NCBI GenBank assembly: GCA_029558515.1
Contig: JAKQEM010000047.1
Coordinates: forward strand, 1-42,476
Source: a bacterium
GTDB taxonomy: Bacteria; Patescibacteriota; Gracilibacteria; Peribacterales; Peribacteraceae
Direction: 5' to 3'
DNA: 42,476 bases
Shown: in pieces, positions 1 through 42,476 of the stretch
Layout of the letters: every line of letters begins with the position of its first letter
Position numbering within the stretch: position 1 is the stretch's first letter
Made by a program: the position numbers and the translations under genes
Notes under the pieces: model-generated
Seen by the model: only the letters and a program-made list of their open reading frames with translations
Database searches by the model: none
What the model was told of the DNA's origin: nothing

Positions 1-2
1 AT

Positions 3-227
3 AGGCTGCCATACGATTTTGCGCCGGGCACACAACCTTTGTGCAGACCTCCGGTATTGGAATGGAGTTTTTTTGGTGAAATGGAGTACAAGCGCATCAG
101 CGATGACGCCGCCTATGCCCTCTGCTCGGAGAAAGACGGCAAGAGGGTCCTCATCTGCATCTCCCAAATGACAGACAATCCGCAGCTGGCGGAAGAGATA
201 TTCAGGACGTTTCGGTGGGGGGAGTAA
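3..227 (+). CDS. C-terminal end of an unidentified protein (partial, 5' end outside window)
   Basis: The reading frame is open from the first bases of the window and ends at a TAA, so these are the last ~74 residues of a longer gene. An internal TTG at 39 could be mistaken for a start, but coding continues upstream of it. The visible part has the pattern of a small alpha/beta domain and ends in a Phe/Trp-rich tail (IFRTFRWGE). I do not recognise the family. Base composition matches the GC-rich genome background, unlike the AT-rich genes that follow. Confidence 0.6.
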   Translation, partial: RLPYDFAPGTQPLCRPPVLEWSFFGEMEYKRISDDAAYALCSEKDGKRVLICISQMTDNPQLAEEIFRTFRWGE

Positions 228-315
228 TTATCCACATTCTACGTTTGATTAGGCCATATCTATTTTGAGAAAACAATCTTTACTTGAAGGACCTTGGCGC
301 AAATACTGGACCACT

Positions 316-795
316 ATGATCAAACAAGCCACCGCGAGCCATGCCACTCTCAGCCATGAGCATTTTATATTAGATGCAGAGCTTTCTTCTTCTCTCGATT
401 TTTCTAACCGAAAACTCATGACGGAAAATCTCGCAGCAGATTTATTGGCAGGATTAGGGATGGAAGAGCTTGGACCTCTGCAAATATATGATGCGACAGA
501 TAAACAATTTCCCGGTTGGTCGTTCATTCAACCAATTACAACTAGTCATATCAGCGGACATTATTTTGAAGAGACAATCGACGCATCTCATATCCATATG
601 GATATATATAGTTGTACACCGTTTGATTGGAAAACAGTCATGTTCATCATCCAAAAGCATTTCCCTATAAAACGATGGTCAGCAAATTTTATCAAGCGTT
701 CTATCGGCAATATGGGGCGAGAAGTATTAGATATTCATTACTCAGATTCGGAGACTTTTTTACAGCAAACGAAAGTATCTCCTCAAATTAACTGA
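316..795 (+). CDS. S-adenosylmethionine decarboxylase (SpeD)-like pyruvoyl-dependent decarboxylase
   Basis: About 159 residues. The core reads GWSFIQPITTSHISGHYFE and then HMDIYSC, which matches the self-processing site of class 1B AdoMetDC. The Ser after TT is the predicted pyruvoyl precursor (Ser63 in Thermotoga SpeD). The His five residues later (SHISGH) matches His68, and the Cys of IYSC matches Cys83. The residue before the scissile Ser is Thr rather than the usual Glu. The upstream HFILDAEL and GMEELGPLQIYDATD segments match the rest of the fold. Known family chemistry: decarboxylation of SAM for spermidine synthesis, with some SpeD homologues acting instead on arginine or ornithine. 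The substrate here is undetermined and no spermidine synthase is in the window. ATG 316 places the family N-terminus correctly; a TTG at 265 would add 17 residues. A transporter gene follows after 53 bp. AT-rich relative to the genome. Confidence 0.8.
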   Translation: MIKQATASHATLSHEHFILDAELSSSLDFSNRKLMTENLAADLLAGLGMEELGPLQIYDATDKQFPGWSFIQPITTSHISGHYFEETIDASHIHMDIYSCTPFDWKTVMFIIQKHFPIKRWSANFIKRSIGNMGREVLDIHYSDSETFLQQTKVSPQIN

Positions 796-837
796 CACAT
801 CACCGATACATACCCAAACCGTGCCGCGATGCTATTC

Positions 838-843
838 TATACT
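838..843 (+). promoter_or_regulatory. -10 box of the EamA-type transporter gene
   Basis: TATACT lies 5 nt upstream of the ATG at 849, resembling the near-leaderless arrangement of other genes here. I see no convincing -35 box. The gene could also be read through from the upstream decarboxylase gene. Confidence 0.35.
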
Positions 844-848
844 CATTC

Positions 849-1739
849 ATGTGGTTACTTTTTGCCATATTATCGTCCTTTCTTTTTGGCCTAGTGATAA
901 TTCTAGACGAACAGTGTGTGAACAAAATTTTTGAAAAGCCTTGGTTTGGCGTAATCACGAGCTCCTTGTCTTCCATGATCGTTTTTCAATCTATACCATT
1001 TGTTGCTCCTTTTGTAGACACCAGCATACCAGAGACCACTCTCATCATCATAGCATTTTTAGCGGGCTGTTTCTTTCAAAGTAGCCAGTTCTTTTACTTT
1101 CGTGCATTAATATATAGCGATGCAGGTATTGTTTCAGCATACTGGAATTTCACGCCAGCATTTCTTCCTCTTGCCTCATACATAATCTTTCGACAAGCTT
1201 TTAATCTACATCAGTACATCGGAATCATCATCCAAATATTTGCATCTGTGGGATTGTGCTTGGTGGATTCCAATCTTCGCACAAGATGGATCGCATTGTT
1301 CTTCATGCTCGGCGGAAGTATGCTCCAAGTGATCGGCTACATGATGGAGGACTACGTATTCGACCGTGCACCATTTTTCCCCGCATACCTAATCTTCACT
1401 GCTGGATTGATCACAACAGGTTTCGTCCCTCTATTCTGGCATACCTATCGACAGCAAGTATTACGCAACTTTCGCACTCTCATATCGTTTCTGCGAATAT
1501 TCCTCCTCATTGAAATAGTCAATCTGGTTGCTATTGCTCTGGGACAATTTGCCCTCACCAGCAGTAGTGCACCATTAGTTGCAGCAATATCCAGCACTAT
1601 TCCAATGCACATCTTTCTCATCAATCTTTTCTTACTTCGCTTCGTCCCCAAACTTGTCAAACGCGAGTCGCCGCACAAACTTCCCTACAAATTCGGCCTA
1701 GTCACATGCATGGTTTTTGGGGTCTGGCTTCTGTCATAA
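849..1739 (+). CDS. EamA/DMT-superfamily membrane transporter
   Basis: A 296-residue protein made almost wholly of hydrophobic segments (about ten predicted TM helices). It has the two-fold pattern of drug/metabolite transporters: the N-terminal half begins with a helix (LLFAILSSFLFGLVIIL) and the second half restarts near residue 145 (ALFFMLGGSMLQVIGYMM). The family exports or imports small metabolites such as amino acids, amines and nucleotide-like compounds in the inner membrane. No substrate-specific motif is visible. It lies 53 bp downstream of the SpeD-like decarboxylase in the same direction, so it could export that enzyme's amine product; this is inference from position only. Codon use is AT-rich like its neighbours. 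Confidence 0.8.
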   Translation: MWLLFAILSSFLFGLVIILDEQCVNKIFEKPWFGVITSSLSSMIVFQSIPFVAPFVDTSIPETTLIIIAFLAGCFFQSSQFFYFRALIYSDAGIVSAYWNFTPAFLPLASYIIFRQAFNLHQYIGIIIQIFASVGLCLVDSNLRTRWIALFFMLGGSMLQVIGYMMEDYVFDRAPFFPAYLIFTAGLITTGFVPLFWHTYRQQVLRNFRTLISFLRIFLLIEIVNLVAIALGQFALTSSSAPLVAAISSTIPMHIFLINLFLLRFVPKLVKRESPHKLPYKFGLVTCMVFGVWLLS

Positions 1740-1754
1740 TTGCAATCTTATTCT

Positions 1755-3407
1755 TTAACTCAATGGTAATTCTACCCAAAACGTTGTGCCCACCCCCTCC
1801 TCACTGTTAAATCCAATACAGCCACCCTGCGCCTCCGCAGCTCCTTTTGCAATATACAATCCAAATCCGTTACCATCTAAAGAGTTCCGCACATTGCTAG
1901 CGCGAAACAGTCGACCAAATATCTGTTCTTTCTCTTCCTTTGGAATACCACAGCCAGTATCCTTCACCTCACAACGCATCCTTGCACCAGTTATGCTAAC
2001 AGAAAAAATTACTGAGCCCTTGGATGGTGTGTACTTAATAGCATTGGTAAGCAGGTTCTCAATTATCATGCGCGTATAGCGTCTATCCAACTGTGCTTTC
2101 GGCAACTTTTTAGAAAGCTGCACTTTAAATTTGAGCTTCTTTTCAGCAATCTTTGGTTTCACCTCCGATAAAATCTCTTCGAAAAATTCCTTCAGATCGA
2201 GTTCAATCTTATCTATGCTAATACGACCGAGCTGAATACGCGATACATCCAAAATCATACTCACCAGATCGGAGAGGTTAATATCAATATTATACATTGC
2301 TTGAACATGCTCCTTCTGCTGAGGAGATACTTTCCCTAGGTCACCGTCTAACATCATTTCAAGATACCATTTCAATGAAGAGATTGGAGTCGCCAATTGA
2401 TGACTAACTAAACTAAGCAGTTCGTTCTTCTGTCGATCTTCCTCCTTCAAAGTATTATTTGCCGTTTCAAGATCGTGTGCAAGTGTCTCAAGACGTTCAC
2501 GTTGCTCAATCTCACGACGCACACTGTGAAATAGTAAGTATCCTAACACACCTGCCAGTAATAAAGTACTCACCACAACTATCTGTATGTACTCGATCCG
2601 ACGAATAAAAAGCAATGCTGCAATAAGAAACAGTAAAGAGAAGACAAATACTTGCGTTGCTAGCAATTTTATATGCAATATATGAAATCTTACAATCAAA
2701 TAGGCAAGAATGCCCAAAAACAAAACCATACCAAGTGGGCCGACTAAATTGATTTCATAGGCCTGAGTTAATTCGCCAAAGTAGTTTGATGCCCAAAAGA
2801 CTCCCAAAAAGAACACAATCCCCAATGAGAACATACTAGTCTGTAGACGCTGTGCGTGTGATCGAGTATGGCGCAGCTTCACAAGTGCAAAAAGCACCAC
2901 CGAGGAGAGCAGCATCCATTCTAAAATATACATAATGGACCATGCAATACCCACAACTCCCTGACAGTACTCTTCATCGAAAAACGCAATGTTATATGAT
3001 GTAGGTAATACGATAGCCGAAAGTACAAAAAGTAATATAGCAACATAAGATGCATTATGTGGCACAACGGATCTTTGGAAAATGAACGTATACGCAAAGA
3101 GAACTGCAAATATGTAAATACCTAACTCTGGTATCAAAAGTAATTGCCACGCTAGGTGCACCACCTCACGGTGTGCACCAGTCCACTGGAACAGAATAAG
3201 CACAATCCAAAGAACAAAGGAAAAAAGCACTCCGAAAAGCAATCGATGCAATACTGCCCCCGAGTCTTTCCACAATAGTAATAAACCCAATAATATGCTC
3301 GTGATCAAAATGGGGATGTATGAGTATAGCAGCAAAGGTGGTGCAACACCCAGATCAAGTATCCCCAGTATGGCAGGTACAGCGTCTGGACAAAGATTAA
3401 GGGACAT
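1755..3407 (-). CDS. Multi-TM membrane sensor histidine kinase
   Basis: 550 residues. Residues ~1-295 hold about nine hydrophobic segments, an integral-membrane sensor like 7TM/MASE-type input modules. A short coiled coil (~296-325) follows, then a HisKA domain with the phospho-acceptor in LVSHQLATPISS (His336). The HATPase_c domain shows an N box (IIENLLTNAIKYTP, ~448-461), G1 (DTGCGIP, 483-489) and G2 (GNGFGLYIAK, 512-521). All catalytic motifs look intact. No response regulator gene is in the window, so it is an orphan kinase. Its ATG overlaps the end of a 44-aa membrane protein gene by 11 nt, suggesting translational coupling. It is convergent with the EamA transporter gene (15 bp apart). 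AT-rich like the surrounding block. Confidence 0.92.
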   Translation of the reverse strand: MSLNLCPDAVPAILGILDLGVAPPLLLYSYIPILITSILLGLLLLWKDSGAVLHRLLFGVLFSFVLWIVLILFQWTGAHREVVHLAWQLLLIPELGIYIFAVLFAYTFIFQRSVVPHNASYVAILLFVLSAIVLPTSYNIAFFDEEYCQGVVGIAWSIMYILEWMLLSSVVLFALVKLRHTRSHAQRLQTSMFSLGIVFFLGVFWASNYFGELTQAYEINLVGPLGMVLFLGILAYLIVRFHILHIKLLATQVFVFSLLFLIAALLFIRRIEYIQIVVVSTLLLAGVLGYLLFHSVRREIEQRERLETLAHDLETANNTLKEEDRQKNELLSLVSHQLATPISSLKWYLEMMLDGDLGKVSPQQKEHVQAMYNIDINLSDLVSMILDVSRIQLGRISIDKIELDLKEFFEEILSEVKPKIAEKKLKFKVQLSKKLPKAQLDRRYTRMIIENLLTNAIKYTPSKGSVIFSVSITGARMRCEVKDTGCGIPKEEKEQIFGRLFRASNVRNSLDGNGFGLYIAKGAAEAQGGCIGFNSEEGVGTTFWVELPLS

Positions 3408-3531
3408 CGTCGCTCAGTGGGGATAGAATTTCAAACTCATGAAGCACTAGCGTTCGATATGATGTGTACAAGACAGATGCAAGTACAACAATAAGCACAA
3501 TAATTATCAACCGTCGGTAGATTTGATTCAT
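3397..3531 (-). CDS. 44-aa single-pass membrane protein upstream of the histidine kinase
   Basis: Starts at the ATG reading MNQIYRRL, followed by one strong hydrophobic helix (IIIVLIVVLASVLYTSY) and a short polar tail. The frame is open further upstream, but the promoter (-10 box at 3546-3551) lies inside that extension, so 3531 is the plausible start. It overlaps the kinase start by 11 nt. It may be an accessory or regulatory membrane peptide of the kinase; no family is recognised. Confidence 0.6.
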   Translation of the reverse strand: MNQIYRRLIIIVLIVVLASVLYTSYRTLVLHEFEILSPLSDDVP

Positions 3532-3545
3532 ATGTTTGCGTCTGT

Positions 3546-3575
3546 AGTATACCACAGATTTCGTATTATTTTCAA
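3546..3575 (-). promoter_or_regulatory. Promoter of the small membrane protein-histidine kinase operon
   Basis: On the minus strand, TTGAAA (3570-3575) and TATACT (3546-3551) are separated by 18 bp. The -10 box lies 14 nt before the ATG at 3531, which leaves a leader of only about 7 nt and no SD site. The divergent ATP-grasp gene starts 20 bp beyond the -35 box. Confidence 0.65.
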
Positions 3576-3595
3576 ACTTTTTCACGTGAGTAAAA

Positions 3596-5014
3596 ATGCG
3601 CGTCCTCTTCATTTCTAATGACTTAATTGCGGGAAATCTAGCCTATCTAATGGTACTTGAAGGTTGTGATGTTAAACTGTTTATTGAGTCAGATCAGCAA
3701 AGAAACAATTTTGATGGATTGGTCCCAAAGACAAACAACTGGGAGCAAGAACTGACTTGGGTCGGGAAAAATGGTCTTATTGTATTTGATGATGTCGGAT
3801 ATGGCGCCAAGCAAACAGAGCTGCGTGCCTTAGGATATTCCGTTGTAGGAGGATCCACCCTGGGAGATAAACTTGAAATTAATCGGCAATGGTCGAAAGA
3901 AGTGATGCAAGCCTATGGAGTCACTACGCTACCAACATTTGATTTTTCCAGTATTGATGCTGCCATTACATTTCTTAATCAAGAATATGGACCTTGGGTT
4001 ATTAAACAAAACGGACATGCATCCAAAAGTATAAATTTTGTTGGTCATTTTGAAGATAATCGTGATACTCTATCCGTTCTACTCAACTACCAGAACTTAT
4101 ACGGGAATGAAATGAGTGGCTGTATTACACTACAAAAGAAGGTAAGCGGTGTTGAAATTGGAATTGGTCGCTTTTTTAACGGTAAAGATTGGGTAGGACC
4201 AATTGAACTCAATGTTGAGCATAAGAGAATGTTCCCAGGTGATCTTGGACCGGCCACCGGCGAAATGGGTACTATTGCATGGTACGAAGATGATGAAAAT
4301 CAACCACTTTTTCAGCAAACTATCGCGAAGATGAGACCATTCCTGCAAAAAATAGACTTCCGGGGCGATTTCGATATTGGATGCATCGTTAACGAATATG
4401 GAGTCTACGCCTTAGAAGCAACTTCTCGCTTTGGATCACCCATCGACCATTTGCATAGTGAACTACACCATTCTCCATGGTCTGAGCTATTGAAAGCCAT
4501 TGCAGACGGACAACCATACCACCTACAGTGGAAACGGGGCATGGGTATTGTTATTTCGGTTGCTGTTCCACCATTTCCCTACACCACAAAACTTAACGAA
4601 ATGTCTTCATATGATATCGATATATTCTTTGATGACACACTGACTTCGGAAGATATGAAACACATTCATTTCGAAGAAGTATCAATTCGCGAGAAATCTG
4701 GAGGAGGAATCCAACACTTCATCTCAGATCATCGTGGCTACGTACTCTACGTTACAGCTGTAGAGGATAATATATTTCTAGCACGCGATAGTGCACATGA
4801 TTTACTGCGACGCATACACATTCCTAAGATGTTCTATCGTAATGACATAGGCTTGAAATTCGCATCAGTAGAACTTCCTCTCCTGCGAAAATGGGGTTAT
4901 CTGTGCACACCCATACCGCAATCGGAAATGCATTTCTCTGCTACTAATAAAGATAGGTGCCAGTCACAAACTTACGCAATGCAATTTGAGAATATCGAAA
5001 AATATGCAGCTTGA
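3596..5014 (+). CDS. PurD-like ATP-grasp ligase (phosphoribosylamine-glycine ligase homologue)
   Basis: 472 residues. The N-terminus (MRVLFISNDLIAGNLAYLM) is a GARS-N-like nucleotide-binding start. The ATP-grasp core includes WVIKQNGHASKSINFVG, a GVEIGIGRFFNG strand with the GP following, and FRGDFDIGCIVNEYG-VYALEATSRFG, where the Glu near the end is a metal ligand in PurD. A GARS-C-like domain follows (IREKSGGGIQHFISDHRGYVLYVTAVEDN). In PurD this enzyme joins phosphoribosylamine and glycine in purine synthesis. No other pur gene is present, and a stand-alone homologue could ligate another amine and acid. The last ~45 residues look like an extension. AT-rich; stands alone between divergent and convergent neighbours. 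Confidence 0.78.
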   Translation: MRVLFISNDLIAGNLAYLMVLEGCDVKLFIESDQQRNNFDGLVPKTNNWEQELTWVGKNGLIVFDDVGYGAKQTELRALGYSVVGGSTLGDKLEINRQWSKEVMQAYGVTTLPTFDFSSIDAAITFLNQEYGPWVIKQNGHASKSINFVGHFEDNRDTLSVLLNYQNLYGNEMSGCITLQKKVSGVEIGIGRFFNGKDWVGPIELNVEHKRMFPGDLGPATGEMGTIAWYEDDENQPLFQQTIAKMRPFLQKIDFRGDFDIGCIVNEYGVYALEATSRFGSPIDHLHSELHHSPWSELLKAIADGQPYHLQWKRGMGIVISVAVPPFPYTTKLNEMSSYDIDIFFDDTLTSEDMKHIHFEEVSIREKSGGGIQHFISDHRGYVLYVTAVEDNIFLARDSAHDLLRRIHIPKMFYRNDIGLKFASVELPLLRKWGYLCTPIPQSEMHFSATNKDRCQSQTYAMQFENIEKYAA

Positions 5015-5048
5015 TCCAACGTCATTCATAAGTGCTAAGGAAACTGGA

Positions 5049-7244
5049 TTATTGAATCTCTCTTTGCATAACATCTATCCCAAGTACGGCGACAGCATTC
5101 CCTGCCGCGTCATAAATTGGTGATGTACCTGTTGTGCGTGTTTTGTTTGGATCCTTGACGGAGTTAATTGCATAGGATGGCACTCGAAGTCCATTGAGAA
5201 AAATCTCTGGTGCAAAATTGGCAATATCATATCGCACACCAGGTGCCACATTTCTATTGTCATCATCCAATCCTCCATTGAGATCTACAAATGCACCTTC
5301 AAAAAGATTGAAGGGATTTACGTCTGCATCAGCAACATACTCCCAAATCCCCTCTGTTTCTGTAGGTCGTAAGATATACACATATCTGATTTCAGGATTA
5401 TTGCGACGAATAGTATTAAGCTGTTCAAATACACGCTGATACTCTTCTTTCCTCATATCTCGCGCAAAGTGCAGAGCACCAATATCCTCGGCATTTATTT
5501 GCTGCGCTGCAAAGGATGCAATTGCCATTAATCGATTGCCAATTTCTTCTCTTAGAATCGCACTTTTGTAAGATCGATAACTGAGGGAAAAAATGCATAT
5601 TGCAGAAATACCGAGTGCTAATAAGGATATCAACACCTGACGCCGCCATAATACCCAAAATTCATGCAAGAGTGTGTTATAAAAAGCTACAAATCGGATT
5701 AGTATTAATGTAAAAAAGATTAACAGGGATATGCCAATCATCCAAAATAATTGATTTGAAAATCGACGTACCTCGTCTGCCGCGATATCAATACCCAAAA
5801 TTGCCACAAGTTCATTACGATCATTTCGTATGGGTGCATTCGCAGAATACCAAATTCCCCATTGATCTCTTATGGGAGATGCAGATACTGTGGGCTTAAC
5901 AACATCCATTTCATATTCTTGTCCCGATACATCATATGGTTCTCCCGGAGGACTTAATTGATCTGCGTCATCAATAACACCATCCTCATTCAGATCCTTC
6001 ACAGCAAGTGGGTCCATAGAATCCGCATCGGCCACAAACTCCCATGTATTTGGATCATCCGTTAAACGGAAAATATATGTATTGCTCACAATTGGATTGT
6101 GATCACGGATCAAATTGAGCTGATCAACGACCTTTTTGTACTCAGGCCTATGTATGTCATCGATTGTGCGCAACACATCGAGATCATCAGCATCAAACTG
6201 CACTGCGGCAGTCGCGGCGATGGATAGTGCCTGCTCCCGTATGTTCTGTACATTACGAGCCAAATTTATGCGGTATAGACCTGCCGTGGCGAGTAACGCA
6301 CAGAAACCGAAGATCGCAAGTGTGATAAGGCTGTTTCGGCTCAGAAAAAACTCCCGCAACTGCGATGCGAGTCGCGTTCGTAAAGAAGGCTGAGAGACAT
6401 CGATGATGACTGCATTCTCCACATCTTTGCGTTTCTTCTGTTTGGGAACCTCCGGAGGAACCGTACTCTGCTGCACCTGCCTGTTCCAAATCTTTTCAAA
6501 AAATATGCGTTCGTCCTGCGCGAGTTCGGGATAGCGAATGAAGCAGGCGCGTTCATCCTCCACCTGAAAACAGGCCAACGTGTCGCCGATGATTATTTTT
6601 TCGAAGGGAAAAGGAAAATCCGCCTTATCGACCAAAATGGTTTTGCGATATTCAAAGGAGTCACGCGATTGGTAGCGGCGGCCCTGCGGCGTGTCATGCG
6701 TGAGAACACGGGAGAAGATGCCGCGGCGACGGCGCTCGCGGAAGTACTCCACCCAAAACGCCTGCAACGGATCTTCCTGCGGAGCCCACAGCATGGGGCC
6801 GTACTGCACGATGTCATTGCCGCGCTCCAGCATGCGCATGTACGCATCCTTCATTGCTTCCAATCCCTCAAAAAATTCCATCTCCGGTCGCTTCTTCACG
6901 TTGACGGTCAGTGAGCGAACGAACGACTCCAAGTTGTGATGCTTGCGTACAAGCATCTCCTGCTTGAGCACCATATCCTCCTTCATCCACTCGACGACGG
7001 TCTGCACGGACATCAACGTATACCGCGGGACACCGTTGATCATTTCCCGCGTCACCAATCCCTTCTTCAGGAGCTTCTTCACCGCTTGGTCGAGCACGCC
7101 CGTGCTCTTGCTCGTTTTCGTCGAAAGCTCCCGCAGCGTCAGACTGTCGCCTTCCAGTAATTTTCGGATCACGGCGATCTCGGTACCGGAGAATCCGGCC
7201 TCTTGAAGATAAGCTGCGATGCTGGAGGGGAGAGTGGAGTCCAC
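5049..7244 (-). CDS. Membrane-tethered TrmB-family regulator with two extracytoplasmic Cache-like domains
   Basis: 731 residues, GTG start. Residues ~10-80 form a TrmB-type winged helix (SGTEIAVIRKLL, then TLRELSTKTSKSTGVLDQAV). Residues ~118-255 form the PLD-like effector domain common behind TrmB helices (EFFEGLEAMKDAYMRML, then FEKIIIGDTLACF). A basic linker leads to TM1 (~303-325), Cache-like domain 1 (~340-490), TM2 (~498-522), TM3 (~537-556) and Cache-like domain 2 (~570-731). The two sensor units are duplicates: WEFVADAD versus WEYVADAD, and GIDIAADE versus GIDVMQRE. Domain 1 contains an EF-hand-like loop, DLNEDGVIDDAD (417-428). The protein ends right after the second sensor with no closing helix. 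The predicted topology puts the DNA-binding part in the cytoplasm and the sensors outside. GC content falls sharply between the DNA-binding and sensor halves, which suggests a fusion. Confidence 0.85.
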   Translation of the reverse strand: MDSTLPSSIAAYLQEAGFSGTEIAVIRKLLEGDSLTLRELSTKTSKSTGVLDQAVKKLLKKGLVTREMINGVPRYTLMSVQTVVEWMKEDMVLKQEMLVRKHHNLESFVRSLTVNVKKRPEMEFFEGLEAMKDAYMRMLERGNDIVQYGPMLWAPQEDPLQAFWVEYFRERRRRGIFSRVLTHDTPQGRRYQSRDSFEYRKTILVDKADFPFPFEKIIIGDTLACFQVEDERACFIRYPELAQDERIFFEKIWNRQVQQSTVPPEVPKQKKRKDVENAVIIDVSQPSLRTRLASQLREFFLSRNSLITLAIFGFCALLATAGLYRINLARNVQNIREQALSIAATAAVQFDADDLDVLRTIDDIHRPEYKKVVDQLNLIRDHNPIVSNTYIFRLTDDPNTWEFVADADSMDPLAVKDLNEDGVIDDADQLSPPGEPYDVSGQEYEMDVVKPTVSASPIRDQWGIWYSANAPIRNDRNELVAILGIDIAADEVRRFSNQLFWMIGISLLIFFTLILIRFVAFYNTLLHEFWVLWRRQVLISLLALGISAICIFSLSYRSYKSAILREEIGNRLMAIASFAAQQINAEDIGALHFARDMRKEEYQRVFEQLNTIRRNNPEIRYVYILRPTETEGIWEYVADADVNPFNLFEGAFVDLNGGLDDDNRNVAPGVRYDIANFAPEIFLNGLRVPSYAINSVKDPNKTRTTGTSPIYDAAGNAVAVLGIDVMQREIQ

Positions 7245-7254
7245 CGGATCTGGT

Positions 7255-7284
7255 ACTCTACCCTATCAGGATGAGTCCACAACA
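7255..7284 (-). promoter_or_regulatory. Candidate promoter of the TrmB-Cache regulator
   Basis: On the minus strand, TTGTTG (7279-7284) and TAGAGT (7255-7260) are 18 bp apart. The -10 box ends 10 nt before the GTG start at 7244, predicting a very short leader. No SD site is seen upstream of the GTG. Confidence 0.45.
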
Positions 7285-7563
7285 ATTGGTTTTCGGACAA
7301 ATCGACTTTTGCGCAAGAAACTGTGCAAATCGGGCGTTCTATCCGGCGGTGGAACGGCCCGGCAATCGGCAGTGGGAGGGGTTGTTGTATTAATGAGTTG
7401 ACACATACACTCTTGCCGCGTGCGTTGGGACCACCTAGAAACGTCGTACGCTCTCACGCATGATCGGACAATCATTTCCCCAAGCAACCAACGTTCTCGA
7501 CACCTAATTCCTTCACTCCCTCCGATCACCCCACCTCATCTCCTCCCCATACAATCACACAGC
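7285..7563. other. Gene-poor interval between the TrmB-Cache gene and trpB
   Basis: The reading frames here look like chance frames, with Pro/Ser/Arg-rich translations and no start signal. A TTGACA at about 7398 lacks a credible -10 partner. Apart from the flanking regulator promoter and the trpB terminator I see no gene, RNA gene or repeat. Confidence 0.5.
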
Positions 7564-7597
7564 AAAAAAGCCCCCTTACAACTGCAAGGGGGCTTTT
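7564..7597 (-). terminator. Intrinsic terminator after trpB
   Basis: A 10-bp perfect stem (AAGCCCCCTT / AAGGGGGCTT, arms 7568-7577 and 7586-7595) has an 8-nt loop. On the minus strand it is followed by a run of T (7569-7564), just past the trpB stop. A weaker T tract on the plus side could make it bidirectional. Confidence 0.9.
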
Positions 7598-7599
7598 CT

Positions 7600-8790
7600 T
7601 CATGGACGCGGATAGTGCGCATGCACGAAGTCGATGTCCTTATCCCCTCTACCGGATAAATTCATGAGAATGAGCGAACCGGGCTCCCGCTTGGCGAGCG
7701 TCTTGCAGAATGCCACGGCATGAGCGCTCTCGAGCGCGGGGATGATGCCCTCGATGCGCGAGAGATCGTAGAAAGCATCGATGCACTCCGCGTCCGTCAC
7801 GACCTCGCATCGCATACGCTTGCTGTCATGCAGAAAGCTGTGCTGGGGGCCGACACCGGGATAGTCCAGACCCGAAGCAATGGAATGGACCGGCGCAGGT
7901 TCACCCTTCTCATCCTGCAGGAGATAGGTATACATGCCGTGAATCGTGCCCGGAGAACCGTAGCGCAACGTGGCCGCATGCTCGCCGAGCTTCGTTCCCT
8001 TGCCTCCGGGCTCCACGGCGTAAATCGCAATGGCCTCATCTTCCAGAAACGCGGAGAAGAGACCGATGGCATTGCTGCCACCGCCGACACAGGCGACGAG
8101 ACTATCGGGCAAACGTCCCGCTTGCTCCTGCACCTGCTTGCGCGCCTCCTCGCCGACGATTCGTTGGAAGTCCCGCACGATGGCGGGGAAGGGGTGCGGA
8201 CCCACCACGGAGCCGATGGCGAAGAAGAGATGCTCAGGATCATTCATGTACGCCTCAAGAGCCGCATCCACCGCCGCCTTCAGCGTACGACCACCGGATG
8301 TGACGGGAACCACGCGCGCGCCGAGCATCTGCATCCGGAGGACGTTGGGCGCTTGCTTCTCGATATCGACGGTGCCCATGTACACGTCGCAAGGCATCCC
8401 GAGCACGGCAGCTGCGGTCGCGAGCGCCACGCCGTGCTGTCCCGCGCCGGTTTCCGCCAACACTTTCTTCTTCCCCATGTGCTTGGCGAGCAGCACTTCG
8501 CCGATGCAGTGATTGATCTTGTGCGCACCCGTGTGATTCAAGTCTTCGCGTTTGATGTAGATATCCGCTCCATACTGTTTGCTCAATGCTCTGGCATGAT
8601 AGACGGGAGAAGGTCTGCCGATGTAATCGCGATGGAAACGGGCGAGTTCTTGTCGAAAAGCGGGCAGATTTTTCAGCTGTTCATAGGCCGTTTCGATCGC
8701 ATCGAACATGGGTGTGAGGGCATCGGGAATGAACTGTCCGCCGTAAGAACCGAAGAATCCGCCTGTGGGAATGATGTCGTACTGAGGCAT
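7600..8790 (-). CDS. trpB: Tryptophan synthase beta subunit
   Basis: About 396 residues from ATG 8790 ([20 protein letters not shown]), the usual TrpB N-terminus. It makes L-tryptophan from indole and serine with PLP. Visible motifs are the PLP lysine in [11 protein letters not shown], the catalytic Glu region [11 protein letters not shown] and the PLP-phosphate loop [10 protein letters not shown]. No trpA or other trp gene is in the window, so the cell may salvage indole or use TrpB alone. A longer frame reaches GTG 8865 but would run through the terminator hairpin and lacks family homology. A Trp-containing leader peptide and an intrinsic terminator lie immediately upstream, with the terminator only ~22 nt from the ATG. 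This points to attenuation control. Confidence 0.96.
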
Positions 8791-8810
8791 GGGAGAAAGT
8801 GGAAACAAAG

Positions 8811-8841
8811 TAAAAAAACACCCTGCCGACCGGCAAGGTGT
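8811..8841 (-). terminator. Intrinsic terminator in the trpB leader (candidate attenuator)
   Basis: On the minus strand ACACCTTGCC (8841-8832), loop GGTC and GGCAGGGTGT (8827-8818) form a 10-bp stem with one G-U pair, followed by seven T (8818-8812). It lies ~20 nt after the stop of the Trp leader peptide and ~22 nt before the trpB ATG. No promoter fits between it and trpB, so transcription must pass it to reach trpB. An upstream segment (8897-8886) can pair with 8835-8827 across stem and loop, giving a possible antiterminator. Confidence 0.85.
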
Positions 8842-8861
8842 GAGAGCATCAAAGGATACAT

Positions 8862-8933
8862 TCACCAGCCGTACGGCGGTTTGAGTGCCGTCGGTCGCCA
8901 GATGCCGTTGCCCGAAGCAATGTACTTTTGCAT
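8862..8933 (-). CDS. Trp leader peptide, 23 aa (candidate trpL)
   Basis: An ATG-to-TGA frame reads [14 protein letters not shown] at the start and PPYGW at the end. Trp occurs at position 12 and at the very last sense codon, two in 23 residues. It sits directly behind a good promoter (TTGACC, 17 bp, TAGTGT) whose -10 box ends 7 nt before the ATG, so it would be translated from a leaderless mRNA. It is followed after ~20 nt by a strong intrinsic terminator and then trpB. The arrangement is that of a ribosome-mediated Trp attenuator. With the ribosome stalled at the last Trp, the segment after Trp12 would stay free to form the antiterminator. Function is inferred from layout; no homologue is known to me. 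Confidence 0.7.
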
Positions 8934-8940
8934 CGGTACA

Positions 8941-8969
8941 ACACTACATCGCATGCGTGATACGGTCAA
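8941..8969 (-). promoter_or_regulatory. Promoter of the trp leader-trpB transcript
   Basis: On the minus strand, -35 TTGACC (8964-8969) and -10 TAGTGT (8941-8946) have a 17-bp spacer. The predicted transcript start falls at or next to the leader-peptide ATG (8933). It lies 17 bp beyond the pilT stop codon. Confidence 0.75.
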
Positions 8970-8986
8970 TGTCTTCTCCGGACCCA

Positions 8987-10015
8987 TCACTCCCCCGTCG
9001 CCCACTCGTAGGTTTCCTTGGTGATGAGTTCCTCCTTGTAGAGACGCTTGGCGTCCTTCTCGAAGGAGATCATGCCGAGATCTTCGCCGGTCTGCAGGAC
9101 GGATTTGAGTTCCTGGATACGAGAGTCACGAATGATGTTGGCGCAGGCGGGCGTATTCATCAACACCTCGCGCTGCGCGATGCGTCCGCCACCGACCTTG
9201 GGCAGGAGCCGCTGCGCGATGACGGCCCGCAGCGACATGGAGAGCTGCGCGCGAATTTGCGGTTGCTGGTGTGGGGGGAACACATCGATGATACGATCAA
9301 CCGTCTGAACGGTATTGGGGGTGTGGAGCGTCGCGAGGATGAGGTGACCGGTTTCGGCCAAGGTGAGGGCGGCGGCGATGGTCTCCGGGTCGCGCATTTC
9401 TCCCACCATGACGATGTCGGGATCCTGACGCAGCACGCGCTTGAGCGCTTCGGCAAACGAGAGAAAGTCCTGCCCGAACTGGCGCTGGCGAATGACGCTC
9501 TTCCCCTGCGGAAAGATGAATTCGATCGGATCCTCCAGCGTGACAACCGACGCCGCGCGCTCCATGTTCACATGATTCAAGATGGAAGCCATCGATGTGG
9601 ACTTTCCCGTGCCCGTCGGACCCGTGAAGAGTATCAACCCCTCGCGCATGTCCAGGAAGGAAGCGGCCAATTGCTCCAGCGCCAAATCCTGCAACGTGGG
9701 AATGACGGTGGGGATGACGCGGGCGACGAGACCGAGGTTGTTTTTTTCGTAGTGGCAGTTGATGCGCAAGCGCGAACCGTCATCCAGTTGGTACGCAATA
9801 TCCACCTCGCGATCCTGCCCCAGGCGCTTGAAGTTGAAATCCCCCAACACCGCCTTCACGAACTTCTCAGCATCGGCGACCGACACGGTGCCCTGCGTCT
9901 GCGGGATGAGTGCGCCGTCGATTCGGAAGAGGAGCGGCGCGCCCACGGCGATATGCACGTCGGACGCTCCGGCTTCCACGGCTTTTGCAAAGAGAGAGGA
10001 GGGTGTTGCAGGCAT
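8987..10015 (-). CDS. pilT: PilT-family type IV pilus retraction ATPase
   Basis: 342 residues. The N-terminal PAS-like domain starts with SLFAKAVEAGASDVHIAVG. The ATPase domain has Walker A GPTGTGKST (132-140), an Asp box around TLEDPIEF, Walker B around DPDIVMVGEMRD and the His box TGHLILATLHT. PilT hexamers disassemble pilin at the inner membrane and drive twitching and DNA uptake. The dprA gene elsewhere in the window fits a DNA-uptake route. No other pil genes are present. The promoter TTGCGG-17-TATGAT lies 6 nt before the ATG, implying a leaderless mRNA. Confidence 0.95.
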   Translation of the reverse strand: MPATPSSLFAKAVEAGASDVHIAVGAPLLFRIDGALIPQTQGTVSVADAEKFVKAVLGDFNFKRLGQDREVDIAYQLDDGSRLRINCHYEKNNLGLVARVIPTVIPTLQDLALEQLAASFLDMREGLILFTGPTGTGKSTSMASILNHVNMERAASVVTLEDPIEFIFPQGKSVIRQRQFGQDFLSFAEALKRVLRQDPDIVMVGEMRDPETIAAALTLAETGHLILATLHTPNTVQTVDRIIDVFPPHQQPQIRAQLSMSLRAVIAQRLLPKVGGGRIAQREVLMNTPACANIIRDSRIQELKSVLQTGEDLGMISFEKDAKRLYKEELITKETYEWATGE

Positions 10016-10021
10016 CGAGCA

Positions 10022-10050
10022 ATCATAGCATTTTTCGCTTCCAGCCGCAA
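10022..10050 (-). promoter_or_regulatory. Promoter of pilT (leaderless)
   Basis: On the minus strand, TTGCGG (10045-10050), a 17-bp spacer, TATGAT (10022-10027), then 6 nt to the ATG at 10015. Confidence 0.7.
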
Positions 10051-10060
10051 TGCATTGCGA

Positions 10061-10312
10061 TCATACCTCCGCTGATTTCTTGGCTGCGGTCACGGCCGCC
10101 TTCAGGAAGCGTTCCGTCAATTCCCCCTCCAACCCCCTGTCCTCGGCTTCTTCCACCATCACGTCGATGAGCTCATCCACCCCGATGCCCCCCTCTTCCT
10201 CCTCCTGCTCCTTGTCCGTATCCGCGTCGGCATACACGGACATGAGTTCCTCCAGGAGATCGACCATCTCGCGGAATACTTTCTCGGTCCGGACGTGGGA
10301 GGCGGTAGGCAT
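10061..10312 (-). CDS. Small acidic helical protein, unknown function
   Basis: 83 residues beginning MPTASHVRTEKVFREMVDLLEELM. It is strongly acidic in the middle (EQEEEEGG) and predicted mostly helical. No family recognised. It lies 45 bp upstream of pilT on the same strand, and the pilT promoter sits in the gap, so the two may be partly co-transcribed. Codon usage and GC match the genome background, which supports a real gene. No clear SD site or good -10 box was found. Confidence 0.6.
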   Translation of the reverse strand: MPTASHVRTEKVFREMVDLLEELMSVYADADTDKEQEEEEGGIGVDELIDVMVEEAEDRGLEGELTERFLKAAVTAAKKSAEV

Positions 10313-10403
10313 AGGTGGGCGTATCTTTGCGGATTATTTGCAGATTGCAATTGACGAACGATGAAAAAACATGTCGATGGGACGGAAGACGGGACATTCG
10401 CCC

Positions 10404-12532
<2,129 letters not shown>

Positions 12533-12697
12533 GTGTTAAATTCATGTTCAAATGGCTTTTATAAGCTCTTTTTATTGAACACATTTTTTGTACTATTGAC
12601 TATTCCAAAGAGTAGTTCCGTTCGGGATAATGGAGCACTTGCTTTTGCAAGGGGGATGGTGCGCGGCACCCTCTCCGTATTTCCTTCCCCCGTTCGT

Positions 12698-13237
12698 ATG
12701 TATTCGTATGTACTTCGACTCGCGCGCATCACCGTCGGCGTCTTGGTGAGCACGGCACTGCTTGGTTCCATCGCCTACGCGCAGAACGTCCTGTCCGCAG
12801 AAATGCTGGAGCGTGACCTCATCAACATCAAGCGCCAGTGGGCCGAGAATGAGCGCAAGTATCACGCGGATCAGAAGAAACTGGAAGAGGATGGCGAGAA
12901 CCTCCGCGCGCAACTGTGTACAGCCGGCCGCAACCAGTACTGCCCCGGCGTCGACATCAAGAAGCTCGCGCGGGCGGTCGCGGTGGCCGAAACGGAAAAC
13001 TGCACGACCGGCGTGGGTGCCAGCAGGAACAACTGCTTCGGCATCAAAGGGCATGAGAACGGCGTGTATGGATTCCGCACATTTGCATCACCGGAAGAGA
13101 GCTACGAGGCGTTCGAACGCATCTGGCTCAACGCCTACGGCGATCGTTTTCCCACCATTGAGGACGCGCAGCGCTGGACCGCCAGTGACGGCCGGCAGTG
13201 GCTCAGCATCGTCACGACGGTGTATAACGATATATGA
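12698..13237 (+). CDS. Secreted glucosaminidase/lysozyme-like protein
   Basis: About 179 residues from ATG 12698. A signal peptide ends at AYA before QNVL, then comes a coiled-coil stretch rich in Lys/Glu (~30-65). The C-terminal domain (LARAVAVAETENCTTGVGASRNNCFGIKG, then YGFRTFASPEESYEAFERIW) resembles the lysozyme-like fold of glucosaminidase-type peptidoglycan hydrolases. The Glu of AETENC is a candidate catalytic acid and the NNCFGIKG segment is typical. An in-frame ATG at 12656 is possible but lengthens the n-region; a GATAAT (-10-like) occurs at 12626. The paired Cys residues suggest export. It probably acts on the cell wall. Confidence 0.75.
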   Translation: MYSYVLRLARITVGVLVSTALLGSIAYAQNVLSAEMLERDLINIKRQWAENERKYHADQKKLEEDGENLRAQLCTAGRNQYCPGVDIKKLARAVAVAETENCTTGVGASRNNCFGIKGHENGVYGFRTFASPEESYEAFERIWLNAYGDRFPTIEDAQRWTASDGRQWLSIVTTVYNDI

Positions 13238-13267
13238 CGGTGAGGAAGGAGTGGCACTGCACACACC

Positions 13268-13298
13268 AAAAAGCCCCTGCGCGAGCGGGGGCTTTTTT
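13268..13298 (+). terminator. Bidirectional intrinsic terminator
   Basis: AAAAAGCCCC-TGC, loop GCGA, then GC-GGGGGCTTTTT forms a long GC stem flanked by A and T runs. It separates the glucosaminidase-like gene (plus) from the two-TM protein gene (minus), converging on it. Confidence 0.9.
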
Positions 13299-13304
13299 AA
13301 GACA

Positions 13305-13529
13305 TCACGTCATGCAACTCAACGGCAATCCCACCTCGCATCCCGCCGCCCAAGCGAAAAAGAGAATGTACTGTCCGGTGAACATGACAATCGCAAGCGC
13401 GACAACCACGAGCATTGTTGCTTCCTTGCCTTTGCCCCTGCGGTAGGCACGATAGGATCCTCGGAGAAGGAGAAACAGAAGAAGAAGCCAGAGGAGAATG
13501 ATGCCGATGAGAATGAGAGATTCGGGCAT
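13305..13529 (-). CDS. Small two-TM membrane protein, unknown function
   Basis: 74 residues from ATG 13529 (MPESLILIGIIL), or 79 from 13544. Two hydrophobic helices (SLILIGIILLWLLLLFLLL and MLVVVALAIVMFTGQYILFFAW) are joined by a basic loop (RGSYRAYRRGKGKE), so both termini probably face outward. A TATGCT at 13539-13544 could be the -10 box, which favours the later start. No family recognised. Confidence 0.6.
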   Translation of the reverse strand: MPESLILIGIILLWLLLLFLLLRGSYRAYRRGKGKEATMLVVVALAIVMFTGQYILFFAWAAGCEVGLPLSCMT

Positions 13530-13571
13530 TGCTGCAAATAGCATAGGAAAAGAGGGAGAAAAAGTGAAGAA

Positions 13572-13595
13572 GGCCCCTCCCTTGCGAGAGGGGCC
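13572..13595 (-). terminator. Terminator-like hairpin after the Tat-exported amidase gene
   Basis: GGCCCCTC (13572-13579) pairs with GAGGGGCC (13588-13595). On the minus strand a T-rich stretch follows. It lies ~18 nt past the stop of the YiiX-like gene. Confidence 0.65.
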
Positions 13596-13613
13596 GCCAT
13601 CTGAATATGTCGA

Positions 13614-14147
13614 TCACTTGCTGCCAACGAAAACGAAGCGATTGTCGCTGGCAATATGGTCAGGAATGAACCAGCCGGGATCGACTGCCCGATACGCGAG
13701 CGTTGCGTAGTAGTAGCTGGCCCGGACATAGAGGACACAGCTGTATCCTCCTCTGTACGGAAGAATCGTGTACGGTTTCCCAACAAGACTCTTCGCATAC
13801 TGCACCATCCGTGGAACCAAGTACTGCGCGTGCAAACGCAGAATGTTGATGCGAGGATAGGAATCCCGGAAGGTGCCAAGCGTCACTGAACGAATCGTGC
13901 CCGGATTGATTTGGGCTTCATAGACACGACCTGCAGAATAGAGAGCTGTGTGATTCCAGTATCCGGGCACAATGTTGTTCCATGGATTTCTGGTAACAAA
14001 CACATCCCCTTCTCTCAGAACGGGCCATATGGCTTTTGCAGTGGAAGGCAAGATGAGAGCCCCTGCCACCGCTGCCATCCCACTGCCGCTGACGGTCAGG
14101 AAACGACGACGATTGACGACGCGATCGGATCGAAGTACATGAGACAT
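13614..14147 (-). CDS. Tat-exported YiiX-like permuted papain-fold hydrolase
   Basis: 177 residues from ATG 14147, chosen because a strong SD (AAGGAGAG) lies 5 nt upstream. The N-terminus has a twin-arginine motif (NRRRFLTVSG) followed by a hydrophobic stretch and a likely cleavage after AKA, so it is exported folded. The mature domain matches the permuted NlpC/P60 (YiiX/C92) family: REGDVFVTR, GYWNHTALY with the candidate catalytic His66, VYEAQ, and YSCVLYVRASY with the candidate nucleophile Cys137. Family members cleave peptide or acyl bonds, often in cell-wall material. A second such protein is encoded at 16731-17504. Confidence 0.75.
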   Translation of the reverse strand: MSHVLRSDRVVNRRRFLTVSGSGMAAVAGALILPSTAKAIWPVLREGDVFVTRNPWNNIVPGYWNHTALYSAGRVYEAQINPGTIRSVTLGTFRDSYPRINILRLHAQYLVPRMVQYAKSLVGKPYTILPYRGGYSCVLYVRASYYYATLAYRAVDPGWFIPDHIASDNRFVFVGSK

Positions 14148-14697
14148 CTGTCTCTCCTTGCTGTGAAAGAACAATACTCAGACGGATCCCGAAGGATCAT
14201 TGGCAGCACACCTGCCACGCCAACGGTATGGACAAACAGAAAATCAAGGGATGCCCCGCCGCACTTATGAGAAAGACGAACGTCAGTATTTCGGCTAAGG
14301 CATCGGTCAATCCCCTGTTCTTTTTGTTTGTGGAACGATCAATTGCATTGAATGAACTCAGCCGCCCCGCACGACAGTACGACGAAATGCGTCATGCATA
14401 CGCTTCCTCCACACCGATTTGCATGCAGCCTTGCCAAACGATACTCTACGCATGTCATGCATTTGATTCCCTCACTCGTCGTCGTCAAGACGATTCGCGT
14501 CACAGCGGAGGGAATGCTGCATGTCTGATCGATACCGTCTGAGAATGCCAAGCAGCCCCCTCCGCAAGAGACCGGGCGTTTTTTGTTCTTTGCACATTTT
14601 CCCTTCGAACATGAGAGATTGCGCATGCCCCGTGCGTACTCTCTCCTGTTTTCCCTCCCCGTTGCCCAATCACCATCACTGAAAGGAGTACGCAACC
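14148..14697. other. 550-bp intergenic region between divergent genes
   Basis: Frames at 14228-14542 (+) and 14339-14695 (-) have compositions unlike real proteins and no start signals. The region holds an imperfect hairpin (ATTCCCTC 14466-14473 with GAGGGAAT 14508-14515, with an inner GTC/GAC stem) and, at ~14579, a run of six T after a weak GC stem. An untranslated RNA is possible, but I recognise no family. Confidence 0.4.
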
Positions 14698-14964
14698 ATG
14701 CTACGAGTATCCCTCTTCAAGACTGAACAAATGTGTGGCGGATGCTTGCTGCGCAAGTATCCCAAAATCTCTCCCAAAGAGCGCCTGGCACGCTGGATCC
14801 GTCGGGTCCACCGACGAACCCGCATCGACGGGCGACCCATCCGGATGCAGGTACCCGCCCGCATCCAGAGCGATCAGAAACTGCCCGACGCGTGGGTTCA
14901 TCTCCACGCAAACGGCGTCGTCATTCACATTTCCACCGTCACGAAAATCGGACAAGCAAGCTAA
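14698..14964 (+). CDS. Small basic protein with a CxxC motif, unknown function
   Basis: 88 residues with one of the few strong SD sites in the window (AAAGGAGT, 8 nt before the ATG). An N-terminal CxxC (MCGGCLLRKYP) is followed by a basic helix (KERLARWIRRVHRRTRIDGR) and a short beta-rich C-terminus (AWVHLHANGVVIHIS). The CxxC and basic helix might bind metal and nucleic acid; this is speculative and no homologue is recognised. A hairpin follows at 14994-15036. Confidence 0.65.
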   Translation: MLRVSLFKTEQMCGGCLLRKYPKISPKERLARWIRRVHRRTRIDGRPIRMQVPARIQSDQKLPDAWVHLHANGVVIHISTVTKIGQAS

Positions 14965-14993
14965 CCTCGCGGCAACGGGGCAAAACAGGGGAC

Positions 14994-15036
14994 GGGGGCT
15001 GCACGACGGACGGCAAATCTCAACCGTGCAGCTCCC
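14994..15036 (+). terminator. Terminator-like hairpin
   Basis: GGGGGCTGCAC pairs with GTGCAGCTCCC (one G-U pair) around a 21-nt loop, followed by a pyrimidine tract (CTCTTTCCCCC). It lies 30 nt downstream of the small CxxC protein gene. Confidence 0.5.
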
Positions 15037-15094
15037 CTCTTTCCCCCGGAAGCATTGTACAGGGAGAAATATGATTTGAATGGTGTTAAGGGAG

Positions 15095-15322
15095 TTACTG
15101 AATTCCATTTAGAATTAGAACTGTAACTATCACAACTGCCACTGCTCCGGCTAAAAATCCCACAGCACCAGAAGTTAAAATGACACTCAATAATTGCTTC
15201 GGATATTGCCACCATCCAAATTTCTTGTACCCTTTCCATTCCCATACATCAGGACCAGGAAGAGGTGAAAAATATCCCGACGCCTCAGGCTGTTTATTGC
15301 CGTGGATGTTAGGTTCATTCAT
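15095..15322 (-). CDS. Small C-terminally anchored membrane protein, unknown function
   Basis: 75 residues from ATG 15322. A polar N-terminal half rich in Pro, Gly and Trp (PLPGPDVWEWKGYKKFGWW) precedes one TM helix (VGFLAGAVAVVIVTVLIL) near the C-terminus. Its start overlaps the end of the upstream 143-aa gene by 8 nt, which indicates coupling and argues against the longer frame to 15484. AT-rich compared with the genome. No family recognised. Confidence 0.55.
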   Translation of the reverse strand: MNEPNIHGNKQPEASGYFSPLPGPDVWEWKGYKKFGWWQYPKQLLSVILTSGAVGFLAGAVAVVIVTVLILNGIQ

Positions 15323-15746
15323 GTTTAAGAAGAGCTTTGTGAACATCCGACAATTCAAAGGCCCAAGAAAAATTCGTGAACACCATTTTCTGAGGATTAA
15401 ATCCGTCAGCAGGAATTTTGTCCGCAGCATTAAATTTTGTAGCAAATATTTTTTCACCCGTTCCGTCAAAAACTTCAAATGCAAACTCTTCAGCCATGAT
15501 TGCCCCTTTGTATCTTTCTTTTAGAACCTGATCGATCTCATCCTGAGTCAGCGGCTCTTCCATTCCCTTCATCGTGTAAAAAAATCCATCGACCGGGTTT
15601 TTCACTAAAACTCTATATTTTGCTCCAATCTTTTTGCTCACTACAGTTTCCATGGCAAAGCCAGTAAAAAACGCCTTGCCAGACTCAAAATTAAAATCAA
15701 CTGTAAAGCTCATTCTTTCATGCTTTGGATCTCTCATGCTTTCCAT
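15315..15746 (-). CDS. Hypothetical cytoplasmic protein, unknown function
   Basis: 143 residues (alternative starts at 15737 or 15713). The sequence looks like one alpha/beta domain (SFTVDFNFESGKAFFTGFAMETV, then KNPVDGFFYTMKGMEEPLTQDE) with no signal peptide or TM segment. A GATACT directly upstream of the first ATG could be a -10 box, which would favour the ATG at 15737. It is coupled to the 75-aa membrane protein gene downstream. The pair is AT-rich and may be acquired. I do not recognise a family. Confidence 0.55.
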   Translation of the reverse strand: MESMRDPKHERMSFTVDFNFESGKAFFTGFAMETVVSKKIGAKYRVLVKNPVDGFFYTMKGMEEPLTQDEIDQVLKERYKGAIMAEEFAFEVFDGTGEKIFATKFNAADKIPADGFNPQKMVFTNFSWAFELSDVHKALLKHE

Positions 15747-15802
15747 AGTATCAGTTTGTAATTTAGAAACCTATTATGGTGCCGTGAAGAGGACCAAACC
15801 AC

Positions 15803-16069
15803 TTATTTCCACTCTCCACAAATCAGCTTCTCCTTCTTCACTCTGACCCATCCTTTGATCTGGATCTCCCGTTTACGAGCATCAGACTTCTGTTCATACG
15901 GCGATGACGTGTAGAGCAATCTCAGCGCACCTTGATCTTGGGAAAACTTCGCCCCCATTCCATTATTATGCATAAGGATGCGCCGAGGCGGATCAGTTGT
16001 AATACCGGTATAATATCTGCCGGTTGGTGCTTGAGCGATGTAGACGAACCAGGGCATTGTGAAGCTCAT
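15803..16069 (-). CDS. GIY-YIG nuclease-superfamily protein (UPF0213-like)
   Basis: 88 residues (a start at 16057, MPWFVYIAQ, is equally possible). The compact GIY-YIG domain shows FVYIAQAPTGRYYTGIT (the VYI/YTG strand pair), the Arg in DPPRRI, HN and GAKF, typical of the small single-domain YhbQ/UPF0213 group. These lack accessory DNA-binding domains and their cellular role is uncertain. It lies between the 143-aa gene and a hairpin-rich region behind tRNA-Leu. Confidence 0.8.
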   Translation of the reverse strand: MSFTMPWFVYIAQAPTGRYYTGITTDPPRRILMHNNGMGAKFSQDQGALRLLYTSSPYEQKSDARKREIQIKGWVRVKKEKLICGEWK

Positions 16070-16116
16070 GGTAGCAGGTTTTGTTTTGTGGGCTCTTCGA
16101 CTTCCTCGCTGCGGCT

Positions 16117-16212
16117 CGGTCGCTCAGAGTCATTCGACTCAGCAATCTGAGACGACCGGTAACCAAACGGGGCCAGAATGGTTTACCATGAGCGAGTCCG
16201 CCTGAGGCGGAC
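16117..16212 (-). repeat. Cluster of inverted repeats downstream of tRNA-Leu
   Basis: Three hairpins are packed between tRNA-Leu and the GIY-YIG gene. CGGTCGCTCAG (16117-16127) pairs with CTGAG-A-CGACCG (16147-16158). A shorter imperfect GGTAA/TTACC pair lies at ~16158-16186. A perfect GTCCGCC-TGA-GGCGGAC lies at 16196-16212. There is no T run, so a simple terminator is not indicated. The last palindrome has relatives near 30480 and 37139. Confidence 0.5.
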
Positions 16213-16220
16213 GAGTCGAA

Positions 16221-16307
16221 TGGTGCCGTGGAGAGGACTTGAACCTCCACAGGATTGCTCCTACACGCCCCTCAAGCGTGCGCGTCTACCAATTTCGCCA
16301 CCACGGC
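16221..16307 (-). tRNA. tRNA-Leu (anticodon GAG)
   Basis: 87 nt on the minus strand with an encoded CCA end. The acceptor stem is GCCGTGG/CCACGGC with discriminator A. The D arm GCG-AAATTGGTAGA-CGC, the anticodon stem CACGC/GCGTG around TTGAGGG (anticodon GAG), a long variable arm and a T arm with GGTTCAAGTCC are all typical of a class II leucine tRNA. Confidence 0.96.
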
Positions 16308-16342
16308 ACGTGGTGTTTGCAAAAAAGATCAAGAGGTGCCAA

Positions 16343-16370
16343 ATTGTAGCATGAGACAACGTCATCGCAA
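16343..16370 (-). promoter_or_regulatory. Promoter of tRNA-Leu
   Basis: On the minus strand TTGCGA (16365-16370), a 16-bp spacer ending in TGC, and TACAAT (16343-16348). The extended -10 (TGCTACAAT) is strong. The tRNA 5' end lies ~35 nt downstream. Confidence 0.65.
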
Positions 16371-16389
16371 CCGACAACTGTAATCTGCC

Positions 16390-16734
16390 TCAAAACCCAT
16401 ACACCATCCATAATCCCCACAACACGTACAGGTGAAAAATAAGGTAACAATGGAGACCGACGAGAAGGGGCCACACCACCACCTTTGTGGATGGCATGCA
16501 CTTCAAGAGGAAAAGCAACACCCACAGCGCTCCACTGTACAGCAATAGTACCGTGAATGGTGTGACGTGCATCATAAACTCTTCCAATGTTCCAAATCTG
16601 AAAACAAGATAGATCGGCGAAAATAGGAAGAGGAAGATGGAATCCAGCACGAGGAGTACATGAACAAGACCGACGGGAAATCCCTTAAGCTGGGAAATGC
16701 GCCGGCGCAGTGCAACATGCGGATACATCATCAT
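16390..16734 (-). CDS. Hypothetical membrane protein (3-4 TM)
   Basis: 114 residues starting at ATG 16734, which overlaps the TGA of the upstream YiiX-like gene as ATGA, so the two are translationally coupled. It has three to four hydrophobic helices (VHVLLVLDSIFLFLFSPIYL; FTVLLLYSGALWVLLFLL; VWPLLVGLHCYLIFHLYVLW). No family recognised. It may form an envelope module with the exported hydrolase. Confidence 0.65.
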   Translation of the reverse strand: MMMYPHVALRRRISQLKGFPVGLVHVLLVLDSIFLFLFSPIYLVFRFGTLEEFMMHVTPFTVLLLYSGALWVLLFLLKCMPSTKVVVWPLLVGLHCYLIFHLYVLWGLWMVYGF

Positions 16735-17504
16735 GCGGGGGAATCTGTTTTGTGCCATTCATGAAAAGACTCACTACGGTTGCTCTGTACCAAATCCTCG
16801 GGGGTCACATGTCCGAATGGAAGTGTATTCACGATCGTTGGCGGATACGTTTCTAGGTACATGTTCGTGACTGTGCGACTGTACGCTTTGTAGATGAGAT
16901 ACGAACAGTACCATTCTTTCGTATTCCGTTTACTGATCCAGATATTGTGTGGTTCGCCTAATTGGCTACGTGCGTAGGCAACTGCACGTTTACGTGCTTC
17001 ATGCTCGGAAATGACTGCTCGCTTGCGCCAAGGAATGCTCCAGTGATCCATCGCACGTAATGGCATCGGGAATGTCGGCCGGAGCCAGAGCATGGCAATC
17101 AGGTCGTCATTCTGCCACAAGTTACCACGAAGATTTTGTGACTGATCGATGTTAATAACGATACGAGGCTGCTGAAATTCATACTCTACCACCCCCTCCC
17201 GAATCTCCTGTTTCTGCTTCTGTACATTCTCCCGTTGCAAAATAATTCCGCTGGACTCAATGATAGTAAGCGGCTCTGTCTTCGTGATCATTGCAGCATG
17301 ATCCCAATCTTCCCAGGGAAAGTATCGCGACCAATCCGATTGAACAAACCTCCCCACGATAAAATCTCCGATCTGTACACCGTGTGGTATGTCTGGTCTG
17401 TCGCCTTTAGACGCCGTCGAAGAAGAAGCGAAGCCCATACAAAGAGCAACGGTAGCAAACTGCCATTCGTATTGTCCACAGAGCACACTGCTCTTTTCTT
17501 GCAC
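16731..17504 (-). CDS. YiiX-like permuted papain-fold (NlpC/P60-type) protein
   Basis: 257 residues from a GTG at 17504. A weakly hydrophobic N-terminal stretch (FATVALCMGFASSSTAS) could be a signal sequence. The domain shows IGDFIVGRF, WDHAAMIT with a candidate catalytic His69, IIESSG, and later AVAYARSQLGEPHNIW and WYCSYLIYKAY with a candidate nucleophile Cys199. This is the same order as the Tat-exported paralogue at 13614-14147. The family hydrolyses amide or ester bonds in wall or lipid material. The start lies only 30 bp from the divergent antitoxin start, so their promoters overlap. The true start is uncertain. Confidence 0.65.
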   Translation of the reverse strand: MQEKSSVLCGQYEWQFATVALCMGFASSSTASKGDRPDIPHGVQIGDFIVGRFVQSDWSRYFPWEDWDHAAMITKTEPLTIIESSGIILQRENVQKQKQEIREGVVEYEFQQPRIVINIDQSQNLRGNLWQNDDLIAMLWLRPTFPMPLRAMDHWSIPWRKRAVISEHEARKRAVAYARSQLGEPHNIWISKRNTKEWYCSYLIYKAYSRTVTNMYLETYPPTIVNTLPFGHVTPEDLVQSNRSESFHEWHKTDSPA

Positions 17505-17527
17505 ACATGCGATATGTACGCTATTAT
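17499..17527 (+). promoter_or_regulatory. Promoter and operator of the toxin-antitoxin operon
   Basis: TTGCAC (17499-17504), a 17-bp spacer, TATTAT (17522-17527), then 6 nt to the antitoxin ATG at 17534. An inverted repeat TGTAC-N8-GTACA (17515-17532) spans the -10 box and the predicted transcript start, a natural site for autorepression by the antitoxin. Confidence 0.7.
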
Positions 17528-17533
17528 GTACAC

Positions 17534-17899
17534 ATGACGCAGTATGTCACCGCCACCGAAGCCCGAAGAAACTTCTTTCACATGCTGGAAACGGCGCAGA
17601 AGCCCGGCATGATGGTCTCCATTTCCCATGAAGGTCGTCCCAATGTCATCATGATGTCGCAGGAGGAATTTGAAGGATGGCAGGAAACGTTGGAAATTCT
17701 CTCCGATACGGCTTTGATGAAGGATCTGCGAGAAGCCATGCAGGAAACGGAAACGATCACACTGGAAGAATTGGTGGAGCTGGAGCATGCTAAGAACGAT
17801 GTACAAACTGGTCATCAAACGAAAGGCACAAAAGCAGTTCGACGCACTGCAGGCAAAGGATCGCGCAAGGATTCTCATCGCCTTCAACGGCCTGCGTGA
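17534..17899 (+). CDS. Phd/YefM-family antitoxin with long C-terminal overlap
   Basis: 121 residues from ATG 17534 (MTQYVTATEARRNFFHML), the standard Phd/YefM DNA-binding N-terminus. The upstream in-frame ATG at 17507 lies inside the promoter. The toxin-binding region (TLEELVELEHAK) ends near residue 90. The last ~30 residues are basic, low-complexity sequence (GHQTKGTKAVRRTAGKGSRK) made by out-of-frame reading of the toxin gene, giving an overlap of about 100 nt. A TAA in another frame overlaps the first toxin ATG (ATGCTAA), so an ancestral antitoxin may have stopped there. It should neutralise the toxin and repress the operon. Confidence 0.85.
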   Translation: MTQYVTATEARRNFFHMLETAQKPGMMVSISHEGRPNVIMMSQEEFEGWQETLEILSDTALMKDLREAMQETETITLEELVELEHAKNDVQTGHQTKGTKAVRRTAGKGSRKDSHRLQRPA

Positions 17900-18056
17900 A
17901 CAGCCGTTCGGAGGAAAAAGACTGAATGGAGAATTACACGGCCTCTTCGCTCTGCGTGTCTGGCCGTTCCGCATTCTCTACACCATCGAACGAAAAATCA
18001 TCACCGTCACCGTTCTCGCCATCGGCCATCGCAAGGATGTATATCACAAGGTCTGA
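17799..18056 (+). CDS. RelE/ParE-superfamily toxin
   Basis: 85 residues from ATG 17799 (MYKLVIKRKAQKQFDAL); ATG 17787 adds four residues. The fold markers are the N-terminal basic helix, PFGGKRLNGELHGLFALRVWPFRILYTIE and the C-terminal VLAIGHRKDVY, which is characteristic of RelE-type ribosome-dependent mRNA interferases. It lies within the 3' end of the antitoxin gene in another frame. The lipoprotein gene starts 30 bp downstream and may receive read-through from the operon. Confidence 0.88.
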   Translation: MYKLVIKRKAQKQFDALQAKDRARILIAFNGLREQPFGGKRLNGELHGLFALRVWPFRILYTIERKIITVTVLAIGHRKDVYHKV

Positions 18057-18086
18057 ATACCGTTATTTCTCTTCCTTGCCATTTTC

Positions 18087-19187
18087 ATGATGTTTCGACT
18101 TCTCATCGTACTGCTTCTCCTTCTCCTCTCAGCCTGCACGCCGGAGGCGGCGCTCTTGCGGAAAATGGAGGAAAGCTCCGCGCTCATGGAACGGTGGCTG
18201 ACGAACAACGTGAAAGAAAAGGGTATTTTTCGCTACACGCGGAACACGGCGACGGGGGAAGAACCGAGCACCAACAATCCCATTCGCCAACTGATGGCCG
18301 CGCGGCTGCTGGCGGAACTGGCGACGGAGCATCCGGAGCTCCTTGCCCTGCATCGGAAAAACTTGGCATTCTACCTGCGGTACTGGTACCGCGAAACGGA
18401 GGACGGTCCGGGATACGTCTTCTACGATGATTCGTCGAAACTGGGGAGCAATGCGCTGCTGCTGCGCACCTTCGTTGCGAGTCCGGATTTTCCGCAGCAC
18501 GCGGAGAAGGCCGCGAAGGTGGCGCAAGGCATTTTTTCCTTGATGGATGCGCAGGGAGCGCTGCGACCGTGGTTCATCGAGCCCGACCGAGCGACGGACC
18601 ATGACTACCTCCTCACGTTCTACTCCGGCGAAGCGCTGCTGGCGCTCTTCGAGTACGCAGCCAAAACGGGAGACGCATCCGTCCTGGCACGGGCAATCCA
18701 ATCGCAAGAGTACTACATCCGGCGATACGTCGCGCAGATGGAAACGCACTACTACCCCGCGTACGTTCCGTGGCACACGATGTCCATCTATCACCTGTGG
18801 GAACGCACGGGAGATGATCGATACGCGGATGCGATCTTCGCACTCAATGACAAGCTGCTGGAACTCCTGGATCGCACGGAGTACGTCGGCAGGTTTTATA
18901 ATCCGCTGACGCCGCAGTACGGATCTCCGCACTCCTCCTCCGACGGCGTCTATACGGAAGGTCTGGCCTACGCGCTCGACACCGCGATCCGCATGCAAGA
19001 CGCCACCCGCATGGCTCGCTACACAGACGCCCTGACGTTGGCCGTCACCAATCTTATGAATCTGCAAATCACGAACGGACAGGACACCGGCGCGATCCGC
19101 ATCAGAGCGGACAACGATTGGATCCGCATCGATACCGTCCAGCACGCACTGGACGCGTTCCGCAAAGCCCGTACGGTTCTTCATTAG
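18087..19187 (+). CDS. Lipoprotein with an alpha/alpha-barrel (six-hairpin glycosidase-like) domain
   Basis: 366 residues (an ATG at 18090 is also possible). The lipobox LLLLSAC indicates a lipid-modified Cys at ~17, so it is anchored outside the cytoplasm. The rest is regular helical hairpins: AARLLAELATEHPELLALHRKNLAFYLRY, GSNALLLRTF, FYSGEALLALFEYAAKTGD, MSIYHLWERTGDDRYADAIFAL and GLAYALDTAIRM. This resembles six-hairpin glycosidase or polysaccharide-processing enzymes. Acidic pairs near YDDSSK and RATDHDY could be catalytic, but this is unproven. It may process surface glycans. GC-rich, native-looking codon use. Confidence 0.7.
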   Translation: MMFRLLIVLLLLLLSACTPEAALLRKMEESSALMERWLTNNVKEKGIFRYTRNTATGEEPSTNNPIRQLMAARLLAELATEHPELLALHRKNLAFYLRYWYRETEDGPGYVFYDDSSKLGSNALLLRTFVASPDFPQHAEKAAKVAQGIFSLMDAQGALRPWFIEPDRATDHDYLLTFYSGEALLALFEYAAKTGDASVLARAIQSQEYYIRRYVAQMETHYYPAYVPWHTMSIYHLWERTGDDRYADAIFALNDKLLELLDRTEYVGRFYNPLTPQYGSPHSSSDGVYTEGLAYALDTAIRMQDATRMARYTDALTLAVTNLMNLQITNGQDTGAIRIRADNDWIRIDTVQHALDAFRKARTVLH

Positions 19188-19258
19188 ACGCTCAAGCCAC
19201 TCTGGCCTTAAAGCAAAATCTGACTCAAAACATTCCTTCTCTTCAATATTCTTTGAGA

Positions 19259-19287
19259 TTTACAATATATTTAAATTGTATTAAAAT
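19259..19287 (+). promoter_or_regulatory. Promoter of the nucleotidyltransferase-phosphoesterase operon
   Basis: TTTACA (19259-19264), a 17-bp spacer and TAAAAT (19282-19287) lie in a strongly AT-rich stretch. The predicted transcript starts near 19294, giving a leader of ~50 nt before ATG 19345, longer than the leaderless norm here. Confidence 0.6.
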
Positions 19288-19344
19288 GCCACATACTGTC
19301 TGTAGTGCTCGGAAAGCAGCACCTTGCTTTTCGCCCATCATCCA

Positions 19345-20475
19345 ATGACCATCAGATCGGATACACAGGAACGGCCTGCAGCAACAATCATCAGCATTGC
19401 GGATACCTCCCATACGCGCGGAGGTGATAGACTCGAAAGATACGATGAAGAGCAAACTCCATTCGATGTGGAAAGAAGAGTGAAACCTGACTCAACCATG
19501 TATGACGCATACGATCAATATGCAAGGCGTCTGGATTTAGAAACATATGCCGCAACGACTTTGGAAGGCATTGCACTTGCCGATGTCAATCTCCGCACTC
19601 GCGGACTCATCGGTATTGTGCTGGGTAGCGCGATACACGATCTCACAGAACCGCCGGAAGATCTCTTTTCTCTGCGGCACTCCGACTTCGATGTGCTCAT
19701 TCTCCAGCATCACTCACGGCATAACCCTGCGCCCAATGAATGGGGCATCGACTGGTGGGTACGCCCTGAAAGAGATATTGAACGAAAAACTGCGAACTAC
19801 CGGAATCCGACAAACGGCAGAGCGAAGCTTTGGTACGACATCGCACTCAAAGAACATATTCCCATTGCCGATGATGCCGATAGGCAAGAGAAAGTTTCCC
19901 TCGATCCTGCATCTGCTGTAATCACCGTTCGTAACAATATGACGTACTCTCGGCTGCATGAAGACGAATGTATCGAAGAAGGAATACTGCCCGGACTCTA
20001 TCTGCCGGATGCAGTGACCATGGATTGCATTGTGGAACACTGTCATCAGAAAGCATTGCGCATCTCACAAGAGATTACCACTCTTGCAGATGCCATACAC
20101 GTTAAGATTGAGCGGCTATTAAGCACGGTATATTTTCGCTTTCTCGCAGCTGAGCAGCCTCGGGATATAATGCACACTCTGTTCGCATATGCCACAGAAC
20201 TTGAAGAAGATCTTGCACGAGGCTATCTCCTCTTAGACTCACAAACTGAACACATTCCCGTGCGACAGAGATTTGCTGACACCGATAATTATCCCTATGA
20301 CTATTGGGAAGATCGCGTAACAAATTATTTGCGAACACAATTGCATAGTTTGCAAAGCAGATGTCACGATCTCATCAACAGGAATTTTGATTACCTACGT
20401 ATACAAGACGGAGAGCATACTGCTTCTCTCCTCCCCGTCATTCCACATGCGGTACTCTCATTTCGAGGGCTATGA
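19345..20475 (+). CDS. Nucleotidyltransferase-fold protein
   Basis: 376 residues from ATG 19345 (a TTG at 19324 is in frame). The central part shows the polymerase-beta-type nucleotidyltransferase signature: LIGIVLGSAIHD (Gly94-Ser95), then RHSDFDVLIL (Asp114-x-Asp116), then GIDWWV (Asp136) as a third metal ligand. The spacing between GS and DxD is longer than usual. Conserved-looking aromatic residues follow (AKLWYDIALKEHIPI). The C-terminal ~180 residues look helical. Enzymes of this fold add nucleotides to RNA, proteins or small molecules. Its TGA overlaps the ATG of the phosphoesterase gene (ATGA), so the two products probably work together. The pair is AT-richer than the flanking genes. 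The substrate is unknown. Confidence 0.65.
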   Translation: MTIRSDTQERPAATIISIADTSHTRGGDRLERYDEEQTPFDVERRVKPDSTMYDAYDQYARRLDLETYAATTLEGIALADVNLRTRGLIGIVLGSAIHDLTEPPEDLFSLRHSDFDVLILQHHSRHNPAPNEWGIDWWVRPERDIERKTANYRNPTNGRAKLWYDIALKEHIPIADDADRQEKVSLDPASAVITVRNNMTYSRLHEDECIEEGILPGLYLPDAVTMDCIVEHCHQKALRISQEITTLADAIHVKIERLLSTVYFRFLAAEQPRDIMHTLFAYATELEEDLARGYLLLDSQTEHIPVRQRFADTDNYPYDYWEDRVTNYLRTQLHSLQSRCHDLINRNFDYLRIQDGEHTASLLPVIPHAVLSFRGL

Positions 20476-21845
20476 AAACGGAAATGACCTATAGCTTCGG
20501 CACAGATTTCCATGGCAATCTGAAGAATATTGATGCATTTCTGCAGACATCCAAACAGGCAGGGGTGGATCATGTCATATTTGGCGGAGACGTTGCACCT
20601 AAAAAAATGGGAATACGATTGAAGGGCAATACCGCCTTCCCTTACCGTGGCAGAAATGAGGAGATCTCCACCGCACAAATCGAATCGGCGGACAAACTGC
20701 AAGAAGAGGGATACATGTTACTGGCACAAACCGACATTGATCCGGGTGCATTGCAGCGGATAGCACGCATCACGCATGACTGCGTCGCATATCAAACACT
20801 CAGATCACACCACGGTGACGAGTCCGATATTCATTTGGAGGATTTCCCAATGATAGAAAAATATTTGGTACCTCTCATCGTGCAATTTTTGCGAACTGAA
20901 TTCGGCAAACGCCTGTTTGAAAGATATGTTCAAGAAACCAATTACCCCACCGCAGAACAACATTTGACCCCGGAGAAATTTGCCAAATGTTATCTTTACA
21001 GACTAAAAAACGACTACGCTCTGTCCCGTCGGTTATTTGGCAATACCGATGCCATCAGTCAGCTCTATTTTGATGAATTGGGACATTCTCTTGAGGAAGC
21101 ACGTCCATTCATGGAGCTGGGCATGCGTGCGACGGTGGGTGATTTTCAAGTACTGATCCGATCTGCGTTTCAGCATGCATTACCCTGGATGCAGTGGAGA
21201 ATAATTTATGACAACATGCAGAACTACGCACCTGAGGAGCAACGCACATTCGCACGGGAACTTCTGCGACGCATTCAAAATTTTCGACAAACATTCCACG
21301 GCAGTATCTCACTCATCCTTGGGAATGATGATGACCCATCATTATCACAAATATTTGATGATGCGGACGCAAACGGATTGATCCGGCATGCGACCAATCG
21401 TGTCGTTGATATCAGTCCGAACCTGCACATGCTTGGATACTCCAACGTTCCGCCCATCGAAGGTATCGCGTTGGACGATTGGTTTAAGACGGAAGCAGCG
21501 ATCAACGGAGATCTCTCAGCACTCGCAAAACAAATGCGCTCCGATATGATGTGCATCGCAAATATCCATGTGCCACCCGGTCCATCCCCCTTGGCAAAAG
21601 CAATCGTAGAAGGCAAAATTGGAGATTTCGGCAGTACGAGTGTCCGAAGATTTTTAGAAGAGCAACAACCCCAACTCGCTCTCTGCGGTCACATCCATCG
21701 TGCGTGGGAAGTTACTCATTGCGTCTGTGATCGCATCGGTGCAACGACTGTGTTCAATCCTGGCGACAGTGAATACAATCCTCGTATTCTCATCGGCAGT
21801 ATCACTCAACCGCAGCAATACACCGTGGTGACTCCGACGCAGTGA
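20472..21845 (+). CDS. Calcineurin-like metallophosphoesterase with a large insertion
   Basis: 457 residues. The metallophosphoesterase motifs are in order: DFHGN (Asp12, His14), FGGD (Asp40), GNDDD (Asn285, with Asp in place of the usual His/Glu position), NIHVPPGP (His366) and GHIH (407-409). Between GGD and GND lie ~245 residues, far more than the usual 30-60. The extra ~200-residue, mostly helical insert (~65-270) may recognise the substrate. Its ATG overlaps the stop of the nucleotidyltransferase-like gene, so one protein could add and the other remove a nucleotide or phosphate mark; this is inference. Its 3' end abuts ftsH with 3 bp between the stop codons. No phosphoesterase subfamily recognised. 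Confidence 0.82.
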   Translation: MKTEMTYSFGTDFHGNLKNIDAFLQTSKQAGVDHVIFGGDVAPKKMGIRLKGNTAFPYRGRNEEISTAQIESADKLQEEGYMLLAQTDIDPGALQRIARITHDCVAYQTLRSHHGDESDIHLEDFPMIEKYLVPLIVQFLRTEFGKRLFERYVQETNYPTAEQHLTPEKFAKCYLYRLKNDYALSRRLFGNTDAISQLYFDELGHSLEEARPFMELGMRATVGDFQVLIRSAFQHALPWMQWRIIYDNMQNYAPEEQRTFARELLRRIQNFRQTFHGSISLILGNDDDPSLSQIFDDADANGLIRHATNRVVDISPNLHMLGYSNVPPIEGIALDDWFKTEAAINGDLSALAKQMRSDMMCIANIHVPPGPSPLAKAIVEGKIGDFGSTSVRRFLEEQQPQLALCGHIHRAWEVTHCVCDRIGATTVFNPGDSEYNPRILIGSITQPQQYTVVTPTQ

Positions 21846-21848
21846 TCG

Positions 21849-23720
21849 CTACACCTCCTTCGATTTCTTCCCCGACGGCTTCCCGTCGAACGCTTCCACG
21901 AATTCCTCCACGGACATCGTCTCCTTCTTCAGAAGAATCTGAGAGATCTCGCGGAGCTTGCTTTCGTGCTTCTTCAAAAGACCGAGTGCGCGCTCGTACT
22001 CGCGGCTGATGGTCGCCTGCACGAACGCATCGATCTTCTGCGCGCTGTGTTCCGAGTAGTTGCGCATCTGCCCCGGATCGATGCCGAGTGACTGCGATCC
22101 CTGCTTCTCACCGTACGATACCAACCCCAGATCTTTGTCCATCCCGTAGCGCATGGCCATGTTGCGTGCGATCTGCGAGGCGCGCTCGATGTCGTTGCTG
22201 GCGCCCGTCGTGATGTCTTTGAAAATGAGCTCCTCCGCCGCGCGACCGCCGAGGAGTCCGCATATTTCATCCAGGAATTTCTGACGGGAGACGGTGTAGG
22301 TGTCCTCTTCCGGCAGGAACCACGTCATCCCCAGCGCAGATCCACGCGACACGATGGAGATCTTGTGCAGCTTGTCGCTCTCCTCGCACAAGTGCCCGAC
22401 GATGGCGTGCCCGAGTTCGTGGTACGCGGTCAATTCTTTCTCCCGATCCTGCAACTTGCGAGATTTGCGCTCCGGCCCCACGGTCACCTTCTCGAGCGCA
22501 TCGACGAGATCTTGGTGCGCGATGGACTTGCGACCGCGCTTGGCCGCGAAGATGGCGGCTTCATTCATGACGTTCTCCAGATCCGCTCCCGTGAGGCCCA
22601 CGGATTGCTTCGCGATCTCGTGCATGTTGACCGTCTTCAGGAGGGGCTTGTTGCGACCGTGCACTTCCAAAATGAGTTCGCGCGCCGCGAGGTCCGGCTT
22701 GTCCAAGAAGACCCGTCGATCGAAACGCCCCGGCCGCAGCAACGCCACGTCCAAGACGTCGGGACGGTTCGTCGCCGCCATGACGATGACGTTGGTGCCC
22801 TGCTCGAAACCATCCATTTCCGTGAGGATCTGATTGAGCGTCTGCTCCCGTTCATCATGTCCTCCTCCGAAGCCCGCCCCGCCGCGCTGCCGCCCGACGG
22901 CATCGATCTCATCGATGAAGATGATGCACGGCGCATTGCGCTTGGCACGCTGGAAGAGATCCCGTACGCGGGACGCGCCCACTCCCACGAACATCTCCAC
23001 GAATTCCGAACCCGCGATGGAGAAGAACGGCACGCCCGCCTCTCCCGCGACCGCCCGGGCCATGAGGGTCTTGCCCGTTCCCGGGGGACCCACGAGGAGG
23101 ACGCCCTTGGGAATCTTGGCGCCGATCTCGATGTACTTCTTGGGGTTTTTGAGAAAGTCAACGACCTCCACCAATTCCTCTTTCGCTTCATCCGCGCCGG
23201 CGACGTCCTTGAACCGCGTCCTCACCTGCCGGGCGTCGGCCACGCGAGCCCTGGACTTTCCAAAGGAGAGGGCCGTGCTCTGGCTGCGTGCGATGCCCCG
23301 AAACACCCACACGATTCCTCCGATGATCAGGAGGAAGAACAGAAGATCCGGCAGCACCGCGAAGAACATGTTCGTCGCCTCGCGATTCTCCACCTCGACG
23401 AGGGTGGGATTATCCGCATCGGTGAATCCGAGTTGGCTGACCGTATCGAGCGCCTCCTTGTACGACTGCACCACCGCGCCCGTGGCGGACACCGCGAAAA
23501 TCTTATTGTCGCGAATGAGGATCCTCGTAAACGCGCGTTCCCGGTACCCGCTGACGATCTCGCTGATCGGCACCTGGGGGGCATTCGCAAACTCCTCCTC
23601 CCGCGCCCGCTGAGGCTGCGTGAGGTAGTAGAAAGAGAGCGAAAGCAAGCTGAAAAACAGCAGCAAACTCAACAGCCATTGCGATCGATTGCCCGGCGGA
23701 CGGCGTTGAGCGGTAGCCAT
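21849..23720 (-). CDS. ftsH: ATP-dependent zinc metalloprotease FtsH
   Basis: 623 residues. TM1 is at ~15-33, a periplasmic domain at ~40-115 and TM2 at ~118-140. The AAA+ domain follows with Walker A GPPGTGKT (211-218), Walker B IIFIDEID (266-273) and the second region of homology ATNRPDVLD...RPGRFDR. The M41 protease domain has the zinc motif HELGH (434-438). FtsH extracts and degrades membrane and regulatory proteins. All catalytic residues are present. It is last in a minus-strand run of genes (rpiB onward), but a candidate promoter of its own lies upstream. Confidence 0.98.
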
Positions 23721-23732
23721 AGTGTGGAAGGC

Positions 23733-23761
23733 AGAGTAGCAAAGAAAACCACGGACGTCAC
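23733..23761 (-). promoter_or_regulatory. Candidate ftsH promoter
   Basis: On the minus strand GTGACG (23756-23761), a 17-bp spacer and TACTCT (23733-23738), with 12 nt to the ATG. This predicts a leader of only about 5 nt. Confidence 0.4.
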
Positions 23762-23817
23762 GGCAAGAGAGTGAGGAATGTGCCTTCCGGCCTCATCTCT
23801 GTTTTTCCCCCATCCTC

Positions 23818-24261
23818 TCACTTCCGATACCCCGCCGCTTCCGCCTCCGCAGACGTTGCGAAGTAGATGCGATTGGCCGGCACGATACTTTGCCCAGCAC
23901 CGGAATCCACCGGATAGTACTTGGTTCCTTTGGACGAAGCGACGAAACGCATGCCGGGCGGAGCCTGCACGGTGATGCGGTTTGTCAGAACGGCGCGGTC
24001 GTCGATAACGAATCGGCCCTCTGCATCGACTTCCACGATGTCCTCCCCCGCACTGAGACGCACGTCCCCCTCCACCGTTCCCCGTAACGCCCCGTTGACA
24101 ATCCCCTCGATCCGCACCACCGGAACATCCGTTCCTTTGTCAGCCGACAGAAGAACGGGAGCGGGCCGATATACGCGGTATGCCGTCACCGTCGCACCGA
24201 GGAACGCCCCGCACACGACGGCCAGCAGGAGCGACAGAAAAAAAGATGCTCGCATGTTCAC
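23818..24261 (-). CDS. Exported or membrane-anchored protein with a C-terminal 'sunset'-like motif
   Basis: 147 residues from GTG 24261 (ATG 24255 would remove two). An N-terminal helix (FFLSLLLAVVCGAFLGATVTAY) is a signal anchor. The middle (VEGDVRLSAGEDIVEVDAEGRFVID) is beta-rich. The last ~45 residues (FVASSKGTKYYPVDSGAGQS, then IVPANRIYFATSAEAEAAGYRK) match the short motif found at the end of many surface proteins and nucleases (Ada-like/'sunset' type), here without its Cys ligand. Only 2 nt separate its start from the upstream stop codon, so it is coupled to the 139-aa gene. Confidence 0.65.
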   Translation of the reverse strand: MNMRASFFLSLLLAVVCGAFLGATVTAYRVYRPAPVLLSADKGTDVPVVRIEGIVNGALRGTVEGDVRLSAGEDIVEVDAEGRFVIDDRAVLTNRITVQAPPGMRFVASSKGTKYYPVDSGAGQSIVPANRIYFATSAEAEAAGYRK

Positions 24262-24263
24262 GC

Positions 24264-24683
24264 TCAGGAACTCGCGGCGGAAGACGCCGCTTCATCCATG
24301 GATGGCGGCGCGTCATTGATCTCCACCGGAACGACGTCGAGAATCCTGTCTTCCGATGCGCGGTAGAGGATGGCGCGCGTGGATGTCACCACCAGAAAGT
24401 CTCCGTTCTCGGCTTTGTTGTAGAAAGCGTTCTGCTCGCGCAGCTTCGCAACATCGACGATGGTCGCCACGGTCGGATCCTCTTCGTTCCCGATATCCAT
24501 GTGTACGCGCACCTTCCGGACGATTTCCGCCGCCTGCTCGCGATGGGCTTCGTCTCCCTGTTGATCCAACTGCAGCGAAAGCTCGCGGAGCTGCACCTGC
24601 GCCTGACGCCGCTGCATGTCGCTGAAGAGAACGAGGCCGACGAGGATGATGAACAGGACGGGGAAGAGAATCTGGGGACGCAT
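24264..24683 (-). CDS. Single-pass membrane protein, unknown function
   Basis: 139 residues. An N-terminal TM helix (ILFPVLFIILVGLVLF) precedes a long coiled coil (QRRQAQVQLRELSLQLDQQGDE) and a small beta-rich domain (NAFYNKAENGDFLVVTSTRAILYRASEDRIL), then an Ala/Ser-rich tail. I recall similar proteins in other CPR genomes but no assigned function. It is coupled to the following 147-aa gene. A heptanucleotide repeat lies immediately upstream of its ATG in place of a recognisable promoter. Confidence 0.65.
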   Translation of the reverse strand: MRPQILFPVLFIILVGLVLFSDMQRRQAQVQLRELSLQLDQQGDEAHREQAAEIVRKVRVHMDIGNEEDPTVATIVDVAKLREQNAFYNKAENGDFLVVTSTRAILYRASEDRILDVVPVEINDAPPSMDEAASSAASS

Positions 24684-24691
24684 GGGGGGAC

Positions 24692-24736
24692 GGGGATTGG
24701 GGATTGGGGATTAGGGATTAGGGATTAGGGATTAGG
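24692..24736. repeat. Heptanucleotide tandem repeat R1 (GGGGATT / AGGGATT)
   Basis: Six perfect-period 7-bp units, three GGGGATT then three AGGGATT, plus a partial unit. The G-rich strand has runs of 3-4 G with regular spacing and could form a G-quadruplex. It lies 9 bp upstream of the 139-aa membrane protein ATG. Confidence 0.95.
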
Positions 24737-24792
24737 ACTTCGGAATTCGAATCCTTAGCTTCTTTACGAAATAGTCCTTAGCTTCCTTCCAT

Positions 24793-24824
24793 ATTATCCA
24801 TTATCCATTTTCAATTGTCCATTT
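24793..24824. repeat. Degenerate heptanucleotide repeat R2 (ATTATCC)
   Basis: ATTATCC, ATTATCC, ATTTTCA, ATTGTCC and a partial unit, all in a 7-bp register. It overlaps the last codons and stop of the DUF192 gene, so the repeat has shaped that protein's C-terminus. Confidence 0.65.
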
Positions 24825-25293
24825 CGAGTGTCCACCCCTCCCCCACATCCGCCGTCTTTGCCTCAGCGCGATTGACCTCGAGTGCGTACCGGGTCGCTGC
24901 AGCGGATGGCGTCGTCGGACACGGATCACCCGCACACGGCTCCATCGATGCGCGAGAGACGAATCGCCCGGATTGATCGAAGAAGAGAATATCGAGCGGA
25001 ATGAGCGTGTTCTTCATCCAAAAGGAGAGCGGCATCTGCGCATCGAATAGAAAGAGCATGCCGGTACCGGCGGGCAACGACTCGCGATGCATCAGGCCGA
25101 TTTGCCGTTCCATGGAATCATCGGCGATTTCCACGCTGAGAGTCACCCGTTCCCCCGCCGGCCCCAACAGTCGTATCTTCCTCGTCATCGTCCCCACCTC
25201 GACGGAGGAAATGCGCAGAACGGAGACAGCCAGAAAAACGACGAAGAACACGATGAGTACGAGGATGACGATATTCTGATGGGAGAACGTCAT
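24811..25293 (-). CDS. DUF192-family membrane-anchored protein
   Basis: 160 residues. An N-terminal TM anchor (IVILVLIVFFVVFLAVSVL) precedes the DUF192 domain: MHRESLPAGTGMLFLF, FWMKNTLIPLDILFFD, PCAGDPCPTTPSAA and YALEVNRAEA are its hallmark segments. The family is a small beta-barrel exposed outside the membrane; its role is unclear. Its ATG overlaps the rpe stop as ATGA, so it is coupled to the pentose-phosphate genes. The C-terminus (TLEMDN) is encoded inside repeat R2. Confidence 0.9.
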   Translation of the reverse strand: MTFSHQNIVILVLIVFFVVFLAVSVLRISSVEVGTMTRKIRLLGPAGERVTLSVEIADDSMERQIGLMHRESLPAGTGMLFLFDAQMPLSFWMKNTLIPLDILFFDQSGRFVSRASMEPCAGDPCPTTPSAAATRYALEVNRAEAKTADVGEGWTLEMDN

Positions 25294-25925
25294 CGGGAGC
25301 GGAGGGAAGCGATGGCAGCTTTACGGTCACTTGATTGGAAAATGAAGCTCCCGGCAACGATGTTATCGGCGCCCGCATCGATACTCATGCGGGCCGTATT
25401 GGCATTGATGCCGCCGTCGACCTGAATCATGAGACGGGGGAAACGCGCGCGAACGGCCTTGACTTTTTCCAGTGCGTCCTCGATGAATGCCTGACCGCCG
25501 AATCCCGGCACCACCGTCATGATCAGCACCAAATCGACTTCTTCGATGACATCTTCGACGGCCTCGATCGGCGTGGCGGGATTGAGCGCGATGCCCGCGG
25601 TCGCTCCACCCTTGCGAATGGCTTCCATCAGGGATCGGCGCGCATCGGTCGCCTCCACCGCTTCGGCGTGGAAGGTGAGATGTTTTGCGCCGATTGCCAA
25701 AAATTCCGCGATGCGATCGGCGGGGTTTTCGACCATCAGGTGCACGTCGAGGAGCAGATCCGTTTGCAACGTTTTCAGCACCGGCGCGCCGAAGCTCAAG
25801 TTGGGGACGAAGTGTCCGTCCATGACATCGGCCTGCAGCCAGTCCGCCGATGCGACGGAATCGACTTCCTCCTGCAGCCGTCTGAAATCCGCCGAGAGGA
25901 TGGAAGGGGCGATGAGAATGCTCAT
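25290..25925 (-). CDS. rpe: Ribulose-phosphate 3-epimerase
   Basis: 211 residues from ATG 25925 (MSILIAPSILSADFRRL), the standard Rpe start. It interconverts ribulose-5-P and xylulose-5-P in the pentose phosphate pathway. The TIM barrel shows SADF, DVMDGHFVPNLSFG (metal-binding region), LDVHLMVENP, TFHAEA, GIALNPATP, LIMTVVPGFGGQAF and QVDGGINANT, all as expected. It overlaps rpiB upstream and DUF192 downstream by ATGA, so the three are one translationally coupled unit. Confidence 0.96.
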   Translation of the reverse strand: MSILIAPSILSADFRRLQEEVDSVASADWLQADVMDGHFVPNLSFGAPVLKTLQTDLLLDVHLMVENPADRIAEFLAIGAKHLTFHAEAVEATDARRSLMEAIRKGGATAGIALNPATPIEAVEDVIEEVDLVLIMTVVPGFGGQAFIEDALEKVKAVRARFPRLMIQVDGGINANTARMSIDAGADNIVAGSFIFQSSDRKAAIASLRSR

Positions 25926-26371
25926 GATGGAATGGGGGTATCGAGATCCTCGACGCGCGCTTGATGGCGTCCTCCCTCGAAGGGCGTCTCCAGGAAGATA
26001 TCGACCATGCGGCAAGCGAGCACGGGATCGGTGAACCGCCCGCCCATGGAGCAGACATTGGCATCATTGTGGAATCGCGCCAGCCTCGCAATTTCCTCGC
26101 TGTAACACAGCGCCGCGCGAATGCCCCGGACCTTGTTGGCCGCCATGATCTCGCCGTTGCCGCTCCCGCCGAAGATGAACCCGGGCATTCCCTGTTCCAG
26201 CACCACGGCGCACACCTTCCGGATAATCGGAGGATAATCCACGGGATCGACGTCGAACGTCCCCGTGTCGACGGTGTCGATGCCCTGTTGCCGCAGGTGT
26301 TCCTTCACCGCTTCCTTGAGCGTGAATCCGGCATGGTCACTCCCGAGCGCGACGCGTGTGATCTTCTGCAT
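25922..26371 (-). CDS. rpiB: Ribose-5-phosphate isomerase B
   Basis: 149 residues from ATG 26371 (MQKITRVALGSDHAGFTLKE). It interconverts ribose-5-P and ribulose-5-P. The signature GFIFGGSGNGEIMAANKVRGIRA resembles the mycobacterial type, in which a Glu replaces the catalytic Cys of E. coli RpiB. RFHNDANVCSMGGR is the phosphate-binding segment. A TACCAT 6 nt before the ATG is a possible -10 box. It is the first gene of the rpiB-rpe-DUF192 unit and is divergent from tpiA. Confidence 0.95.
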   Translation of the reverse strand: MQKITRVALGSDHAGFTLKEAVKEHLRQQGIDTVDTGTFDVDPVDYPPIIRKVCAVVLEQGMPGFIFGGSGNGEIMAANKVRGIRAALCYSEEIARLARFHNDANVCSMGGRFTDPVLACRMVDIFLETPFEGGRHQARVEDLDTPIPS

Positions 26372-26431
26372 GACCTCATGGTACGTCAGACGCCCTACCA
26401 TCGGGAAGAGCAGTTGCGTATGCTGATGACC

Positions 26432-27190
26432 ATGACCGACCGCACGCCCCTCATCGCCGCCAACTGGAAAATGCATTCGCCGCCCGCAGGATGGGACGCC
26501 GACGATTCGCCCTACCGTTCCACCAACCGTGTCGACGTCATCGTCTTCCCGACAATGCTGGATCTCGTCGCGTGCATGGGCGAGGAACTGATCACGGGTG
26601 CGCAGTACGGCCGGGCGGAGGAAGCGGGCGCCTTCACGGGCGACGTCTCCATACGGATGCTCGCATCCATCGGCTGCACGCACGTGCTGTGCGGACATTC
26701 CGACCGGAGAAAATTCCACGGCGAATCCGACGACGATGTCGCGCGGCAAGTCATCGCCGCACTGGAAGCGGACATGATCCCGATCCTGTGCGTCGGTGAG
26801 ACACTGGAAGAACGCAATGCCGGACGATCCGAAGAAGTGATACGGCGGCAATTGGATGCGGTGCTGACTGCAATGCAAAATGCAAAATGCAAAATGCAAA
26901 ATTCATCGTTCGTCGTCGCTTACGAGCCCGTCTGGGCCATCAGCCGCGGCGACCCCACCATCCCGGCCGCCACGCCGGATGATGCACAGAAGATGCACGC
27001 CTTCATCCGTTCCTTGCTGTCCAAATCCCAAATCCCAAATCCCAAATCCCTTCGTCTTTTGTACGGCGGTTCCATGAACGCCTCCAACGCCGCAGCTTTA
27101 CTGGCACAGCCCGACATCGACGGCGGACTGGTGGGAGGAGCCTCGCTGCAGCCGGAGGAATTCCGCAAGATTGTGGAAGCCGCCCGATAG
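26432..27190 (+). CDS. tpiA: Triosephosphate isomerase with repeat-encoded insertions
   Basis: About 252 residues from ATG 26432 (MTDRTPLIAANWKMH); a TATGCT box 7 nt upstream supports this start over the in-frame ATGs at 26420 and 26426. It interconverts dihydroxyacetone phosphate and glyceraldehyde-3-P. Catalytic residues are present: the Asn and Lys of ANWKMH, the His of CGHSDRR (Asp in place of the usual Glu) and the Glu of AYEPVWAI, followed by loop 6 and the phosphate-binding YGGSMN. The N-terminal part between strand 1 and strand 2 is short. Two heptanucleotide repeats lie inside the gene and encode AMQNAKCKMQN and SKSQIPNPKS, which should fall in surface segments. The reading frame stays intact. 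Confidence 0.95.
   Translation: MTDRTPLIAANWKMHSPPAGWDADDSPYRSTNRVDVIVFPTMLDLVACMGEELITGAQYGRAEEAGAFTGDVSIRMLASIGCTHVLCGHSDRRKFHGESDDDVARQVIAALEADMIPILCVGETLEERNAGRSEEVIRRQLDAVLTAMQNAKCKMQNSSFVVAYEPVWAISRGDPTIPAATPDDAQKMHAFIRSLLSKSQIPNPKSLRLLYGGSMNASNAAALLAQPDIDGGLVGGASLQPEEFRKIVEAAR
26873..26900. repeat. Heptanucleotide tandem repeat R3 (ATGCAAA) inside tpiA
   Basis: Four exact 7-bp units ATGCAAA. Because 7 is not a multiple of 3 the units are read in all three frames (MQ-NAKCKMQ), just before the AYEPVWAI catalytic strand. Confidence 0.95.
27023..27050. repeat. Heptanucleotide tandem repeat R4 (AAATCCC) inside tpiA
   Basis: Four exact 7-bp units AAATCCC encoding QIPNPKS, between helix FIRSLL and the LRLLYGGS strand. 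The reverse complement GGGATTT closely resembles repeat R1. Confidence 0.95.
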
Positions 27191-27200
27191 GATTGTCGAG

Positions 27201-27230
27201 TATTGGGTATTGGGTATTGGGTATTGGGTA
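27201..27230. repeat. Heptanucleotide tandem repeat R5 (TATTGGG)
   Basis: Four exact 7-bp units in the tpiA-slipin intergenic region. Confidence 0.95.
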
Positions 27231-27243
27231 TACTCTATACACA

Positions 27244-27271
27244 ATACTCCATACTCCATACTCCATACTTC
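27244..27271. repeat. Heptanucleotide tandem repeat R6 (ATACTCC)
   Basis: Three exact 7-bp units and a degenerate fourth, ending at the slipin ATG. R5 and R6 fill the space where a promoter or leader would be expected. Confidence 0.9.
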
Positions 27272-27272
27272 C

Positions 27273-28028
27273 ATGCCCTTCCTCCTCCCCCTCTTCACCA
27301 TCGGCATTCCCGCCCTCATCCTCATCCTGCTCCTCATTCGCCAGGTGGATCAGTACGAACGCGGCATCATCCTCACGATGGGGAAATTTTCGAAGATCTG
27401 GCAACCGGGATGGCACGTCATCATTCCCGTGTTCCAACGGCTCATCAAAGTCGATGTCCGCGTGAAGGCCGTCGACGTGCCGGATCAGGAAGCCATCACC
27501 AAAGACAACATCCCCGTGCGCATCAACGCCGTCATCTACTACAAGGTCAATGATGCGGCAAAAGCCGTCATTGAAGTGGAAGATTTTTACTACGCAGTCT
27601 CGCAGCTGGCGCAGACCACCATGCGCAACGCGGTGGGCGAAGTGACATTGGATGAACTTCTGTCCAACAAGAAGGAAATCAGCGTGAAGATCAAAGAAGC
27701 AGTCGACACGGCATCAGACCCGTGGGGCATCGACGTGCAATCGGTGGAACTCAAAGACATCGTCCTGCCCGATAGCTTGAAGCGCACCATCGCGAAAGTC
27801 GCGGAAGCGGAGCGCGAGAAGCGCGCGGTCATCATCAATTCCGAAGGGGAAGTCGCCGCGGCGAAGAACATGGCCGAAGCCGCCCACACGCTGGCTGCCT
27901 CACCCGGCGCGCTGCATCTGCGAACGCTGCAGAGCATCAATGACTTGAGCTCCGACCAATCCAACACCACCGTGTGGATGGTGCCGGTGGAAGTCCTGAA
28001 GGCGTTGGAGGGTCTCGCTAAAAAATAA
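27273..28028 (+). CDS. Slipin/stomatin-type SPFH (band 7) membrane protein
   Basis: 251 residues from ATG 27273 (MPFLLPLFTIGIPAL); frames further upstream only translate the R5/R6 repeats. One N-terminal membrane segment (~5-22) is followed by an SPFH domain: VDQYERGIILTMGKFSKIWQPG, VDVPDQEAITKDNIPVRINAVIYYKV, QTTMRNAVGEVTLDELLSNK and a coiled-coil segment (KVAEAEREKRAVIINSEGE). Slipins oligomerise in membrane microdomains and often regulate membrane proteases. No NfeD partner is adjacent, but ftsH is nearby. Confidence 0.93.
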   Translation: MPFLLPLFTIGIPALILILLLIRQVDQYERGIILTMGKFSKIWQPGWHVIIPVFQRLIKVDVRVKAVDVPDQEAITKDNIPVRINAVIYYKVNDAAKAVIEVEDFYYAVSQLAQTTMRNAVGEVTLDELLSNKKEISVKIKEAVDTASDPWGIDVQSVELKDIVLPDSLKRTIAKVAEAEREKRAVIINSEGEVAAAKNMAEAAHTLAASPGALHLRTLQSINDLSSDQSNTTVWMVPVEVLKALEGLAKK

Positions 28029-28073
28029 GGCGACCATTCCATCACAATCAGTACGTCACCCTGAGCTTGCTAC

Positions 28074-28107
28074 AAAAAAAACGACACCGAGCGGTGTCGT
28101 TTTTTTG
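28074..28107. terminator. Bidirectional intrinsic terminator
   Basis: ACGACACC (28081-28088), loop GAGC and GGTGTCGT (28093-28100), flanked by A7 and T7. It serves both the slipin gene (plus) and the 292-aa membrane protein gene (minus). Confidence 0.95.
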
Positions 28108-28122
28108 AAAATGTACGAACCT

Positions 28123-29001
28123 TTACTGCTTCACAGGTACCGACTTCGGATTCTCCATGATGGTGAGAGCCAGACGCAGGGAGAACAGAATGGCGAAGGC
28201 ACTGATACCCTGCTGCACCATCTGCATCACCCACGCGCCCACCGGAGCGGACACGGCGCCGATGATGCCTACGACCATGCCCAGCACCAAGGATACGACG
28301 AAGAGCACCACGGCGAGCACGATGCCATTGCCCCAGATCTTGCCCCAGTACCCCGCGGTGGCTCCGTAACTCAGGCGGGCACTCTCCATCACGCCTTTTC
28401 CGTCACGCACCAGATACACGATGGATGCGATGAAACGGGGACCCAGGACGATGGCGGGGATGACGAACAACCAGACGAAGGAGCGAAGGAAAATCCAGAT
28501 CATCAAGCCGATCATCGGAAGAATGAGACCGGGTATCTGACGCGCGATGACCGCAGGGTCCTTCACGTCTTTCAGCGCGAGGATGGAGAAGTACGTCAGC
28601 GCGATGGCACTGATGAGAAAACTGATCAGGGCGCCGATGCTGAGAGCCGGCACCATCGTCCCGAACGCACCCAGGAATTTTCCGGTCACGAAGGCAGCCT
28701 GCTCCTCCTCCGTCATGCCCTCCAGCTCCTGATTGATTCCGCCCAATCCGTCCATCATCTCTTGCAGCGCCGCTTCATCGCCCGCTTCCGCCAGTCTGCC
28801 GAGTTCCTCCAGGCGCGCAGGATCGATCCCCAAACCTTCCATGAGCGCACCGGTACCGCGCTGGACATCTTTCTGCAGTAAGCCCTGCGTGATCGCGATG
28901 AGTGTGCCGAAAATAACCGCGCCGATGAGGACCAGCTTGAGAGAGGAACGGAATGAAGACCAGCTCTGCGAGAGCAAAGGACCGAGAGTCAGTGCAGCCA
29001 T
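28123..29001 (-). CDS. Polytopic membrane protein, unknown function
   Basis: 292 residues with about five to six TM helices: LVLIGAVIFGTLIAI, ALSIGALISFLISAIALTYFSIL, LILPMIGLMIWIFLRSFVWLFVIPAIVL, and GIVLAVVLFVVSLVLGMVVGII. A soluble acidic helical loop (~55-105; ARLEELGRLAEAGDEAALQEMM) follows the first helix. The pattern resembles glycerophosphodiesterase-associated or DUF975/YciC-type membrane domains, but I cannot assign a family. It lies 61 bp downstream of dprA on the same strand. Confidence 0.7.
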   Translation of the reverse strand: MAALTLGPLLSQSWSSFRSSLKLVLIGAVIFGTLIAITQGLLQKDVQRGTGALMEGLGIDPARLEELGRLAEAGDEAALQEMMDGLGGINQELEGMTEEEQAAFVTGKFLGAFGTMVPALSIGALISFLISAIALTYFSILALKDVKDPAVIARQIPGLILPMIGLMIWIFLRSFVWLFVIPAIVLGPRFIASIVYLVRDGKGVMESARLSYGATAGYWGKIWGNGIVLAVVLFVVSLVLGMVVGIIGAVSAPVGAWVMQMVQQGISAFAILFSLRLALTIMENPKSVPVKQ

Positions 29002-29062
29002 GATGAATGTGGGGGGAAAAATATCCCGCCCATCGTATCAAAAATTTTTGGCAACGTGAATA

Positions 29063-30145
29063 TCAGTACGTTCGCACCCACTGTCCGCCGCCCAGGTTCC
29101 GCACGCCGCCGGAGAGTTCCATCATCGTGAGAGCGACGGAGATTTGCGATGCATCCAGTTCCGTCAGTTCCGCCAGATCATCGACGGTCCGTGGCATGGC
29201 GGAGAGGATGCCGTAGAGTATTTTTTCATGCGGTTCCTGCGGCAGGTACGCCGTTGACTGCGGGTCCTGCGGCGCCGCACCCAGTTCCCGCAGCAGATCC
29301 GAAGGGGAGTGCATGAGACGGGCTTCGTTCTGCGCGATGAGACGATGACAACCCGCGCGGTGCTCGTCGAAGATGGGGCCGGGGACGGCGAAGACCTCCC
29401 GTCCGTACTCGAGCGCCAGTTCCGCCGTGATCACGGAACCGCTTCCCTCCGGCGCTTCGCAGACGACCGTGGCGGGAGAGAGCCCCGCGATGATGCGATT
29501 GCGGGAGGGAAAGGTGTACTTGTCAGGCGGCGTCTCCAGGGGAAATTCGCTCAGGAGCAGTCCTCCTGCTTCGAGAATCTCCCGGGATAGGTTCCGGTTA
29601 TCCGGCGGATACACGCTCCCGAGTCCGTTGCCGAGCACCGCGACCGTCCGGCCGCCGTGCAGAGTGGTCTGCCGCGCAACCGCCGCATCGATGCCCAGCG
29701 CCAGTCCGCTGACCGTCACGAATCCCGCACGCACGAGGGGCGCAACGAACGTCTCCACCACTCGTCTGCCGTACGACGTCATGTCCCGCGTTCCCACCAT
29801 GGAAATCAACGGACACCGCAACACCGACCAATCCCCGATACCGGAGAGGAAGACGGGCGGATCGCCGATCTCCCGCAGGAGCGACGGGTAGGATGCGTCT
29901 TCCAGTGACAGGAGCGTCACTCCCCGGCGTTCCATCTCCTTGCGATAGCGCACTGCGTCGAACGCATGCTTCCGTTCCAACACTCTTTCGATGGTATCTG
30001 ATCGCAGCTTCAACCCGCGCAGCACCTCCGGAGAGAGCTCCGTGAGCGCCGTGTCCAGATCGCCGTAGTACTGCTTCAGCACTTCATAGCGCCGAACATC
30101 GAGCACTCCCAGCCACCACCAGAGCAATGCGGATTCTGCGTGCAT
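29063..30145 (-). CDS. dprA: DNA processing protein DprA
   Basis: 360 residues. The N-terminal helical domain is at ~1-70. The Rossmann-like ssDNA-binding core contains SMVGTRDMTSYGRRVVETF, TVSGLALGIDAAVAR, VLGNGLGSVYPPDN, LLSEFPLETPPDKYTFPSRNRIIAGLS and EGSGSVITAELALEYGREVFAVPGP. A C-terminal winged-helix domain starts near DDLAELTELDASQIS. DprA loads RecA on incoming single strands in natural transformation. With pilT in the window it supports DNA uptake by this cell. The start is supported by a TAGACT box 6 nt before the ATG. Confidence 0.96.
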   Translation of the reverse strand: MHAESALLWWWLGVLDVRRYEVLKQYYGDLDTALTELSPEVLRGLKLRSDTIERVLERKHAFDAVRYRKEMERRGVTLLSLEDASYPSLLREIGDPPVFLSGIGDWSVLRCPLISMVGTRDMTSYGRRVVETFVAPLVRAGFVTVSGLALGIDAAVARQTTLHGGRTVAVLGNGLGSVYPPDNRNLSREILEAGGLLLSEFPLETPPDKYTFPSRNRIIAGLSPATVVCEAPEGSGSVITAELALEYGREVFAVPGPIFDEHRAGCHRLIAQNEARLMHSPSDLLRELGAAPQDPQSTAYLPQEPHEKILYGILSAMPRTVDDLAELTELDASQISVALTMMELSGGVRNLGGGQWVRTY

Positions 30146-30151
30146 ACGTGC

Positions 30152-30179
30152 AGTCTATGCGCGTCATCTGCCTTTCAAA
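30152..30179 (-). promoter_or_regulatory. Promoter of dprA (leaderless)
   Basis: On the minus strand TTTGAA (30174-30179), a 16-bp spacer, TAGACT (30152-30157), then 6 nt to the ATG at 30145. Confidence 0.6.
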
Positions 30180-30198
30180 TGGGGGACGAAGAAAAGAC

Positions 30199-30227
30199 TT
30201 GCCCCCGTGCCACACTTTGCCCACAAT
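30199..30227 (+). promoter_or_regulatory. Candidate promoter of tRNA-Thr
   Basis: TTGCCC (30199-30204), a 17-bp spacer and CACAAT (30222-30227), about 41 nt upstream of the tRNA. Confidence 0.45.
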
Positions 30228-30268
30228 GGAGCCCCTTTCGCCGTTCTTTTCCTTGGCAGAACACCCAA

Positions 30269-30344
30269 GCCGCCGTAGCTCAGCTGGTAGAGCATAGGTA
30301 TCGTAAACCTAGGGTCACCGGTTCAAATCCGGTCGGCGGCTCCA
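30269..30344 (+). tRNA. tRNA-Thr (anticodon CGT)
   Basis: 76 nt with encoded CCA. The acceptor stem is GCCGCCG/CGGCGGC with discriminator T, the D arm GCTC/GAGC, the anticodon stem TAGGT/ACCTA around ATCGTAA (anticodon CGT) and the T arm ACCGG-TTCAAAT-CCGGT. All four arms pair fully. Confidence 0.97.
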
Positions 30345-30660
30345 TGTACCAGAGCACCGCATGCCACAGATCACAATGATCTATGGCTATTTCGCTGACG
30401 CTCATGCGGCGCACGGTACATGGCACGCCACCGACGAACCACATACGCCGTGTTCTGTAACGTACGACCTTTCCTTTCCCGCCCCAGGCGGGGCTGCTCG
30501 AAGAAATCCAATTTTGTTTCCAATCTATTGGCGAGCCGAAGAGGAGAACGAAATGGGTGAATGTCCGGAGCCCAAAAGAATAGTAGTAACCAGATGGTAT
30601 GGGGTCTAAACTACGTTCGTTTATTTTTAGTGAGAGCAAATTAATCCAAAATATGTACGA
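30345..30660. other. Interval between tRNA-Thr and the type III RM operon
   Basis: No convincing gene. An 82-codon frame (30361-30609, +) begins MPQITMIYGYF but has no start signal and no recognised domain. The minus-strand frame across the tRNA is a typical spurious tRNA translation. A short palindrome (GCCCC-AGGC-GGGGC, ~30482-30495) resembles those at 16196 and 37139. No copy of the tRNA 3' end was found downstream, so integration at this tRNA is unproven. Confidence 0.45.
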
Positions 30661-30689
30661 TTGTACACCCTCACTTCATTCGTTATACT
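30661..30689 (+). promoter_or_regulatory. Promoter of the mod-OLD-res operon (leaderless)
   Basis: TTGTAC (30661-30666), a 17-bp spacer, TATACT (30684-30689), then 6 nt to the ATG at 30696. Confidence 0.75.
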
Positions 30690-30695
30690 CTCCAC

Positions 30696-32696
30696 ATGAC
30701 TAAGCCGCAAAAACTCAAAGGCACTTCGCTCAATCCACAGGAAGAACTACTCGCGCTGCTTCGGGCGCAATTCCCCGAGGTATTCAGCGACGGCAAAGTG
30801 GATGCTAAAAAGATCAAGGCGACTCTGGGTGAAGCCGTGGACGTAAACGGTGAACGCTACGGGCTTTCATGGGCTGGGAAAAACGATTGTTTTAGGCACA
30901 TTCAGGAGCCGACGACTGCGACGCTGAAGCCGATGCATGGAGAGTCCGTTGATTTTGAGACGACCAAAAATATCTTCATCGAGGGAGATAACCTTCAGGT
31001 GCTGAAGGTGTTGCAGAAGTCGTACTACGGAAAGGTGAAAATGATCTATATAGACCCGCCGTACAACACCGGTAGCGACAGCTTCATTTACCCGGATCGT
31101 TTTCAGGAATCCAAAGAGGAATACATGGAGCGCATTGGCCAGAAAGAGGAGGGGCATCTAACGCGCGAAGGCATGTGGCAGAAGAATAGTAAGGACAACG
31201 GCCACTATCACAGCAACTGGCTTTCCATGATGTATCCGCGTTTGTTTTTGGCTAGGAATCTCTTGAGGCAGGATGGAGTGATTTTCGTCTCTATTGACGA
31301 CGGTGAAACCGCCAATCTTAAACTTCTTCTCGACGAAGTCTTTGGAGAACAAAACTTTATCGACACAATTGCTGTGGAGATGTCCACAACATCTGGTCCT
31401 AAAACTGTTAATGCACAACAAGGGACAATTGTTAAAAATGTGGAGTTCGTTCACATCTACAGCAAATCAGGCGAGTTCGATCGCACACCTCACACCCCAT
31501 TGCTCGACGGCATTGACTCCTACGACACTCACTACTCCATCTGGATGAATGATGACGGTAGCCTTGGAAACCTCGCAGAGAAGATGGCAAACGATAAAAC
31601 GGTGGGGCAAGAAATCATCCGATATGGATTTTTAGAACGCGAGAAATTTAGCGTCAAGAACATGGATAAACTTCTTTCGGTTTCCGAAGCAGCCAAGTTA
31701 TTCATTAGTGCTAATCTAGACAAGATCGCTCGTATCGATCGAGCACCTGTTGTCGCACAGGGAAGATCTACGCAAGTTGGGCGATGGGAGAGGTTTGAGG
31801 CCGATCACAGAACTTACATTCTTACGACGTTAGAGAGTGGCGCCCTTCAAGCACTAATGCCGCTTTCTCTAAATTACCGGATGTCCGATGATTACAAGCC
31901 CAGATTTGGGAGGACAGTTATCCGTGGTGACCTTTGGAAGGGATTCCATCAAGACATGGGCAACGTTGCGAAGGAGGGTGATACAGAATTTTCGAACGGG
32001 AAAAAACCAGTTCGACTTATCAAGCAATTAATGAGATGGGCAAGCACCACTCACGATGGCATCGTGCTCGACTTCTTCGCAGGATCAGGCACAACCGCCC
32101 ATGCTGTTATGGCACTGAACGCTGAAGTCGATAGCACTCTTCAGTGCATTTCTGTTCAGCTTGACGAGCCATGCGACGAGGCAAGCGAAGCAAAAAAAAC
32201 GGGGTTCCATACGATTGCGGATATCGCGCGGGAGCGTATTCGCCGTGCTGGGAAGAAGATCAAGAAAGAGACTGGCAAGAAGATTGATTATGGTTTCAAG
32301 GCGTTCCGGTTAGAGGAAAGCAACTTCAAAATCTGGCGCAACGATGTAGGAGATGCCGATGCGCTGGCGAAGCAAATGGAAATGTTCATAGATAACGTGA
32401 AGAAGGACAGCACGCAGGAAAATATTCTGTGTGAATTGATGCTGAAAACCGGACTGGATCTCAATACGCCGACCGAGAAAGTGGAACACAAAGCCGGAAC
32501 GTATTTCAAACTAAGCGGCGGCAAGCTCATTGTATGCATTCAGGAAGGCATCACGGAGGCATTGGCAGATAAAGTGTTGGCCGAGAAGCCGGAGAAGTTT
32601 ATCTGTCTGGATAAAGCCTTTGGCGGCAATGACCAATTAAAGACCAACGTTTTGCTCCAGATGGAGCAGGCGGGGGTTGATTTTTCCGTTATCTAA
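30696..32696 (+). CDS. Type III restriction-modification system methyltransferase (Mod)
   Basis: 666 residues. Motif order is that of beta-class N6-adenine methyltransferases: the catalytic DPPYNTG (120-126) precedes the SAM-binding motif LDFFAGSGTTAHAV (~458-470). The target-recognition region lies between, and the C-terminal ~150 residues (from KIDYGFKAFRLEESNFKIW) match the type III Mod tail. Mod methylates one strand of an asymmetric site and directs the Res subunit. It is first in an operon: the OLD-family gene starts 2 nt after its stop and res follows. Composition in its target-recognition region is somewhat AT-richer than its ends. The target sequence cannot be read from the protein. 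Confidence 0.94.
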   Translation: MTKPQKLKGTSLNPQEELLALLRAQFPEVFSDGKVDAKKIKATLGEAVDVNGERYGLSWAGKNDCFRHIQEPTTATLKPMHGESVDFETTKNIFIEGDNLQVLKVLQKSYYGKVKMIYIDPPYNTGSDSFIYPDRFQESKEEYMERIGQKEEGHLTREGMWQKNSKDNGHYHSNWLSMMYPRLFLARNLLRQDGVIFVSIDDGETANLKLLLDEVFGEQNFIDTIAVEMSTTSGPKTVNAQQGTIVKNVEFVHIYSKSGEFDRTPHTPLLDGIDSYDTHYSIWMNDDGSLGNLAEKMANDKTVGQEIIRYGFLEREKFSVKNMDKLLSVSEAAKLFISANLDKIARIDRAPVVAQGRSTQVGRWERFEADHRTYILTTLESGALQALMPLSLNYRMSDDYKPRFGRTVIRGDLWKGFHQDMGNVAKEGDTEFSNGKKPVRLIKQLMRWASTTHDGIVLDFFAGSGTTAHAVMALNAEVDSTLQCISVQLDEPCDEASEAKKTGFHTIADIARERIRRAGKKIKKETGKKIDYGFKAFRLEESNFKIWRNDVGDADALAKQMEMFIDNVKKDSTQENILCELMLKTGLDLNTPTEKVEHKAGTYFKLSGGKLIVCIQEGITEALADKVLAEKPEKFICLDKAFGGNDQLKTNVLLQMEQAGVDFSVI

Positions 32697-32698
32697 AT

Positions 32699-34420
32699 AT
32701 GAAATTTGAGAAACTTAAAATTTACAATTTTCGTTCAGTAGGGCAGGAGGGTGTAACAATTGATTTTGATGAAAACAATAATTTCTACTCATTGATTGGT
32801 TCTAACAATGCTGGGAAATCAAATATTTTGGATGCTCTTGCAGTCGTGCTTGGCCACTGGAAATTCAAAAAATATCAATGGAGTGAAAAAGATTTTTACA
32901 ATTGTCAAATTCATGATTCAGATGGCAAGCCTATCAAGCTAAGAATAGAGCTTTGGCTTCATGAAAGTTCTAGATTTTTTCTAGAAAACGTTTATGGGCA
33001 ATCGGATAAACAGCAACTTGCTGGATTTTCTTTTGAAATAAAAGCATATGAAAAGGAGACTGATAACCATTTTATTGGTCAACTAAAAATCCCAGATCAC
33101 TTTGCGTTTGCACCAAACGGAGAAACGCTGATAATTATGGAAGCAATTAAAAAAAAGGGCAATAACAATGACGAGGCCGAAAATGTTATAAAAAGAAGTC
33201 CCCATCCTGCGTACGCTAAAGATTATTTGTATCGGCTTGGAAACCTGTATTGCTTGGATATTCAGGATTTACATAAATTTTTTAATCCTAAAGGCTACTC
33301 ACCATTTGCTGATATTCTAAAAAACTACAAAAAAGATTTTCCAAATCCAACCAATACTATTGAGTTGCCAGTCACGACTGATGATGGGGTGCAGACTAAG
33401 GAGATGACAAATTTAAAGGCTTTTGAAATGTGGAGTGGGAGAATTAAATCCATTCTTAAAACGAAGATGCTTGGTGAAATTGAACAGAAGCTTGGAGAGA
33501 ACGTTGCCAAATATTTAGGAATACCGAGTAAAGATTTTAGCATCGGTTTTACCGTTCTTGATTTCGAGGAACTATTTGACGAGCTAATGATTTTAAACAC
33601 CAAAGAAAATGATTGCGTTGAACTACCAATAACCAAGAATGGTGCGGGTTATTTGAGCGTACTTCGTTTAGCTGTAATTGAGACTTTGCTATCTATGAAG
33701 GAATTCCCAAATTCTATTTTTATTATTGATGAACCTGAAATATATCTTCATCCGCATCTTGAAAGATTTTTTTACGAAGCAATTAAGAAACTTGCTTCGG
33801 CTGGACATCAGTTTTTCTTTTCTACACATTCAATAAATTTTTTAAGTTTTGAGGATTATCAGAATGTCGTTCGTGTATGTAAGGCCAAAGGAAGCACTCA
33901 CAAGCATCAACCGACCGAGGAATATTCCCTGAAGGAAGTGAACAAATTAGAAAATAAATTTTTAGAAAAGGGCACAAAAGAATTATTCTTTGCCAAAAAA
34001 GTAATTTTAACGGAAGGGAAAGCAGACAGAATAGTTATCAGCTATTTGCTCTCAGACCTATTAAAAATTGACTGTAACTTAAACAGTATTTCCATAGTAG
34101 ATTGTGGAGGGTTAGGAAATTTATCCGATTACAAAAATGTTTGTAGGAGCCTAAGTATTGGCTATTTTCCAGTCATTGATGGGGATAATGAATCGAGTGA
34201 AGCGGCTACAACTCGCAGCGAAATATTGAATGGCTTAAATGATGAAAATTACTATCAACATCCAGATTGTCTCGAAGTATCACTAGGTTTAGAAAAAGGA
34301 AACAAAAAATACAGTAAGTTATTAGAATTGGTTACCGGAAAGACAAAAGAGCAGATACAAACGACTTTCCCAGATGTACAGGCACTTATTACAAAAATTG
34401 AGACCTTCCTAATGGCATGA
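32699..34420 (+). CDS. OLD-family ATPase with TOPRIM nuclease domain
   Basis: 573 residues. The N-terminal ABC-type ATPase half begins MKFEKLKIYNFRSV, with Walker A GSNNAGKSN (34-42), a signature/Walker B around IFIIDEPEIYLHPHLER and the switch His in FFSTHSINFL. The C-terminal TOPRIM domain begins KKVILTEGKADRIV (Glu ~438) and has the acidic VIDGDNESSEA. OLD proteins are phage-defence nucleases, alone or with a UvrD-type helicase as in Gabija. Here the gene sits between mod and res, 2 nt after mod and overlapping res by ATGA. It is much AT-richer than both (hand count 20 G+C in 60 at 33001-33060 against 36 in 60 at 30721-30780), pointing to a separate origin. Confidence 0.9.
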   Translation: MKFEKLKIYNFRSVGQEGVTIDFDENNNFYSLIGSNNAGKSNILDALAVVLGHWKFKKYQWSEKDFYNCQIHDSDGKPIKLRIELWLHESSRFFLENVYGQSDKQQLAGFSFEIKAYEKETDNHFIGQLKIPDHFAFAPNGETLIIMEAIKKKGNNNDEAENVIKRSPHPAYAKDYLYRLGNLYCLDIQDLHKFFNPKGYSPFADILKNYKKDFPNPTNTIELPVTTDDGVQTKEMTNLKAFEMWSGRIKSILKTKMLGEIEQKLGENVAKYLGIPSKDFSIGFTVLDFEELFDELMILNTKENDCVELPITKNGAGYLSVLRLAVIETLLSMKEFPNSIFIIDEPEIYLHPHLERFFYEAIKKLASAGHQFFFSTHSINFLSFEDYQNVVRVCKAKGSTHKHQPTEEYSLKEVNKLENKFLEKGTKELFFAKKVILTEGKADRIVISYLLSDLLKIDCNLNSISIVDCGGLGNLSDYKNVCRSLSIGYFPVIDGDNESSEAATTRSEILNGLNDENYYQHPDCLEVSLGLEKGNKKYSKLLELVTGKTKEQIQTTFPDVQALITKIETFLMA

Positions 34421-37098
34421 AGCTCCATTTCGACCCAAATCAGGCATATCAATTAGATGCAATCAATGCGATTGTGGACATCTTCAGTGGGCAACCGCTG
34501 CAGAAAGGTGACTTTGCCGTGGAGATGAAACAACCCGACGGGCAGATGAAAATTGAGGGCGATTTAGCCATTGGCAATCAATTACTTGTATCACAAGATA
34601 CGATTTGCCGTAACGTCCATGAGATTCAAGTGAGAAATGAAGTGGAAAAATCCGAGGTAACAAGCGGCTTCTTTGAGCCTCACACGATGCCGATGCAGCA
34701 AGAGACACGGCTGACGAATGGGCTCAATTTTTCCATTGAGATGGAAACAGGGACAGGCAAGACGTATGTGTATCTTCGCACCATTCACGAATTGAGCCGC
34801 ACCTACGGTTTCAGGAAATTTGTCATTGTGGTGCCAAGCGTTGCCATCAAGGAAGGTGTGATGAAAAATCTGGAAATCACCAAAGAGCACTTTGGAATGC
34901 TCTATGGAAATCCCGAAATGGACTTCTATGTATATGATCCCAAGAAGCGCGGTTTGCTTCGCCAGTTTGCGACGACCAATGCCCTGCAAATTCTCGTCAT
35001 CAACATAGATTCTTTTGCGAAGGAGGACACGAATATCATCTACCAGAAGAGTGATTGGGGCGTCCCCATTCGTTACGTTCAGGGCGTGAAGCCGGTTGTC
35101 ATCGTGGATGAACCGCAGAATATGGAAACGGACATCCGCAAGAAGGCGATCGAAAACTTGCATCCTCTTTGCACGCTTCGGTACAGCGCAACGCACAAGT
35201 ACCATTACAACTTGATGTACAAGCTCGATCCTGTGAAAGCCTATGACTTGGGACTGGTGAAGAAAATCGAAGTGGATAGCGTGGTGACAGCCGATAACTT
35301 CAATGCCGCGTACGCTCAGTTAAAAGCGGTTACAAGCAGGAAAATGACGGTTACGGCGAAGCTCGTTATTGATATTGCCGATGCAACCAACGTGAAGCGC
35401 AAAGCGGTGACTGTGCGCGTGGGCGCAGACCTGTATGCTCTTTCGGGCAATCGTGAAGTATATCGAGATGGCTTCATCATCGAGGAAATAGACGTAACAG
35501 GACAGTTCATCCGCTTCAGCAACGGTCAGCAACTTTCCGTCGGGCAAATTCAAGGGGAACTCACGGACGATGTGCAGAAGTTTCAAATGAGAAAAGCGAT
35601 TGCCAACCACTTGGAGAAGGAACGAAAAATGGCAGGGCAGGGCATAAAAGTGCTCACATTGTTCTTTATAGACCGCGTGGCGAATTATCGGGACTACGAG
35701 GGAGATACGCTTAAGCAGGGCAAGTTTGCCGTTTGGTTCGAAGAGATTTGTAAAGAAATGATCAGCCGTCCGCAGTTCAAGGATCTCCTGCCTTCTGAAC
35801 TCTCACAGGTGCATAACGGATATTTCTCACAGGACAAGAAGGGCAACTGGAAAGATACGCGAGGAGATACACAGGCAGACGATGACACCTACAGCTTAAT
35901 TATGAAGGAAAAAGAAAAGCTGCTCTCGCTTGATACGCCTCTCAGGTTTATTTTCAGCCACTCTGCTCTGCGCGAGGGGTGGGACAACCCCAATGTGTTT
36001 CAGATTTGTACGTTGAATGAAACCAACTCGGAGATGAAGAAGCGACAGGAAATAGGACGAGGACTGCGCCTGCCTGTGAATCAGGAAGGCAATCGCGTGT
36101 TCGACGAAAACATCAACGTGCTCACGGTGGTTGCCAACGAAAGCTACGACGACTTCGCCCGGAAGCTCCAAAGTGAAATCGAGGAGGATTGCGGTGTAAA
36201 CTTTACTGGTAGAATCAAGAAAAAAGAGGATAGGCGCAAGGTGACACTTCGCAAGGGTTATCAGCTCGACCAGAATTTCAAAGACCTTTGGGAGAAGATT
36301 AAGCACAAAACGAGATATAGAGTGCAGTATTCAACGGAGGAACTCATTGAAAGCGCAGGGCAGACTCTTTCCGAAACTACCATTACGCCTCCGCGCATCC
36401 GTTCCGTACGTGTACAACTGGGCATGTCGCAGGAGGGAGTGGCAGCGTCGCTAAAGTCTGCCGATGAAAAACTGATCCAGGTGGAAATTTCGGCGGTTCC
36501 TGACATTCTTGGGGGAATACAGGGCAAAACCAAATTGAGTCGCGATACGATTTTTAAAATCATCCAGCGTTCGGGGAAACTGAAAGACATACTGAAGAAT
36601 CCGCAGCAGTTTATGGATAACGCGGCTGGCATCATCACGGCAACCATGAAGAAGTTGATGGTGGACGGGATAAAGTATGAGAAAGTCGCAGGGCAGGAAT
36701 GGGAAATGCACTTGTTTGAAAACGACGAATTGGAAGCGTATTTGTCCGATTTGTACACTGTGAAGAAGCCAGAAAAAACGCTCTGGGATTACCTTCAGAT
36801 CGATTCCTCCGTGGAGAGCGTCTTTGCCAAGGATTTGGAAGATCGTGAAGATGTGAAGTTTTTCATCAAATTGCCGTGGTGGTTCAGAATTGATACTCCC
36901 ATAGGCAGCTACAACCCTGACTGGGCTATCGTGTTTGAGAACGACAAGCGTGTGTATTTCGTCGCTGAAACAAAAGGAGAAGGACAGGAATTGCGGGAAT
37001 CAGAGCAGCAAAAAATTGATTGTGGCACAAAACACTTCGCGGAATTTCCAGAGGTGGAATATCGAAGAGTGGCTCATGTAAGTGAGATTACTTTCTAA
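34417..37098 (+). CDS. Type III restriction endonuclease subunit (Res)
   Basis: 893 residues. The SF2 helicase part has motif I METGTGKT (~108-115), a DEAD-like box VIVDEPQN, a late motif HSALREGWDNPNVFQI and motif VI QEIGRGLRLPVN. The C-terminal PD-(D/E)xK nuclease shows NPDWAIVFENDKRVYFVAETKG, with the Asp of PDW and the ExK of AETKG. Res translocates or slides after Mod recognises unmethylated sites and cleaves nearby. Its ATG overlaps the OLD stop (ATGA), so all three proteins should be made from one mRNA in balanced amounts. All expected motifs are intact. Confidence 0.94.
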   Translation: MKLHFDPNQAYQLDAINAIVDIFSGQPLQKGDFAVEMKQPDGQMKIEGDLAIGNQLLVSQDTICRNVHEIQVRNEVEKSEVTSGFFEPHTMPMQQETRLTNGLNFSIEMETGTGKTYVYLRTIHELSRTYGFRKFVIVVPSVAIKEGVMKNLEITKEHFGMLYGNPEMDFYVYDPKKRGLLRQFATTNALQILVINIDSFAKEDTNIIYQKSDWGVPIRYVQGVKPVVIVDEPQNMETDIRKKAIENLHPLCTLRYSATHKYHYNLMYKLDPVKAYDLGLVKKIEVDSVVTADNFNAAYAQLKAVTSRKMTVTAKLVIDIADATNVKRKAVTVRVGADLYALSGNREVYRDGFIIEEIDVTGQFIRFSNGQQLSVGQIQGELTDDVQKFQMRKAIANHLEKERKMAGQGIKVLTLFFIDRVANYRDYEGDTLKQGKFAVWFEEICKEMISRPQFKDLLPSELSQVHNGYFSQDKKGNWKDTRGDTQADDDTYSLIMKEKEKLLSLDTPLRFIFSHSALREGWDNPNVFQICTLNETNSEMKKRQEIGRGLRLPVNQEGNRVFDENINVLTVVANESYDDFARKLQSEIEEDCGVNFTGRIKKKEDRRKVTLRKGYQLDQNFKDLWEKIKHKTRYRVQYSTEELIESAGQTLSETTITPPRIRSVRVQLGMSQEGVAASLKSADEKLIQVEISAVPDILGGIQGKTKLSRDTIFKIIQRSGKLKDILKNPQQFMDNAAGIITATMKKLMVDGIKYEKVAGQEWEMHLFENDELEAYLSDLYTVKKPEKTLWDYLQIDSSVESVFAKDLEDREDVKFFIKLPWWFRIDTPIGSYNPDWAIVFENDKRVYFVAETKGEGQELRESEQQKIDCGTKHFAEFPEVEYRRVAHVSEITF

Positions 37099-37210
37099 AA
37101 ATCAACATACATACGCATCTCCCCTATCAAAAAACTGAGTCCGCCTTAAGCGGGGCGAATTGGTTACAATGGCAACCATGATTAAAAAATACAATTATGC
37201 AAGAATAACG

Positions 37211-37239
37211 TTGCAATGAAATCTTGCACATTGTACACT
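37211..37239 (+). promoter_or_regulatory. Promoter of the Panacea antitoxin-toxin operon (leaderless)
   Basis: TTGCAA (37211-37216), a 17-bp spacer, TACACT (37234-37239), then 6 nt to the ATG at 37246. It rules against the longer frame from 37216, which would start inside the -35 box. Confidence 0.75.
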
Positions 37240-37245
37240 GCGCTT

Positions 37246-38115
37246 ATGACTGGCATTTCTCCCAAAGAAATTGGTAGTCGGATTCGGCAACTGCGGATGG
37301 AGAGAGAGCTCTCTCAGGATGATTTGGCAAAAGCGCTTGGCGTGCACCGCCAAACCGTTTCGCTCCTCGAGCAGGGGAAGCGCGAGCTCACGGCGATTGA
37401 GCTTGATACCCTCACAAAATTTTTGCAGATAAGCTACGACGATGTTCTGGCACCGTTGCAGCAAAAACCGAAGGAGAGAACTGCGCAGTCCGGCATGAGG
37501 TTCCAGCCCGAAAAACTGTGCCAACTTCTTCTTACTCTCCTGCAGCAGGTTGGCGGTTTTGCGAACGTAGGGGAGACAGTGCTCTATAAGCTGCTCTATT
37601 TCTGCGACTTCAATCAGTATGAGAAAACGGGACATTCCATTACCGGCATGACGTACAAGCGCATGCAATTTGGTCCCGTGCCGCAATTAAGCCACTTTGC
37701 TCCGGTGATGGAAATGATGCTTCAGAAGAGGCAAGTGGAGAAAGTACAACATGAGTACTACGGCATGCCGCAGACACGGTATATTCCGCTGTGTGATCCA
37801 TCGCCGCATATGCTGAGCGAGGAGGAGCAGTGCACCATTCAGAATGTTGTGAAAGATCTGGGGCACTTGAATGCAACACAAATCGAAGAATATGTTCACG
37901 GCGATGTCCCTTGGGAGGCGACCGAACCGAACAAGGCTATTGATTATGAATTGGTACACTGGAGGACGGAGCCGTATGCGCTGCGGTCGGAAGAAGAAAT
38001 ACTGACCATGGTGCAGGATGCAGCGGCTGCGGACATTGCGAACGATCTTGAACCAATGACAAAGGAAGAATACGCATACTATATGTCTTTGCCCGATCTC
38101 AGTTATGAAGCCTGA
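37246..38115 (+). CDS. HTH-Panacea (DUF4065/SocA-like) antitoxin
   Basis: 289 residues from ATG 37246. An N-terminal XRE-type helix-turn-helix (IGSRIRQLRMERELSQDDLAKALGV, with the recognition helix near HRQTVSLLEQGKREL) is fused to a Panacea domain (LCQLLLTLLQQVGGFANVGE, LLYFCDFNQYEKTGHSITGMTYKRMQFGPVP, then the C-terminal helical region). Panacea is known as a highly promiscuous antitoxin domain that pairs with unrelated toxins. The HTH probably represses its own promoter. The next gene, a MazF-like toxin, overlaps its end by 11 nt. The pair sits directly behind the restriction operon, as addiction modules often do in defence islands. Confidence 0.88.
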   Translation: MTGISPKEIGSRIRQLRMERELSQDDLAKALGVHRQTVSLLEQGKRELTAIELDTLTKFLQISYDDVLAPLQQKPKERTAQSGMRFQPEKLCQLLLTLLQQVGGFANVGETVLYKLLYFCDFNQYEKTGHSITGMTYKRMQFGPVPQLSHFAPVMEMMLQKRQVEKVQHEYYGMPQTRYIPLCDPSPHMLSEEEQCTIQNVVKDLGHLNATQIEEYVHGDVPWEATEPNKAIDYELVHWRTEPYALRSEEEILTMVQDAAAADIANDLEPMTKEEYAYYMSLPDLSYEA

Positions 38116-38461
38116 ATACCGTCTGCAAACCGGAGATATTTGCATGGTGAAGTGTGATCCCAGCGTTGGGAATGAATTTACAGGTATCCGTCCGGCGGTC
38201 GTGGTGCAATCCGCAAAAACGATCCGAAAGGAGGGCGGAGTGGTGACTGTCGCAATTATGACATCCTACAAGGGGAAGAAGTGGAACCATGACCTACTCG
38301 TTCAAAAGAGCGGACACAACGGCCTATGGCACGATTCATTGGTGAAGGTGGAATATCTCTACAGTTTTGACAGGAGCCGGTTTCTCCGAAAAATCGGAGG
38401 CATGGAGGATGAATGGATTGAAAAAATTAAAGAATATCTCAAGGCGCATTTCGATTTATAG
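38105..38461 (+). CDS. MazF/PemK-family toxin
   Basis: 118 residues. The MazF-type SH3-like fold shows LQTGDICMVKCDPSVGNEFTGIRPAVVVQ, with the GDI strand and the RPAVVV strand that carries the conserved Arg, then VAIMTSYKG and HDLLVQKSGHNGLWHDSLVKVEYLYSFDR. The family cleaves mRNA at short sites. Its gene overlaps the antitoxin's by 11 nt (ATG at 38105, antitoxin stop at 38113-38115). Pairing of a MazF-like toxin with a Panacea antitoxin rather than MazE is the notable point. Confidence 0.85.
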   Translation: MKPEYRLQTGDICMVKCDPSVGNEFTGIRPAVVVQSAKTIRKEGGVVTVAIMTSYKGKKWNHDLLVQKSGHNGLWHDSLVKVEYLYSFDRSRFLRKIGGMEDEWIEKIKEYLKAHFDL

Positions 38462-38550
38462 GTAATGCCCCTTGATTACAGCTTCCCATCTCATTTTCAA
38501 AAAAACTCTCCGAAACGGCATCCGGTACGGAACGCTCCTGCAGCCATCCA

Positions 38551-38964
38551 TCAAAAATTGAGATACGTAATCGTCCCCTGCAGAACCGTCGCGAAGGCCA
38601 CCCAGACGAGATACGGAATCTGCGCGTAGGTAATCCATTTGGCATGGGGATAGATGGCGATCATCGCCCAGATCAGCGTACAGAGCATCAGGAGGATATC
38701 GGCGGCGGCCAGCAGATTGTTTTGCAGGCCAAACTGCAGAGGAGTGAAGGCGGCATTGAACAGGAGATTCAGCGCGAAGGGCACTGCGACCATCGGATCC
38801 ATCGTCCGCCGCAACGCCCGGAAGAACACGTACCCGAACGTGACGGCGATGATGAGGTACAGTACCGCCCACACCGGAGCGAAAACTTCCGAGGGCGGCG
38901 CCCACGACGGTTTGATGAGTTGCGCGTACCACGAGAAAGATTCCATGGTCATGGATGCTACCAT
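38551..38964 (-). CDS. TspO/MBR-family membrane protein
   Basis: 137 residues (starts at 38952 or 38946 are also possible). It has five TM helices with TspO landmarks: WYAQLIKPSWAPPSEVFAPVWAVLYLIIAVTFGYVFF, FALNLLFNAAFTPLQFGLQN, and the last helix with IPYLVWVAFATVLQGTITYLN. The family binds porphyrins and other hydrophobic ligands and is tied to stress responses. It is slightly shorter than the usual ~155-160 residues. The 3' end converges with the MazF-like gene. Confidence 0.92.
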   Translation of the reverse strand: MVASMTMESFSWYAQLIKPSWAPPSEVFAPVWAVLYLIIAVTFGYVFFRALRRTMDPMVAVPFALNLLFNAAFTPLQFGLQNNLLAAADILLMLCTLIWAMIAIYPHAKWITYAQIPYLVWVAFATVLQGTITYLNF

Positions 38965-39020
38965 GCCCCCTCCCTCTGCAACAAAAGATCTTCCTGCCGA
39001 TGCTGATCATCCGTCAACCC

Positions 39021-39046
39021 GACCCCGCCGCGGAAGCGGCGGGGTC
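39021..39046 (-). terminator. Strong hairpin behind the RTX-repeat gene
   Basis: GACCCCGCCGC and GCGGCGGGGTC form a perfect 11-bp stem with a GGAA tetraloop, 31 nt past the stop of the secreted RTX protein. There is no T run, so it may pause transcription or protect the mRNA end rather than act as a canonical intrinsic terminator. Confidence 0.6.
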
Positions 39047-39077
39047 GACTCTGCGTCCCTCCGATGACGATCGACGA

Positions 39078-40541
39078 TCACTCCTCCGCGCACTCCGGCA
39101 CGGAGCCGGCAGTGACGGCACACCGCAGGGCGCTCTCGGCGTTGACGCACTGATCGGAGCCGAAACTGCCGCCGTCCACTGCATCGGTGCCGGTGCCTCC
39201 ATCCATGCGATCATCACCGAATCCCCCTTCCAGAATGTCATCGCCATCGCCGCCGCAAGCTATGTCCTCTCCCATCTTCCCGTCGATGACGTCGCTCCCC
39301 GCGCCACCGAAGAGATGATCCTCCCCCATGCCGCCGTCCAGCGTGTCATCGCCGTCGCCGCCACGAAGCACATCCTCACCCATGCCGCCGTCCATCACAT
39401 CTTCCCCGCTTCCGCCATCGATCCAATCATCGCTGAAGCCGCCGTCCAGCGTGTCATCGCCGCCCACACCGCAGATCACATCGTCACCCGAGCGACCCTT
39501 GATTTCATCTGCGTTCTCCGTCCCCACGATCACATCCATGCCCCACGTCCCGCGCAGTTCCCCTCCGTACACTTCCCCGTCATCACGTCCGCCGACGATC
39601 ATGCCGTTGGACACGTAGATCGTCGCAGTCATGCCGTTACAGAGCGGACCGGGGGGAATCGTACTGCCCGTGCTCGACGCGCTGCTCACACTCGATCCCA
39701 CGCTGCCGGCGCTCGAACCGGTGCTGCTCATGCTCGATCCCGTACTGCTTGAAACGCTCGACGCACTCGAACCGGTGCTGCTCGCCACGCTCGCACTCGA
39801 AGACGGCATGCTGCTTGACATGGAAGAGGAAGCAATGCTGCTCATCCATGAAGAACTGTTGCTTGCACTAGACGCACCGGCGGAACTGCTTGCGCCGACA
39901 TCGACCGTCACGAAGATCTGCGTCGCACGCAACCCGCTGAGGATATCGTCATTCGAGAAGAAACCGACCTCAAGCGCATCGAGGGCGGCCTTTGTCCACC
40001 CCGAACCGGTGTGCGGATCGGTGGCGTACGTTCTGCAGTACTGGGCGTAGTCCGTATCCTGACCGCCCGGCCAAGTGATCATTGGACCCCAACTCTCCGT
40101 CGCGCCGCTCTTCAATCCGAAGAACCCTCCGCGCTGCCCGTTCGACGCGCGCCGCATGATCGCACAGAGCTGCACGCCGTTCACGACGGTACCCGTGGCG
40201 AATGCGGGATCAGTCAGCGTATACAAATCACCGTTGTCATCACCCGTCGTTTCCACGTAACTGTCGTCGCCATCGTGTGAGGGATCATCATCCGTGTCCA
40301 TCCATCGTAGCGACCCGAACGCCGGGAGACCGTCAAAATCATCCGTGGCATCCAAGCCGTCTTCGTTATCGGGAATGCCCTGGCCGAGGGGCTCGCTTCC
40401 CAATCCATCGGGACGGAGCGTCACCGTCGCCGCAAGTGCCGACCGAAACGGGAATAGGAGAAAACTTACAAGCAGGGAAACACCGGCGATCGCTATCATC
40501 AAAATGACAAAGCGCGATGATGTATGTGCGGAAGATATCAT
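39078..40541 (-). CDS. Secreted protein with Ser-rich linker and RTX calcium-binding repeats
   Basis: 487 residues from ATG 40541; the frame continues upstream to 40826, but only from here does a signal peptide follow (hydrophobic 11-33, cleavage after SALA ~37). Residues ~38-215 are a domain that begins VTLRPDGLGSEPLG and ends TQIFVTVDVGA, beta-rich and with Cys pairs. Residues ~218-294 are a low-complexity Ser/Ala/Gly/Thr linker with SSTGSS and SSAS runs. Residues ~335-458 hold about nine RTX-like nonapeptides (GGDGDDTLD, GGAGSDVID, GGFGDDRMD) that bind Ca2+ and fold outside the cell. The last ~25 residues contain Cys. It is probably a surface or secreted adhesin-like protein. No type I secretion genes are present, and the signal peptide indicates Sec export. 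Confidence 0.85.
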   Translation of the reverse strand: MISSAHTSSRFVILMIAIAGVSLLVSFLLFPFRSALAATVTLRPDGLGSEPLGQGIPDNEDGLDATDDFDGLPAFGSLRWMDTDDDPSHDGDDSYVETTGDDNGDLYTLTDPAFATGTVVNGVQLCAIMRRASNGQRGGFFGLKSGATESWGPMITWPGGQDTDYAQYCRTYATDPHTGSGWTKAALDALEVGFFSNDDILSGLRATQIFVTVDVGASSSAGASSASNSSSWMSSIASSSMSSSMPSSSASVASSTGSSASSVSSSTGSSMSSTGSSAGSVGSSVSSASSTGSTIPPGPLCNGMTATIYVSNGMIVGGRDDGEVYGGELRGTWGMDVIVGTENADEIKGRSGDDVICGVGGDDTLDGGFSDDWIDGGSGEDVMDGGMGEDVLRGGDGDDTLDGGMGEDHLFGGAGSDVIDGKMGEDIACGGDGDDILEGGFGDDRMDGGTGTDAVDGGSFGSDQCVNAESALRCAVTAGSVPECAEE

Positions 40542-40821
40542 GGCTGCAAGGGGGAAAACGGGAAGGAATACCCTTATGAAGACGCAGCGGGAAAACGGCA
40601 CTTTCAGAGAAGGTTGAGGAAATCGCCGGGGAAGCCGCAAACGCAATTGGACGTATCGTCTGTGGATAATCCACCGACGTTCATCGATGCAAAACTCGAC
40701 ACAGGAAGCGACTGATCCGCCGCGCGCTTCACTCAATGACATGATCGTCGACCTCGTCCCATGAATACCTGTCTTGGAAGAACACACCGGGGAGATCGAA
40801 GACGGGCAGGTGAATGAGTGG

Positions 40822-40827
40822 TACACT
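40822..40827 (+). promoter_or_regulatory. -10 box of the 193-aa lipoprotein gene
   Basis: TACACT ends 7 nt before the ATG at 40835. The -35 region is weak. This supports the later of two possible starts. Confidence 0.4.
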
Positions 40828-40834
40828 GGCCGAC

Positions 40835-41416
40835 ATGCGTGCCACTCTCCCTGCTACTCTCGGTGCCCTCCTGCTCCTGACCGCCTGCGCGACGAATGTG
40901 CAGCGGCAGGAAGCATCCGCTCCCGATGACAATGATATCCTCGTGACCGACCGACTGCCTGCGGGAAGTTTTGCCCGCGACGAAGACGGCTTCAGCGGCG
41001 ATCTGTTCGTGCGCGGCTTTCCGATCATTGCACGAAGGGAGGAAGCGTTCTGCATGGAACAGTGTGAGACAGTGGAGTACGTGTATTTCCGCATCATGGA
41101 AACGGGGAACGCCGCGCTTTCCGATTTCCTGCATCAGTACGCCGGCAATGCCTACGTGCAACGGAATGCGGTCGGACTGGGGTGCAAAGAAAACGGTGCC
41201 CTCCGCTTCTCTCACATATCGGAGGCGCAGGGCATGCGCGACGACCGCATCGGCGGGGAGCAAGCGACGGACATTCTGGAAGCAAACGACGATGGACCGG
41301 TCACGCTCCACCTGACGAAAGAGCCGTTCTCTGGGGGATCTGAGGCACCTCCGTGTTTCTCGCACTTCAATGCCATTCGGGTACGCAAGAGCGTCAACGA
41401 GCCTGAGAGGTCCTGA
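40835..41416 (+). CDS. Lipoprotein, unknown function
   Basis: 193 residues from ATG 40835 (MRATLPATLGALLLLTACAT), chosen over 40814 because the lipobox LTAC then sits at a normal distance and a TACACT box lies 7 nt upstream. The mature part has four or more Cys (AFCMEQCETVEY, GLGCKENG, PPCFSHF) that may form disulfides, and an alternating alpha/beta pattern. No family recognised. It is divergent from the RTX protein gene. Confidence 0.7.
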   Translation: MRATLPATLGALLLLTACATNVQRQEASAPDDNDILVTDRLPAGSFARDEDGFSGDLFVRGFPIIARREEAFCMEQCETVEYVYFRIMETGNAALSDFLHQYAGNAYVQRNAVGLGCKENGALRFSHISEAQGMRDDRIGGEQATDILEANDDGPVTLHLTKEPFSGGSEAPPCFSHFNAIRVRKSVNEPERS

Positions 41417-41450
41417 ATAACGACGAGCGCTGGTTCTTTGGTTGATATTA

Positions 41451-41459
41451 TGCTATAAT
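41451..41459 (+). promoter_or_regulatory. Extended -10 promoter of the LPASG surface protein gene
   Basis: TGCTATAAT is a perfect extended -10 element, 9 nt before the ATG at 41469. A CTGGTT 18 bp upstream of the hexamer may serve as a weak -35. Confidence 0.7.
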
Positions 41460-41468
41460 TTTCAGCAA

Positions 41469-42239
41469 ATGCACACCCGTACTCATCTCGTCGTCCTCGC
41501 ATCCGCGAGCGCACTGCTGCTGTTTCTGGGCGGACGATTGACTGCGTACATCACACCGGGGCAATTCCTGGGAGAAGAGTCCATACAAAGCGGTGAATCT
41601 TCTTCCCAATCTTCCGTTCCCATTCCGGTGCTTCCTCTTCCGGCCAGCTCCGCACCATCTTCCGTTCTCATTCCCGTACTCCCCCTCCCGGCCAGCTCCG
41701 CACAATCTTCCGTTCTCATTCCCGTACTCCCCCTCCCCTCAAGTTCCGGTATTTCATCGGTGCATGCATCTTCCAAAAGCTCTCTGCGCCCCATCAGTAG
41801 CTATAAAGGAGGTGGGGGTGGTGGAGGAGGCGGGGGTGGCAAATACAGTAGTAGTGCAAGCAAAAAAACCGGAAGCAGCGCCGGTAACGACAAGTACACT
41901 TTGTACGTTCCTCCTGTGAAAAGCACGACGAAAATAGCCGACACCGCCGTCACTCCCGCCTACGAGGAATACTACCGACGTCTGGCCGGATCCGCCTTGC
42001 AACCGGCGGCCCCCGTGATCGAGACGAATAGTTCCTCCACACCACGATCCTCAGTCTCCCCGATCTCTTCTCCATCGACCGTCATCTCGTCCCGGGCGAT
42101 TAAAGTGAAAGGGAACACGACAGCTTCGCTCCCCGCATCAGGTTTTCCCTACGCGGCAGCCTCGCTTCTGGCCGTGACGGCGGGCTTCCTCGTCCTGCGA
42201 TCCGTCCGACGGATGGAGCTGCCCTCCGACCGCCGCTGA
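41469..42239 (+). CDS. Repeat-containing surface protein with LPASG-type sorting signal
   Basis: 256 residues from ATG 41469. An N-terminal signal sequence (LVVLASASALLLFLGGRLTAY) comes first. Next are three repeats of ~16 residues (SSVLIPVLPLPASSAP type), a Ser-rich segment, a run of eleven Gly flanked by Lys, and a Ser/Thr/Pro-rich stalk. The C-terminus reads SLPASG, then a hydrophobic helix (FPYAAASLLAVTAGFLVL) and a basic tail (RSVRRMELPSDRR). This is the architecture of a sortase-anchored wall protein with LPxSG in place of LPxTG. No sortase gene is in the window; a plain C-terminal TM anchor is the alternative. Confidence 0.75.
   Translation: MHTRTHLVVLASASALLLFLGGRLTAYITPGQFLGEESIQSGESSSQSSVPIPVLPLPASSAPSSVLIPVLPLPASSAQSSVLIPVLPLPSSSGISSVHASSKSSLRPISSYKGGGGGGGGGGGKYSSSASKKTGSSAGNDKYTLYVPPVKSTTKIADTAVTPAYEEYYRRLAGSALQPAAPVIETNSSSTPRSSVSPISSPSTVISSRAIKVKGNTTASLPASGFPYAAASLLAVTAGFLVLRSVRRMELPSDRR
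41610..41740 (+). repeat. 48-bp tandem repeat within the surface protein gene
   Basis: Units begin at 41610, 41658 and 41706 with a period of exactly 48 bp (16 codons); the third is partial. The second and third are almost identical, suggesting recent duplication by slippage. Confidence 0.9.
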
Positions 42240-42249
42240 TACAACGCCT

Positions 42250-42278
42250 TGAGTACCGCCTCTCGTGCTCCTACCATA
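42250..42278 (+). promoter_or_regulatory. Promoter of the last ORF (leaderless)
   Basis: TTGAGT (42250-42255), a 17-bp spacer, TACCAT (42273-42278), then 6 nt to the GTG at 42285. Confidence 0.65.
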
Positions 42279-42284
42279 CGTGCG

Positions 42285-42476
42285 TGCGTCGCACTCCCCT
42301 TCTCATCGTCCTCCTCCTCGTTGCGGGACTGATCGTCGCACTGGTTTCCGCACGACTGCTGACCGCGACGGTGACGAGCGATCCGCTCGAGACCGCCACG
42401 GCGTTCATTCGTGAGCGGCTGTCTCTCACTGCAGATGCGTGTCCGGGCGGCATGCAGCAACTGGCGTTCTTCCACG
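42285..42476 (+). CDS. Exported or membrane-anchored protein, N-terminal part (runs off window)
   Basis: A GTG-initiated frame is open to the end of the window (64 codons). It begins MRRTPLLIVLLLVAGLIVAL, a clear signal sequence or anchor, followed by VSARLLTATVTSDPLETATA and a segment with Cys-Pro-Gly-Gly. The start is supported by a promoter of the leaderless type 6 nt upstream. Family cannot be assigned from the visible part. Confidence 0.7.

Follow-up and report, generated by a model that had tools for sequence, protein, structure and literature searches.

A Probable Two-Level Tryptophan Switch ahead of a Lone trpB Gene in the Peribacteraceae

The locus considered here raises the question of how a trpB gene that stands alone in the genome of a member of the Peribacteraceae (Patescibacteria) is controlled. 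The window, a stretch of 42,476 nucleotides (contig JAKQEM010000047.1 of assembly GCA_029558515.1), carries this gene on its minus strand, and a first-pass annotation had proposed that a ribosome-mediated tryptophan attenuator is located in front of it. From the comparison of related sequences reported here, the gene is very likely preceded by a two-level Trp-responsive switch. The attenuator before the lone trpB is retained from the earlier proposal, whereas the antiterminator drawn at that time, the role given to Trp23, and the novelty claimed for a leaderless leader peptide are not.

All of the elements named in the first-pass annotation were found on the minus strand where they had been placed, including the promoter, the 23-codon frame with tryptophan at codons 12 and 23, the 10-bp terminator with seven T, and the ATG of trpB. 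That inventory lacked a 20-bp operator-like palindrome, within which the start codon of the leader lies. The features are collected in Table 1. The whole element occupies 8970-8811 of the minus strand, the spacer between the -35 and -10 elements in the window is 17, and the distance from the predicted start to the terminator is only ∼120 nt. The promoter of the window was missed by a generic promoter scan, the -10 box alone being too weak (3/6); the position of this box is nonetheless conserved among the homologues. A search of positions 8500-9300 against Rfam returned no family match at E up to 1.

Table 1. Features of the proposed switch and of its surroundings in the window
Feature	Position	Strand	Basis
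-35 element, TTGACC	8969-8964	minus	sequence; TTGACA at the equivalent place in G060, G061, G062, and G002
-10 element, TAGTGT, within TGTAGTGT (8948-8941)	8946-8941	minus	15 of 17 homologues have a TA...T hexamer ending 7 nt ahead of the leader start position
Palindrome TGTACCGATGCAAAAGTACA, 20 bp, proposed TrpR-type operator, holds the leader start codon	8940-8921	minus	recurs across the family (46 of 74 genomes)
Predicted transcription start, leaderless, at the leader ATG or 1 nt before	8934-8933	minus	conserved 7-nt spacing between -10 element and start codon
Leader peptide frame, 23 codons, ATG to TGA	8933-8862	minus	equal length and Trp12 in G012; homologous leaders in ∼25 genomes
Control codon Trp12 (TGG)	8900-8898	minus	aligns with WW of homologous leaders
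Second Trp codon, codon 23	8867-8865	minus	sequence
Segment 1, predicted to pair with segment 2 when the ribosome is absent	8894-8887	minus	1:2 hairpin 80% paired, at most 41% when slid
Segment 2, predicted antiterminator 5' strand, overlaps the stop codon and the codons just before it	8877-8863	minus	pairs with 8840-8825
Segment 3, predicted antiterminator 3' strand, inside the terminator hairpin	8840-8825	minus	pairing with 8877-8863
Intrinsic terminator hairpin, 10 bp, segments 3:4, ACACCTTGCC GGTC GGCAGGGTGT	8841-8818	minus	sequence and folding
T7 tract of the terminator	8817-8811	minus	sequence
trpB, 396 aa, ATG at 8790	8790-7600	minus	PF00291; single TrpB match in the genome
Upstream neighbor, T2SSE-family ATPase, pilT-like	end at 8987		domain search

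The protein encoded downstream was identified as a PLP-dependent TrpB (PF00291) whose best relatives are TrpBs, and it is the sole TrpB match in a 1.3-Mb genome that is 99% complete. Neither trpA nor trpC was found in this genome, and thus trpB is truly alone, as the first-pass annotation had supposed. A TrpB of the same type is present in two relatives, G012 (84% identical) and G013 (81% identical). There is no leader in front of the trpB from G013, and a trpR gene and an operator-like site are found ∼475 nt upstream of it. The lone TrpBs (G000, G012, and G013; L001, L002, and L027) share 46-52% identity with the TrpBs from the operons of the family (L004-L015), compared with up to 66% for TrpBs of other phyla. 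They group together in a maximum-likelihood tree, in a clade that lies apart from the operon TrpBs of the Peribacteraceae and among those of other phyla, and because of this position the lone trpB was probably acquired separately. Downstream of trpB (5049-7244, minus strand) is a gene whose 731-aa product apparently has membrane segments and shows a weak TrmB/MarR-like match at its N terminus.

The family sample consisted of 74 genomes, the relatives being titled Candidatus Peribacteraceae or Peregrinibacteria, and a search at the level of the order gave the identical 74 genomes. Approximately 25 homologous leaders were found in the Peribacteraceae, each with the palindrome, a peptide containing Trp codons, and an intrinsic terminator, followed by a gene. 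The typical leader has WW at codons 12-13; W or WW is mostly found within codons 11-14, and W occupies codon 12 in nearly all of the homologous leaders. The start codon is an NTG within the palindrome (positions 8-10 of 20) in 14 leaders, with codon 12 as the first Trp codon (codon 14 in G058), and the frame starts just past the palindrome in G024, G026, G032, G064, and G068. Examples of the encoded peptides are MHQYNTPRRLGWWQALTQSAVR, VHKYIAPHRLGWWQTLTHSVRR, VHKYIFKCRQIWWLAANKPLYSW, and MQQYNVLSRLGWWAVSPKSACR. A single Trp is present in the leaders of the window, G012, G031, G021, G019, and G023, several of which contain Trp-Arg (G031, G021, and G023), one base change from WW (TGG to CGG). 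In the leader of G071, two Trp codons occur apart from each other.

A sequence model made from 13 leaders matched 23 genomes at E below 0.001, and the genome of the window was matched at the window only. When the search was extended to the class (353 genomes), convincing leaders were found only in the same family; the remaining matches, with 2-3 mismatches, look like chance as judged from the matched sequences. In neighboring DNA, 0.5% of NTG starts open a frame of 15-40 codons with Trp at codon 12 and 0.18% a WW frame, so that the W at this codon in nearly all homologous leaders is beyond chance. The comparison with relatives that the first-pass annotation had put forward was also carried out, and the leader-bearing relatives keep a frame with Trp mostly at or near codon 12 and a terminator. 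The leader of G012, the nearest leader-bearing relative (MQQYILPLHAGWRLTAFQALYSR followed by the stop codon), has 23 codons without frame indels relative to the window and keeps Trp12, and codon 23 has changed from Trp to Arg. The window and G012 keep one Trp only, at codon 12, and also share Arg13, Tyr4, and Tyr21. The terminator of G012 differs in sequence from that of the window and is similar in form.

The genes found downstream of these leaders are mostly trp genes; they comprise trpE operons that also carry trpG/D, C, F, B, and A, as well as trpB, radical SAM proteins, and proteins without a Pfam match. The Trp-related genes that the leader would control in related genomes are trpB, trpE operons, and trpE-G fusions, and in the operon maps the leader is found at the head of the operon, ahead of trpE. 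In the six stretches tested, no such leader was found directly upstream of the other TrpB genes of the family (∼50% identical). In G060 and G062 (L193 and L195), a fusion of chorismate-binding and glutamine amidotransferase domains (TrpE-TrpG or phenazine-type) is located behind a WW leader. In G058, G061, and G002 (L115, L194, and L221), a radical SAM/SPASM protein of ∼390-400 aa (containing NQCFGIEVVPGRRC) is encoded downstream of a Trp leader and an operator-like palindrome of its own, the assignment in G002 being made by sequence similarity. A protein family of ∼290-320 aa with the sequence MTTLSTEPSANAIHGALRLKSIDPRIG is found behind WW leaders in G036, G066, and G064 (L170, L121, and L266); its gene follows trpR directly in G064 and G066, and the copy from G036 has no Pfam match. 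The gene for the MTTLSTEPSANAIHGALRLKSIDPRIG family is probably Trp-responsive.

Between the window and G012, conservation is highest in TGTACCGATGCAANAGTACATT, which is located over the predicted start site. When this sequence was searched for in the family, many further sites were found, and the reversed control gave none. The relaxed palindrome TGTAC-N10-GTACA (20 bp) is present in 46 of the 74 family genomes, and the control has matches in only 3. Many of the palindrome sites are less than 1 kb from genes of PF01371 (Trp repressor, trpR), which are found in 69 of the 74 genomes and in two copies in the genome of the window, one of them at 12979-13233 of contig C32. The NTG start codon is usually inside the palindrome in the homologous leaders, and in many of them a second half-site, 8 bp upstream, overlaps the -10 box; the TGTAGTGT segment of the window is possibly such an upstream tandem half-site. 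The trp operator of E. coli K-12, as read from the genome, agrees with the palindrome in its 20-bp length and outer GTAC, whereas its core is CTAG rather than the CCGN found here. With the agreement limited to the outer GTAC and the length, and the CTAG core absent, the link of the palindrome to TrpR rests mainly on the genomic neighborhood. Because the palindrome recurs near trpR genes and shares these properties with the E. coli operator, it is probably a TrpR-type operator over the start site.

Palindromes that are found beside trpR without a leader (L155, L176, L178, L187, and others) mostly read NTG-TAA, with a stop codon directly after the start codon, whereas those of the leader type mostly read NTG-CAN. 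This difference suggests that the operator sequence has been adjusted so that the leader frame stays open. The genome of the window contains an operator-like site of its own at C32 (L200:1861-1880), TGTAATGATGTAACGGTACA, ∼100 nt after its own trpR; a 64-codon frame follows, and there is no WW leader.

In 15 of the 17 palindrome-aligned leaders, a TA...T hexamer, usually TGTANNNT, is found whose end lies exactly 7 nt upstream of the start position. TTG-rich hexamers resembling a -35 element are located 16-18 nt further upstream and read TTGACA in four leaders. From the constant 7-nt spacing between the -10 hexamer and the start codon, we infer that transcription starts at the start codon or one base before it.

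The alternative RNA structures were predicted by folding each transcript with the part that a ribosome would cover masked. With the ribosome placed at Trp, 10 of 14 leaders had as their best fold a long helix that joins the frame end to the terminator (the antiterminator), and with the ribosome at the stop codon the terminator folded in all 14. A fifteenth leader, from G066, is outside this count because its sequence ended before its terminator. The antiterminator helix of the window (segments 2 and 3 of Table 1) is the minimum-energy fold with a 46-nt mask. With masks of at least 48 nt, the terminator (-29.7 kcal/mol) is slightly more stable than the antiterminator (-28.6 kcal/mol), a difference of 1.1, and thus the switch would have to rely on the order of folding. 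The lower part of the antiterminator helix is the predicted fold once transcription has reached only the terminator loop.

The covariation check suggested in the first-pass annotation was performed, and compensatory changes across relatives were found for the pairing of 8877-8863 with 8840-8825. Among the seven leaders of the window subtype, 92% of the cells of the antiterminator helix are paired and four pairs are changed on both sides, compared with at most 51% paired and at most one both-side change in slid alignments. The pairing between the leader after the Trp codon and the terminator exceeds that of dinucleotide shuffles in the window (p = 0.020), in G012 (p = 0.027), and, at p < 0.05, in 16 of 20 leaders, these p values ignoring the relatedness of the leaders. 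The 1:2 hairpin (8894-8887 with 8877-8869) is 80% paired (A4), as opposed to at most 41% when slid, and in the window it belongs to the ribosome-free fold, which retains the terminator. Taken together, these folds predict a mutually exclusive antiterminator strand that is free when the ribosome stalls at Trp and covered when it is at the stop codon, with the two folds of the window near-equal in energy. The antiterminator originally proposed (8897-8886 with 8835-8827) does form 9 of 9 pairs in the window, whereas just 2-6 of them are retained in relatives. It was set aside, since it is complete only in the window and its first strand, which overlaps segment 1, begins right after Trp12 and would lie under the stalled ribosome. 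Trp23 was likewise rejected as a control codon, being Arg in G012 and lying inside the antiterminator strand, which a ribosome stalled there would cover.

A two-level switch of the following kind very likely operates. At the first level, when tryptophan is plentiful, a repressor of the TrpR family would bind to the palindrome (8940-8921) that overlaps the predicted transcription start. At the second level, which is supported by the comparison of leaders, transcripts that escape repression would have their 5' end at the leader AUG or beside it, and their translation would begin immediately, with no ribosome-binding site upstream. When charged tRNA-Trp is scarce, the ribosome would stall at Trp12, leaving 8877-8863 free to pair with 8840-8825 and permitting read-through into trpB. 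When tryptophan is plentiful, the ribosome would reach the stop codon and cover 8877-8863, so that the terminator (8841-8811) forms and transcription ends. Without translation, the 1:2 hairpin is predicted to leave the terminator intact. The known chemistry of TrpB implies that the enzyme alone would make tryptophan from scavenged indole and serine. Several observations run counter to this scheme: the window has one conserved control codon where most homologues have WW, its terminator fold is slightly more stable than the antiterminator with masks of at least 48 nt, the palindrome lacks the CTAG core, and G013, with the third TrpB of the clade, has no leader. The single conserved Trp codon of the window may give a weaker response than WW.

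It is improbable that the locus is controlled by repression only, with the palindrome as the operator and the frame and hairpin as by-products, namely, a terminator of the pilT-like gene and chance Trp codons. DNA conservation between the window and G012 is indeed strongest at the palindrome, many palindromes adjacent to trpR have no leader, and the trpB from G013 has a trpR gene and an operator-like site without one. However, W is found at codon 12 in nearly all leaders and a terminator in each of them, the alternative pairing shows covariation, and the frame has no indels between the window and G012. A terminator for pilT needs neither a Trp frame nor a frame end that is complementary to it.

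Attenuation that does not sense tryptophan at codon 12, and responds instead to another residue (Arg13, Tyr4, or Tyr21) or to a general coupling with translation, is very improbable. These three residues are kept alongside Trp12 in the window and G012, and Trp-Arg is also found in G031, G021, and G023, but Tyr4 follows from the GTAC of the palindrome and Tyr21 from the antiterminator strand. Moreover, the homologues carry WW and precede trpE operons, and the gene controlled here makes tryptophan. A Trp sensor of the T-box, TRAP, or riboswitch type located in the 5' leader would also account for a terminator-controlled leader ahead of a trp gene, but given the lack of an Rfam match at E up to 1, a transcript of only ∼120 nt to the terminator, and the conservation of the Trp-codon frame, such a sensor is scarcely conceivable.

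The preferred reading, repression combined with attenuation, has precedents. In E. coli, repression by TrpR is combined with attenuation through TrpL (PMC7755916). The trp leader of E. coli resembles the element described here in having a repressor palindrome at the promoter, a short peptide with Trp codons (tandem in the K-12 sequence), 1:2, 2:3, and 3:4 pairings, and a terminator before the gene. It differs in that the palindrome described here covers the predicted start site and has the start codon of the leader inside it, no 5' untranslated leader is predicted, the target is a lone trpB, and the operator core is CCGN rather than CTAG. The trpL transcript of Sinorhizobium meliloti starts at its ATG and is subject to ribosome-dependent attenuation, and trpLE(G) is reported to be free of transcription repression (PMC7298713). 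A leaderless peptide with Trp codons and ribosome-dependent attenuation are predicted here as well. In S. meliloti there are three consecutive Trp codons, and trpE(G) is controlled; a leaderless leader peptide is not the novelty that the first-pass annotation took it to be. The trpRBA set of Chlamydia trachomatis likewise consists of trp salvage genes in a reduced genome and combines TrpR repression with the logic of Trp-dependent attenuation (PMC7755916). The annotated TrpL of Chlamydia is unvalidated, and attenuation takes place in trans via a WWW motif in YtgCR (PMC7755916), in contrast to the cis attenuator proposed here.

The mechanism of attenuation is already known, and both leaderless trp leaders (S. 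meliloti) and the combination of TrpR with attenuation (E. coli) are precedented. In the open-access literature, no paper was found that joins Patescibacteria or Peribacteria with attenuation. The fusion of the operator with the leader start codon, the lineage within the Patescibacteria, and the targets, including a lone trpB, look new in that no description of them was found in the open-access literature, although this does not prove their absence. We consider it likely that in the Peribacteraceae a module of ∼130 bp fuses Trp repression with ribosome-mediated attenuation, in which the operator doubles as the start and the first codons of a leaderless peptide, and that further genes have been drawn under this module as it spread, among them a lone trpB of separate origin and genes that are not known to take part in Trp metabolism.

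On the comparative evidence, the classic two-level control of tryptophan synthesis would also be present in a reduced lineage of the Patescibacteria whose gene control has hardly been studied. The leaders are compact, with the first codons of the peptide written in the bases of the putative repressor site, and a protein-binding code and a reading frame would thus be carried on one stretch of DNA. The leaders may also mark genes without an assigned function as Trp-responsive. The apparently separately acquired trpB would now be under the control of the family's own system, and thus the supply of tryptophan, probably made from scavenged indole, would be monitored in cells that are expected to live off others.

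Follow-up and report, generated by a model that had tools for sequence, protein, structure and literature searches.

The window, that is, the whole 42,476-nucleotide stretch of DNA analysed here, is contig JAKQEM010000047.1 (assembly GCA_029558515.1) from a bacterium of the family Peribacteraceae, and it contains three intact, co-directional genes in the order mod, OLD, res (Table 1). OLD begins 2 nt behind mod and shares a 4-nt ATGA overlap with res; this arrangement, with its coordinates and strand, had been described in an earlier sequence-only reading and is borne out throughout. Mod contains an N6_N4_Mtase domain with the motifs DPPYNTG (residue 120) and DFFAGSGTT (residue 459), motif IV preceding motif I, and Res contains ResIII and RE_endonuc domains, in which GTGKT, DEPQ, SATH and PD...ETK were found. 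By their adjacency, their domains and their conserved motifs, mod and res constitute a type III restriction-modification system. Systems of this type methylate one strand of an asymmetric site, and Res requires two inverted sites. The tight packing of the genes suggests that mod, OLD and res are carried on one transcript.

Table 1. Features of the mod-OLD-res locus, and slot regions of related loci that contain genes without a Pfam match
Feature	Coordinates	Strand	Evidence
tRNA-Thr(CGT)	30269..30344	+	ARAGORN; adjoins dprA in family genomes; cassette begins 3' of tRNA
Promoter-like site TGTACA-16-TATACT overlapping inverted repeat TGTAC-GATT-GTACA	30654..30689	+	Consensus match only
mod, type III DNA methyltransferase, 666 aa	30696..32696	+	PF01555, 4.1e-30; PADLOC MTase_III, 3.5e-172, 572 bits; motifs
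OLD, Class 1-like ABC ATPase + TOPRIM nuclease (predicted), 573 aa, embedded cargo	32699..34420	+	PF13175, PF20469; PADLOC Old, 1.3e-47; PDB 6p74, 3.1e-26; AF2/Foldseek top match 6p74
res, type III restriction endonuclease (SF2 translocase + PD-(D/E)XK), 893 aa	34417..37098	+	PF19778, PF04851; PADLOC REase_III, 2.9e-295, 980 bits
HTH + Panacea (SocA-like) antitoxin/regulator, same low-GC cassette	37216..38115	+	PF13274, PF01381; in-frame ATG 37246 is the likely start
MazF/PemK-like toxin, overlaps antitoxin gene	38105..38461	+	PF02452, 1.8e-18
Slot regions with Pfam-less genes	L142:7934-9965, L030:7811-9118, L144:8815-10046, L029:7208-7993, L146:1764-2558		

The product of the embedded gene is a full-length Class 1-like OLD protein and a predicted nuclease. 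Its N-terminal ABC ATPase (AAA_15) contains Walker A at residues 34-41, a Walker B-like DEPE at 344-347 and the H-loop histidine in STHS at 375-378, and its C-terminal OLD-like_TOPRIM domain exhibits the E...DxD pattern with E439/D443 and D494/D496. The TOPRIM is fused to the ATPase, and neither a downstream UvrD-like helicase nor a retron RT accompanies it, as in Class 1. The earlier statement that the catalytic motifs are intact in all three proteins holds with one reservation, namely that the leading position of the metal-B pair of OLD is probably occupied by Cys524 (E526 is kept), in a region where the alignment is uncertain and the AF2 pLDDT is about 50-56. Class 1 OLDs are characterized by an S/D-x-E metal-B pair and a catalytic basic residue. 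The leading position of the pair is S478 in Thermus scotoductus OLD (Ts OLD) and D541 in P2 Old (PMC7049728). Among the PADLOC models, Old matched best, followed by GajA. Ts OLD (6P74) is the closest solved protein (E = 3e-26 with a single sequence, 1e-68 with a profile) and also ranked first in Foldseek (E = 2e-19) with an AF2 model of moderate quality (pLDDT 63, pTM 0.62; whole-chain TM 0.42-0.46), which supports the family assignment only; the strongest phage match is P2 Old (E = 2e-16). These two proteins resemble the window OLD in being single chains of similar length that combine an ABC ATPase and a TOPRIM, and their metal-A residues corresponding to E439, D494 and D496, together with D443, are kept in it. 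However, the window OLD is about 20-25% identical to them, probably has Cys524 where they have Ser or Asp and is embedded in a type III operon, whereas they are solitary. OLD is without a close relative in the sample, since its best matches among 287 genomes of the phylum are 25-35% identical; none at 40% identity or closer was found, and OLD alone as a query returned no relative from the viral contigs.

Upstream of mod, the sigma-70-like site (30662-30689) ends 7 nt before the ATG, and the mod transcript is possibly leaderless. The single promoter of the sequence-only reading is represented by this candidate, which overlaps a perfect inverted repeat (TGTAC-N4-GTACA, 0.01 expected) but scores only 9/12 and belongs to a class of sites present at chance frequency (13 found in the region versus 12.3 expected). 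Two copies of the 9-mer ATTGTACAC are present in the window, against 0.11 expected: one at 30660-30668 as part of the inverted repeat, the other at 37230-37238 just 5' of the likely start of the HTH-Panacea gene. The HTH-Panacea/MazF-like pair (37216-38461) lies directly behind res, and its HTH protein may control both the mod operon and the HTH-Panacea operon. ATTGTACAC is absent from the relative L142, in which a MazF-like gene (39%) with an S24-peptidase-like partner is also located downstream of res.

The site between mod and res was compared in 80 type III loci from species-level genomes, 64 from viral contigs and further ones from Patescibacteria genomes and plasmids; the loci were picked by Res similarity and hence are no random sample. 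With the window excluded, this slot was occupied by at least one gene in 64 of 149 readable pairs, from many phyla and from viral contigs, and 126 of the 173 junctions in occupied slots overlap or lie within 30 nt. Among the 85 pairs without an insert, mod and res are directly coupled (within 30 nt) in 74. Since the filled slots contain unrelated genes, mostly of defence or effector families, the slot is not accidental. The nearest relatives of the window Res (60-65% identity: L142, L029, L030, L031, L144 and L145) have different genes in the slot without exception, in part as two-gene cassettes common to several of them. The cargo turns over faster than the mod-res core, and unrelated genes fill the slot again and again beside a core that persists, which is the pattern of embedded cargo. 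Res relatives within the same class, in L147, L149 and L150 (G318, G435 and G487), read with many in-frame TGA codons; genomes that seem to recode TGA thus bear this type III family as well.

The cargo was labelled by Pfam and PADLOC on cluster representatives, other members being assigned by BLAST clustering. SLFN_AlbA_2 proteins were found at nine loci, YhcG/DUF1016 PDDEXK nucleases, RhuM and OLD-type ABC ATPases at six each, GmrSD and Bro-N at four each, Fic at three and an IetA-IetS pair at one (L032), and many slot genes are without a match. The pair in L032, a Patescibacteria genome, is a complete IetA-IetS (AAA ATPase and subtilase) between mod and res (L032:3338-7088). Recurrent slot genes of Patescibacteria of about 243-257, 163-175 and 261-267 aa are without a meaningful Pfam match and are candidate effectors. 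The six other slots with OLD-type ABC ATPases contain no fused ATPase-TOPRIM like the window OLD: an ABC ATPase is accompanied by a DUF4276 gene in an Aeromonas plasmid (L047), an Elusimicrobia locus (L065) and a Flavobacteriaceae locus (L072) and by a second gene matching NsnC in Alistipes (L094), and it stands without a recognised TOPRIM in two Patescibacteria loci (L035 and L070). DUF4276, which we take to be a TOPRIM relative, contains the VEG..E motif. The pair in L047 and the DUF4276 gene in L072 match PADLOC HEC-01 (HEC-01A/B).

OLD-type ABC ATPases account for 6 of 104 slot genes versus 7 of 1236 other genes of the same loci (about 10-fold, p = 2e-4), and for 6 of 54 versus 7 of 506 when genes of at least 300 aa are compared (p = 6e-4), both tests being made without the window locus on loci picked by Res similarity. 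In a FastTree tree of Res, which has some long branches, the seven loci with an OLD-type ABC ATPase, the window included, need seven changes, and well-supported branches force all of them. The OLD-type ABC ATPases have thus been shown to reach the slot independently. The sequence-only reading had named as one refutation that the gene order might occur in this genome only. This is the case for the fused OLD, as the 149 further mod/res pairs contain no second mod-OLD(fused)-res locus; yet in unrelated bacteria the slot repeatedly contains OLD-type ABC ATPases. No plasmid record covered 80% of the concatenated mod, OLD and res, and of the 12 genomes of the phylum sample with a strong Res, the window genome alone has a fused OLD beside it. 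Neither mod nor res was found next to 78 viral OLD loci, and OLDs are therefore generally not tied to type III systems. In L073, L104 and L119 fused OLDs are located beside rather than inside mod-res, as would also be expected from general defence clustering.

The GC content is 0.481 in mod, 0.347 in OLD and 0.476 in res, and GC3 is 0.56, 0.31 and 0.58, respectively, in agreement with the earlier remark that OLD is AT-richer than its neighbours. The cassette as a whole looks horizontally acquired, because it is GC-poor relative to the host flanks (about 58-62%), lies 3' of tRNA-Thr(CGT) and carries the Panacea/MazF-like pair; OLD looks like a second acquisition inside it. Throughout the family dprA adjoins tRNA-Thr(CGT); the sequence beyond the tRNA differs among genomes. 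Integration at the tRNA is unsupported, since no repeat of the tRNA-Thr 3' end (att site) was found within the window. OLD lies 13 GC points under mod and res, a larger gap than in all but one of the other 64 slot inserts. On average those inserts are 2 GC points poorer than the two genes around them, with 41 of the 64 lower (p = 0.0015), so the large mismatch of OLD indicates a recent arrival here more than it reflects a rule. The earlier proposal that OLD was inserted into a pre-existing mod-res operon gains support from this GC gap, from the different slot genes of the nearest Res relatives and from the direct coupling of most insert-free pairs.

Embedding itself is known from type I, Hma and BREX loci; the combination of a type III system with OLD appears to be new. 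Payne et al. reportedly presented guilt-by-embedding candidates (HEC/PDC) in a 2024 preprint. Our full-text literature search for type III systems together with DUF4276 or genes between mod and res returned nothing relevant, that preprint being outside its scope. According to the papers that cite it (PMC12988326, PMC11411939), the embedding principle is established. By the same papers' descriptions, the HEC/PDC candidates and TgvAB are, like the window OLD, defence genes nested in multi-gene DNA-modification systems, and HEC-01A/B homologues occur in the mod-res slot here; the described hosts that were checked differ, being Hma and type I loci. Two other systems, PrrC and PARIS, have been described as 'RM guardian systems' (PMC12707154): PrrC is encoded within a type IC locus and becomes active once restriction is inhibited, and PARIS combines an OLD-ABC protein with a nuclease of the TOPRIM type and responds to Ocr (PMC12707154, PMC12839542). 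For BREX loci, OLD-ABC/TOPRIM modules have been proposed to act as backup effectors (PMC12839542), the same effector family in a modification-based locus, although the host system is BREX instead of type III. PrrC in EcoprrI resembles the window OLD in that its gene, too, codes for an effector and lies within a restriction operon, but the locus is of type IC and the product a tRNA anticodon nuclease. In PARIS, as predicted for the window OLD, an ABC ATPase of the OLD type controls a TOPRIM nuclease, and PARIS is functionally tied to anti-restriction proteins; it consists, however, of two genes (AriA and AriB) located elsewhere than between mod and res, whereas the window OLD is a single fused gene and its operon has no separate TOPRIM gene. 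The TOPRIM family of PARIS is DUF4435, and the split slot cases have DUF4276 instead.

The best explanation, to which we assign a probability of about 0.5, is that the mod-res junction is a docking slot for an exchangeable second defence gene and that the Class 1-like OLD is a co-expressed second-layer effector. It draws on the gene order, the intact motifs, the foreign composition of OLD, the recurrent use of the slot and the independent arrival of OLD-type ABC ATPases, and would extend these, by analogy with PrrC in its type I locus and with PARIS, to co-transcription, nuclease activity, a backup role and a trigger. Mod would mark the host DNA and Res would cut unmarked invading DNA, while OLD, made from the same transcript, would be held inactive by its own ABC ATPase module. 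A phage that evades or inhibits restriction, or abnormal DNA, might then switch this module, whereupon the TOPRIM would cut nucleic acid and stop phage production, possibly stopping the cell as well. A second-line effector role is plausible and in keeping with the other slot cargo, and by analogy OLD may guard restriction. A tentative, rather doubtful extension is that the type III junction evolved as a plug-in site for restriction-monitoring effectors and that OLD would physically sense an inhibited or stalled Mod-Res and fire its TOPRIM, as a type III counterpart of PrrC. The uniqueness of the exact order and the fused OLDs located beside mod-res count against the docking-slot and backup reading, and the ability of embedded systems to act independently and of Class 1 OLDs to work alone counts against a backup role.

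There is a strong rival, to which we concede a substantial though lesser probability: OLD, like P2 Old, would be a Class 1 defence gene that works alone, using the operon only for expression and mobility and neither sensing nor needing restriction. It is strong because TgvAB, which lies within a type I locus of V. cholerae, is protective alone (PMC11411939). Moreover, the nearest known proteins, Ts OLD and P2 Old, are single-gene systems, and the varied slot genes with their unrelated chemistry argue against a common mechanism. On the other hand, the tight coupling and the surplus of OLD-type ABC ATPases among slot genes relative to flanking genes suggest a benefit of the inside position, and effectors that respond to the loss of restriction are already known in PrrC and PARIS. 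The sequence-only reading had offered as one option a Gabija-like complex, in which Res would lend OLD its helicase or translocase activity within a joint nuclease machine. GajA is indeed an OLD nuclease homologous to the window OLD, and Res is an SF2 translocase. However, GajB is an SF1 UvrD-like helicase, the cassette has neither a UvrD/GajB gene nor any other helicase partner gene, GajA ranks below the stand-alone Class 1 OLDs in both sequence and fold, and most mod-res pairs either have no OLD or contain slot genes that function without a helicase; such a partnership was rejected as the main reading and is improbable. Equally slight is the chance that OLD, with the adjacent Panacea-MazF pair, stabilizes a mobile cassette by killing cells that lose it: expression of P2 Old is lethal to a sensitive E. 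coli strain (PMC7049728) and a toxin-antitoxin pair adjoins the operon, but OLD has no paired antitoxin-like gene and the other slot cargo is mainly of defence or effector families. Least probable of all is an incidental, functionless insertion, with which the single occurrence of the exact order and the GC mismatch of a recent arrival would agree, since OLD is full-length, free of stop codons, retains its key motifs and fits precisely between the stop and start codons of its neighbours.

The junction of mod and res in type III systems acts as a slot in which effectors, OLD-type ABC ATPases included, have been exchanged repeatedly and independently. The naturally occurring cassettes, which share a core but differ in cargo, could be used to distinguish guarding of the restriction enzyme from riding along, and the slot offers a route to new effectors, several of its recurrent genes being without a Pfam match. 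Here a small-genome bacterium carries an intact OLD in this position, and the junction resembles a bay whose second-line defence gene can be exchanged.
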